Origin: Manis javanica
Lineage: Eukaryota; Chordata; Mammalia; Pholidota; Manidae
DNA: 64,000 bases
NCBI RefSeq assembly: GCF_040802235.1
Contig: NC_133157.1
Location: forward strand, 91,684,001-91,748,000
Direction: 5' to 3'
Shown piece after piece: positions 1-64,000 of the stretch; the first letter of the stretch is position 1; each line of letters starts with the position of its first letter. Made by a program: the position numbers and the translations under genes. The notes under the pieces were generated by a model, which saw only the letters and a list, made by a program, of their open reading frames with translations, made no database searches and was not told the DNA's origin.

Positions 1-3000
1 GGGGGTGTCCGACCGCCAGCTCAGGTGACCGGGGCTGTCCCGCTAGCCCGCGGGGAGGCATCTGTGCCTGCGTGCAGGGGTGCTCAGTGACCAGAGCAGC
101 TCTGGCCGCCATCCTGCAGGCCCCCTGGGCCCCCACAGCATCTGCTTGTGGAGGACTTAAACTTGAGCTTTTGGTTGGAGGCAGTTCTTCGTCATGTTTG
201 CTCTTTAACGTAGAGGGAGGTACACAGTCAGCTGCTCCTGGCCTGACGCCTCAGTTTTCTTTCTTTTCTCACTCCCCTGTTCCTGCAGCCTACTTCCCCA
301 CACTCCGTCAGGAGCAAGGTGACTGCTGAGGTCTCCCTGAGGCCGGTCCTCAAGCCCTCTCCTCCGAAGCAGGCCACTGTAACTGACCCCACCCCTGTCA
401 CTGCTGCTTCCTGGCACATACTTTTCATGGGGAGCAGCCAAGTTGTCAGGCCCCCCCAGGGTCTCCTAAGCTGTCCCCCCACTGGGCTGTCTCTCTCTGT
501 GAGTTGATATTTGAAGGGGTCTGGATTTCTCTCCAGTAGAAACTGGGCGGTTGGAGCATGGTCACTGCCCGCGGTGCACCAGGAACCTCGCGTGGAGTGG
601 GCAGTATCTGTATGCGGCGTGGTCAAAGCCTCACCTGAAACACAAGCCCTGCACTTGCTGTAAGTGCTCACAGAACCATTGCTGTCCACACAGAGATGTT
701 TCCATCACACGTGATGCCTGAGGAAGAGCTGGTACTCAGACACATGCTTTGGCTCCGTGTGCAGTGCTTTCACCCTAAAATATCTAACACGAAAGACTGA
801 AAGGTGGAGAATATCCATTCAGGTGTGCGAGCTCAGGATCAATAACAGGTCTTGTGGGGCCAGAGGGGGCCACAGGGCAGTAGCGCCTTCTAGACAACAA
901 ATAAGAAGTGGGCCCAGTCCTGGTCCTGCCCTGGTTCCGGGGCCTCACCACGGAGGACAAAGGTTGGGGCAGTGGGATGAAGCCCAGAAATTGTAAAAGC
1001 TCTTTCCTAGATACAGGGTAACAAGGAAGTAGGGAGATTCATTTGCAGTTTTCTTGAAAATTGATGTTTGTGTTACGTGATTATAAGAAAATAAGTCCAG
1101 AACTCAAAACAACACATGTACCGTCCTCAGTGAGAGTTATGACTCACCTGAGGACAATTTGGAGAGAAAATCGGTTCTTTGGATACATGGGGAGTGCTTT
1201 CCCTTTAATTAGAGTAGATTCCTCTGATTGTGAGACACCCTCTGGCGAGATGACCCCCATTCCCTCTGAGCCACAGCCCCTCCCTCAGTGCCCATATTTC
1301 CAGGGTATCAATTGAAGCGTGTTCTAACCTCAGCCTTTCCTGGACTCTGTTCCAGTGTCCAATGAATATTTTCCTGAACGTGCTGTGAAATTTGAAAAAT
1401 GTCTGCTGGCCGCATCGTATGGAGGTCCTTAGTCTACAGCATTGACTTCAGGACACCAAACTATCTTTCAAAGAAGCACCTAGGGGGCCACCACCAGCTC
1501 CTGTATTTTCTTTGAGCCTCGCCCTGGTCTAGGCCACCGGTGGGTCCTGTCCCACTGGGCGGCAGAACATGGACACAGGTGCCTTGGTGCACAGAGCCCT
1601 TTCCACAGGGGAGCATCACCTTCCCCCAGCTTCTCACCTTCTGCAGGCTTAGCTGGGTTCCCTGCTTGGCCTGGTTACCTAACACAGCACATGCTTTCTA
1701 CCCGCAGAGTTTTACTGACATCTCTTGGTGCTGCCCCTTCAAATGTCTTGACTGTCATTTTGGAATTTGGGCAGCAGAAGAGAGAAGCTCATACACTCCT
1801 GACTGGCTGTCCTCTGTGCTCAGACTCAGCCCACACGCAGATGCCTCCTCCCCATTCCGGGCCCTGCAGGTGGCTCCTCCTGCGGGACTGCACATGAAGC
1901 TCAGTTAATGGCAAGGTCCCCGTCCTCTGCGGCTTCTGCATGTGTTCAGTAAGCGAGCAAATAAAGGGAAGGGGTGCAATCAGAGGCCTCGGGCACTGGA
2001 GCCACACCCTCCCATGGCGTGAGGAGTCCGGAGGTGAGCACACAGCTTTAACGTCTATTGAGGTTTCATCATCAAAGCAGAGATTCGGCCTTTTTTGGTG
2101 ATAGTGGTTGACCCTTAATCAACAACCAGCCATGAGAAAGCGCTACCTTATCACCCACCCACTCACGCTGCAGTCAGAGGGCTCAGGGCCTTCATGAGAC
2201 CCCCACTGCTGCCTGGCCCTTCAGTCTCGGGACATACCTGGTTTCCGGTGACGCATTTGAACCTGATGACTTGTTCTGAATATTTTCTTTAAAAAAAAAC
2301 ATTTCCTCTAAAAATGTGAGAACAGTATTGTAGTATGTATTCATGTACTTATTTTGTCATTGGTGTGTACTTCAATTTTTAGAATTTAAAAATTTTCATT
2401 TATATTTTTAAAACCTTTAGAAAGTATTTTCATCAGCAAAACTTGGTTTATAACCAACCTTTCAGAGGCATCTATTTTTTTAAAGTAAAACATCCCCGTG
2501 TGCAAAACGTGTGTGTGTTCCCCTAGTGTTTCCGTACAGTGTCTGTACAGGTCTGAACACCATGACAAAGAAGCAGTGTCGTCTGTTTTCACCTAGGCAG
2601 CCACATTGCTCCTCCAATATTGCAGTCAAATAGAAAAAAAAACTGTAGAGGTCACAAAATAGAGTAGAAATACCTGGGACTGTAGTAAAAAGCCCAACAT
2701 TCAAATGTGGGTTTGATCATAGTATGTGTGACATCAAGAAGTCTCTGAACTATTTGTCCCTGTGCTTTTCATCTGTGACATTAATTACGCAGTATTTGTA
2801 TGACTTGCCTTTGTTGGGTAGTTACTGAGACCAAACAACATATCAGAAAAAATGTTTCAAGCTGTAACATTGTACAAATTATTTGATAACTCTGTGAAGG
2901 TAACCTAAGATTTTATCACTAATATGTTATCCTGACTGTAAAAACCAATTAAACCTTAAAATATTTAGTTTTGCAAATTATCCTAAAAGCACAAGTATAC

Positions 3001-3376
3001 ATTCATTCAGGGGACCCTAAGCCTCCAAGACTTACACAAATGCTGAGGAGCCCCCATTCTGTCCCCCTGGGGGTGCACATCCTCAGGAAAAAGCAGTGAT
3101 TCCATTAAAATTCAGGAGTGTGCTGTGCACATTGGATACACAGTAGTTCCCACCACAGATCTGGTGGTGTCTTCAAAGCTGATTAAAATTAGTATATTCT
3201 CAGTAATATTGTTGGTGCACATTTATTTCACAGAAAATCGATTTGCAAGGTAAGCACCTAATTAATGGGCTTTCTGTTTGCAAAGCTGTGAGCAGAATGG
3301 GTCCCATCAGCCTGGGTGTGACTGGGTTGTGCCCCCAGTGGGTGCACCATGCCAACTGTTCTCTCTCTCCTCCTAG
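1..3376 (+). other. VIPR2 intron 2 (partial)
   Basis: No exon is recognised here. Human-like exon 2 (HPECRFHLEIQEEE region) was looked for and not seen, so it should lie upstream of the window. Position about 2690-2860 resembles a plus-strand MIR; 2270-2670 is AT-rich without a recognised repeat. Confidence 0.6.
2690..2860 (+). repeat. MIR SINE, partial
   Basis: TGTGTGACATCAAGAAGTCT, GTGCTTTTCATCTGTGACAT and a GGTAGTTACTGAG segment fit a diverged MIR. Confidence 0.45.
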
Positions 3377-3484
3377 CCTGCCCTGGAGTCTGGGACAACA
3401 TCACATGCTGGCCCCCAGCAGACCTAAGCGAGACCGTCACAGTGCCCTGTCCAAAAGTGTTCAGCAATTTCTACAGCAAACCAA
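3377..3484 (+). CDS. VIPR2: VIPR2 exon 3 (extracellular domain)
   Basis: 108 bp following a polypyrimidine tract and TCCTAG. It encodes [20 protein letters not shown] and continues through a [14 protein letters not shown] end. This is the Cys-rich hormone-binding domain with WDN, CW and P-C-P signatures and an N-glycosylation sequon (NIT). Phase runs from 2 to 1 nt, as in human. The donor is CCAA|GTACTG, with A instead of the usual G at -1, so it is a weak site. Human has Ala at the last full codon (SKA), this copy Pro. Confidence 0.9.
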
Positions 3485-6389
3485 GTACTGTCTATGTTGT
3501 TTCCGAGGGTGTGTGTCTGTCAGAAAGGGTCGGCTTCTCTGTGAAGGCAGCAGGCACCCGGAGCACCCGTTCACTTTGCTGAGCGAGTCAGGGAACGGCT
3601 GCCCTGTCACACACAGAGCTGGTTTCAGGAGCAGGATGAAAAGCTTCCTGCTGAACCATCCACCTTAAATCAAATGCAGGGCAGAGCAGGCCTCAGGGAG
3701 AGGCTGGGCCGGGCGCGTCCACTGTGCACCAGAAGCAGACAAAGGGGAGCCAAGAGCCAGCTGCCACAGGAGCTGAGCAGACCTTCCCTGGCATCCTGCC
3801 CCTTCAGGGCCCACAAGCCCTCAGCACTCCCCAGAGGTCCTGAGGCTGCCTGACGCATGGGCACAGCTTCACGCCCAGGAAGCCTTGTGGGGTCTCTGGT
3901 CTGGCTCCCCGCCTCTGAGCTCCCACCTGCTGCCCCAGCCCCTGGCCTCGGGGGCCTGCAGGCTGAGTCCCCAGAGCACCATGGGTGCTGGCCAGTAGGC
4001 AGGGCCTCCTCCTGTGGCTTGTGCTCTGCTACACAAGGCCCCACTTGCTCCAGAGAAGGCAGTTTTGTTTCATTGTGGTGTGTTGTAAACGGTCCTGATT
4101 TCCATAACATGACTAAATCTGCCTGTGAAAGTGGAAAAGAAGACCCATCTGGAAACGATGCACAATAATTTGGCGTGCAGAAGGCTCACATTCAGAGGGC
4201 AGGTGCCACAGGGGAGCCTGGAGAACTGGAGTTGTGGGCGTGCCTCCGACGACCGCAGGATAGATCTGGATGGAGGAAAAGTGATTCAGGAAAGAAAGAT
4301 TTCTTTCATACCTGCGACTTGCAATGTAAGAACTGTCCTGAGTGAGTGAGTCAGCCAAGCGCCCAAAGACTGAGACCATGCCACGCCCACCACCACCATC
4401 TCTGTCAGGAAGACTAGTAAAAAGTGTCCCCCCACCCAGTTAATGCTACTCCCACTGAATGGGTTGGGCTGTCAGTATTCTGGAAATCCTAAAAGAATTG
4501 GCACAGACTTTGTATGGATGGTTTGATTCCCAAGGCTTCCAGAGAGCAGCCTGAGGTTCGCATGCAGGCAGACATGAGCGCTCCCATTCCTGGGCATCTG
4601 CTGCTTCCAGCCCAGCCCTTGCCAGACAGGAGCCCCCTGGGCACGCAGCTTCCAGGACAAGCTAGAGTCTGATTCAACTCTGAATCACTGTGCAGCCTCT
4701 CCTCTGGAGAATGAAAACTCCAGTCTGTTTCAGGTTAAGTGCTTTGTGCTCTCTGTCTAGAACCGTCTTGCAGCTGTGGGGAACATCTCCACCGCAAGAA
4801 AGTCGGCCAGAGTTCCTGCATCTGGATGCCACAGCTAGTTATCTGAAATATATATGCCTCCATGTTTTTAACTGGGCACAAAAATATGAACCACACAGCT
4901 GCTTACACAACTGTGGACAACTTGCCATCCACGTGGGTGTGTAAGAGTCCCAGAGCTCACAGAGGCAGAGACATAATCTGCAGCTGGGGCCGAGGAGGGC
5001 TGGGTGGGGGCCCATGGGCATAGACAACAGTGGGCTGAGGCCCCAAAGATGAACCTCGGCAGGGGTAAATGGGAGGTCTTGACACAAAATTAAGAACCAG
5101 TGGTGCTTGAATCTGTATGGCACCTTTCAGTTTATAGAAAGCTTTCAAAAAGCTGAAAGTGGCTTCTTGCCATGGCCTGAGAAATGGATCTGTGTGTTTT
5201 CTGGGAAGTAATTTTCTCTCTGAAGTTCTCATCCCACCAGCGGGTAGGAAACTGGGGAGCTCTCCAGGTAGCCATGTGTGCTGTCATGGCAGCCAGCACC
5301 TTGCTGTGAGCTCTCCTCCTGCAGGGTGAACCCAGGGTCATGCAGGCCCCTCTGCATCATCCGTGGGGGCGGAAGGGAGGCGGGGAGCAGTGTGTGCTCC
5401 ATGGAGGAGCCTTTAAAAGGGAGGCAGGAAACAACCAAGCAAGACAGCGTGGCTTTGAGGACATGGGAGATTTACCCTGGGGAACTGGAACCTTAGGACA
5501 CTGCACTCCAAGTATGGGGGCCCTCCACATCGGGGAGAGGGCCAACATGCTGCAGGAAGCCAGGACAGCTCGACAACAAAAGGGTCAGGAGCAGTGCCCG
5601 TGACAGCAGCCCAGCTGTGGCCCCAGGGACACCAGAATCACCTGATTACAATAGGAGCTTCCGACAGCTGCAGGCCATGCCCAGTGCATCGTCTGAGGTG
5701 CAGGCTCAGGACCTCAGGCTGCTGTCCTTGGAGAGCAGTGACTCCCCAACAGAGCCTGGGGGGCAGTGGGGCATGCCTGCCCCCAGCCCAGACTGAGCCC
5801 AGCTGGAGGCTCCAAGACACCACACTGAATGGGCAAAGGATGGGGCTTGTAACCACCTGGGGAGCAGGCATCTCAGGCACCTGTCACCCCGTGCTGAGGA
5901 CACACGGGCACCACCGCTGACCTTAGGGCCACAGCTCTGGAAGGTCAGAAAACAGTGGGGGGTCTCCACAAAGTTGGGGAAGGACCTGCAGAATAGATAG
6001 GCCCCCAGGTAACGAAGGCCCCATGGAGTCAGGGTTGGGGAGAGACTCACTCAGAGGGTAGAGAGGGGTCCCACTCTCCTGAGTCCTAAAGTTGTGGCCT
6101 CCCCCACGTCCTCCCAGACCCCCCAGCTCCCAGAGGCCCTCCCACCTTCCTGACCCGCTCTCACTGCCCTGGCCCTCTCCTTTGCTGCCTCACACATTTC
6201 TAGGAAGCTCACCTCCTCCTCTGCCTTCAGGGATATCCAGGGGTGTGAAGCCAGATGGGATGAAGAACTGGGGAAGCTGGGCTTCACAGGATGAAGCCCA
6301 TTGAAGTGTCTTCTTCAGACTCGTGTTTGGATGTATTCATGAGGTCTGCCTGCCCAGCACCCGCTCCAGCCAGTTCACAGAGCTCAGGG

Positions 6390-6520
6390 TTCAGGCAGAT
6401 GAGGAGCCCACTGCCAGGGACTGAGATGAGCTCTCGCTCGTCAGCCGTGTGACGCGGGCAAGAGGCCCAACCTCTCCCAGCCTCGGGTTTGCTGTCCATA
6501 AAGTGAGGTCACCTGCAGGG
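6390..6520 (+). repeat. MIR SINE, partial
   Basis: GTCAGCCGTGTGACGCGGGC, CCCAACCTCTCCCAGCCTCG and GTTTGCTGTCCATAAAGTGA follow the MIR consensus order. Confidence 0.55.
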
Positions 6521-6984
6521 CCAGGACTCCATGAGTGGTGCAAATAGGGAGCCCCCCCCGCCGGATACGGGGGCTTGGGGGGGATGTGCCACGCTGTCAT
6601 CTTGTTCCTGATGCTGGTCTGTGGACCTCGTGCTACCTGCCTCTAACATGAGCAGCAAGGACCCACTCTTCAGGGATCTGTGCTGCCTCCCCTGTGTGCT
6701 GCAGTCTCTGAGCTACTCCTTGGCCCCTGTGTCCCTCTGGGCGCTGGTGCAGGAGGGGCTCTGGGCCTTGAGCTGGATAAACCCTCGGGGTGACAGTGTT
6801 GAAGAGGAACAGGCAGGGCCAGGCCGTGGGGCCCTGGGTGCTGCTGAGACCACGTCACCCCACCTCCTGTCCTGAAGGCGCGCTTTTCAAGCCAGGATGT
6901 GCTCGTGCGGCCGACCTCTCCACAGGAGCAGGCTTTGCTCTGGGTTTTGCCTGATGACTCCATGAGCAAGTGAACAGGCAGCCT

Positions 6985-7130
6985 GCGTGATGCAGAGGAA
7001 ATAGGGATTTCTGAGTCAAAAAACCTGTCCTACTGCTCGGCTGATACAGAACCACGGGCATCACTGAGCCCCAGAGCTTGTTTCCCGCCTGCACAACAAG
7101 GACAGTAATGCTACAGAAAAGACCATGTTG
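6985..7130 (+). repeat. MIR SINE, partial
   Basis: Diverged MIR-like run with ATCACTGAGCCCCAGAGCTT, GTTTCCCGCCTGCACAACAA and GGACAGTAATGCTAC. Confidence 0.5.
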
Positions 7131-7568
7131 TGGGCGCACATGCCGTTCCGCAAGCCCCGGCTTATAGGGCAGGGATGCTAACCACAGGGAGCTTCTCCCT
7201 GGTCTGAGACCCCCAAGCCCACCCCAGATGTGGCCCAGGCCCCCAGGCCCACGTGTATTTCACCCATGACCACCCGGCCCTCTACGTGGTCACCGTCCTG
7301 CCATGCTCAGGTAAGTAGGGGAACATCTGTTCTTCGGCTTCACAAAGGGCTTGGATTAGTTAGGGGCAACTTTTGATGGTAAGACCAGAACTGACTTTAT
7401 TACATGCAGCTCACATCTAACCTCCACAATGTTCTCCCACAGCACTAGCGACCCAGTGGTGCCTGCCCCATGCACTCTAAGGCTACTGGCTCTGAGGTCC
7501 CCTGCCCGGCCTCGGCCTGCAGCCCCTCACACTTCACCACAGAGCAAACGGTCCAACTTTTCTTCTAG

Positions 7569-7666
7569 GAAACATAAGCAAGAACTGCACAAGTGATGGG
7601 TGGTCGGAGATGTTTCTAGATTTCATAGATGCATGCGGCTTCCATGACCCTGAAGATGAGAGCAAG
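7569..7666 (+). CDS. VIPR2: VIPR2 exon 4 (extracellular domain)
   Basis: 98 bp between TTCTTCTAG and GTAAGG. It encodes RNISKNCTSDGWSEMFLDFI then DACGFHDPEDESK. It contains the conserved C-T-S-D-G-W core and DACG of the class B N-domain. Compared with human it has Met for Thr and Leu for Pro in the SETFPDF segment. Frame and splice sites are intact. Confidence 0.92.
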
Positions 7667-8538
7667 GTAAGGGCTGGCACGCCGCCCGAACTTCCGCCTG
7701 TGCGCTGAGCGGCCCTGCGGGTTTATTCGGGCTCGCCTCTGGGGCCAGGGCTACTATTCAGTGGCCAGAAAGGCCACACCCGTTTCAGGTCTGCTGCCTG
7801 GCCTCCAGGAGTTCCTGATGTTTCCATGGTTTTGGAGGCAGGAAAGGCTTTCTCCTCACCTGCTGTCCAGGCCTCTCCTGCTGAAGTGAGCTTTAATGAG
7901 CTCCCTTCCTGCCGGGGTGTTTCTCCATCCCTGGTAGGGTTTTGCTACAAGATGGGCTGTCGAGAAGCTGCATGGTAGTTTCCTCGGTCCTGAGGCGGCA
8001 GCAGGAGACGGGACCAGCTGGAGCATCTTTGCAAATCTGGAAGTGGAGTGTGCCTGGCTGGCAGTACCCAGGCCCAGGCTGGCTGCCAGTGACTCATTGC
8101 AGGCCACGCTGGGGACTTGGCCTGCACTGGCGTGGCCCCTCAAGGGCTCTGTCTGCTGGTGCAGTTTAAGGAGGCTGTGGAGGGTGTGGTGGTGAGCCAT
8201 TTGTCCAAGAGCCCAGTCATTTAAATGATGCATCCACTGCAGCTCTGCTAAACTCTGCCCCAGCCTGTCTGTATACTTACTCAGCTGTAGCCTGCATTGT
8301 TGATCTTTCCTGCACACTTACCCCAATAACTGTGGTTTTATTATGTTTCAACCAGCAAACCAGAACACTGCCTTCCCTTGAGCTGCATTTGTTTACCCCA
8401 CAGCGCTGTGTGGAACATGGGCACCTCATACACCTGAGGATGGGGTGCACTTCAAACATGTGTTCCCCAAGTGTACATTGTGTGGGATGTACATGAGGCC
8501 CTTTAAAGAACCTCAGGGAATCTTAGGTACCCACCCAC

Positions 8539-8604
8539 CCTGGATCCTACTGCCCCTGGATCCCACTGTCCCTGGGTCCCTCGGTCCCTGGGTCCCTCCG
8601 TCCT
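8539..8604 (+). repeat. 16-bp minisatellite
   Basis: Four imperfect copies of a unit like CCTGGGTCCCTCGGTC. The first two have GATCC/CACTG variants, the last two are nearly identical. Confidence 0.75.
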
Positions 8605-9119
8605 GCCACCTAATGAGACCGTCAGTGATGCTGACGTGGGACCAGTTCTCCCCAGGCCTGACCCACCGTCCCGTGCTCCTGCTCTCCAAAGGGCTGACCT
8701 TGCTCTCCTCACTAAGGGTTATCATTTAAAGTCAGTTCTTTTCCCACCAAGTTATTAAACTGCAGAAAAGGAAGTACCATACATTTTAGCCAATATCCTA
8801 ATTGGAAGCTAAGACCCCTGACCTCTGGCCAAGAATCAGTGAAGATGATGGTGGTGGTGTGGCCTACATTGCTGATCAGTTACCGATATTATAGATTAAT
8901 TACCCATGTCATCTCAAGTGGTCTTGTTCTGTTGCGGTCTGATTGCCAGCATTGCATATATGTAAGGAACACAGTGTGATGTTTTTACACATATACACTT
9001 AACACTGTGAAAAGACTCCCTCAATCAAACTAATTATCAGTCATCTCATATTCATCAAATACACTCACCTTTTTCTGGTGAGACATAGAACTTAGCTTAT
9101 ACCTGAAAGCATGTACTTT

Positions 9120-9240
9120 GACCAATGTCACATATTTCCCCACCCCCCATCTCATTTAATCTTAGTGACAACCCACTTTACAGACAGAAACTAAGATTTA
9201 GAGAAATGGCGTGACCGGTCAGAGGCCCCAGGCTGGTGAA
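9120..9240 (-). repeat. MIR SINE, antisense, partial
   Basis: CTCATTTAATCTTAGTGACA followed by ACTTTACAGACAGAAACTAA resembles the antisense MIR core. Confidence 0.5.
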
Positions 9241-12200
9241 CAGAGCTGTGGCTGGGCCTCCTCTGACCCCTCGCTCCCCCCACTGTAGTCGTGGCAGTGA
9301 TGGGTGTGGGACATAGCTGGGCAGGTGGCCAGGCCCGGGGTCCATGCGGATACCTCCCAGGAAATACGGAGCTGCCACCCTGACAGTCCTTCCAGGCAGT
9401 TGGGACAGAGCCAGGCTGATCGCTGGGACCTGGGCCTGGGCACACAGCGCACACCAGGCTGCTGTGTCTAGAGTCCGTTGAGCAAGGTTTGGGTGGTAGG
9501 ACAGTTCCAACGCTCCAGATGGGGGCGTCTGGTCAGACTCTGGGCTGTGGGAGGTGAGTCCTCAGACCTCATCAGACACGCAGTTCTGCTGGCAGACTCC
9601 TAGGAAAGGGAATTTCTTTTTAAGCCTTGCAGTGTGGGTATCACAGGATCCAAACCTCCTTTGCTCACTGCTGTTTCTGTTATGCATAATCATGCAAACC
9701 AGTTTTTCTGGGTTGAATGTGTCAACCTTCTCACCTTACACTAAGTCGTCTTTGTCGCAAGCAGAGGCTGTGGGTGGCACCTGCGGCCTATATGCACCTG
9801 GGCCTCCGGAATTTATAGGAACAGCGTGGGACTTTGTGCAGCTAGAGTCCACTCCACACGTCCCAAAAGACACCAGCTGTGGTTCACCACCCTTGGCCAA
9901 GCTTTGAACCAGAGGAACTTAGATCAGCAGAAGAGCTCCTAGCACTTCACTGAAACGTGACACATTTAGGACTGAAGGCAGTGGAAACCCCCTACCAACC
10001 ACTCCTCCTCCCCACCCGTTCTCCAGCCTCCTGACCCTTCCCACTGTGACTCCCTTCTCCCCACAGCGGTCTCATCTGGCTCCAGTGGAACATAACCCGA
10101 GGGGTTTGACACACCCCTCGGGCTGTCCTGTGCTCTGGGTTGGAGCTTGGCCCATGGGCGTTCTGTATTTACTGCACCCCGCAGGTAAGGCCCCACCCGG
10201 AGGGGAGGCTGCTGAGTCTCCTTTGGGCAATAAATGCCGGTGTTGGACAGCCCTCAACAGTGGGACCTACAGCTCGCAGACATACATTTAACTTCCCTAA
10301 CCCATCCCAGCTACAAGGTGGGGGATAAATTCCCCCGCTTCATGTTGTTGCTGTAAACCCAGTGCACAGCCCAAAATCAGAGACCTATTCAGCCAGTCTG
10401 AATTCAGAACATGTTTCGTTGGAAGATACGAGAGTGTTCCAAGCCCCAGGCTGGCCCCAAACTGTGGGTGAGCTCTTTAATATGGCTTTGTAAGAATAAG
10501 ACTCTAACTATATAGAACCAGCCCCAGATATACTTCTGAGGCTTCAGGACACGGGTATGGGGTGGAAAGTACAGCGTGCTGAGGCCTCACCAGCAGCATT
10601 TACCTGGAGATGGGCTCTGGTCCCCAAAAGGGGCAGGCCAATTCATCCCAAGATGACCATGCCTTGGAGGTCCCACTGCTCTGACTGACCTTGGGTTACA
10701 AAGGCCCAGTGGGGTCTGACAGGGCCGCGATGGATGTGGGAGGGGCACCTAGGGCCAGCGGCCAACACGTCAGTGCTGACACACTTCGGGAGTCACACCC
10801 GACTGCTTCTCCTTCTCCCTGGATTCCCCTGGTCATGCTGTAGGGGACCTTCCAGGAGACCTGGAGACCCTAATGGGCCCACTTGGTGCTTGGAAAGGCC
10901 TGTGACCAAATCCAGCCTGTGGGAGGCACAGAGTGTCAGTAATTTTCTGATGCTTTTTGTCCAGCTTGAGGCTTGTTCTTCTTAATTAAACATTTCAGAG
11001 ATTCTGCAGAGATCAGGACAGCATATTCCCTGCTAACAGATTAAAAAGTCAAAGTATTTGCATGTGTGAAAGCTTGGAAATGATGGCCCAGAACCAAAGC
11101 AGGAGGCTCCCCTCTCTGGCTGCAGCTTCCGCTGTCTGAATATTTGAACACTTGGTCACTCAGGGAATCAGTTCAAAGATGAAGACCCCCTGCCAGCTGT
11201 CCCTGCACCCTGGGCTGAGGGGAGGGATGCAGCCTGGTGAAGATGGGGCTCCCCACTTCCTCTCCGTACCATCTCATTGGCCCTCACTCTTCCCAGTTTT
11301 GCTGAGATTTTTTGACTGGATTTCCTGCTCTCACGTGGCCAAGCATGCCTGGGTGTTGTGTGTGATCTTTGTTTCACAGTTAATTAAATTCAGTAAAAAA
11401 ATCAGCCTCCACTAAAGCTGCAGGCTTGCTGCATCGGGTGAGGAAACTGAAGATGCAGTCAAGTGAGGAGGGGGAGTGGCTGAAGGAGACCCGAGGGCCT
11501 CCCAGCCAGGGGGGAGCTGATGCCCAAAGCTGCTTCTCCCCGAAGGAGACCCCAGGAGGCCGGGGAGTCATAAGGGCTGGGGTGGCGCCTGGCCCTTGAT
11601 TCTCTGGGTCTTACAAGTCACAGTGAAGCCCTGAAGCCCGCCGGGCTGGCCTCAGGACCCTGTCATCACACCCGGCTTCCCAGTCCTGTCCCTCTGGCCA
11701 AACCCACCTGCAGGTGTGCGTGCCCTGGCTGAGGAGCACTGCATCTTAGGCCTTTTACCTTTTAATCGCTGCATAAAGGGTTAATCCCATTATGAGGATT
11801 TAAGGGCCCCTCATCCCCCAGGCCCGGGGGACCCCACAGCCACCCTAGCTCCTCTGCCCCCAGGTCCCAGCCTGCTGAGGCTACAGGGAAGGCAGGCCAG
11901 ATGGAGACCATGAGACTCTCTCAGCTGCCTCCACCCCTACATGGGAGCGTGGGGGTGCCCTACACCGAAGAGGTTGCCCTGGCATCATGTTCTCAGCCTC
12001 AGCAGGACAGCCCAATACTGGTCCTTCCCCCTACCAGCTGATCCCCAGACCTGGGGCTCCCCGGACAGAGCTCCCCGCCACAGCCCATCAGGTGGACCCT
12101 GGTCACCTGATATTTTTCTGCATCAAAGGCTGTCTCGAGGGTCCAGGTGAGGGCAGTGTGTTGGCCGGGCTCCCTGCCCTGGTCCCCACCTGCTGCCCAG

Positions 12201-15200
12201 TGTCCCCACCTGTCTGATTTCCCAGGGATGCTGGGAGTGGGTGAAACATGAAAATGCCTAGAAGTTTAGCTGCCAGGATGAGTCCTGTGGGACCCGGTGG
12301 TGTGCTTTTCCTGAGCACCAGGAGTCTTCCAGAAGAGTCTGCAAGGGCCTCGGGCTGAGCCCGCCCTCTCGGAGGCATCTCAGTCACCCCACACTACTCT
12401 GCAGCTTAGGCTGCTCCCCAGCCTGTCCCACCGATGGCCAGCTGCCCCAACGCACTGGTGTCCCAGTGGACAAGCAAGGCTGTGCACCCCACCTGTCCTG
12501 TGTCATGGGTTTGCTACCATGGCTCTTAAGTAAACAGCACTTCTGCTAAATTTAGCCCAAGCTGTTGGCACCCAGCCTTCCATGGGTCAAGTGGACACAT
12601 TTCTTCCATATTATGCCATATCCCTAAAAATATCTGTCCCTCCTCTCACCTTCAGATGCTGTAGTAGCTCTCTCCCTCTGACCCCGATGCCACCTCCCCA
12701 CATTCCCCATCCCACAGCAGAGACCACGGCATCTGATCTGTGGTGCCTCTGTGCCAGGCACCCTTTGGCACCTCGCTCGGTCCCACAGACCCTGTCAGGA
12801 CATGCTGTCATCCAGTGCACAGTGGAGGGGAACCCTGAAGATGGCACGTGGGCGCTTCACCACAGGCCCGAGTATGCCAACTGGCCCAAGAGGCCTGGAG
12901 CACTACACTCTGTTTGCTTCCGATTTGGTGATTCAGTTCAGCTTCTGAACACGCGCCAGGAGCACAGTCTTTGCTTCATTTCACGTCCAGTGGTGGGAGG
13001 AAGCTTCCCCTCATGATTGCCTGGGGCACCTGAGTGATGTGCTTGCTGCAGCCAGCAAAGATGGGCAGCTCACCAAGCCATAGGCGGGCTCCGGGGCAGG
13101 GGCAGCAGGGCAAGCGCAGCCAAGACCAGCTCCAGGATTTGCCGAGGATGCGGCCAGAGCTACACAGAGCACTGCCTGGGGTGGCAGAGCCCAGCGCAAG
13201 GAAACAGCTGGCTCGTCCAGGCAGAAATCTACCCAGAAGCAGAAACGTGATTCAGAAGATCTACAGGACGCAAGTGATTGCGTCCAGGAAGCTTCCCCCA
13301 GAAGGGAGATGGAGGCACAGAAATCAGAGGCCAGTATGATCCAGAATTAGGAGCCAAGGAGTACGCTCCATGGGAACATCCAACTCAGTGCTGATGCTGT
13401 GGGTCAAAAGGAAGATAAAGAACAGGCCAGCATTGGGAAGGGGAGCTGGGGAGTGGTCCACTGGCAGCAGAGCACGGGGGCGGCATGCCCAGCCATGGGC
13501 TGCCCTGCAGACCCCTGGGGGCCTGCACTGATGAGAGAAGCCCCCTGCCTCTCTGTAAGGGACGGCTTGTCACAGGGCTGGCTGGACCCAGAGCTGCAGG
13601 GCTGAGCCGCGCCAGGGTGGTCTTGGCCCAGCGTGGTGCTCTTGGGAGGCGCAGGGCTCAGTGATGCCCCCTTTCACTGGCTTATCCTTGAGCCACCTTG
13701 GGGGATAGACAGACATTGGGGCCCAAGCAGCTGGCAGTCTGGTGCTGGACATGAGGCTGCCCCAGGGCCCTCGAGGTGGGGGCAGGAAGACTGGCTCTGA
13801 GGCAGGTTGGGGAACAAACCAGCCATTCACTGGATAATCCTGCCATTTCTCCGCATGACCCACGATCTCCAGGACTAAAAGTTCGTGGTCCTGAGGAATA
13901 ATTGAAGAAAGGATGGAAATGAACAGTATTTGTGGACCACTGCTGAGGTCTGTGGAAGTTGTAGGAAAAACAAGGTGACGCTCTGAACAGTCACCTCCCA
14001 ACCGTCGCCTTGGTGTGACAGGAATGGGACAGGGCGCAGAGAGACGGCAAGCCAGGAAGGCTGCCTCACTGCCGGGGCCTCCTTTTACTGGTCTTGTATT
14101 TACTATTTTCTCAAAAATAAGCACATAGTACTTCAATCTTCAAATAAAATCACATCTTAAGTCCAAAAACCCTCTAAAATTTATGCCAAGTGTGTCAAAG
14201 CTTTCCTCAGCTGCACTTGCCTTTAGCCCTGGGCTCTGTCGGGACAACGAGGAGACGCTCACACCCTCTTCTCTGCACAGTTTTAAACCCACCTTGAAGT
14301 GACCCACTTCAAGTGCACAGTAGCACTGGGCACCCCGGGGGGCTCAAGCCCCAGCAAGGTTTGGCCCTGTGAGCGCAGGCACGTGGGTGTGCTGCCCACT
14401 GGTGCTTCTGGCCTCCTCAGCTGCGAGGCTGCATTTCCCTGGGGCAAGGGTTTCCTCTGTGTAACCTCAGGGCTGTTACCAAATTTGGGACATTTAACAT
14501 TTTTGTGATGCTTTTATCTAATCTGCTGTCTGTGTTCTGAGTTCACCTGCTGCCTCACACTGTCGTGGGGGCATCTTTCCCCGGAAAAGCCACATGTCAC
14601 TCTGCATGGTCAGCTGTTCAGTCCCTAACAATCTGGAACATTCCATAGTCTTTCTCTGTTTTTCACGACATCGTTTTTCTGAAGCATACAGTCTCATGGC
14701 TTCATGGAAGGGCTGTCTGTCGGGGTTTGTCTGGTGTTCCTCCTGAAGAGATTGGGGTTCTCTGCCAGCTCACTTAAAGTAAAGGCAAAGACACTCAGTG
14801 CTGAAGCAAATGGTCCCAGTCCCAGGTTTTCTATATCACAAACCCTGTGCTCAGACTGGGGCCTGGTGGGGTAAAATTGCCCGAAATATCTATGGCTCTT
14901 TGTTTTCTCAGAAATGTCATATTTGGACTTTAAAAGAAAATCAGTTTTTCCTCTGACCCTTCCACACCAACAAAGGAACGTTCCTTGTGGTTACTTAAAA
15001 AAAAGGTGTGGCTTTGCGAGCCCCTCATGAAGTCTGGGGACCATGTCCTGTGGGGCAACAGCCTCTGGGACATACCCACCCCCTGCCTCCTTTCTAAAAT
15101 GTCACCCGGGCAGCCGCAAAGGCTGCCGAATCGCATTGCTATCATTTCCTCAGCAGAATCAATCACAGTGCGGTGTCCATGGTATTCAGCCCTGTTTGGA

Positions 15201-15739
15201 ATCATGGGTGATCCCAGCTGCCGCTTTTCCCATGGATGTGTCTCTGCGCCTTCCTAGAGGGTGAGGCCCAGGGACTGAAGCCTGGCCTGTGCGTGGCTTG
15301 CACCTGGGGCAGGTCCTGGCAGGTGAGTGCTGGGCTCCCTGACCCGCCGCGTCCCCTGGAGCCTACCTCCACCTGCGCCCAGCTCCTGTCAGTGACTCTG
15401 AACAAGAAACAGCCAAGAGTTGGCTGCATTCCTGGCTGGGGCCAGCTGTGCCTCTGAGCACCCTGGACGAGCCCACATGGGATGAGGGAAGAGCAGGGCC
15501 TCTGGGGTGTGGGCCCTGCCCTGCAGTCCCCCGCTGTCCCCATGATGCTCCAGGGAAGCAGGAAAGCAATGCGGGGCCCTGGGCTTGCTCTGAGCTATGT
15601 TTTGAAGCAGAACTCATGCCGCAGAAGCTTGAGAAGTATTTCTTAACCCCAGTAGGAGGAGTTGGGTCATTGGGTTAATAGCTTTTAAAGCCTCTTTCAT
15701 ATAAAAATGGTTTTCATCATAAAATCAGATCAAGTAACA

Positions 15740-15930
15740 TAAGTCACTTATTGAACATTTACAAAGCTCTTTACATGGATTTTTTAATTTCATCCAACAT
15801 AAGCCTGTGAGATAAGGCACTTTTATTATCATTGCTTTACAGCTGGGGTAACAGAGGCAGAAAGGAAAACACAGCCTCACCATTAATGGAATTTAAGCCA
15901 CAGGCCTGAGACTGGCCCTCCCAGCTACGG
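15740..15930 (-). repeat. MIR SINE, antisense
   Basis: Antisense MIR-like order: CTTATTGAACATTTACAAAG, TCTTTACATGG, GTGAGATAAGGCACTTTTAT, GCTTTACAGCTGGGGTAAC. Confidence 0.6.
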
Positions 15931-18900
15931 TGTGTGCAGCAGGCAGATCCGGCTCAGACAGGGCCCTGCGCCTGGCTCGGCGTGGAGCCTCTCGGGCCGC
16001 CTGCCGTCTACTGTTCTGTGGCAGGGGTCTGTGGAGGTCCCCAGCCATCTCCGAAATGGGGCTGTTTGCTTCCTTACTGCTGAGTTTCTGGGGCCTCTGC
16101 TCGTAGGTAACAACAAGCAGCTTGGGCCAGCTGTTTGGGCCCCTCCTTACCGGGCGCCGGTATTTGCAGGCGTGTTCTCCCAGCCACTTGTCCTCTCGGC
16201 AGGGTCCCTCACTGAGTGAAAGCCTATAATTTGATGGCATCCAGCTGATGGATTCTTCCTTTCCTTGTGGCACCTTGCTGTTGTTTCTAAAGGCACCGCC
16301 ATCCCGGGGTCAGCTGGGTGTCCCATGCGGTCTCTCCTAGGGTCTTGCGGTTCTGCACTTCACAGTTAAGTCCGCCGTCCTCTTTGAGTTATTTTTGCAA
16401 AGCACCTAAGGCGTGCGCCCAGATCCCATTCCTGCATGTGGACATCCGGTTGCTCAGCACCGTTTGCTGGAGAGACTGTCCTTCCTCTTCTGAGTCGCCT
16501 CTGCCCTTTGCCAAACACCAGGGACTCTGCTTGCAGGGCTCCTTCCGGGCATCGTGCCCTGCCCCATGGCATATCTGTCCTTCACCAACACAGCACAGAG
16601 CCCTGCCACCCACCTTGGGAGCCGCAACTCTGTGCCGCTGGCCCAAGCTGTGGGCAGCTGCCTGCCCTCTCTTGAAGACCCAAAAAGAGGGGTAGATTTT
16701 TCAGTCTGTTCCACCTTTTACAAGTTCTTAGGATGGAGGGCGACTTCCAAGCTCCTTACAGGTAGAACTAACCAACTCTGCTTAAAGAAAAAAACTGAAA
16801 GAGAAGAAAAGCTGGTGTCTCACAGGATCCAGTTCCAGTTGACTGCGGCTCAGCCCTGTGGCTTCGCACTTCCTGGGCTCAGGCCCGGGTATGGGGGCAC
16901 AGTGGTAACACCCACCTGCTCCCCTCACGAGGCCTTCTGGAGCAGTGGGAGGTGCGCCCATGTGTTGGGTCCTGAGTATTGTTAGTCTCCTGCACACACT
17001 GGTGAGGCTAGGTGGGTCTTCAAGATATTTTGCTGATAACTTGCAAGAGGAGGAATTCAACCTGTTCATATTTTCATGACACGCTGCATGAGCTCAGTCC
17101 TGCATCCTGACAGGTCTCTAGCTTTATGTCTGGGGAAGGGCTTTGGGGCTGGCGGTGTCCTCAGGAAATACCTGGGCCTCCTACTGCATTCCCAAGGAAA
17201 CAGGCAGTGGTTTCCAACAGCCTCTAAAACATTTGCCTTAACACAGAGCCTCAGCCTTCCACGTTTTCAGGAGAGAGCAGATACCTCCTTACCTGAGCAG
17301 TCTGACAGGTGCCTCGTTGGATGGTGGGTCCTGGCACCCAACATCCTGTTGCAGCCCCACTCAGGAGCTACCAGAAGGCAGTGGCCCGATCTGGGCACAT
17401 GGCAGGGGTCAGCAGCACGGTCGCCTACACGGGAGCCACAGAGAAGGCTGAAACCTGAGGAGGGAGCCCCCTGGCACTGCCCTGGAGCAGGGAGTCAGGA
17501 GAAGCAAAGGTCACTCGGTACTCACATCGCCTCTGCGCAGAGCCTGGATGTCCTGCCCTCTGGCCAGCATCTTCCCAAGCTTCCTGGCCACTAGCCCCTC
17601 CCTGGTCTTCACCCACCAAGGGTTCCCGAGGTCTGCACCACATTCCTTTCCCGCTCCTGCTTCTGTCTCCACCATTTGGGCTTAATTCTGTTAGAAGCAA
17701 TGTTAGCGCTTACTCGTTCATTTTGGACTGTGCCCTGAGGACAGGGGCCGGGCCTTCTCCTTCAGCTGGGACCCCCTCTGAGACAGAGGCTGTCTGAGAA
17801 GTCCAGGTCTGTCCCTCAGCACTGGTGTGAAGTGGCATTGGTAATGGCTGGACTGTCCCTGCTGGGAGCGCTTGGAGTGAGCCGACGTGATGCACAGGCA
17901 GAAGGCTCAGCAGGTTCTCACACCAGCTGAAGGCAGGGCCCGGCTCAACCAGAGCTTCCTGAGATCCTGCTGGGCTGAGTCATGGATCTCTGGTTTAGCC
18001 AAGGGACTTTTAACTTCTTAAAATTAAAATCCACAGTTAGAAATGCATTTTCCCCTGTGACCAACACCAATAGTTCAAATACCATATTTTCTGTGCCACC
18101 CTTCTTTAGATGGTGGTTGTTACCATTACTTTGATTGCCTAACCCACTAACGGTGCCCTCTGCCGTGGCCGCTCCGGGGCACACGTCCGTTCATGGGAAG
18201 CTGGAGCTGGGAGAGGTTTAGGTGTCTGCTTGTCCCACATGCTTGGGCTGAAGAAGCAGCCTGCAGGGACAAGCTGGCAGGAGGGGGCCCGCAGGCCACT
18301 CTCTGGGACAACTGTTGACCCCGGGCAGGATGCCAACAGAGGCCTGGCCCACATGGGGTTTCCCCATCCAACTCAAGTGACTCAGTGGACCATCCCTCCC
18401 CCTTGCTGCACACCATGTGGCTCAGCAGCCACGCCGGCTTCTGGAAGTGCTGGAAAGTGGAAGTGTTCCCAGGCCGTTCGCCTTACATCCTGCTTTGGTA
18501 ACAATGGCCACACACCCTGAAGTCCCTTTACAAGTAAATCGAAGTCTCCAACTTGTGACCATAGCACGTGACTCTGTGGAAGCATCACATCTGGTAAAAT
18601 CTCATGTCAACAGGAACCTTGACAGACTTGCATCTGCAGGGTACCTGGGTCCCCTTGTCACACTACCTACAGTGTCATGGTGACCCCTTAGGAACCAGTT
18701 AGTGTCTGCAGTCCTTGCTGTGTGAGCAGACAGCGTGCCGGGGTTGCCCCCCACCTCGGGCCTTGGGAGCAAACACCTCCTTGGCTGGGAGCCCCTCTGG
18801 CACCTTGCCCCTCCCACATGACGCTGCCGCTGCCGAGGGAGCATCCCATGGGGCCTGATGCTTACTCAGTTTTGGGACTTGCTTTAAGAAAAAGAATGCA

Positions 18901-20199
18901 ACATTAAAAATACAAAATTCATATGAACGCAAATTTTTATTCAGGATAGAAAGTGAAATTCCAGGTTATGGAGTATGGGACACTGAGGGCCTCTTCCCAT
19001 GAGACCTTCAGGTGGAAATGCCGCCTGCCCCAAAGCTCCCTGCACTCACAGGGGCCCTGAACCCTCACCCTCATCAGCTCATGATCCGTCCTTCCTAGAC
19101 TCCTGAGGAAACTGAGGCCTGGCACAGTCCGGGGCCTGGCCCCTGCCTCTCAACCGGCATCTTGTTTTGGGCTATTTGTTCCTATCACACTTGCAACAAG
19201 AATTCATGTCTTGGGTGAGTCACGTAGTTTAAGAATAGGAAATGCATTACATCTGTTTTCTGGAAGGAAGAACCAGGCCAGGCACACCGCCTGATGGACC
19301 CACTGTGGCTCAGCCACCTGGCCGACTGGCTTGGTGGGTTACTTGCTCAGGGACAGCAGGGCTTGAATCATCTAGAGGCTTTCCTTGGGACAGCAGCACC
19401 TCATCCACACGCTGGCAGGGCCCTGCTGCTCCCAGCTCCCGTCCACGGCCAGAGAGTACAGTCCTCAAGAGGGGAGGGTGCTGTGCCGGCCTGGCCCCGT
19501 CAGTCTTGGGAAAACCTGGAGGTGTGCAAGAATCAGGGTCCGAGAGATGTCGCATCCCTGAGACGGGGACCAGCATTTAAATTGTGCTGGAGAAGTGCCT
19601 TGTCTCCAGGCAAAGTGACAGCAGCCGCAGCACAAACACGAGCAGGCCTTCGCTCTGCGCGAGGCTCAGCACCTTTTAGTGACTTCAGGCTCGCCTGCTG
19701 GCAGGGACTTGAAAACTGCACTGGGGTCGGAAATGGGGTCTGTCCCCCATTATTCAGATTTTTCTCCTGCCTGGGCAGATGCTTCTGCTTCCCCATTTCA
19801 GGCCCAGAACGCTCCTCTTAGGTTCTTTCCAGCCTTTTACCGTTGTGGGGCTGCCAGATGAGTCCTGATCACACTCGTGTGGTGGCTTCATGGATTGTCT
19901 CCACTGCCTTCTCTTTTCCAGGAATGAAACACTCCTTCCTTATCCACAGGTCACAGTTTAGCTTTCATTTCCCATGGGGAAAAACCTCTTTTCCATGTTT
20001 TTTGTGTCTGTTATATTGACCCATACATAAAAAAGTATCTTGTGGGTTTATTAGAAATCTGACCACTTACTAATTCCCTATTTTGCAAACCTTTGTTGAG
20101 CACTTACTACATGCTAGCACTGACAGGGCATTTCTGATATACATCAGAAAATAAAAAACCACAAGCCCATGTCCCCCTGAAGCATCTACCTTTTTGTGC

Positions 20200-20520
20200 T
20201 TTTATCATTGCCTCCTTCTTGCTTTACTTGGCTTGTTTTATTATTTTTCTGGCTTCTTTAGTTGAGTGTTTTTTTTAATTTATTTACAAAGGTATTTAAG
20301 GCTATGATTATGTTTCTGATTATAATTGTGACACGTTTATTTTCAAATTTCCTATTTTTTAATTCTTAAAGTGAATTTACTGTTTTTCTAGTATTAATTT
20401 TATTCTTTAAGATTTATTTAGGAAATAAGTTGGATATTCATCACTTGCATGGCTTTTTCAATTTTACAGGCATTTGTATCATATCCTATGAACTTTAAAG
20501 ACCTAGGACTTTATATTTGA
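20200..20520 (-). mobile_element. L1 ORF2 fragment, antisense
   Basis: The words TTTAGTTGAGTG, AATTTATTTACAAAGG and TATTTAAGGCTATGATT follow the order of antisense L1 ORF2. Fragment, no frame. Confidence 0.55.
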
Positions 20521-21709
20521 CTGTCTGTGTCTGTTCTGCCTGCATGTGCTCTTTTTTCTACCAGCGAATCATTCATTCACCCAACAACTATTCAATGATT
20601 CCCTGCTATGCGCTGGGCACCGTAACTCTGCTCTTTGTGGCTGCTTTTCATGCACAACGAATGCCAATTTACCAGCACTTCTCTCACAACTCTTCAGTCT
20701 GAGTCTAAAGTTAGGAGGGAAAACCCCTCCCACCTACTCCCGTGTGACCAGTCTTTCTAATACGTAAGGTTGCTTCTTGCTGGCTGACCTCTGACAAGGA
20801 GGAGTTCTGGGCCTGGGTCAAAGTTGAGTGGGGGTAGGTCTGATCTCTAAGAGCATCTGGGAATCATCAAGAATAAAATGCAGTTTTCACAGCAAAGATC
20901 AGCCCAAGGGTCTCAGAGACCCTCAGAACCAAGTATTTACTCTGAAGGCCCCTTTCTGAGGGGCCCAGGCAGAGGACCTGACAGGAGCCCCCAGGAAGGA
21001 AGCCAGGGTGGAGGCAGAGTCTGGGAAGGTTCTGGAGTCTAGAGACAGAGGCCACATTGACCCTCTGTGCAGCACTCAGAGCCCTTACCTGATTGAGCCA
21101 CTTCTAATGAAAACAGGCTTAATCCTGCATCAGAGATGGGACCCAAACCTGGTTTTCTGGGGCTGTGTTCCAAATGGCAGTCTTGCGCTGCAGTTCTGTC
21201 CACGTAGGTGGGGGCACAGGAGATTGGATGCCCTCCAGGGAAGCACTAAGCATTGCTCATTGTCCTCCAACAGAAACCCCTGATGGCTTCCCCGTCATCT
21301 GCCTCATTCTCTAAGCGGCCACTAGAGGACCCTGTTAAGCCCTGCGGATCGTTCTGCATCCCCTGGCAGGTCTCTCCAGCCCTGGTTCTGGTGCCAGTCC
21401 ATCATTGCTAGCAGCTGTTCCGTGTTCTGTTCTGAAAAGAGCTTGCTTCCCACTGCTGCCTTTGACTTGAGGCTTCTAATTCATCCTGGAATCGGCTCTG
21501 CTTCACAAAGGCTCTGATGGAGGCACTTTGCAGGTGACCGAATCAAGCCTTCTTAAATGATTAAAAACATAGGATGTATAAAATCTAAACCAGCTTCAAG
21601 CAAAGTAATATCAATTGAAATGTGGATATTCCTTTTCATTCAGTGGACACAAAAACAGAACATACTGATCGTGATTCCCAGCTCATGTGTTGTCCTGGGT
21701 GGTTAGCCC

Positions 21710-21850
21710 CCAAAGCAGAGTCCCTGTGGTGAAACACTTGAGTTCCTCATGGGCAGAGCCATATCTCACTCACCCTTCTAGGCATTTCACACCGTGTCGG
21801 GGCCCAATTAAGTGCTCAGTGAATCTGTACAAGTTAAATTAACCAGTGAT
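21710..21850 (+). repeat. L2 3' end, partial
   Basis: TTCCTCATGGGCAGAGCCAT, TCTAGGCATTTCACACCGTG and AAGTGCTCAGTGAATCTGTA resemble the L2 tail (GGGCAGGGAC... GTGCTCAATAAA). Confidence 0.45.
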
Positions 21851-24800
21851 ACCCAACATGGTCGGCATGAAATAAAAATCTAATATAAAAATCACGGGTA
21901 AAATTCCCACTAAAAATCAACCAGAATGTTAAATAAACTGTAATGATGACATTTTAAATTGAATAGCTGGGAGTTCAAGAAAATAAGAAAATCTCAGTAA
22001 AAGAGCTGAGACCCAGGCCCCAGGCTGTGGGGGCAGCTGGCTCCTGGGGCATCTGCCAGGCCAGAAATGGGGAGCCCTGGTGAGCGGCCTCCTGGAGCAG
22101 AAGAGCTGGGTGGCTGGAGCTGGGAGCTGGTCCAGACATGGCCAGCGACGTGACAAGCTTTCCTTATCCCCCTTTGCTTTCCGTGAGGAGAATTTAAAAA
22201 TCTGTCACCAGGGGCATGACTTCCTGCAAGCTGGGTTCCCTGCTTATGTCACCTGCATGGTAGGGAGCCTCTGAGATGAGACACTGTGAAGCATTCCTGA
22301 ATTGCAACACTGGGGGTGCCTGGCAGAAGCAAGCACCAGTTCTGGAAGGAAACGTCTCTGCCCTTGTCCCACGAATTTCCACAGATCAGCTTCAAGAGGC
22401 GCTCACGCACAAAGGCACCAACTACACCAAGAAAAAGCCCCTGTGAACAAAGTCAGCAGATGACAAACAGTGAAGCTGCACCCTTGAAACTTCAGATAAT
22501 GGAGTCATCAGGCACTGAATACAGGTAAGTGCATTCAAAATGTGTTTTTTTTGAAAAAGAGGAAATTGAAAATATGAGCCAGAAACAAAATACTGTACAA
22601 AGGACCTTATCTGGGAAAAAATAAACCTGAAAAATGAAAATAAGGAGATACATTAAAGAGCAAATCAGATACAGATGAAAAGAGCACTCTGGGATGGGAA
22701 CGATCAGATACCGAGAAACTACCAGAAAGAAGGAAGAAAGCAGAGAAAGGAAAGAAGGTGGCAGGGGCTTTCTGGGCCAAGAGGAGGCCGTTGTCCACCC
22801 AGAGCGCCCCCACTGAGCCCCACCCAGGAATGAAGAGAAAGAGACGTCTTCAGAAAACTAAGAACTGACAGCCCCCAGGCCTCATCTGCAAAGCCTGAGG
22901 AGGATGCTTCTGGGGAGTTAAGGAAGAATGTGAGCAAAAAAAGGCAAACCCAAGGAAACCTAGGACAGCCTGACCATTCAGGCAGTAGTAAAATGTAGGG
23001 GGTCCTAAAAACTAAGGTAAGGCAAATCCTGGACAGCAGATACCACCACGGATGGAGGGTGACGGAAGTCACCTGAGCTCTTATGCAGAATGAAACTTTC
23101 TCCTTCAAATCGTTGTGCTGGCAGCTCACGCTGCTTACACACACATGTGGACACGTCCAGGCCCATGGAGTGCCACCCACCCCGGGAGGCGGTTCCTGGG
23201 GCCTTTCGCTTGGCCGTTTTCAGCTGCAGTTCGGGCTTGCTGTCAGGAGGTGTATTAGATTCATTTTATGTCTATTATGTCGTTTTCTGTGCTTTGGGTA
23301 GGACTGATGCATTTCATTTTCCAACAGTTCAACTGAACTCTCATCTCAAGGTGAACTAATGGAAGCTGCTCCAAATGCCCAGTCCTGTTTATAATCCCTC
23401 AACCAGAAAAGGAAATAGAAAATGGAAGAAAACCTGAAAGTAAAGTTTTTGAGGACATTTTCAGAACCTGAGCATATCGTCTGCTCTCTCCTTGAAACCG
23501 AGTCACAGAGCCACAGTCACAGAGCCCTGCATCTTGACGCGTAACAGGATGACAAGCTTCCACATGACCTTACTTCTTGAGCCTTGGAAAGAAGTCACCT
23601 CAGTGGCAGGTTTTCTGTTTTTCACCCTAAGGTCAGCAGTAACCTTTCAGAGCTCCTGCCGCCCTCACCAATTATGACCCGGAATTAATGGAGAGAATAG
23701 AGAGAGTGGACTGTGCAGGACTCTCTCCCTGAACTGAAATGCTGTCTGTTTCCCACCGCAGGAAGGGTGGTCCCAGGGACAGCAGAGATTGGGTCCAGAT
23801 ATCCCCAGTGGACAGGCCATTCACACCTGGTTGCTGACAGGCTCTGCAAACTTACACGTCTGCAGGAAAGGGATAGTCCTGACGACCGGGATGGAAGTCC
23901 TCGATCCGGGTCAGATGCCAGGCTGCTCACTGTGTTCAGTGACCAGTTGTTGGCTCAGTGTTTGGGGACTGCAGCTTGCTCCTGGGGTGGGCTGCTCAGC
24001 AAGAGGGTCTGCGGTGAAGACTGGCAGCACAGCGTCCACCCACTCAGCCATAAAGTCACTCAGGGACAGGGCAGAGCTGTGGCTTCTATAGGCGATGTGA
24101 GAGCGCTGAGTTCCTGAGATCATCTTTGCCCCTCACGGGGCCCCCTCAGCTAATGGACTTGGGGAGGGACCTCAAGGCCATGCCATTTCTTTCACAGGCA
24201 GATGGAGACGCCCTGGTCAGCATGGGCTCACCTTCCTTCTGGGTGTGTGGCCGTTATGGGGTTGTTCTTTTCCCTGTGTGAGTCTCCATGTTGCCAGTGT
24301 TCTTGTTGAGCCTGGTATCTGCTTTTTGGAAGCAATGTCAGGAGCATGGAGGTGCGCACTGAGCGAGGCTTCGGGCCAAGCAGAGCCATCCTGCCTGCCT
24401 GCTCGGGAGGTCAGGGCAGCAGAGGTGGAAGCCCTTTGAGGCCCAGTCATGCTGTGACTGCCACTTCTTACCCATCATGCCTCTGGGGCTGCCCCACACC
24501 TTCACCTCCCTTTCCGCGCCCAGGGGCGCGGCATGCGAATAGACCCTGGACAGCAAGGCAAGGACTTCCAAACAGGTCGAGGCATCCACTCAGTCTCCCT
24601 CTGAGTGGGAGTGAAAAACAAATCATGTGCGGCTCTGTGGGTGGGCAGTCAGGGCTCGGGCTGCAGTGCCAGCAGAGCTTTCTGCCCTGATGTAGGCTCT
24701 CACCATCCGCTTTGTCCAGCGTGGCAGCTGCCGGCCACACGTGGCTCTGACACTTGAACTGTGGCCAGTGGAACTGAGTAACTGAAGCTAAAATTTTAAT

Positions 24801-25689
24801 TTAGACTTAAGTACCATGTCTGGCAAGAAGCACTGTGAGCAGGACAGGTGCAGACTCCTTGAAATTTACCCCGGGGCTGTGCTGTCCCTGTGCAGGTGTA
24901 ACAGAGAGACTCGCTCCAGTGTCGTATTGAACGTTAGTTTGCCAGGTCAGGATCCATGCTAACCTGGATTACCTGGTCATGCTAATTAATTTAATTTTCT
25001 CATTAATATTGGTCATAGGCTCATTATTTCCCCCAAATGTCATTGTTTGTTTCTAAAATACACTAGCCCACTATCAGCCTTCACAATCAGTGGTAAATAG
25101 AGGAAGCTTTCCTCGAAGTGTCATCACCTTGATCGTGAAGAACAGTTCAGGGAGAGGGCGGTGGTGCCTTGCCGATAGGCCTGTCCAGATGCACGGGAGC
25201 AGGGCCTGCCCTGCACGCCCCCTCAGTGGGGCTGCCTCCCCTGACCCAGCTGGGTCTGCGGGCTCTGCTCCAAGCTGGGATCTCGGCTCTGCCTCGGTTT
25301 GGGCGCACACACCTCTGCCCCACCACTTCCCCGAAGGGGCTGGGACTCACCTGTCTGAGAGTCAGGTTAGAGATACCCCAGGAACAGTGAGCACTGTCTC
25401 CTGGTCCTCCACTCTGCGTGGCCCAGTGCTGTGTAAACAGCTAGACCAGGATGTATATGCAAAACTGACTGGCCCTGCAGTTTCTGTGTTTCTCACAGGG
25501 ACAAGCTTGCAGCTTCAGCCTCAGAACAATGGTCAGAGAAGGTGGGGGTGCCTTAAACATGACTCCCTGCTCCAGAGTTCCAACCCCAGGGGTCCCCAAG
25601 TGAGAATTCATCTGGGACAGGGTGGGGGTTGCCGGAAGAGGGCAACAGGACCCTCTGATCTTCTGGGACCACCCTGAGTAGGCAGACCT

Positions 25690-25960
25690 GGGTCCCAGGA
25701 TTCCTACAACTCAAATGTAAATAGGGTAACTTGGTCCAAGTAATGATTAAGTGGTAATGTTATCGTTAAGAGCAAAACTAATAAGGCAAGCTAGGGCATG
25801 CAGGCAATGGTTTTGCAAGGTGTCTGCTGACAGGTAGTAACCGCCCTAGTGGGGGTGAGCATCTAATAATGTTGGGGAACTGCCAGCACTATGTTGTGCA
25901 CTTGAGGCCAGTACAACATTGTACATCAACTACACTTCAGTAAAAATCACATCAGAAAGA
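25690..25960 (+). mobile_element. Old L1 3' end
   Basis: Ends with ACAACATTGTACATCAACTA then CACTTCAGTAAAAA, the familiar 3' terminus of mammalian L1 families. The 5' boundary is uncertain. Confidence 0.5.
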
Positions 25961-26853
25961 GCCAATAAGCAAGCTAATAAGTAGAAGCATAGAGCTTTTT
26001 GTTTTGCTTTGAGTTTTTATTATAAAATGACAGTGAGGTTTAGTAACATACAGATTTGTCAGGACTCATTTGCAAGACAAAATTCACTGTGTAATAACAT
26101 GTGGGTTATTTTTCTCTTTGTTTTATAAGGATTAGATAGCTCCATCAATAAAAATGAAAGCCAGGAAACAGCCCATGGGAACCAGGAATAAATTATGCCT
26201 CTTTGCAGCTGTCACTTGGTTTCCCATGACCGATGTTGACCCCCTTCTTCCAGCGCAGGACCCCTTGTGTTAGTGCCCCCAGAGGCCCCGTCGGGGTGCT
26301 TCCCACTAGCCCTCTCCTGCTCCTCGTGATTTCATGGAGTTCAAGAGCACCAAGCCAAGAAGCCCACCAAACTAAAAAATGCGAGTAATACTAAATTACA
26401 AGGAACTGCGGCTCAGCCTCTGGTTCTACGTTAGAAGGTACCCTTTGTCTGAGCATGGGCCGTGAGTGTACAGAGTCATGTGGGTTTTTCAGTATATTCA
26501 GACGTGTGTGGCCACATGAGCTTTTCCGCTGACCCACCACCCCGGAGGGCTGAGCGCACCTAACCCGGTGCTTCAGGGAGTGGCAGGTCCTGTTCCCTCC
26601 AGACAGATTGCTTTATGGGGACATCCAAAGTCATTCACAATGAATCATAAGAAAACAGTGGTCATTTAAAGACATGAATGTGATCTTTTGGTTCACAGTG
26701 GAGGCAGAACCCCAAAACCATGCTCTTCCGTGTGTTCCTGGCAATCAGCAGCCCAAAGTGTTGGTGAGGGATGCACCTTGGGTCTGGGGACTGCCCAGAT
26801 CCTTTGTCCCGTGCTGGCCACCAAGAGCTCACAGATGCTTTCCTTCTTTGTAG

Positions 26854-26951
26854 ATCATGTTTTACGTGCTGGTGAAGGCCACATACACCCTGAGCTACAG
26901 CGTCTCTCTGATTTCCCTTACAACCGGAAGTATAATTCTCTGCCTCTTCAG
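26854..26951 (+). CDS. VIPR2: VIPR2 exon 5 (TM1)
   Basis: 98 bp between TTCTTTGTAG and CAG|GTAAGT. It encodes IMFYVLVKATYTLSYSVSLI followed by SLTTGSIILCLF, the first membrane helix. Human has YTLGYS where this copy has YTLSYS, so a Gly widely conserved in class B TM1 is Ser here. No frame damage. Confidence 0.92.
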
Positions 26952-27289
26952 GTAAGTAGTGGAAATGAGTGACTCTGCCAAGATTGTGAGCAGGAAGATG
27001 TGACCAGCATGAGCCACCTCAGCCCAAGAGAGCACAGCCTGCTCCCTCTCTCCATGTGCTGAGCTAGTGAAACTCCCTTGGAGAAGGCCGGTGGGAAATT
27101 CAACACTGATATGTGTGTCTTTATTTAAGTATCTGCATTTCTTATATAAAGAGAAAATGCTGACTTTGGATAAGAATTCAGTTCAACTCTTACTTACCAA
27201 ATACGTAGGCATTATGCAAACACTTTGAAAACAGAAGCAACATGATCTTGCCCTTGTCATTCAGAAGCGCCTACGTTTTGGCCACCAGT

Positions 27290-27480
27290 GGTCTACTGAG
27301 AGACACTGTAATGTATTCGAGAGCATGAAGGCAGGGTTCAAGTCCTGCATTCAAGCCCTGGATCAGTCTTTTAGTAGCCGTGTGACCCTGGACAAATTAC
27401 CTCACACCTCTCTGTGCATCTGTAAAGCATGGATACCAATGGAGCCCACGTGGCATGTGGTAAGCACTCTAAATTTTGCC
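27290..27480 (+). repeat. MIR SINE
   Basis: Matches MIR order: GGGTTCAAGTCCTGCATTC, GTGTGACCCTGGACAAATTA, CTCACACCTCTCTGTGCATC, TGTAAAGCATGGATACC. Confidence 0.75.
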
Positions 27481-28799
27481 ACTGTTTTCCCTGTATTGAG
27501 GCTAGAGTTCCACCCAGTGAGCCTTGGTCTCCTTGGTAACTAATGACTGGCTACACTGCAGTTGTTCAGGGGTACAAGTAGAGGCTCTAACTAGAAAAAG
27601 CTAATGCACATATTAGGAATAAGTCCAAATCTTAAGCATCACTAAATAAAATGGGTCGGTTTTAATCACCACATGTAATTTCTTGCTCAAATATAGTTCA
27701 AATGTTGGCAGTATTCAGATAAAATCAGTGATATAACAATGGAATATTTTTAAAAACTAACACAAACTGTTAGGATACCCATACTTGGAAGTAAAATGGA
27801 TAAGGCAAGACTGATTTAGAATATAGGTGGAAATCCAGCAAATATAATCAAATCATACTTTTCATTTTTCAGACATTTCAACTATATCAAGTAGTTGGTA
27901 ATTCTCAGAAAGAGTAAATCAGTACCCTTCATCCAGAACTGTACTTTGAAAAATGTGGGGAAGATCTATCATATTCTAGTTCTATAAAAAATGCTGGTAC
28001 AACATTAATATTTGTTCTGTTATCCTCTGTATTTTACTATGTATTTTTAAATGTTCAAATTATTAAAGATAAAAAAGAAAGGAAAATCATAGGTGGTGAG
28101 GTGGAACAGGATAACCTGAAGTAGAAAAATTTTAGCTTATTTTTAAACAGCTCCTATAGTGAACAATCCATATTCTTGACACTGGCAGTTTTCCTCATTC
28201 TGTACTTGGTGACATTTAATTAGCCAACTTCGGGGCATTTTGGAATTGCACTTAATCCATGGACATGATCCTTTAAGAGAATCTCAAATGGTTTTCTGAG
28301 TATCAAAAGTCATTAGTCACTTGCCAGTGATACTTCTTAGTTAGAAAAGGACACGTCTGCTGGCTCAACATGTAACGGTTGCTGGAAGCGTCACCCACAG
28401 CCCAGAGCTGGTGTACGGTTCTCAGCTGTGCCTTCTTCTTGGCCATAGAAATGCTTCCTGCCTCCAGGGGTCAGATGTGTCTGTCCATCTGATGCCCCTT
28501 CCTGGGAGAGTGGTGAGGAAGGTGACTCTAAAATCTGTATTATAAACATAACATCTCCACCATCTCCATAATCACAGCCAGGACACGGGATTCTTTGCTG
28601 GCATTGAACATTTATTGCCCGGAACAGCTGCAGAAGCTAGGAACTGTTGCCAAGGAATGGACAGCTTCCATCCTCGACGAAGTACCGAAGCACTTCAGGC
28701 TGGGGTAACACACATGACCTAGCTTGGGCCCCACAGCTGTCGTCCTGGAGGGCATATGGGGTCCAGGTCTAGGCAAAGCCGCTCTAGTCCCCACAAACC

Positions 28800-28990
28800 C
28801 AGGAATCACAGCTATTACTGCCACACACAGCATGCCATGCCTTCCGTAAGAGTTTATTTTATCCCTACAGCATTTCCACCAGTGCTGCCTCTGCCCGGTT
28901 TTACAGTTAGAGAAAGGAGGCCCAGAGAGGCACCCCACATTCCAGGTCACTGAGCTGGAGAGGCAGAGCCCTGATTCACGACCACCCAGG
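28800..28990 (-). repeat. MIR SINE, antisense
   Basis: Antisense MIR words: TTTTACAGTTAGAGAAAGGA, GGCCCAGAGAGG, AGGTCACTGAGCTGG. Confidence 0.65.
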
Positions 28991-29479
28991 CCTCCCGTTC
29001 CCTGGGGGGTTGGCATGTTCTCCAGAGGCCGTGTTCAGCCATCACCATGAGCAATTCCAGCCCAGCTTATCAGAAGCCACACCTGCAGTCACATCCAGCT
29101 CCCTTGTGCAGAGCCTCACTCCGAAGTAAATTTTAAAATGAGCGATGCATGATGAGCTTAGCCAAGACACCCAGCAAACGTGACTCCCTGGACGGCATGT
29201 CATCTCTGAGTCATGGCAATAGATCCTGATCTCTGCAGTGGAGAGGTGTAGGCAGGAGGGAGGGAAGGAGAAAAAGGAAAGAAGAAAAGAAAGAAAAGGT
29301 GATTTGGAGAGATGAATGCAGCCCCAATGAGAAGCCAGCAGGCAGTGTCTACATCTGTAGCCCAGCGGTCCCACAGCAGTTTATTCCACAGCCCCCTAGA
29401 CACCAAGGACATTTTACAGCCAATTTAATGTCCTCATTTACTATGGCAGTGCTGTTAAATATGTTAAAATAAATGTCTA

Positions 29480-32400
29480 CTAATGAAGTACATGTTCAGG
29501 GAAGTGGGTAAATCTTTCATTGCCGCTGATGCATGTCTTCAAATGAACAAACACCCATATCAAGATTTAGGACATTATCAGCCCCAGAAGCCATCCCCAC
29601 ATCTGCTCTGTGTCCTTGAAAGTGGCCATTATCCAGATTTCTGACACCAGATTGCTTTTGCCATTTTTGAAAATGCTGTCTTAGAATCACACAGAGGAAG
29701 TCTTCTGTCTTGGGTTCCCTCAAACAATATTTTGCAGGGCAAATCATCCCTGTTGCTGATGAAGTCATCCTGTTCTCTTTTATTGTGTGAAGTAGTCCGT
29801 TCACTGAGCGCAATACTATTTACTTGCCCCTCACTGTTCATGGATGGTGACTCTTAATTTGGGACCACAAAGGGCTGCTGCGAAGACCCTTGTGTGCCTC
29901 CTGCACATAAGTACACGCTTCCTGAAACATGTGTCTGTGTATCTGTGTGCACATTTACATTTGTATGGACATTTACTTTACACTTACCAGCCATAGGCTA
30001 TGCATAGTCTTTCTAGGAACTGCCACCATTGTCAGAGTGTTTGCACCCTGCAGGAGCCTGCCAGCCATGCAGGGGATTGACAGTTGCTCTGTATCCTTGC
30101 TACCACTTATCATTAGCTTTTTAAAATTTAGACATGCAGTTGGGTTTATAATAATACAGAATGATGTTCTTAATTTGCATTTCTTGATGGCTGATGAGGT
30201 CATCTGGATTTTTTGAGGTGTTGTTTCATGTATTTGTTCATTTTTCTGTTCTGCTATCTCCCTTCAAATTGATTTTTAAGAGTCATAGAGGGGAATTTTT
30301 TGTCAGATACCTAGTATTACAAATTTTATCTCTACCTCTGTGGTTATCTAGACTTTATCTCTAGACTTTAGACTCTCTTGGTGAGCCTTTGATCAACAAA
30401 AGTTGTTAATTTTAATGAAGTCCATTTGTTATCTGTATTTTTGGTCAGAGCCTCCTGAGGCCTATTTAAGAAATCTTTGCTATATTCCCCTTTGTTACCA
30501 CCTAGATATTTTATCATTTAACTTTTTATGTGAAGGTCTATGATACACCTATAGTTTATTGTGTGTGGTATGAGGCAGGGGTCAAGGCCCATTTAGTTTT
30601 GGTTTCAATTCCCAGGTATCTCAGTTTTTAATCATGAATAGGTGTTGAATTTTATGATTTTTATACATATAGTGAGATGAGTAGATGGTTTTTATCATTT
30701 GTTCATTTAGTGTGAAAAATTGCACAGATACGTTTTCTAATATTGAATCTACTTTTCATTCCTTAAATTCGCCTTACTTGGTTGTGTTGTATTATCCTTT
30801 CATGATATAGCTGGGTTTAATTTGTTAATATTTTGTTGAGGAATTTGTACCTACATTTGTGAATTTGATCTATTATATTCTTTCTTATAAAATTAGGCTC
30901 TCATCTGACAGTTACACTCACCCATTAGTGAATAAGAAAGTGTTCCCTGTCTTCTAGGCTGTGGAATAGTTTGGGTCAGATAAGGTGGTATTTCTTCCTT
31001 AAAGTTTGTAGAATTCACCAAGGAAGCCATCCGGGCTGAGAATTGTCAGGGGGAAGGTTTAATTTCTACATTCAGGTGTTTTAAATTAGACACATGATGA
31101 TTCAGATTCTCTATTTCTTACGTTAATTATAAGTTGTTTTTTTTCAGGGAATCTGTCCTTTTAATCTACATTTTCTATATTCTTTTGTTATACATTTAAT
31201 GTATATAAGAGCTATACTGATATCTCCTTTTTCCTTCCTGGTGTTGGTAATTTGTGTTTTCCTTGTTTTTATCTTGCTTTTAAGCTCTTACCGATTTTAT
31301 CAGTGTTTTCCAGGCACAGCGTTTTGACTTTGTTCATTCCTTTCTTGTGTGTTTGTTGATTTACTAACTTAGCCTCTTATTTTTATTATTTCTTTAATTC
31401 TGCTGTCTCTGGTTTTACCTTAGTGCTCTTCTTCTAGTTCCTGGAGACAGATGCTCACACACTGACAGTGCTGTTTGTCAACAGTACGTCATCTGTGTCT
31501 GCAAACCACCCCCTCAGTCCTGCTGTAGTTCTGACTTCCAAGTTTTAAGATGTGTGTGTTTCCCATTATCATTTAGTTCTGATTTTTCTAAACTTTTCTT
31601 GTGGTTATTTTTAATTTCATAGGCTATAGAAATCTACAGCTTAATTTCCAATCAGTTATTAATTTTTTATTCAGCTTTTTATTAAGGATTTCTAGTTTAA
31701 TTCATGGTGATCAGTACACTGCATGAATTTGATCCTCTGAAATTTGTTGAGGCTTGCCATATGACCCAAAATGTGGTATATTTTGGCAAAAGTTTCCTTT
31801 TCAGTTGAAAAAAATGTGAATTCTGCAGTTAGTGTTTTGTATGCTAAAAATGTCATTTACATCAAGTTTGTAATCACATTATTTAAATATTCCAATACCA
31901 TTACTGATTGTTTTAACTGCTTGTTCTATCAGTTACTGTTTTAAAACCTCCAGCTATTATTGTGGACTTGTTTCTCTCTTTTTATTTAACTTACACTATT
32001 TGCTTTATGTATTTTAAGGTCATGTTATTAGGGGCATACTAATTTAATATTTTATCATCCTATTAAATCATCCATACTTAGTAGTGCCCCTTGCCTTAAA
32101 AATCTACTTTACCTGATATTAATATAGTTATGTTAGCTTTCTTTCACTTGATATTTGCAAGGCATATTGTTTTCTATACTTTTATTTTGAACTTCCCGGT
32201 TTTTAAATTTGTGTGTCTTCTAAGCTCCATGGGATTTGCTTTTTATTACCACCCTATTTTTATTTTTACATGCAGTATCTTTACACCCATATTTAGACTA
32301 CTCACTAACAACCTGCAGTTCTGACCCACCTGCATCTCTCTGCTGTCTCGACTGCTCTTTGCTGCTTTTGCACTCGTTCTGTGTTTCTTTTTCTTTTATC

Positions 32401-33600
32401 AAATATTTTTATTATGCAAGTTTTCCCTTTTTAGAGCATTAGTCATACCTTCTATTATTATTCTTCTCGTTGTCACCCCAAATTTACAACATGCACCTCT
32501 GCCTCATAGGACGTAGCCTCCAGTTACCATTTCACCACTTTCCAGTGATTTAAGGACTTTACATACAACTCCATTTACTCCATGCTTTAGGTGCTATTGT
32601 TACGTGTTTTAATTCTACAAATATTTAAAATACTACAAGACACAGCTATTGTTTTAAAGTAAGTATTTATTTAGGGCACCCACATATTTGTCTTTCCTGG
32701 TGCTCCTTGGCCCCCCGTGTCTCCACATTTCCATCTGGGTTCACCCTCCTGCTGCCCGAGGACCACCCTGTAGTGTTTCTTTCAGCACCATCCTACCCAT
32801 AATGAATTCTCATTGTCCTTGACTATCTGAAATCATCTTAATTTTGTCTTCATTTTTAGGGTAGTTTTGAGAGTTTTGAACTCTTTATTGACAGTTATTT
32901 TCTTCCATCACATTAAAGATGTACATAATTATTTCTTTTGAAAACTCAGCTGCCAGTCTCACCATTGTTCCATTGAAGGAATATGTCTTTTTTTCTCAGG
33001 GGCTTTGAGATACTTTTTTCTTTGTCTTTGGTTTTCACAGCTGCACTATCATGGGACTCACTGTGGCTTCCTTGTATTTCTCCTTTGGGGATTAGTGGGG
33101 CTTCTTTAATCTATTACTATAACAGTTTCAAAAAGTTCTTGTCTAATAGTTATTAAAATATTGCTTGTACTTTATTCTCTTCTCTCCTTCTGAAACTCTA
33201 TTTTCCCATATGACCGATTTTTTCACCACCTCCTATATATTTCCTACTGATTCTCTCCATTTTCCATTATTTTGTTTCTCTTATCTAGACATATTCTTCT
33301 GGACTATTTTCAATTCATGGTACTCTCACTATGTCTAATCTAATGTTAGACCCTGCTTTTAAATTCTTAATTTTGGGCTTTTTTTTTTAAGTTTTAAAAT
33401 TTCCATTTGATTTTTGTAATCAGTTCCATTTGCTAATAAAAGCCTCCATCTCTTCATCAATTTACCTGAGTATATTAATCAGTGTATATTTAATACACTC
33501 TGTGTATTAAAATACCAGATCTGAATGTCTTTCTAAAATTGTCTATTTTTTTTTTCTTTTTAACTTGACAGTTGATCATTTGGTCCTGTTTCTGGCATGC
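29480..33600 (-). mobile_element. Old LINE-1 (L1M/HAL1-like), antisense, degraded
   Basis: About 4 kb of AT-rich sequence that reads as antisense L1: 3'UTR-like sequence at 29510-29930, then antisense ORF2 words such as TAATTTGCATTTC-TTGATGGCTGATGA, GTAGAATTCACCAAGGAAGCC and GTTAGCTTTCTTT in the expected order. No long frames survive. Boundaries are approximate. Confidence 0.75.
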
Positions 33601-34849
33601 CTAGTTATTTCTATTGAAATTACACATAATTAAATTACAGAGGCTTTAGATGATATCCCACTGCAGAGAGGTTTTCTAACAAAATAGGCAGAGCACCAGT
33701 CGGGACTGAGTTGATCTGAGGCTGTATTTCAGGCTTTGTGAAAACAGGCTTCTCTCTGGTTCATCACTGTTTCTGGATCACAGCTCTTTAGGGTTTCCAG
33801 TGAAAGCCTGGGAGTCCCTCTACCCCACAGACACTGAATTCTGCACATGAAATTGCTAAAATTTCTTCCAAGCATGTCACTTTCTTGGCCCCTGGGTTTC
33901 ACTTCATTTCACCCAGCACGTGAACTTGGGACCCAAATGAGTGTGAGGCCTTAGGTAATCACCTGCTGAGCTCTGGACTCTTTTCCTTTTCTCCAGACCT
34001 GCAGCCCCTCACCTGTTACCCTGAAAGCCCCTCACTCTGCTGCCATCCCTTGCAGTGACACTGTGACAAGCTCAGGGCTTTTGCTCCCTAGATGGTCCCT
34101 AAGCCCTGAGACAGACAGCCTGAGAGACAGCAAAGGGGCAGGTGTGGATGCGTTTCCCTTCCCCGGGTCCCAGTCCTTCCATTCTCCGCTGCTTGGCTGC
34201 TGTCCAAAGCCCTGCCCACTTTGAGGGTCATGCTCACCCAGGTGGGAAGGCGGTCAGTAAGCTGCTCGTTCATACCCACAGAGGAAGCCCACTTTAGTAC
34301 GTATTTTTAATGTTCTTCAAAATGTTTAAAATTCACCTAAACCTAGAGAGCTAATGTTTAATGACCCTATAAGTGCATTTATGTAGAACAGCTGGTTTTC
34401 CTAATGACTTCTCAATTAAAATTCAACTCAAATATTCAATAAGTCTTCTCCAAAGCAGAGTTTAAGTGTTATAAGAGCATTATAAACAAAACGTTCTGAG
34501 CATTTTTAGATATGCAAGATATCACAGACACTGAAGTCCAGTAACAGGGCATTCCACGTGAGCCTTGCTGGAAACAGTGAAGGAGGCGCACGTGCCATAC
34601 GGGCCTGGGCCTGGCCCTGCTGTTCATACTTTCACTCTAAGGTCCTGTTCGAGGACCCTGACCTGAGGAGCTCGTCAGGAATTAGGGTAAAGATTCATGT
34701 ACAAAAATATTTATCGTAATACAAAACAGAAAACATCCTTGATATACCCTAGGGAGTAGTCAGATAATTATTAGCTTCATTAAAAAAGAAGGAAGCCTTC
34801 GGGTCAAAGTGCCCCCGCGTCAATGGGTGACAATCCATCTCCCCGCCAG

Positions 34850-34991
34850 GAGGCTGCACTGTACGCGCAACCACATCCACCTGAACCTGTTCCTCTCCTT
34901 CATCCTGAGAGCCGTCTCGGTGCTGGTCAAGGATGATGTTCTGTACTCCAGCTCCGGCAGGCAGCACTGCCCTGACCAACAGTCCTCCTGA
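34850..34991 (+). CDS. VIPR2: VIPR2 exon 6 (TM2, ECL1) with terminal TGA
   Basis: 142 bp, the human length, after CCCCGCCAG. It encodes [20 protein letters not shown] and continues to [22 protein letters not shown], covering ICL1, TM2 and ECL1. The final codon, expected to be Trp (TGG) before VGCKL of exon 7, reads TGA at 34989-34991, directly before the donor GTAAGG. A protein stopping here would keep only TM1-TM2 and could not signal. The LHCTRNYIH motif has His for Tyr. Confidence 0.9.
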
Positions 34992-37900
34992 GTAAGGCCA
35001 CCCCTGTGGGCAGAGTCCTCTTGCTGCGGCAGGTGGGGAGTGGGTGGCCTGTAGGCAGTGCAGCCGCCAACCTCCCTGCTCAGCGACCCACCCCTCCTCC
35101 AGACCCCACTTCCCGTGATGAAGTCCTGGAGCTGGTGCACAGGCTCCAAGAGGTCACGCTCAGGCCTGAGAAACAGGCCTGGCCATAACGCGGGGGCCCA
35201 GAGTAGGCCCAGCTCTGCAGGTGAGACAAGGGGGTGGACACAGGCAGGCGGCTGGCTGGGCCCCCTCCCCCACTGCCAGGGCTTGTCAGCAGCAGTTTCA
35301 GGCTGGAAAATCCTGACATGGAGGGACGAGCACAGAGCCATCGTTCTGTCCCCAGATCTCCTTGATTCTGTGTGGGAGATGCTCCCATCAGTCCCCTGCA
35401 CCTGCTGGGAGCCCAGCTGCACGTCTGTGAGGGAGCGTGGGCTCAGCCCTTAGGCACAAGGGCACCTGCATCAGTCACCGGCTCCCACAGACGCAGTGGG
35501 GTGGCCCCTGCCGCCCCGTGGTTCTCCAGCCGCTGGGCTCAGGGAGTGCGCGAGCCGATCTCCAGTGCCAAGCCCACTGCAGCGTGGCATTTATCAGGCC
35601 CCTCACGCGCAGGCCGCTTCCTCGCTCCTCTCCGCTGCATGGCGCCGGTGTCCTCGGGATGCTGGCAGGCATTCGGGCTCTGGTGCCTCGCCCCTGACGT
35701 GGTCGCGCCTCCTGAGGTCGGCTCCTCTTTCCTGCAAGGAGCCAGGACGCTGCCCCGCCTTGTGTTCTGGCCGGATGGCTTTGCCGCACAGTTGCTCTGC
35801 ACTGGACAGATGTGTTCTGATTTGGTTTTAAGAAGTGAACCCCTTTCCACACCACAGAACATCAGCTGTGCCATCAGGCTGCAGGTGAACACATCTGGGA
35901 GGATAATCGGCTCACAACCCACAGGCACTCTTGTCACACCCAGGAGCCCACAAATCCCACCCCAGGAAGTCGGGGAGTCTCCTTGTATGACAAGCACTGG
36001 TGTACCCTGAGGAACCGCCAGCATTTCCCTGGATGGCCTCCAAGCTCGGAGGAGCCTGCCGCCTCCACTGAGTGTCACGGAGCCACAAAGACCAGGCCTC
36101 TGACCATGAGCCGCATCTCAACCCTCTCCTGCCATGTGGACAGTCCTGACTGGCTCCTCACCAAGGGATGGGGGAGGGACGGCACCTGGGGGGGCAGGCC
36201 AAGGGTAACCTGCCCTGCTGGCACCCCACCAGACCTCTGCCACCCCTGTGGATGGGACCACCCCCAGCCATGGCTGGAGCCCCTTCCTGTGCTGGGCTTT
36301 GCCTGCGGACCCTATCAATGGTGCCCAGCCACCTTCAAAAGAGCAATTTGCCCATTTGGTAAATGAGGATGTGGGGCTGAGGGAAGCCCAGCCACCTGCG
36401 GTGTGTCACTGCTGACTGGGCTCAGGCTGCGCTCTGGCCAACTTCAGGCCCACAGCCCTGCTGAGATGCCTGCGGGGCTACTCGGACTGTCCCAGTGGCT
36501 CTGAGGACCGCCGTTCTGGGATGGAGTGGGCAGGGGTGCCTCCTCTCACCACCCCCAAAGCATGGAGCAGAGGTAGGGCACCAGATGCCACCAAGATTCC
36601 TGTGCCAGGGGAGGAAGGGAGGATGGGGGCAGCAGGGAAACGGAGCAGAACATGAGCGGGGGGAGAGTGGGGCCCCGGGAGGAGAAGGGCTCTTCCTTGT
36701 CATTGTCCCTTCATGGGTGCAGAGCCTTGAGTGAGCCCATCGGCCGGGACACTTGGGCCCCACGTGGGGATGGGAAGAAGGAGCCTTTCTTTCAGTTATG
36801 CTTTTTTGACACTTCTCTTCCCAGCTGGGTTCATCCAAACTCACTCCCCCCAACCAGAGCACCTGGGGTGGGTCCCCCAGTGAGGCACTGACGTCTTTCC
36901 TCAGGGTGTGCAGATAGGCCAAGGCATGAAAAAGCCTGTTCCTTTTCGGAAGCCCCCAGCCCCCCCCACCTCTGCCCGCACGGCCTGCACGCCATGGCTG
37001 CCTATGAGCCAGGGTGGTCTGGGATCGCCTGGCTGCCAGAGGCCATGCATGGGACATATAGGAGGTCATTCTCACTGAGACCAGAGCACATGGCATGTGG
37101 GGTCCCTGGGGATGCTCTGAGTCCCAGCCCAGGCTTCCAAGGCCATCCCTGAGGGCCTGAGTCCCCAGCTCAGGAGGGACGCAACTGCTCAACTCTGAGC
37201 CAGCCACACCCCTGGCCTGGGAAGAGCATGTGTATCACAGGGCCAGGCTGGAGGCTGGGTGAGGGTCCTGGGCCCACCGAGCTACCACATCGGCCACAGC
37301 CCGAAGGACAGAAGGGTTGGAGAAAGGGAAGTGAGCAGAGGGGCACAGTGGGTGAGGTGCTCACTGCGTGCGCCCTTCAGACTCAGTTCCTGTGTTTGCA
37401 TCCATGCCCGGAAAGACCACCTGCCTGAGGCTTGCATGGTGCTGTGGGAGCCCTACGCCCTCAGGGGCAGAGCAGCTGTGAACGGGACCCAGGAAACCAC
37501 CCTGCGGCCATCACCACAGACAAGTAACTCTGCCCCAGGCTGAGTGCAGTGGGGGCTCCGGGTGTCAGGCACACCCCCGCGCCAAGGCCCACCTTCTGTG
37601 CTGGCCCCATAGCTGTCTGAATGGTATTTCACACATTCAAAAAAATATCCTGTTTTGCTTGCTCATAATCAGCAACTATAGATGTCACTAGGCTCCCAGG
37701 GACCAGAGAAATGCCTTCCATTCCCATAGGGCCTGGAATGGACACGCATGTCCAGGTGTGACAGCAAACCATACCTGCAGCAGCCCAGGAGACACGCGGC
37801 TTTTCCTTCTCCTTTCGTGGACTTGGGCCTCTTGTATCACAAAGGGAGCTGAAGATTGCCATTTCCCAGGGTCCCCAGCCGTGCACGCACTTGGGCTTGA

Positions 37901-39664
37901 TCCTCTGCTCTGGTTTGTCTGGTTTTTATCCAACTGCCCTGGGAAACCATACTCCAGAGAACATGAACACCAAACTGGAAGTTGACCTTCTGTGGCAGCC
38001 CTAGCCAAGGCGGGCTCCTCCCCTCCACCCTGGTCCGTGCGTGTGGGGCTTGCAGACCAGGGCCAGGCAGGTCAGGACTGCTGCTCTCACCACTGGCCTG
38101 GGCAGGCTCTGCCCCCACGTCTTTGGGATGCCGTCAAGAACTCTGAGGGGTGTGGTTTGAAGCCCTTGAGGATGAAGCTAGCTGGGAGCGCCATGCCCTG
38201 GGCCTTGCAGTCCTCGAGGGTGGTGATGTTGAATGAGAAAATGGACCAGATGCAGACACAGTATTTGCAGTTTTCCCAAGAAAATGAAATAATCTTAAAG
38301 ACCATTTTTCTGCATCCTCTTCCTCATTCAACAGGACGTCGTGGAAATCCTCCAAGCCCAGGGGGTGTCAGTGTTTCCTTTAACTGACCCTGCAGCCCAG
38401 CATGTGGCTGTGACATCCCACCAAGCAGGCACAGCCTCAGTGTTGTGGTTCCTGCTGGCACACACATCTTCATGTGCAGCGCCTCGTCTCTGTCAGATGG
38501 AGCTCTGCAGGGAAGCAGTGCAGTGAACACTCACACTTAGAACTGGGTCACTTTCCCAAAGGCCAGAGAGCTGGCGGCTCTACCCGCCACACACAGCTGC
38601 AGCCTCTGCTGGTCCGGCAGCACGTGCCTCCCTGTCCACACCAAGCCCAACAGCATGACTGCCCCACTGACAGGCTATGGAGCGAGTTTCCCGTGTCTGT
38701 GGCTGTTAAAACGTGCATTTCTGTGTCCGTGAGGCCCTGGTGGTAGGACTCAGGGTCCCAGCCCCAGTAAGCAGTGCCCCTTCCCTGTGCTGCTCCTCAG
38801 AGGCCTAGGGCAGGAGGCGCGCAGGCTGGAGGGCTTAGGACTGTCAGCCAAAGTCCTTGCAGCCTGACGCCGGCTTGACAGGCAGCCACGGGTCCTTTTA
38901 AGCACCCCACAAGTATGTATGCAAGTGGATATAAACATACATCCACATGCCATATGAAAGTATCTGCATCTGCCCTGCTTGTGTGCCCACGCACGTGTGA
39001 GCATATCCACACCATGTGTGTCCACATTATATAAGCATATCCATCCCACACGTGTCCATGCCCATGTGTACACGTCAGTATATCCACATAAACATGAAAG
39101 TGTATCCACATATATGGACGTACGCACAGCCACACGGTAATTTTGGGGGGAGGCTGCAAAGAGACAGAGAACAGAAATTAAAGTCCTTTTTTTCAGGACT
39201 CCTAAGTAAATTTAATGATTAAAAGGAGCAATTTAGTGTTTGCATGTGAAGTTGGAACACCTGGTTCATTTATTACGTGAAGGCCTGAGAGATTGTATTT
39301 AAATATATATGCTTATTATCCTGTGCAATTTTCTCCCCAGAGAAAACCCTTCCAAAACTCCTGGGGAAATAATTGCTGGTTTCTCTTCCTTTTCTGTTTA
39401 TTTCTTCATCCCTTTTAAGAATAGATCTTGGGAAGGACAGAGGGAGGAGGGTTGAGTGGAGGATGGAGAGCAGGGAGGGATGCGGGGAGCCCTGAGCACA
39501 GCTCTGGGGGCTGTCCGAGGTGCCAGCACCTGTGGGGCCTGTGCACACCCGCTCCCCGCTTTCTCTCCTCTCCTCAGAGCAACGTGGGTGTGGTGCTGGG
39601 GGGCAGCTCAGGCTGTCTTGTGCTGCGCTCAGGGCCGTGCCCGTGCTGGTGTGTGACCCTGCAG
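34992..39664 (+). other. VIPR2 intron 6
   Basis: GC-rich unique sequence with many chance open frames on both strands (one antisense frame of 261 codons at 36422-37207). None shows a known domain or splice context. A degenerate CA/TCCACAT-rich tract lies at about 38910-39130. Confidence 0.55.
38910..39130 (+). repeat. Degenerate TCCACAT/CATGTGT-rich tract
   Basis: Recurrent TATCCACA, CATATCC and GTGTCCA words give a loosely periodic, alternating pyrimidine-purine tract. No exact unit could be defined by eye. Confidence 0.5.
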
Positions 39665-39812
39665 GTTGGCTGCAAGCTGAGTCTGGTGCTCTTCCAGTAC
39701 TGCGTCATGTCCAACTTCTACTGGCTGCTGGCCGAGGGGCTGCACCTGCATGCCCTCCTGGTGGCCATGTTCCCCGGCTGCTGCTTCACAGCCTACCTCC
39801 TGATCGGATGGG
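39665..39812 (+). CDS. VIPR2: VIPR2 exon 7 (TM3, ICL2, start of TM4)
   Basis: 148 bp between GACCCTGCAG and GTAAGC. It encodes VGCKLSLVLFQYCVMSNFYW, then LLAEGLHLHALLVAMFPGCC and FTAYLLIGW. The conserved TM3 Cys (GCK) is present. The VEGLYLH segment reads AEGLHLH. The ICL2 segment is one codon shorter than human and has lost the two Arg residues (human PPRRCF, here PGCCF). Frame is preserved. Confidence 0.92.
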
Positions 39813-40361
39813 GTAAGCTGCCCAGCACCCTCCCACCCCCTCCCTGACCCCTCCCTGCTGACCTGGGGGGTACTTTTCAGCTCGGAGAACCCCTGCTCCC
39901 CTGTAGGGTGCACTCAGATCACACAGGGGTGAGCTTTTCTAGGAGACTTCAACTGCCAACACATTACCATTTCTGGGACCCAGGAAGCTGGTTTAAAATC
40001 GCACTGAGCTCACATTCCTGGAGTGTGCCCAAAGGGGGGACAGGCGGGAAGAAGAGCGCAGGGGAGACAGAGCAGGAAGCCCTTCCACTGTGAGGGGTCA
40101 TGGGAGCACAGCTGCCCTGCACTTGAACGAGTGCTCCTGATGCACAGTGGGTGCTCAGCGTTCAGACACACTCGTCTTCACACTTTAATGAGGCCCGGGC
40201 GTGAGCTGGCATCTGTTTATGAGGTGGTTCTGCTTAATCTCGTCATCAGAGAGCCCTGGTCCCCGACGGCCCTGGCTGACGAAATGCACAGCTGTGTCGT
40301 CCCTGCTGGTCTGCACCCAGTGACCAGCCGGGGCTGTGGATGACCGGGTGTCTTTCTGCAG
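39813..40361 (+). other. VIPR2 intron 7
   Basis: A 549-bp intron with GTAAGC donor and TTTCTGCAG acceptor. Nothing else recognised. Confidence 0.75.
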
Positions 40362-40422
40362 GTGTCCCCACCATCTGCACGGGGGCGTGGGCCGCCACCA
40401 GGCTCTCCTTAGAGGACACGGG
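40362..40422 (+). CDS. VIPR2: VIPR2 exon 8 (TM4 end, ECL2 start)
   Basis: 61 bp between TTTCTGCAG and GTGAGT. With the last base of exon 7 it encodes GVPTICTGAWAATRLSLEDT, ending with the first two bases of a Gly codon, as in human. The next exon should start by completing that codon and continue with Cys-Trp-Asp; no such exon follows. Confidence 0.9.
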
Positions 40423-41737
40423 GTGAGTGCCACGCCCATGCCTCTGCCTTTGGAGTGGGAGGGGCTGCACGGGTCCTCCGGCCTCATCTGCATCTGCAGG
40501 CACAGCCAGGTCAGCAGGAAATGAGCGGCTCTGAGCGCTGTGGGGAGGGCGGTCCCTGGGTCGGAGTGTTTGGAGAGAAGGGATCCAGCAAGCCTTGCTG
40601 CAGAGCGGGAAGCAGGATAAACCAGGCAGATTTAATCACAGGAATCAGGGTCGTAGGTGAGGGGAGCAGTGTTCACACAGGGAGCCGGGCAAAACACACG
40701 CAGTGTTTGCTGAGCCAAGGGTGAGGGTGAAGGGTCAAAGGTGGGCTGAAAAGGTTGGAGGGCAGCTCTGAATGGTTCTCCACCTCTGCCTGGGTCCTAC
40801 GTGCAGAACACAGTGCAGACAGGGTGCAGAGCAGGTGGCGGCCCCACCCAGGCACCAAGTGTGCCCACTGTGAATACTGTGAGAGGGGCTGTTGGGGCTG
40901 GAAGTCACCCAGTACCAGTACCGATCCACCCAGAATGGGGACTTGGGTGATCACGGTGTGCTCATGTGGTGTGCTGCTGTGTGCAGCCGTTGGGGCCGAC
41001 TGTGACGGTTCTTCCAGCCTTAGCCTGGCTCACACTGGCAGGTGCAGAGAGCCTCAGCTGGAAGGGTTGGGGTTGGGGTCAGGGTCATGGTTCGGGTCAG
41101 GGTCAGGGTTAAGGTTCGGGTCAGGATCACATTTGGGTTGGGGTCAGGGTTAGGATCAGGGTTAGGGTTAGGGTTGGGGTTAGGATCAGGGTTTGGGTCA
41201 GGGTTAGGGTTGCAGTTAGGTTCCCAAGGGCTTCACATCCTATTAGCAACACCAGCTCAAGCTGGGGTCGAGGGTAGGTCTCTTTCCTGCTTGGGAGGGG
41301 CTGCTGTCCCCCACTGCTGGATTTGACAACAGAGGGAATGTTGGGGACCCTCCAGCCCTTTAGGCAGCTAAAGGTGCCTCCAGGACAGACGTTTCTAGCT
41401 GTGCTGGCCTCTTCTGCTGCACAGACATCTTAAATGTCACTCCATATATACATTCAGACCTTGGAAGTGAGGGAACCGGGGTTCAGGAGAACGTCCCTGG
41501 ATCTGCTGTTAGCCACAGCAAGTGGTAGCTGTGCCGGCTGCCCGGGTATGGCTGCCGTGTGCTTTGGCGTCCCCGCTACCCGAGCCATCATGGCGAGAAC
41601 ACAGGGAATCAATCTCGACAGGGCAGCCACTCTCTGAGAGGTGCAGCCACTCAAACGGAGCTGAGCAGCAGGCCTCCCAGCCAACCCCCCTCCCAGGCTG
41701 GGGGGCTCCACACGACATGCTGTTTCTTTTTGTGCAG
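40423..41737 (+). other. VIPR2 exon 8-to-10 interval lacking exon 9
   Basis: This 1315-bp interval should contain two introns flanking a 70-bp exon 9 that encodes a CWDTND-like ECL2 and the first half of TM5. Reading the plus strand I find no TGCTGGGAC-like start and no matching frame. It contains the telomere-like G-rich tract at 41063-41220. The absence is by eye; a profile search could reveal a very diverged remnant. Confidence 0.7.
41063..41220 (+). repeat. Interstitial telomere-like (TTAGGG-type) tract
   Basis: 158 bp of GGGTTA/GGGTCA/GGGTTG hexamer variants, with consecutive perfect TTAGGG units near 41158-41180. The G-rich strand is the plus strand and could form G-quadruplexes. It lies between VIPR2 exons 8 and 10, where exon 9 is missing. 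Confidence 0.9.
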
Positions 41738-41829
41738 GTCAACTTTGTCCTTTTTGTTAGTATTATACGAATTTTACTGCAGAAGTTGACGTCCCCAGGT
41801 GTCGGTGGCAATGACCAGTCACAGTATAA
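41738..41829 (+). CDS. VIPR2: VIPR2 exon 10 (TM5 end, ICL3)
   Basis: 92 bp between TTTTGTGCAG and AA|GTGAGT. It encodes VNFVLFVSIIRILLQKLTSP then GVGGNDQSQY. It starts in phase 0, as human exon 10 does, which requires the 70-bp exon 9 upstream. Very close to human (Ile to Val in VLFISII, Asp to Gly after SP). Confidence 0.92.
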
Positions 41830-44756
41830 GTGAGTATGTGCTTAGTTAGATCCAGGGCTGAGCGGTCCTCACCACAGGCCTGGGGCCAGGGTCGCACACC
41901 CAGCAAAGCGGCCCAGGCCCTTCTGTGGTCAAGGGCATGTGCTCATGGCTGATTCACGGGACTGCACATGGCTGAGGCCATGTCTTGCCCAAGGGGAGAG
42001 TAGCTGCAGCCCCTTTCCTTTGTGTCGGCATGGACGCCCTCCGGGAGCCACTATTGATGCTTTTGCCTGTTCTGTAATCTGACTTTTCTCTTTGGCCTCA
42101 CATTGCTGGTATTTTATGTTTAATCCTTTCTTCCCCTTCAGACCATGGGGCTCATGCCCACACCTAATGCCAGCCTTGTCCTTAGTGGTAATTCAATTTG
42201 TGTTTGTTAATTGGTGATCATGTGAAGATGGTCTTCATCATCTCCACTCAGTGGGAGTGGGAGTCACCCACAATCACCCAGCCAATTAATGAAGAGCTGA
42301 GAGACTCTCTGAAGGAATTAAAGATTCTACAAATTTCTATCAAGAATTTATAAAGAAAAAATAAAGCCCAGGTCTCTAGTATAACATCAACACTATTTAA
42401 GTGTGGAGTGGTTGGTCCAGCCGCTGGGAGCCTGGGGACAGACAATCAGGTCCAGACCCCAGCCACCCACCTGCCCGTCCATGGGCCCCACCCCACCAGC
42501 TCCTGTCTCACCCTCCTGTAGACCTCGGGTCCTAGGGAGGCCGGCAGGCAGCATCCCTGGTAGTCTGGAGCCCTATGCCAGCTGGAGGCCTGTGGGAGTA
42601 GATGCCCCCTCTGGGCCAAGGTCTCCTCAGCAGGAAGTTGGGAACTGTAGTCACCATCTCCAAGCTCAGGAGGAGTGTCAGTGTCCAGATGGCACACAGT
42701 GCCCGGCCCCACCTCTGTGAGAGCCTCGCAGGCAGTCACCCAACTGTGCCCTGGTGTGTATAAATGCCGGTCTGCATCAGAGGGGGCTGCACAGAGCCTG
42801 CACTTAGAGAAGGTCCCATGTCAGGCCGGGAGGTCAGAGCAGTTCCGGCTGCAGCGTCTGAGCAGCATTTTTAGCTTGGGTGAGAGGCCGGGCTGTTCCC
42901 TGGAACCCCCTTCAGGCTGGCAGCCCTTTTCATTCTCCACGAGTCTTGCTTAGCTTCTGTGCTCACCTTTCTCTGGTTTTGAGGGACTTCCTGTTAAGTA
43001 GGTCTAGAGATGGATGCTTTTATTTTGGAAACAAAATTAAATAAGGACAATAGAATATTTTTCCAGGATAACAAAAAAGGCAGAGCACGTCTGGCGTCCC
43101 TCTGATTGTATGTTGGTGTCTCTCCCATGTAACTGTCGTATCACGAGTGGTAGTAACCACTCTGCCTGGACAGGTACCCAGAGGTCAGTCTTGCTGGGAC
43201 CCTTTTCTGGAAACTAGCATGATGCAAATGTCGGATGTATTAACGATGAGAATTTGGGCGGGTTGTCCCTCTAGCATGTAGCCAAAGGCACAGATGCCCA
43301 CAGGGTCTCAGCGTCTGCTTACCAGGCAGCCTGAGCCGAGAAGCAGGTAAGCACAGCCTGGGCCCCACAAGGGCATCTGGCGGCAGTGTGGAGTCCCTGG
43401 CACCCTCCTTGCTGACTGAGAATCCAGGGTATTCACAGCTGCTGCAGAATGGGAGGCTCAGGGTCTGCGCAGGCACAGGAGATCCCGCTGGTTGTCAACA
43501 CCACAGGTGTTTGTTATGAGAGAAACTGGGGGGAATGAACACATTTCTGAAACTTACATCTAGGCTCTGAGGGCTCGGTTTCAGGCCAGTACGTCAAAAA
43601 TACATAAAGAAATCTGTGACTTTATTCTAACTGTTGGGGGTCAACTAACAAGAGCAGGAGGGCAAAGTGGAGCCCCCCTCCCCACTCAGGAAGAGGCAGC
43701 TGGGTGGTTGGAGAGCCTGCTGCAGTCACTGGGGGTCCACATGCACACGTCACCTGGGGGCTGAGGCCCTGCACTCCCAGCGAGTCCCCAGGTAGCCCCA
43801 GGGATCCAGGTCTGTGGCCCCAGGGGCCTTGCAGGGGTCAGACTTGGTCACACTCTGTAGTCACCCAGAAGATGTGACACTGGCATGGGGCACACCTACC
43901 AAGACCCACCTGAATGGGAGTGGGGGGCAGGCTGGACCGAGCAGCCAGGTGATTCTAGGCCACAGCAGTGAGGGCGGCTGCCTTATAGTGGCGGTTCCCG
44001 ATGTGGGGCCCCCAGACTGCAGCCGCAGCACCTCTGGGAAGTTGGCAGATACAGGGGCTCTCAGGCCAGGTGCCAGGCCTGCAGGTCCAGCATCTGCTTT
44101 TCAACGCAGCCTGCAGGGGTTCCAGTGCAGCTAAAGCTTGAGAAGCACTGACTTGGAGAACTGAGACACAGAACGGGGGAAGAAGTGCGTGGAGGATGGA
44201 GTTTAGTTCATCTATTTTATTTTCAACATAAAATGCACTGCCAGAAAAATCTGTGTTCTCATTAGGGGGGATAATGACTCACACAGAGAAACTGTGCAGG
44301 TCCAGGTCCCCCAGTTCCACAGAACCCATGGGCTCAGGAATGCAGCTCACCTGCCCAACCCGGGAACTGCCTCTGCAGGGACCCTCCCTCCCTCCCACGT
44401 GGATGCCGCCTGCCTGCATCTTTGCTTGTGATCTGAAAGTAACACCTGCCTCTGTCCCTAAATGCCAGTGACGGTCCAGACTGCCAAACCCAGGACACAC
44501 AGGGGGTCAAACCCTCTGAGGCTCATCTTCACCAGCAGGCCCATTGAGATTCCTTGTGAAAGATTATTCACCTTACCAGGCAAAGAGATTCTTATCATCA
44601 CCTTTGTCCATTCTGCCCTGGGGTTGGGGGTGTGTGATACTTAAACTTAGAAGAAAAGAGGCTGGACATGAGGCCCTGGGCCAGTGTGTGGGTGTGCCTG
44701 GTCTCCTGCAGGCCAGACTGCGGCCCTGCCTGACTGGCTCCCCTTTCTTGGGGCAG
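41830..44756 (+). other. VIPR2 intron 10
   Basis: A 2.9-kb intron of mostly unique sequence, GC-rich toward the 3' side. No exon, RNA gene or clear repeat is recognised. Confidence 0.6.
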
Positions 44757-44886
44757 GAGGCTGACCAAGTCCACGCTGCTGCTCATCCCGCTGTTTGGAG
44801 TCCACTATGTGGTGTTTGTGGTGTTTCCCATCGGCATCTCCTCCACATACCAGATACTGCTCGAATTGTGCATCGGATCATTTCAG
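44757..44886 (+). CDS. VIPR2: VIPR2 exon 11 (TM6, ECL3)
   Basis: 130 bp between TTGGGGCAG and GTGCGT. It encodes RLTKSTLLLIPLFGVHYVVF and continues to VFPIGISSTYQILLELCIGSFQ. The RLAKSTLLLIPLFG motif of class B TM6 is kept except Ala to Thr. Frame and length match human. Confidence 0.93.
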
Positions 44887-44952
44887 GTGCGTGTGGAGGG
44901 GCTGCCCCTGCCCGAGGGCTGAGTGGCCGCTGACGCCCCTTCCTGCCCACAG

Positions 44953-44994
44953 GGCCCGGTGGTGGCGGTGCTCTACTGCTTCCTCAACAGCGAA
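44953..44994 (+). CDS. VIPR2: VIPR2 exon 12 (TM7)
   Basis: 42 bp between TGCCCACAG and GTAAGT, encoding GPVVAVLYCFLNSE. This is the class B TM7 VAxLYCFxNxEV motif. Human has GLVVAV; this copy has Pro for Leu, which puts a proline in the helix next to the conserved Gly. Confidence 0.92.
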
Positions 44995-45921
44995 GTAAGT
45001 CCTCGGCGCCTCGGGACCCATGTGTGAGGGATCCCCCTGCCTGGAGGAGCCTAGGCCTCCGCCGTGGCCCCACGGCTCACATGAAAGCCTCATCCCACGT
45101 CCGCGTGCCCCCGTACCAGTGGAGAGATGGCACAGCCTCTCTTCACTCCAAGCCAGGGCTCCACCAGAGGTCCCCCACCCCGCAGCCCCAGGGCCAGGCC
45201 TGCAACCTGCAGAAGGACACCCACACCCTGGGGCCCTGCTGGGGGCTCCACTGGGCTTGTCAGGCTGCTCCCTGCCCTCCTCTGGGGGTGGTCTCCCGGC
45301 CCACCGACTTTCCCTCGGGCACCTCTGGGCTCACGGGTTCCTCTGCCATTCCTCAAGACCAGTGCTTCCCCAGTCTGCCTTCCTGCCAACCCACCCCACA
45401 TGGGGAGAATCACAGCACCCCCCATCAAGCCCTACTGCCTGTTCACCAGGCATCTTCCATACCCAGGGGCTCCCCAACCAGAGGGGTCAGCCTGGGGGCG
45501 TGTGACCCGCCTCTGCGCAGCCACCCGCGCTCACTCCTGGGGGCTGTCCACTCCCTGCCCGCTGTCTCCCCCTCTCTGTGCTCCTCCTCAGAGCCTGGGC
45601 CTAAGCCCACCGTCTCTGGCTGCTCTGCCCCTCTCTGTCCTCGGGGTCTGTGCAACGCCCCATCTGCCTCTCCTTTCCAAACATCCCTCAAACGCACTTG
45701 GCAGCGAACCATGGTCCAGGTACCTCCAATCCTGCTGCTGAGGTGCTTCTGAAAACCTACGTTAACCCTGGGCCCAGGCCCTCCCGAAACCAGTCACTCA
45801 AGGCCTGGGTCCTCCAGCCTGACCCACCCAGCCAGCAAAGGGAGGGCGGCTCGCTCACGGGGTGACTGCTGGCGGGACCCCTGAGCGGCGTGTCCTGGCT
45901 TACATACTTGCTGACCCCCAG
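44995..45921 (+). other. VIPR2 intron 12
   Basis: A 927-bp GC-rich intron with GTAAGT donor and ACCCCCAG acceptor. The long open frames across it (up to 242 codons) follow from C-rich composition and overlap intron sequence, so they are not called as genes. Confidence 0.7.
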
Positions 45922-46095
45922 GTGCAGGGCGAGCTGAGAAGGAAATGGCGAGGCCTGTGCCAGCGCCAGCCCACCTGCCGAGACCGCAGGCTCCATGGCT
46001 CATCCTCCTGGAGGAACAGCTCAGAGAGCGCCCTGCCATGCCCCCGGGGCTCCCGCGCCCCATCCTTCCTGCAGACAGAGACCTCGGTCATCTAG
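45922..46095 (+). CDS. VIPR2: VIPR2 exon 13 (cytoplasmic tail and stop)
   Basis: After CTGACCCCCAG this terminal coding exon encodes VQGELRRKWRGLCQRQPTCR and ends SRAPSFLQTETSVI with TAG at 46093-46095. It forms helix 8 and the regulatory tail. The end QTETSVI matches human; the middle of the tail is diverged but open. The 3'UTR follows, with its end not defined. Confidence 0.93.
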   Translation: MQGELRRKWRGLCQRQPTCRDRRLHGSSSWRNSSESALPCPRGSRAPSFLQTETSVI

Positions 46096-49000
46096 CCCAC
46101 AGGCAGAGGCCGGCAGTCCCTGCGGTGAGTCTGCACTCCTGGGCTCGCCCCACCTCAGGACTGGGGGTGCGTGGCAGCCAACACAGATCCAAGTCTGATT
46201 GTTGTCACTCCCTCATTCCGGCAATTTTGTTCAGAACATTGTTTGGCCACACAGACAGACCCATTTTCAAAGACAGCAGAGGACCCCATGGCCCCTGAAA
46301 TGAGATGCAGGGGGCCAGAAGGGGGCCCAGCCGCTGCAGAAGGAAGACAAGGGACTCTCTAATGTCAGCACCTGCTCTGGGCAGGGAGCCCAGGCCTGAG
46401 CTGGGTGCTGGCCAGCGACCTCCCTCTGCGCAAGCCTACCTCTGCTTCGTGCCTATACCACAGGGCAGTCCTCTTGTCTGCAGGACAGGTGCCCAGAGGC
46501 CGGCTCAGGACTTCCCATGAAATTACTCCTGCAATCCCGTTAACCCAGCCCGCCTGGGCACCTCTGCGCTCTGTCCCCATGCCCCAGGTCCAGCTTGAAC
46601 CACAGGCTCTCCACTCCCTGCTTCTCTGCCAGGAGAGCCACCCAGTCCAGGGAAAGTGCATAGAGGGTGTCCCCTAGGGAGCACGTCACCCCAGGGCCCC
46701 TCAGCCCCCAAACACATGTCTCAGGGGCCACAGCAGGGGAGGCCACCAGTGGTGGTGGAGGCCTGCTCTGCTGCAGACACACCAGGTGGCTGCCCAGCTG
46801 TGTGTCTTCGGTGTGTGAGTGCCACACCCAGTGAAGCCTGGGCCGGGAGCTGGCAGAGCCAAGTGGCAGTGTCCAGGGCCCTCCTAGCTGTTACCAGGTC
46901 CCCATGCCTGTCCTGGCTGCTGCCAGGCCCTGGTGTTAGTGGTGCCATGGGGATAGTGACACACTGAGGCCCATGCACGGGAACCAGTCTACCCTTCCTG
47001 GGAAAGGGAAAACGGTGCAGAAAGTATTTACTAACAGTCAGTGGAGCCGGTGACCACAGAGTCAAGGTGTGTCATTTTACAGTGTCATAAATATGTAGAA
47101 ATGTCCGAAGTCACCTGAACCTCAATGAAACCTGATTTCACATCTGTAGGCTGAGCAGGAATTCACTTGGACCCACACATCCTGATGGACTCAGCCTTTG
47201 TAGCTGAGGACATCACATTCAGAGATGTCCCTGCCTCCAGGGTGGCCTGGGAGGGAGAGGAGCAGGTGGACACACAGTGCCTCCTCGGGGCAGAGACAGG
47301 CACCCACCCCAGGCCCCCCACCCAAGCAGGGGTGCGGTGGCGTGGCAGCCGGGCAGCTGCATCTGGAGAGTCTCCCTGCGCACCAGGTGGAACCTCACCC
47401 AGACTGGGGAAGGCCCTCGACTGATTGGGAAAGAATCCTCCATCATGTCAATCAAGTGCCAGCAAGATAGGAATTCTAATTAAAGCAAGAGTAGGAGCGA
47501 ATGTCAGCAGCTGTAGAGTAAGGAAGAGCGGAGGGAGGGAAGGGAAAATCACCGACCCACTGCTCCACGTGGAGCAGAGCCCTTGCCAGTTCCTACTCCA
47601 GGGTCACCGGGTGCCCAGCGTCTGTGTGATCTGCACGGCATGGGAACTGTATCCCTACCACCCCAGGATTTGGGGGAGCCGCAGAGCACTGGGTGGAATG
47701 AGTTTATGTTCTGAGAACTTCCACTTCCCTACTGGTCTGAAATAAGACAGGGAAAGAGAAAAGGATCATGTTGGGACTTAGAAAGCTGAATGAAATAGCA
47801 AGGTGACAGAGACGTCCCCACAGAGGTGGAGGCTGGTGAGCTCCTGTCTTTATTGTGGAGAGGAGCTCAGAGACAAGTGCAGTCGGCTTCTGCAACGATA
47901 AAGTGTATTTGATAAGACAGCACACGTTCAGATGGAGTGGGGCAACCTCAGCGAGGAGGTGCACTTAAGGGGTTACGGTTTGGGATTAGGGCCTTTTGGA
48001 TAGGGTCGGCACAGGGCATGATTTAGAAGCTGATTCATAATTCCTTTGAAGTTTTGTCTTAAGACAGGGTTATTTAGGTAACTGTTGATCCGGATCTTGG
48101 CATTCTTTACCCATGTAGGTTCATTTACACTCACGCCTCCAGCCCACGGCAGACTTCCTCCAGTGCAGACCCACTGGACTCAAATGGGGTCCTCTCTTCC
48201 AAGCCTGGTGCCTTGTGCTCTAAATACTATTAGAAAACAGAAGCCCGAGGCACTGGCCCCTCCAGTGGGGACTGCCAGCAGGGTGCGTCTCAGGTCCCGT
48301 GTCTGAGTAGGTCATTATGGCTCCATTGTACTTGTCTCCTGCACTGGGTTCTCTGAGTGGGTGGGAGGAAGGAGGTGCTGATGGGGGTGGACTCCGCTGG
48401 TGAAATCAGGAGCAGCTGTCCCAGAGGAGGGACAGACATAGCCTTGGGACGACGGCCCTGGGTCAGGGCCAACATTGCCGCCCAAGGAAATAGCTCCTGG
48501 TCCATGGAACAGTCTTTGGTGGCCATGCATCATCCCTCTGGGTCCTCCTGAGCCTCCAGTGGAACTTGGAGGGTGTAGGTCTAGTAAGGCTCTAGTTAGC
48601 AACCTCACGCCGTTCTATCCTGGGGATCCCCAAATGTTCATTTTTCAAGCTGTACTTTAATATGTTGGGGACAGTAGACATGTGCACATGAGCTGTGACA
48701 AGGCCCCTCTCTTAACACCAGTTTAGATCAAATGGATTTCACAAATAAGCTTGAGGGAAAGGAGAGGGGAGGGTGGGAGGCCAGCCTGTCTGCAGAATGA
48801 AATCTCCACGTCCTGTTATGGAATATGACTGTGCTGTACTAGCAAGAGCCGAACAGATGCCTGCTTGCACAGCCTGCATCCTCCCTGCCTTGGGCACAGG
48901 CCGGGCACCTACTGTGTGCAAGGTGAGCACAAAGCCCCAGGGGTGATGGGGAGAGATCCAACCTACTTCTGCTCCAGAGCTTGCGGCCCCATGAAGCCGG

Positions 49001-49689
49001 CAGAGCACGCCGGAGGTAAGACAGCCACACAAGCTCACACATGGGACTGGTGCCCTGGGAGGTCCCAGGACATGGAGTGCTACAGGCAGGGGGCCTCCCA
49101 GGACCTTCCAGGTGAAAAGCACTCCCATTCTGGGGCGGAACTTCCCCACTGCTGGCTAGTGGAAGCTGCGTGTGGCCCAGAGAGCCCGGACCGTGTTGGG
49201 ACTCCCCCTGGCCGCCTCTGTGCTGGGTGATGCTGGGTCGGCAAGGCCATCCTGGGTTTTTCCAGATACCAGCCCAGAATTCTCCTCTCCCCATGTCCCC
49301 ATTGTGACTGCGTGCAAAGTCCACAGAACTTACTTACTTGTATTATTTTTATATGAGGACAATTTTTAATATGAAAGCATAATGCAAAATGTGTCTGAGT
49401 AGATGTTCAAACAGTGCCCAAAGCAGCAGCCCACAAAACCTTCCAGGGAACAGCTGACAGTGGCCATTTAAACGGACTGGCTCCTTAGTTTAGAACTGCA
49501 TATATGCCATTTTGTGCAGGACTAAGAACATTGTTCATTAAAGACACTTCATGTAGGTTTGTTTGGAATCTAGTAACAGAGGAGACAATATTATAAGCTC
49601 TTCTAAGTAGAAATACTCTCAGAGAAGAACGCACTGGACATGACTATTTCCTCTGAAGCTCAGTAAACACCTGAAGTGTGTGTTTTTTC
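46096..49689. other. VIPR2 3'UTR and convergent intergenic region
   Basis: The interval between the VIPR2 stop and the proposed DYNC2I1 cleavage zone. VIPR2 is known to have a long 3'UTR in human, so part of this is probably transcribed. I could not place a convincing AATAAA with a downstream GU-rich element for VIPR2. No other gene is recognised. Confidence 0.5.
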
Positions 49690-49705
49690 CATTCAGAAAT
49701 AGTGA

Positions 49706-49711
49706 TTTATT
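49706..49711 (-). terminator. DYNC2I1 polyadenylation signal candidate
   Basis: AATAAA on the minus strand about 160 bp downstream of the DYNC2I1 stop codon, giving a short 3'UTR (about 49690-49872). It is the nearest canonical signal in the right orientation. Cleavage site is not verified. Confidence 0.55.
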
Positions 49712-49872
49712 TACTGGGTGACATTCTTGTAAAATAAATGATGTACAGTATACACGTCCTCCATCCACATGACACACGTGCATATGGACGTAGGAGCACA
49801 CACCCTCATGCCCTCACTGGGTCCTGCGCAGTGCTGTCCTCACAATGGCACCAGCAGTCTGTGGCCCCCTTC

Positions 49873-50047
49873 CTACCCGGCTTCCTGCAGAAGCAGCCAC
49901 AGCCTCCTCCGCTCGTCTCCCCCCAGGGTCACCCACGCCTTCCTCAGGTGCTGCACGTCCACGCTGCCGGAGGCTCTGGCCAGCACCAGGGCCAGGAAGC
50001 TGCCCCTGGTCCTCTCTGCCTCTCCCACAATGGTCATGGCCATCACC
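49873..50047 (-). CDS. DYNC2I1: DYNC2I1 last coding exon
   Basis: Starts after CTCACTTGCAG. The split Lys codon is followed by [20 protein letters not shown] and [18 protein letters not shown], ending LLLQEAG with TAG at 49875-49873. The human tail continues about eight residues past LLLQEA as I recall it, so the stop is slightly early and probably neutral. Confidence 0.9.
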
Positions 50048-53000
50048 CTGCAAGTGAGGGGCACACACTGTGATTCTGAGTGTCCCAAACCATTTGCCTT
50101 CCAAAAAAGAGAGAAAAGGAAGAGAAATTCTACAAATTTGGTAACAGTCAGTGAAAAGTTATGCCAGAAATAAACATATAAAATTTGATAGAAACCATTG
50201 TGGGCCTAGTTCTGCACTTAGAGGTCTGCTGGATTGGCTGCAGGGAACAGTGTGGACCCAGGACACGCTGCCCTCAGACAGACAGAACCCACAGGCTATA
50301 CCGCCAGCCCAAAGCCCTGGGCTCCGCCCCTGTCAGCATAGCTCAGCCGGTGAGAGACCCGGACCCATCTTGGCCGCCCCACCTGCCCCCCCATCTCCCT
50401 GACCAGGCCCATCTCTAGACTTGCCGCTTGGCTGACAGACTCCACGACATGCACCAGGTCCTCTGTCCCTCCATCCCCATAAGCGTGGAAACACGGTCAG
50501 GACCATCACTAGCCAGTTTAAAATGTCCTTCTGATGTGTGGGCCTGACAGAACCCGAGCAGCAGGGTGGGAAACCAGACAAGGTCCAGGCCCAAGATTAG
50601 CTGCAACATCTGTGCTGCCCCTGCTGAGCAGGTAGTCATCCTCATGGTTTTTGAATTTTTCCTAAAAGTGGCAAATTCTTCCTTCTATCTAGACTCTTGC
50701 CTTTCAACTCGAATTTCTTTCTGTTCTGCTTTTCTCTGATGCTAAGGAAAAGTAACTGGCTGCTTACTGTGGCTGTTACTCCCTCAGCCTAACCACTGAG
50801 GCAGGTGTCCAGGGAGAGGGGCTCTGCCTGCTCCTCGCAGTTCCAGCCGCCACCCTCTCCCGAGATTGGACACATTGATCAGCCACATCAGCCCCCACAG
50901 GCACAGTCTGTCCCAGGACTTAGGGGCCTGCCCCTGCCCTCAGGCTCCTCTGTGGAACATCCCTGCCTCAACAAGACCTCCCCTGCCCCATTTAAAGCCC
51001 CAGCACCACTGCCCACACACTGGATACCCCCGTGTCCTGCATGCACTGTGGGACTGGCTCATTTACCATACCTTGTCTATTACCTTCTTGCCCCAGCAGG
51101 ACCGGCTCACACTGCACCCCTCGTGCCTGGAGCAGATCTGCCCCCCTACAAACACCTGCTTTATTAAACGACTGGCAGACAGTCTTTGGAATAACTAAGT
51201 GCATTCTGTGCTTATATGAGTTGCAGCCCAGTGTTACGATGTACTGTTTAACGACTAAAATAATAAAAGTATACCTAGTGCTTTAACTAAATAAATGCAC
51301 TCCTCATTTTTATTTAGGCCTTATCAGCATGTCCCCAATATCCTGGCAAACTACTTCCTATTTGATCCCTCTGACCGTCCTCTTTCCTTTATATAAGGGA
51401 CGTGGGGTACAGTGGATGGCCCCCCATCCTCCTCAGATTGTTACAGCCCTCACAGGAGGGGACTTACTGACAAGAAACATAAAATCTCAAGGAATCTCAT
51501 GGAAAAAAAGTGGGGTCCAGAGAGAGTCCTTCATAAAGAAAGCATCAAATTTAATAAGAAAACAGGGACAAGGGATTATTTACAGTGCACTGATGACAAC
51601 CCCCCATCTGACACTAGCCCAAGGGGCTTCCCATGGTGAGTGCAGAGGCCACACAGGACTGGTGTGACTGTGACACTGCCTGGGCCACAGGAACGGCATT
51701 ACTGTGAAATCACATGAATTACTGACTCCCACGTGGTACCCCTTTGTAGATACAAAAGGAACACTTTGTAGATCACTCAGGCAAATACTAAATTTATAAG
51801 ACTAGTAAATGAACATAAATAAGGAGCTTGCACAGTTCCTTTCATTCACAGAGTGATGATGACAGGGAAACAGAACAGTACAATCCTTTACCCCAGAGGC
51901 TCTTCTGGACCAAACATGAAATAAACACATCTTACAGTGGTTCCCAAAATAATGCTAAAATACATAAACATGAAATCATATTTAAGTATAAATCATGGCG
52001 TTTTAAAGTGTAGCAACCGCGTGCACAAAGTAAGCAGGAAAGCCCACCCTGCAGAACCGCCACGACAGCCTGTCGGGCCCTCAGACTTACTTGTCTGGAG
52101 AGATGAGCTCTTTGGCTACAGGACCCAAGTCACTTTCCAGAAGGTCCCATATGTAGACACAGGATGCATCATCCTGGACCAGAAACACAGCCGGCTGCGT
52201 CAAGTACCACTGCAGGCCTGTGGCAGTGTGATTGCCAGTGTTGCTGTCCCACTGCATGACCGGGCGCTCGGACGTCAGCTGGTGCAGCCGGATGCTCCCA
52301 TCAGAACAGCCAGCCTGCGTGGGGAGGGGACTGCTGATCCCGGCTCGTTTTCCTTTCATCCTCATCTCAGCAGCCAGGGAAATCCCTGAGAGCCTTACCT
52401 CTGCCCTCACCACACAAAGGTGCTCCCCTTGGAGATTCGGGTACACTTGAACCCCTCCCCTTCCCCAAATGGCTGATAATTAATGAATTCAGTAAATACA
52501 TAAACAGTATTTATTTTTAACAAACTTGAATATTGCTGATGTGATCATATGCCATTAAGATGGGCTCCATGGAAGTAAACAAGCCACCTTTTTAGAAAAA
52601 TTACATACACGGGTACCAGTAATGTGGTTAATACTGTCTCCTTGGATTGAAATTTCCACAAAGAAAAACATTTTAGCTCAGAAAGAGACACCTGATGCCA
52701 TTTTCCTCAATATATTTAATCCTTCACATACTCAAAAGCTGCAGAGGCATGAGGCACAATCATGAGTTGTCTGTGTACTCGGGATGGAGCACGTGAGGTC
52801 AAGTGCACCAGGACACCTGGAGCGGGTTTCTGAGCTGGGGAAGCAGGGGGTCCAAGTCACCTGAATCAGAGACATCTGACAGGCAGAGATCAAAGTGCCT
52901 GCACAGCAACCATTTTACTGCCCAGAGCTTGGTTTCCAGGTATTTTTCTCCCTCTAGGAGCCAGGATTCCCTGGAGAAGCAGCTGACTACAGGGCCTACT

Positions 53001-54394
53001 GTACCAGATGGCAAAGAAGGGCTTGTGAGTGACAGCGGAGGACACGCCCCGGACAATGTGAGTAGCAGAATAAGTGATTGAGACCCACCTAAGGGTCAAG
53101 GGCCACATGCCCATTCACATAATAAAGGCAGGCATGTGTGCCTAGGAGTCCAGGGAACAGCTGGCTCCACATGGAGCCTCACTGGGGGCTGGACACCACC
53201 ACCAATGGCAGGCGAGGCTGCCAGTGGCCCCACAAGCAGCAGGACTCCCGACATGCCCATCTGTCCCCATGGGACCCGCATGAGAAAGGCAAGGGTGGGA
53301 CCCACAGCACAGCGCCGGCAGGCACGGGCCAGGGCACAGACCCGGATCTAGCTGTGCGGACCGGCACGTGCATTCAGAGGTGCATCCTATGCCTGTCAGC
53401 AGTGTCGAGGCGGGAGAGCCTGAGGAGATGCCCAGGTCAGAGGGTCCTGAGAAGGCACAGCAGATGCATGAGCTCCTGATGGGACAGAGCTCTGCTCAGA
53501 AAGGATGTCACCTCCGACAGACCTGTGGGGGACAGGACCACAGATGCAGAGGGTGGTCCTGCTCTGAGGACACCGACACCAATCTGTTCAGGGTGGACCT
53601 GTAAACCCACCCACAGAGGGACAGGATGGAACCAGGTGGCAAACATGTGGCATGTGGGGAGCCTGCATGGAGGGTAGGCAGAGAACTGGACTGCCGTAGC
53701 TTTCCTATGAGCCTGAAATTATGTCAAAATAAAATGTTTTAACAGCTGATCCATCCCATAGCTGTGTGAAGGACCTGCACTGACCGCACAGGTGGTCCTC
53801 AGAGGAGCAAGGTGTGCAGGTGTGTCCCACACGCACTGCTGATGACTGACTTCTAAAACCCCAACAGATGGCCAGGTGCTGTGCTGCCCCAATAGAGCTG
53901 GTGCTTTAAAACAGACTTTCTTACCAGGAATACTCCAAATACAGGTTCTCCAAATGGCGAAAAGGCAATCGCATTCACCTTCACTGGTCTCACACTGCGC
54001 TGCTGGGGCATGAACAGTCTGGGAGACACTCTCAGATCCTGTCTGGTGCCATGCCTTACAAGGCCCTAGGGGTGGGAGATGCAAAGGTGACTAAGGAAAA
54101 GGTTAGGGGAGAGGCTGGATAAAGCTATTATTCCTGATGCAATTTAAACAAGATTATAATAAAAGTAAAGAGTAGGTTAACCTTTAGTGAAGATATTCGC
54201 CAGGCAACTCAAAGAATGAGTTAAAGAGTAGAATTTAAAATATCTATGGAGTAGAATTTTTAAATTCTAAATATTTAAAAGATGTGGCACTCACCACGTC
54301 TGTGCCAACAATAAAGTGATTAGGATCTGAAGGTAGGAATTTAACATTCAGTGTTTGGGTGGTCCCCCAAAACTCATCATCTTCATGGGAAAGG
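49873..54394 (-). CDS. DYNC2I1: DYNC2I1 (WDR60), last four exons, partial gene
   Basis: DYNC2I1 is an intermediate chain of cytoplasmic dynein-2, the motor for retrograde intraflagellar transport in cilia; its C-terminal WD40 propeller binds the dynein-2 heavy chain. Four minus-strand exons (54394-54295, 54065-53925, 52314-52091, 50047-49873) join in frame and match the end of the human protein, with segments [55 protein letters not shown] and [20 protein letters not shown]. All splice sites are GT-AG. The remaining 5' exons lie beyond the right edge. The gene is convergent with VIPR2, as in human. A full-length L1 occupies the intron upstream of exon 54394. The coding sequence looks functional, with a 3-residue insertion and a slightly early stop relative to the human protein as I remember it. 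Confidence 0.92.
50048..52090 (-). other. DYNC2I1 last intron
   Basis: A 2-kb intron with GTAAGT donor and CACTTGCAG acceptor. No exon or clear repeat is recognised within it. Confidence 0.65.
52091..52314 (-). CDS. DYNC2I1: DYNC2I1 penultimate exon
   Basis: 224 bp between CCCCACGCAG and GACAA|GTAAGT. It reads [20 protein letters not shown], then a blade with [20 protein letters not shown] and [13 protein letters not shown]. Conserved WD40 signatures ([15 protein letters not shown]) are clear. Confidence 0.93.
52315..53924 (-). other. DYNC2I1 second-last intron
   Basis: A 1.6-kb intron with GTAAGA donor. Its segment at about 53660-53745 resembles the A-rich 3' end of an old L1 on the plus strand (AAATTATGTCAAAATAAAA). 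Otherwise no feature is seen. Confidence 0.6.
53925..54065 (-). CDS. DYNC2I1: DYNC2I1 third-last exon
   Basis: 141 bp (47 codons) between CCACCCCTAG and CTG|GTAAGA. It reads [20 protein letters not shown] and on to [20 protein letters not shown]. The end differs from the human GEPIFL by three extra residues, apparently from a 9-bp duplication of a GTATTY-GGA-type unit just before the donor. The frame is preserved. Confidence 0.9.
54295..54394 (-). CDS. DYNC2I1: DYNC2I1 fourth-last exon
   Basis: 100 bp after a TTTTTTTCAG acceptor and before GTG|GTGAGT. One base completes the upstream codon, then it reads [20 protein letters not shown] and [13 protein letters not shown], a WD40 blade strongly conserved with human. 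Confidence 0.92.
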
Positions 54395-54626
54395 CTGAAA
54401 AAAATAGCAAAGATGAACAGACAGTTTTAAAACCATGAGGATAATGACACTTAACATGCTTTCATCACTTCTCATGAGATACATGACAAGAGGCCTTTCA
54501 CATTGCCTCTGAGGTCCTGGCTCCATTTTCTGTTTCTTTTTATATTACTGAGCTCTTGATAATTTCTCAAGCTCTATTTTCCCATTCACTAATTCTTTAG
54601 CTATGTCTAATCTGCTACTTAATCAC

Positions 54627-54638
54627 CCACTAACTTTT
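54627..54638 (+). repeat. Left target-site duplication of the L1
   Basis: CCACTAACTTTT, adjoining the element's poly(A) end. It matches the copy at 62950-62961 exactly. The terminal T bases merge with the T run, so true length is 10-12 bp. Confidence 0.9.
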
Positions 54639-54652
54639 TTTTTTTTTTTTTT

Positions 54653-56818
54653 GAGAGGGCATCTCTCATATTTATTGATCAAATGGTTGTTAACAACAAT
54701 AAAAATCAGTATAGGGGGGTCAACGCTCAATGTACAATCATTAATCCATCTCAAGCCTAATTCTCGTCAGTCTCCAATCTTCTGAAGCATAACGAACAAG
54801 TTCTTACATGGTGAACGAATTCTTACATAGTGAATAAATTCTTACATGGTGAACAGTACAAGGGCAGTCATCACAGAAACTTTCGGTTTTGATCATGCAA
54901 TATGACCTATAAACAATCAGGTCAAATATGAATATTCATTTGATTTTTGTACTTAATTTATATGTTGATCCCACATTTCTCCTATTATTATTATTATTTT
55001 TATTTTTAATAAAATGCTGAAGTGGTAGGTAGATGCAAGATAAAGGTAGAAAACATAGTTTAGTGCTGTAAGAAGGCAAATGTAGATGATCAGATGATCA
55101 GGTGTGTGCCTATGGACTAAGTATTAATCCAGGCTAGACAAGGGCAGCAAGACATCCACGGATGCAGAAGATTTCTCTCAAAGCAGGGGGGGTGAGGTTC
55201 TGAGCCTCACCTCTGTTGATCCCCAAATTCTCACCTGATGGCCCCCCTGCGACTGTGCTTGTCTTAGGTTGTTCCTCCCTTGAGGAATCTTACCCGTCTC
55301 TGGCTAACCAGTCATCTTCTGGGGCCATACAGGGAAATGTAAAGTTGGTAAGTGAGAGAGAAGCCATATTGTTTGCAAAGGTTAGCTTTTTACTTCTTTG
55401 CAGATTTATGCCCTGTGGCTTCTATGCCCAGCACTTGTCTCGAGGTATCTTTACCACCTGGAGGAATTATGATGCTTGGTAAATTCGATATGAGGTACAA
55501 ATTCTATTTAAGGGTTGTAATTAGGAAGGAAGAAGAAAAGCTATAGATGTAGCATATGAAGGAAACTTGGGAGGATTGATTATTTCTTTGACATATCTTC
55601 TTGTAGAGTACCTTAAGTATGTATAGGTTTTAAACTACTAACTAATTTGTACACACATATTAACATAATAGGAATACGGTGACATAAACAAAGCAAATCT
55701 ATAATTACCATCCATCTCCAGTGAAGACAAGACCTAGGCATTTTTGAAAATTTATCTATGATATGATGGATATTGTCCAACTGTACTTGAACCATCAGAC
55801 AAATTAAAGCAGCCCATTTCTGGGATCTGTTCACATCCCATATGTTCTTTTAACCATAGATAGTCTATAGTCATGAGATTTTGGAGTGCTACACCTTGCA
55901 CCCCTCCCAACTCCTGGTTGAGTTCCAACAGTACAGATCCGGTCAATTCGTTGTCTCACTGTATGCACATGCCAGCCTAGACATCTCCCTCCTCATTCTT
56001 ATGGCAAGTCCAGGAGACGGTGGGCTGGATGCAGCCACAACCGCAGCATCGTCCGGATCCCTGTGGAGGCTTTTTGATGATCATCCCCCGGCACAGGTCC
56101 TCCACAGAGTGCTGATGCCAGAAGCTCCTCCTCATATGGTATCTTAGTTCATTTTCTGGGTATCCAAGCTAGGCCTTGATCTTCTGCATAGAAACAAACA
56201 GACCCTTTGCCCACACTTTGACATGCCCTCTATACCACTGTGCAGAACTCATTGGAGGTCAGCACACAGTAACTGCTTTTTTTTTTTTTTTTTAATTAAG
56301 AGAAAGGAATATTATCAGAAAAGAGTACCTCCATAGCTGATCATCTGACACCCTTTAAGTGATCAACATTAAGGATATTTAAAGCATGCGTTGATCTTTG
56401 ATTTACCAATAGTTTTATCCTGTTAAGGAGTAATCCCCCTTTTCTTTCTTTCTTTCTTTTCTTTTTTTTTTTTTTTAATTTTTAATCTACACTTACATGA
56501 AGAATACTAAGTTTACTATGCTCTCCCCTATATCAGGTCCCCCCTAACAACCACATTACGGTTACTGTCCATCAGCTTAGCAAAATGTTGTAGAGTCACT
56601 ACTTGTCCTCTCTGTGTTGTGCAGCCCACCCTCCCCTTTCTCCCTCCCCCACCATGCATGCTAATCTTAATACCCCCCTTCTTCTTCCCCCCCCTTATCC
56701 CTCCCTGCCCACCCATCCTCCCCAGTTCCTTTCCCTTTGGTACCTGTTAGTCCATTTTTGGGTTCTGTAATTCCACTGCTGTTTTGTTCCTTCAGTTTTT
56801 CCTTTGTTCCTATACTCC
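54653..56818 (-). other. L1 3'UTR
   Basis: A 2.2-kb 3'UTR, much longer than in human L1. Just after ORF2 (56818-56500) is the G-rich polypurine tract typical of L1s. An A-rich/GAAA run follows at about 56445-56480, and another A run at 56277-56295. A further 1.6 kb without coding potential leads to the tail. The A runs suggest that the distal part was added to an older, shorter L1 end. Confidence 0.8.
54671..54676 (-). terminator. L1 polyadenylation signal
   Basis: AATAAA on the minus strand, about 18 bp before the poly(A) tail. Being in sense orientation within DYNC2I1, it could also cause some premature polyadenylation of that gene. Confidence 0.8.
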
Positions 56819-59800
56819 TCAGATGAGTGAAATCATTTGGTATTTCTCTTTCTCCGCTTGGCTTATTTCGCTGAGCATAATACTCTCCAGCTCCATCCAT
56901 GTTGCTGCAAATGGTTGGATTTTTCCACTTCTTATGGCTGAGTAGTATTCCTTTGTGTATATGTACCACATCTTCTTTATCCATTCATCTACCGATGGAC
57001 ATTTAGGTTGCTTCCAATTCTTGGCTATTGTAAATAGTGCTGCGATAAACATAGGAGTGCATCTGTCTTTCTCAAACTTGATTGCTGCGTTCTTAGGGTA
57101 AATTCCTAGGAGTGGAATTCCTGGGTCAAATGGTAGGTCTGTTTTGAGCATTTTGATGCACCTCCATACTGCTTTCCACAATGGTTGAACTAATTTACAT
57201 TCCCACCAGCAGTGTAGGAGGGTTCCCCTTTCTCCACAGCCTCGCCAACATTTGTTGTTGTTTGTCTTTTGGTTGGCAGCTATCCTTACTGGTGTGAGGT
57301 GATACCTCATTGTAGTTTTAATTTGCATTTCTCTGATAATTAGCGATGTGGAGCATGTTTTCATGTGTCTCTTGGCCATCTGTATTTCTTTTTTGGAGAA
57401 CTGTCTGTTCAGTTCCTCTGCCCATTTTTTAATTGGGTTATTTGTTTTTTGTTTGTTGAGGTGTGTGAGCTCTTTATATATTCTGGACGTCAAGCCTTTA
57501 TCGGATCTGTCATTTTCAAATATATTCTCCCATACTGTAGGGTTCCTTTTTGTTCTATTGATGGTGTCTTTCGCTGTACAGAAGCTTTTCAGCTTGATAT
57601 AGTCCCACTTGCTCATTTTTGCTGTTGTTTTCCTTGCCCGGGGAGATATGTTCAAGAAGAGATCACTCATGTTTATGTCTAAGAGGTTTTTGCCTATGTT
57701 TTTTTCCAAGAGTTTAATGGTTTCATGACTTACATTCAGGTCTTTGATCCATTTTGAGTTTACCTTTGTATATGGGGTTAGACAATGGTCCAGTTTCATT
57801 CTCCTACATGTAGCTGTCCAGTTTTGCCAGCACCATCTGTTGAAGAGACTGTCATTTTGCCATTGTATGTCCATGGCTCCTTTATCAAATATTAATTGAC
57901 CATATATGTTTGGGTTAATTTCTGGGGTCTCTAATCTGTTCCACTGGTCTGTGGCTCTGTTCTTGTGCCAGTACCAAATTGTCTTGATTACTATGGCTTT
58001 GTAGTAGAGCTTGAAGTTGGGGAGTGAGATCCCCCCTACTTTATTCTTCTTTTTCAGGATTGCTTTGGCTATTCGGGGTCTTTGGTGTTTCCATATGAAT
58101 TTTTGAATTATTTGTTCCAATTCCTTGAAGAATGTTGCTGGTAATTTGAGAGGGATTGCATCAAATCTGTATATTGCTTTGGGCAGGATGGCCATTTTGA
58201 CGATATTAATTCTTCCTAGCCACGAGCATGGGATGATTTTCCATCTGTTAGTGTCCCCTTTAATTTCTCTTAAGAGTGACTTGTAGTTTTCAGAGTATAA
58301 GTCTTTCACTTCTTTGGTTAGGTTTATTCCTAGGTATTTTATTCTTTTTGATGCAATGGTGAATGGAATTGTTTTCCTGATTTCTCTTTCTATTGATTCG
58401 TTGTTAGTGTATAGGAAAGCTACAGATTTCTGTGTGTTAATTTTGTATCCTGCAACTTTGCTGTATTCCGATATCAGTTCTAGTAGTTTTGGAGTGGAGT
58501 CTTTAGGGTTTTTTATGTACAGTATCATATCATCTGTAAATAGTGACAGTTTAACTTCTTCTTTACCAATCTGGATTCCTTGTATTTCTTTGTTTTGTCT
58601 GATTGCCGTGGCTAGGACCTCCAGTACTATGTTAAATAACAGTGGGGAGAGTGGGCATCCCTGTCTGGTTCCCGATCTCAGTGGAAATGCTTTCAGCTTC
58701 TCGCTGTTCAGTATAATGCTGGCTGTGGGTTTATCATATATGGCCTTTATTATGTTGAGGTACTTGCCCTCTATTCCCATTTTGCTGAGAGTTTTTATCA
58801 TGAATGGATGTTGAATTTTGTCAAATGCTTTTTCAGCATCTATGGAGATGATCATGTGGTTTTTGTCTTTCTTTTTGTTGATGTGGTGGATGATGTTGAT
58901 GGATTTTCGAATGTTGTACCATCCTTGCATCCCTGGGATGAACCCCACTTGGTCATGGTGTATGATCCTTTTGATATACTGTTGAATTCTGTTTGCTAAT
59001 ATTTTATTGAGTATTTTTGCATCTACATTCATCAGGGATATTGGTCTGTAATTTTCTTTTTTGGTGGGGTCTTTGCCTGGTTTTGGTATTAGGGTGATGT
59101 TGGCCTCATAGAATGAGTTTGGGAGTATTCCCTCTTCTTCTATTTTGTGGAACACTTTAAGGAGAATGGGTATTATGTCTTCTCTGTGTGTCTGATAAAA
59201 TTCCGAGGTAAATCCGTCCGGCCCCGGGGTTTTGTTCTTGGGTAGTTTTTTGATTACTGTTTCAATTTCTTTGCTTGTAATTGGTTTGTTTAACTTTTGT
59301 GTTTCTTCCTTGGTCAGTCTTGGGAGGTTGTATTTTTCTAGGAAGTTGTCCATTTCTTCTAGGTTTTCCAGCTTGTTGGCGTATAGGTTTTCATAGTAGT
59401 CTTTAATAATTCTTTGTATTTCTGTGGAGTCTGTCGTGATTTTTCCATTCTCATTTCTGATTATGTTGATTTGTGTTGACTCTCTTTTTCTCTTAATAAG
59501 TTGGGCTAGAGGCTTATCTATTTTGTTTATTTTCTCAAAGAACCAGCTCTTGGTTTCGTTGATTTTTGCTAGTGTTTTATTCTTCTCAATTTTGTTTATT
59601 TCTTCTCTGATCTTTATTGTGTCCCTCCTTCTGCTGACTTTAGGCCTCCTTTGTTCTTCTTTTTCCAGTTTTAATAATTGTGATGTTAGACTATTCATTT
59701 GGGATTGTTCTTCCTTCTTCAAGTGTGCCTGGATTGCTATATACTTTCCTCTTAAGACTGCTTTCGCTGCATCCCACAGAAGTTGGGGCTTAGTGTTGTT

Positions 59801-60661
59801 GTTGTCATTTGTTTCTATATATTCCTTGATCTCTATTTTGATTTGTTCATTGATCCATTGATTATTTAGTAGCATGTTGTTAAGCCTCCATGTGTTTGTG
59901 AGCCTTTTTGTTTTCTTTGTAGAATTTATTTCTACTTTCATACCTTTGTGGTCTGAAAAATTGCTTGGTAGAATTTCAATATTTTGGAATTTACTGAGGC
60001 TCTTTCTGTGAGCTAGTATGTGGTCTATTCTGGAGAATGTTCCATGTGCACTTGAGAAGAATGTATATCCTGTTGCTTTTGGATGTAGAGTTCTATAGAT
60101 GTCTATTAGGTCCATCTGTTCTAGTGTGTTGTTCAGTGCCTGTGTGTCTTTACTTATTTTCTGCCCGGTGGATCTATCCTTTGGGGTGAGTGGTGTGTTG
60201 AAGTCTCCTACAATGAATGCATTGCAGTCTATTTCCCTCTTTAGTTCTGTTAGTATTTGCTTCACATATGCTGGTGCTCCTGTATTGGGTGCATATATAT
60301 TTAGAATGGTTATATCCTCTTGTTGGACTGAGCCCTTTATCATTATGTAGTGGCCTTCTTTATCTCTTGTTACTTTCCTTGTTTTGAAGTCTATTTTGTC
60401 TGATATTAGTACTGCAACCCCTGCTTTCTTCTCACTGTTGTTTGCCTGAAATATGTTTTTCCATCCCTTGACTTTTAGTCTATGCTTATCTTTGGGTTTA
60501 AGGTGAGTTTCTTGTAAGCAGCATATAGATGGGTCTTGCTTTTTTATCCATTCTATTACTCTATGTCTTTTGATTGGTGCATTAAGTCCATTTACATTTA
60601 GGGTGACTATTGAGAGATATGTACTTATTGCCATTGCAGGCTTTAGATTCGTGGTTACCAA
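56819..60661 (-). CDS. L1 ORF2 protein (endonuclease-reverse transcriptase, 1280 aa)
   Basis: The enzyme of target-primed reverse transcription. Residues 1-250 form the APE-like endonuclease, with Asn22 in LNVNGLN and Glu51 in QETHL matching the human catalytic N14 and E43, then GDFNTPL and [10 protein letters not shown]. The reverse transcriptase follows, with [42 protein letters not shown] and [13 protein letters not shown]. The active-site motif is F708-T-D710-D711, where mammalian L1s usually have FADD. The C-terminal Cys-rich motif [19 protein letters not shown] is complete. Length is close to human ORF2p (1275 aa), with no stop or frameshift. An internal Met at residue 10 is an alternative start. 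Whether the FTDD change is tolerated is not known to me. Confidence 0.96.
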
Positions 60662-60829
60662 AGGTTCAAGGTTAGCTTCTTTAGTATCTTACTGCCTAAC
60701 TTAGCTCGCTTATTGAGCTGTTGTATACACTGTCTGGAGATTCTTTTCTTCTCTCCCTTCTTATTCCTCCTCCTCCATTCTTCATATGTTGTGTGTTTTG
60801 TTCTGTGCTCTTTTTAGGGGTGCTCCCAT

Positions 60830-61753
60830 CTAGAGCAGTCCCTGTAGGATGCCCTGTAGAGGTGGTTTGTGGGAAGCAAATTCCCTCAGCTTTTGCTTGT
60901 CTGGGAATTGTTTAATCCCACCATCATATTTAAATGATAGTCGTGCTGGATACAGTATCCTTGGTTCAAGGCCCTTCTGTTTCATTGCATTAAGTATATC
61001 ATGCCATTCTCTTCTGGCCTGTAGGGTTTCTGTTGAGAAGTCTGATGTTAGCCTGATTGGTTTTCCTTTATAGGTGACCTTTTTCTCTCTAGCTGCCTTT
61101 AAAACTCTTTCCTTGTCCTTGATCCTTGCCATTTTAATTACTATGTGTCTTGGTGTTGTCCTCCTTGGATCCTTTCTGTTGGGGGTTCTGTGTAATTCCA
61201 TGGTCTGTTCGATTATTTCCTCCCCCAGTTTGGGGAAGTTTTCAGCAATTATTTCTTCAAAGACACTTTCTATCCCTTTTCCTCTTTCTTCCTCTTCTGG
61301 TATCCCTATAATACGAATGTTATTCCTTTTGTATTGGTCATATATTTCTCTTAGTGTTGTTTCATTCCTGGAGATCCTTTTATCTCTCTCTATGTCAGCT
61401 TCTATACGTTCCTGTTCTCTGGCTTCTATTCCTTCAATGGCCTCTTGCATCTTATCCATTCTGCTTATAAATCCTTCCAGGGATTGTTTCACTTCTGTGA
61501 TCTCTTTCCTGACATCTGTGATCTCCTTCCGGACTTCATCCCACTGCTCTTGCATTTTTCTCTGCATCTCATCCCACTGCTCTTGCATTTTTCTCTGCAT
61601 CTCATCCCATTGCTCTTGCATTTTTCTCTGCATCTCTGTCAGCATGTTCATGATTTTTATTTTGAATTCTTTTTCAGGAAGACTAGTTAGGTCTGTCTCC
61701 TTCTCAGGTGTTGTCTCTGTGATCTTTGTCTGCCTGTAGTTTTGTCTTTTCAT
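60830..61753 (-). CDS. L1 ORF1 protein (307 aa)
   Basis: An RNA-binding chaperone that coats L1 RNA in the cytoplasmic ribonucleoprotein. Residues 1-40 form a charged N-terminus. Residues 41-73 are three exact copies of MQRKMQEQWDE, followed by VRKEITDVRKEITEV, together a coiled coil for trimerisation. An RRM begins near NNIRIIGIPEEEERGKGIE, and the C-terminal domain has RHIVIKMARIKDKERVL, YKGKPIRLTSDFSTETLQAR and RILYPARLSFKYDGGIKQF. The frame is uninterrupted and somewhat shorter than human ORF1p (338 aa). It is followed by a 168-bp spacer before ORF2. Confidence 0.95.
   Translation of the reverse strand: MKRQNYRQTKITETTPEKETDLTSLPEKEFKIKIMNMLTEMQRKMQEQWDEMQRKMQEQWDEMQRKMQEQWDEVRKEITDVRKEITEVKQSLEGFISRMDKMQEAIEGIEAREQERIEADIERDKRISRNETTLREIYDQYKRNNIRIIGIPEEEERGKGIESVFEEIIAENFPKLGEEIIEQTMELHRTPNRKDPRRTTPRHIVIKMARIKDKERVLKAAREKKVTYKGKPIRLTSDFSTETLQARREWHDILNAMKQKGLEPRILYPARLSFKYDGGIKQFPDKQKLREFASHKPPLQGILQGLL
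61535..61633 (-). repeat. 33-bp triplication in L1 ORF1 coiled coil
   Basis: Three adjacent 33-bp units (61535-61567, 61568-61600, 61601-61633) differ by about one base each and encode MQRKMQEQWDE three times. Eleven residues equal one and a half heptads, so copy number alters coiled-coil register and length. Near identity implies recent expansion. Confidence 0.95.
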
Positions 61754-62237
61754 GGTGATAGAGATAGTTTGCAGAGCTGGTACAAGTGACCGCTGGAAGA
61801 GCTTCCCTTCTTGTTGGTTTGTAGCCTTTTCCTGGGAGACTAGCGACCTCTAGTAGCTTGTTCTGGGCAGCTGTGCGCAGACAGGGCTTCTGCTTCCTGC
61901 CTAGTTGCTTTGGGGTTTATCTCCGCTGTTGCTGTGGGCTTGGCCTGGCTGGGGCTGTTCCTCCAAAATGGTGGAGCCCCGTTGGAAGGGGAGCGGCCAG
62001 GAGGCTATTTATCTCCGTAAGGGGCCTCTGTGCTCCCTGCTGCCCAGTGGGTTAGAGTGCCCAGAGATCCCCAGATTCCCTGCCTCTGGTCTAAGTGACC
62101 TGTCCTGCCCCTTTAAGACTTCCAAAAAGCACTCTCCAAACCAAAACAACAACAGCAACAATGAGAGAGGGAACAGAAAGAAAGAAAAAAAAAAAAAAAA
62201 GGAAAAAACAAGCGATTTTTTTTTTTTTTTTTTTTTT

Positions 62238-62690
62238 GTCCTCAGGTGCCGGTCCCAGGCACCCGCTCACTGGTCCTGCTGCCCTGTCTCCCTAGCACCA
62301 GGGTCCCTGTCCTTTCAAGGCTTCCAAAAAGCACCCACCCACCGGTCCCGCAGGGAAGGAACGCTCGATAGTCTTTGTCCTCAGGCACTGGTCCCAGGCA
62401 CCCGCTCACCAGTCCCGCCGCCCTGCCTCCCTAGCACCGGGGTCCCTGTCCCTTTTAGGCTTCCAAAAAGCGCTCGCCAAAAAGAGAAAAAAAAAAAAGG
62501 GGAAAAACGCGCGATTTCCTCCGTCCTCAGGCACTGGTCTCAGGCACCTTCCCGCCGGTCCCGCAGGGAGAAACGCGGGATATTCTTTGTCCTCAGGCGC
62601 CGTTCCCAGGCACCTGCTCACCGGTCCCACCACCCTGCCTCCCTAGCAACGGGGGCCCATCCCTTTAAGGCTTCCAAAAAGCACTCGCCA
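62238..62690 (-). repeat. Tandem monomers in L1 5'UTR
   Basis: On the plus strand the block beginning GTCCTCAGG recurs at 62238, 62377, 62523 and 62589, and the block CTTCCAAAAAGC recurs near 62119, 62321, 62460 and 62671. Units carry GGTCCCAGGCACC and CCTGCCTCCCTAGCA. Spacing is irregular (about 66, 140 and 200 bp), so copies are partly deleted or nested. This resembles the monomer-built promoters of rodent L1s. Confidence 0.8.
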
Positions 62691-62928
62691 AAAAAAAAAC
62701 CGCTCCGGTTTCTTTCCACCCGCCGGGAGCCGGGGGGAGGGGCGCTCGGGTCCCGCCGGGCCGGGGCTTGTATCTTACCCGCTTTGCAAGGCGCTGGGTT
62801 CTTGCAGGTGTGGATGTGGTCTGGATGTTGTCCTGTGTCCTGTGGTCTCTATTTTAGGAAGATTTTTCTTTGTTATATTTTCATAGCTCTATGTGTTTTT
62901 GGGAGGAGATTTCCACTGCTCTACTCAC

Positions 62929-62940
62929 GCCGCCATCCTG
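62929..62940 (-). promoter_or_regulatory. YY1-like site at L1 start
   Basis: The minus strand reads CAGGATGGCGGC within the first 25 bp of the element, close to the YY1 core (AAGATGGCGGC). In human L1 a YY1 site in the same place sets the transcription start. The A-to-G change in the core may weaken it. Confidence 0.6.
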
Positions 62941-62949
62941 GCTCCGCCT

Positions 62950-62961
62950 CCACTAACTTTT
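62950..62961 (+). repeat. Right target-site duplication of the L1
   Basis: CCACTAACTTTT immediately outside the L1 5' end and followed by AAG, reconstructing a TTTT/AA nick site. One or two leading C bases could belong to the element. Confidence 0.9.
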
Positions 62962-64000
62962 AAGTTGGAGACAATGCCTCCATTTTTAGGAATGTTCTTT
63001 GGATTGCACAATTATCTCAAGGTCTTGGGGGTGCTAATCCTACTCACAGTGATGTCTCCTCACACTGGGCATTTCGGGGTCTTCTTTCTGAGCTGCTTCC
63101 TGTGGGCACCCTGTGTTTTGAGGTGAGCCAGCCGGGGTCACAGGCCTGGGACCAGCTCGTGGATCACACCCACGCCAGAGCTCAGATTTCAGGTCTCCTG
63201 TGCTCCTGGCTCTGCTGGTCTGGGGGTGGGCTCTCTGAGTCTCTCTCCCTGAGAGGCAGTGAATCTGGAGTCCTGGTCAGAGTCTCATTCTTGTTCCCTG
63301 TCCCAGACAAGCCTGACGCAGCAGTGGGGCTGCAGGGCTTGAGCTCAACACAGCCCCTGACAGCCCAGTCCCACAGCACCTGAAAGCTCACACACTAAAC
63401 AAAGTTCCATCCTTGTTCTGGCATGTTCCTCTGTTCCTTTTAAAAGCCATACTTAGCATACTGAAGGCTTTCACATTGCACAGGGATGTGTCTGAACAGA
63501 AAGCCCACAGCGGCTCCTTCTTCCACTCTGCCCTCCTCAGAGGTCAGGACCCTGGCCACTCTGTGCATACACTTCTCATACCACATTTAGGACGCGAATG
63601 TCACCTACCAGCTGAGGACTCCCAGGTCCGTGCCTCGCAGGAGATCCCTGCTACAGAGCCACTGCCTCCTGGTCATGGCCATGCACAGCACACACTCTGC
63701 CCCTATGCCCCATTTTGTTCATCTCATGCACAGTACCCAGTAGCTGAGCCAGACACCAGGGCCAGGACTGCACTCATCTTCCTTATGGACCCTGTAACAG
63801 CTGCCCAGCTGGTCTCCTTCCCTTGCAACCCCACACTATTGCCAACTTGACAGTTCTAAGTAAGACACACTGCCTTAAAATCCTACAATGGCTCCCTACC
63901 ACCTCCAGAGAATCGTCTAAATGCCTCAGCACTGCAAATACCCCAGGGTCTGGCCACAGACCTGCACAGTCTCTTTCTCAAAGGCAGACCCACCAGTTCC
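62962..64000 (-). other. DYNC2I1 intron to window end
   Basis: About 1 kb right of the L1 without any recognised DYNC2I1 exon, RNA gene or clear repeat. The sequence 63590-63860 is unique and non-coding by appearance. Confidence 0.55.

Follow-up and report, generated by a model that had tools for sequence, protein, structure and literature searches.

The question raised by this locus is whether an in-frame stop codon in VIPR2, the gene of the VPAC2 receptor, means that the Malayan pangolin has lost that receptor. The stretch of DNA that we analysed, referred to below as the window, is 64 kb long and corresponds to C2:91684001-91748000 of a 2.56-Gb genome (2,559,957,944 bases in 63 contigs); the available text of PMC11825179 gives the Malayan pangolin genome as 2.56 Gb with 19 chromosome-scale pseudomolecules and 0.96% SINE. 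Our answer, to which we assign a probability of about 94%, is that the VIPR2 sequence of the window is an unprocessed pseudogene which arose by segmental duplication.

As the preliminary description had stated, an in-frame TGA occupies positions 34989-34991 of the plus strand, where it closes exon 6 of VIPR2 as its final codon, directly 5' of a good GTAAGG donor (exons are numbered throughout as in the human gene). The exon itself, at 34850-34991 on the same strand, is 142 bp long, has a cag acceptor and a gtaagg donor, and is in frame with its neighbours, and its translation up to the TGA finds human VPAC2 chains as the best match, without gaps and with 41 of 47 residues (87.2%) the same by tblastn. 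The claim that this exon has the human length and phase can thus be kept for the 142 bp and the frame, the human length being seen through the gap-free protein match. In a PDB alignment, human VPAC2 (chain 7wbj_R) reads PDQPSSWVGCK across the stop site, with Trp199 as the expected residue, which agrees with the tryptophan codon that had been predicted to precede the VGCKL of exon 7; this codon, TGG followed by GTAAGG, is present in all five of the other VIPR2 copies that we found in the same genome. Because the base in question is G in each of these five, the single G-to-A change at the last base of exon 6, proposed earlier from the window alone, must have arisen in the window copy. The same change might in addition make the donor weaker, as had been suggested. 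Exon 6 of the window differs from that of its closest relative, the sister copy described below, at one of 142 bases, namely the stop-codon base, and the TGA is therefore no chance stop produced by a mis-set frame. Truncation would come after TM2, also as foreseen, and on general grounds such a product should be non-functional.

The preliminary description had further taken the window gene to be the animal's VIPR2, an identification that the rest of the genome does not sustain, as the gene is a decayed segmental duplicate and a copy open through exons 3-13 lies 1.61 Mb away. This sister copy is located upstream of the window on the same contig, at ~90.06-90.12 Mb, and runs in the same direction. 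Alignment of 60 kb from it (C2:90068500-90128499) with the window accounts for nearly all window sequence outside a LINE-1 element: the left part of the duplication, shared with C2:90.07-90.13 Mb, covers positions 1-54638 on the plus strand, and a further ~1 kb aligns at 62950-64000. Across the eight blocks longer than 500 bp there are 1691 mismatches in 55,136 aligned bases, a divergence of 3.07%. Segmental duplications are defined as exceeding 1 kb and 90% identity and as not being mobile elements, and what the two places share is 55 kb at 96.9% identity. With a substitution rate of 2.2e-9 per site per year, the copies would have diverged roughly 7 million years ago, a figure to be read as an order of magnitude only.

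The sister gene has what the window copy lacks. Its exon 6 ends in TGG followed by GTAAGG, its exon 9 is flanked by a tag acceptor and a gtaagt donor, and 386 codons extend without a stop from exon 3 through exon 13, which closes with the normal ETSVI, and the splice sites of these exons are GT/AG. The best PDB match of the translation is human VPAC2 at 730 bits, the next receptor being PAC1 at 442.5 bits, and both the hormone-receptor and the 7tm_2 domain of Pfam are present in it. In a genome-wide protein search, in which 96 of 110 candidates were scored, exon 2 turned up for the sister (C2:90057376) and for the window copy (C2:91672276), in both cases with 78% identity to human; neither copy yielded an exon 1 match. 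These observations bear directly on the reading that the species has lost VIPR2, the TGA having inactivated its only copy. Loss would accord with the missing exon 1 match of the sister and with the fact that the TGA and the exon 9 deletion described below each destroy the window copy, but it would imply that the genome holds no intact VIPR2, and the sister, on the same contig, is open in exons 3-13, has its exon 2 match, and has a coding sequence that looks constrained, all of which makes loss extremely improbable. Being open in exons 3-13 and constrained, the sister is probably the working VIPR2 receptor gene, and we infer that it supplies the receptor and that the window copy makes none.

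A human VPAC2 probe recovered exons 3, 4, 5, 6, 7, 8, 10, 11, 12 and 13 from the 64-kb window, in order and on the plus strand. The reading frame and the AG acceptor are preserved in each of the ten, and the nine internal ones also have their GT donors, so that the introns and splice sites of the parent are retained, as is characteristic of an unprocessed pseudogene. Exon 3 (3377-3484) carries Gly87Arg and ends in A (CAA/gtactg) where the sister has G (CAG/gtactg); exon 4 (7569-7666; Pro103Leu) and exon 5 (26854-26951; Gly133Ser) have intact frames and splice sites; exon 7 (39665-39812; Arg239Cys), exon 8 (40362-40422), exon 11 (44757-44886; Ala345Val) and exon 12 (44953-44994; Leu369Pro) are open; exon 10 (41738-41829) is identical to that of the sister; and exon 13 (45922-46095) has the usual ending, the ETSVI stop, in its own frame. 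Position 3484 is the second site at which the window has A for the sister's G at the last base of an exon, and the gtactg donor that follows departs from the usual consensus; no outgroup copy spans this site, and human Gly87 points to G as the ancestral base. Neither a tRNA nor an Rfam family was found in the 64-kb window, and a comparison with 14 repeat consensus sequences produced no hit at 1e-3, which is a weak negative.

Missing from this series is exon 9, which in the sister is 70 bp long and encodes the second extracellular loop (ECL2) and TM5. In the window-sister alignment it lies within a piece of ~640 bp that is deleted from the window copy, with the junction at 41623-41636 on the plus strand. 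Its presence was compared in the sister and in the copies on contigs C6, C8 and C19 that are described further on: it is kept in the sister, C6 and C19, and the C8 copy is listed with exon 9 in the genome protein search. In the 1.3-kb interval between exons 8 and 10 of the window, the best protein score for exon 9 was 30, where 200 shuffled sequences averaged 28 and reached 43; elsewhere in the window the best plus-strand score was 38, with no convincing match, tblastn on both strands likewise gave none that was convincing, and exon 9 of the window copy was absent among the matches listed by the genome protein search (96 of 110 candidates scored), which did include that exon for the sister, C6, C8 and C19. 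The shuffle-level score, together with the ~640-bp alignment gap, led us to reject the idea that the exon is present but unrecognizably diverged. The intron after exon 8 also contains a degenerate, telomere-like (AGGGTT)n array of ~25 copies at 41063-41211, ~400 bp before the deletion.

If exon 8 is spliced to exon 10, the frame changes and a stop follows, and the exon 9 deletion is a second lesion, independent of the first. A complete seven-helix frame is thus absent from the window copy, which has a stop at residue 199, no exon 9 and a frameshifted exon 8-10 join, and both disabling lesions, the TGA and the deletion, are absent from the open parent, whose exons 3-13 run free of stops and for which the same genome gives a match to exon 2. 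The consequences for earlier expectations are twofold: six coding exons, and not the seven that had been counted, remain downstream of the TGA, and the routes by which a receptor might have been rescued are closed. An A-to-I edited UGA is in principle readable as UGG, and such editing, an alternative donor, or a TGG in other individuals had been suggested as ways around the stop; because exon 9 is also gone and the exon 8-10 join shifts the frame, none of them could restore a receptor.

The window copy also carries a LINE-1 insertion of ~8.3 kb on the minus strand at 54638-62949, which is flanked by a 12-bp target duplication, CCACTAACTTTT, and is absent from the sister and from the C6 and C19 copies. 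On the minus strand it has two long open frames, of 1280 and 307 codons, in which the domains of L1 ORF1 and of reverse transcriptase are found. The element shares 98% identity with 5.5 kb of C12 (C12:114000-119500), and tandem repeats with a spacing of 66 to 146 bp occupy 62213-62690 on its 5' side, with similar sequence on C16. The insertion helps to weigh the proposal that the second copy is an assembly artefact, in the form of an unmerged haplotype or a misjoin, with the TGA as a base error. Duplicated blocks are indeed a usual site of assembly faults, but a haplotype duplicate should differ by no more than alleles do, and usual mammalian allelic divergence is lower than the 3.07% that separates these copies over 55 kb; they lie, moreover, 1.61 Mb apart on one contig, and both the LINE-1 with its target duplication and the ~640-bp deletion are specific to one of them. 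We regard an artefact as most improbable.

The two copies differ at 29 of the codons compared. When the human residue is taken as ancestral, nine amino-acid-changing codons fall on the window side (V67L, G68S, G87R, P103L, G133S, W199stop, R239C, A345V and L369P) and one on the sister side (S408W, by two nucleotides), codon 238 not being polarised; nine against one gives a two-sided binomial p of 0.021. The neutral expectation per lineage is 12.6 amino-acid changes from the plain background and 14.3 when CpG context is allowed for. The 9-10 changes of the window have a P of 0.28 (up to 10) under the former and of 0.09 (up to 9) or 0.15 (up to 10) under the latter, and are compatible with neutral drift, in a comparison of low power; the two nucleotides of the sister fall below the neutral expectation (P 0.0003 plain, 0.00007 CpG-aware), and its coding sequence looks to be under constraint. 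The window copy has thus gained more amino-acid changes than its parent at a pace compatible with neutrality, as a pseudogene does. Polarised by the outgroup copies alone, the window has 3 silent and 3 changing differences and the sister 7 silent and 2 changing, with 15 unresolved.

A different yardstick would point the other way. The pairwise NG86 dN/dS is 0.17 with a dS of 0.075, well above the 3.07% background, and this dS taken at face value predicts ~31 amino-acid replacements in each lineage (0.075/2 x 824, calculated by hand), so that 9-10 would mean constraint on the window copy too. CpG sites, which in the noncoding part diverge by 22% as against 2.1% elsewhere, explain most of the high dS, the CpG-aware count of silent changes being 18 seen for 14.3 expected (P = 0.20). 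For exons 6-13 alone, polarised by C6/C19 or human, the window has 4 changing and 3 silent differences and the sister 1 and 7 (Fisher p = 0.12), a contrast that leaves the two lineages unseparated. The window copy may therefore have been under constraint for some time, and its inactivation may be recent, given that the frame and splice dinucleotides are kept in all ten exons.

The same figures bear on the suggestion that the window copy is transcribed and yields either a truncated N-terminal product, consisting of the extracellular domain with TM1-2, or a non-coding RNA acting on the sister. As this would require, no stop interrupts exons 3-6 before the TGA, and their splice sites are GT/AG; against it, the changes at conserved residues, two of them at exon ends, are compatible with neutral drift, and the position of the TGA fits the standard setting for nonsense-mediated decay (NMD), that of a stop far upstream of later exon junctions. 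For a transcribed copy with such an upstream stop NMD is likely, and we hold a functional transcript to be very unlikely.

The pseudogene and its sister are not the only VIPR2 sequences in the genome. An 801-bp piece around exon 6 has at least eight genome matches, the match counts of this search being lower bounds, and six of these are at VIPR2 loci, the two others, of 82 bp, being in genes of related receptors. The exon 6 copy of the sister, at C2:90104858 on the plus strand, is 99% identical; those at C8:28204, C6:29178 and C12:124964, which belong to VIPR2 pieces 28, 29 and 125 kb from the respective contig starts, are 89-90% identical; and that at C19:141768486, 90% identical, lies 29 kb short of the contig end, where the sequence closes with TTAGGG repeats. 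Contig C19, at 142 Mb, is out of size order among the ten contig sizes seen and is possibly the X. All four contig-end copies have TGG at the stop codon and lack the same 2 bp midway through exon 6, and further indels occur in exons 7, 10, 12 and 13 of the C6 and C19 copies; we used the contig-end copies, which are partial, broken and more diverged, as outgroups. Their match to the window starts at ~28300 in the C8 and C19 copies and at 28482 in the C6 copy, and exons 3, 4 and 5 were not among the matches listed at any of the four places in the genome protein search, which did place one exon 2 match at C2:226981875, 5 kb from the far end of that contig. Two stretches upstream of the VIPR2 copy on C12 gave only LINE-1-like matches, and the locus at C2:10.25 Mb gave no VIPR2 match. 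Neither VIPR2 nor segmental duplication is mentioned in the available main text of PMC11825179, and the open-access titles and abstracts searched contain no report of VIPR2 pseudogenes, loss or subtelomeric copies.

The duplication, the decay of one copy and the open state of the other are facts of sequence, given by the copies and their lesions. The history behind them most likely began when a segment no shorter than 55 kb (~67 kb should exon 2 belong to it) was copied in direct orientation within one chromosome. The window copy then drifted: the TGG that closes exon 6 turned to TGA, exon 9 went with the loss of ~640 bp, several conserved residues changed and a LINE-1 jumped in. The sister stayed open and constrained. 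Placed in a decayed duplicate, the TGA looks like ordinary duplicate decay and not receptor loss, and the high interest first attached to it presupposed a single-copy gene. Recognizing this averts a false call of gene loss, and it is of practical relevance because automated annotation, or the mapping of short reads, could collapse the pair into one gene and present VIPR2 as broken or chimeric. It remains mildly interesting that VIPR2 pieces have spread in this genome to the ends of chromosomes.

With subtelomeric duplicons, as generally known, the locus shares the occurrence of VIPR2 pieces near the ends of C8, C6, C12, C19 and C2, but unlike them the window copy has an interstitial position, at 91.7 of 227 Mb. 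It is conceivable, if doubtful, that VIPR2 was repeatedly copied to chromosome ends and within C2 and that the window copy was formerly a second VPAC2 receptor, until the stop and the loss of exon 9 put an end to it, such that dosage in the circadian clock and the gut would have changed in evolution. In humans, VIPR2 microduplications at 7q36.3 have been linked to schizophrenia, according to the available parts of PMC8339898 and PMC10174236; the duplicated gene is the same, but there it is a rare human variant and here a decayed duplicate in one assembly. Compared with VIPR2 itself, which encodes VPAC2, a class B1 receptor for VIP and PACAP, the window copy has the same exon order and phases but is without exon 9, stops at Trp199 and has changed conserved residues. 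The closest likeness is to the unprocessed pseudogenes of mammalian segmental duplications, from which it shows no substantial difference: the kept introns, the parent on the same chromosome, the ~97% identity, the stop with an exon deletion, and the excess of amino-acid changes over the parent all match.
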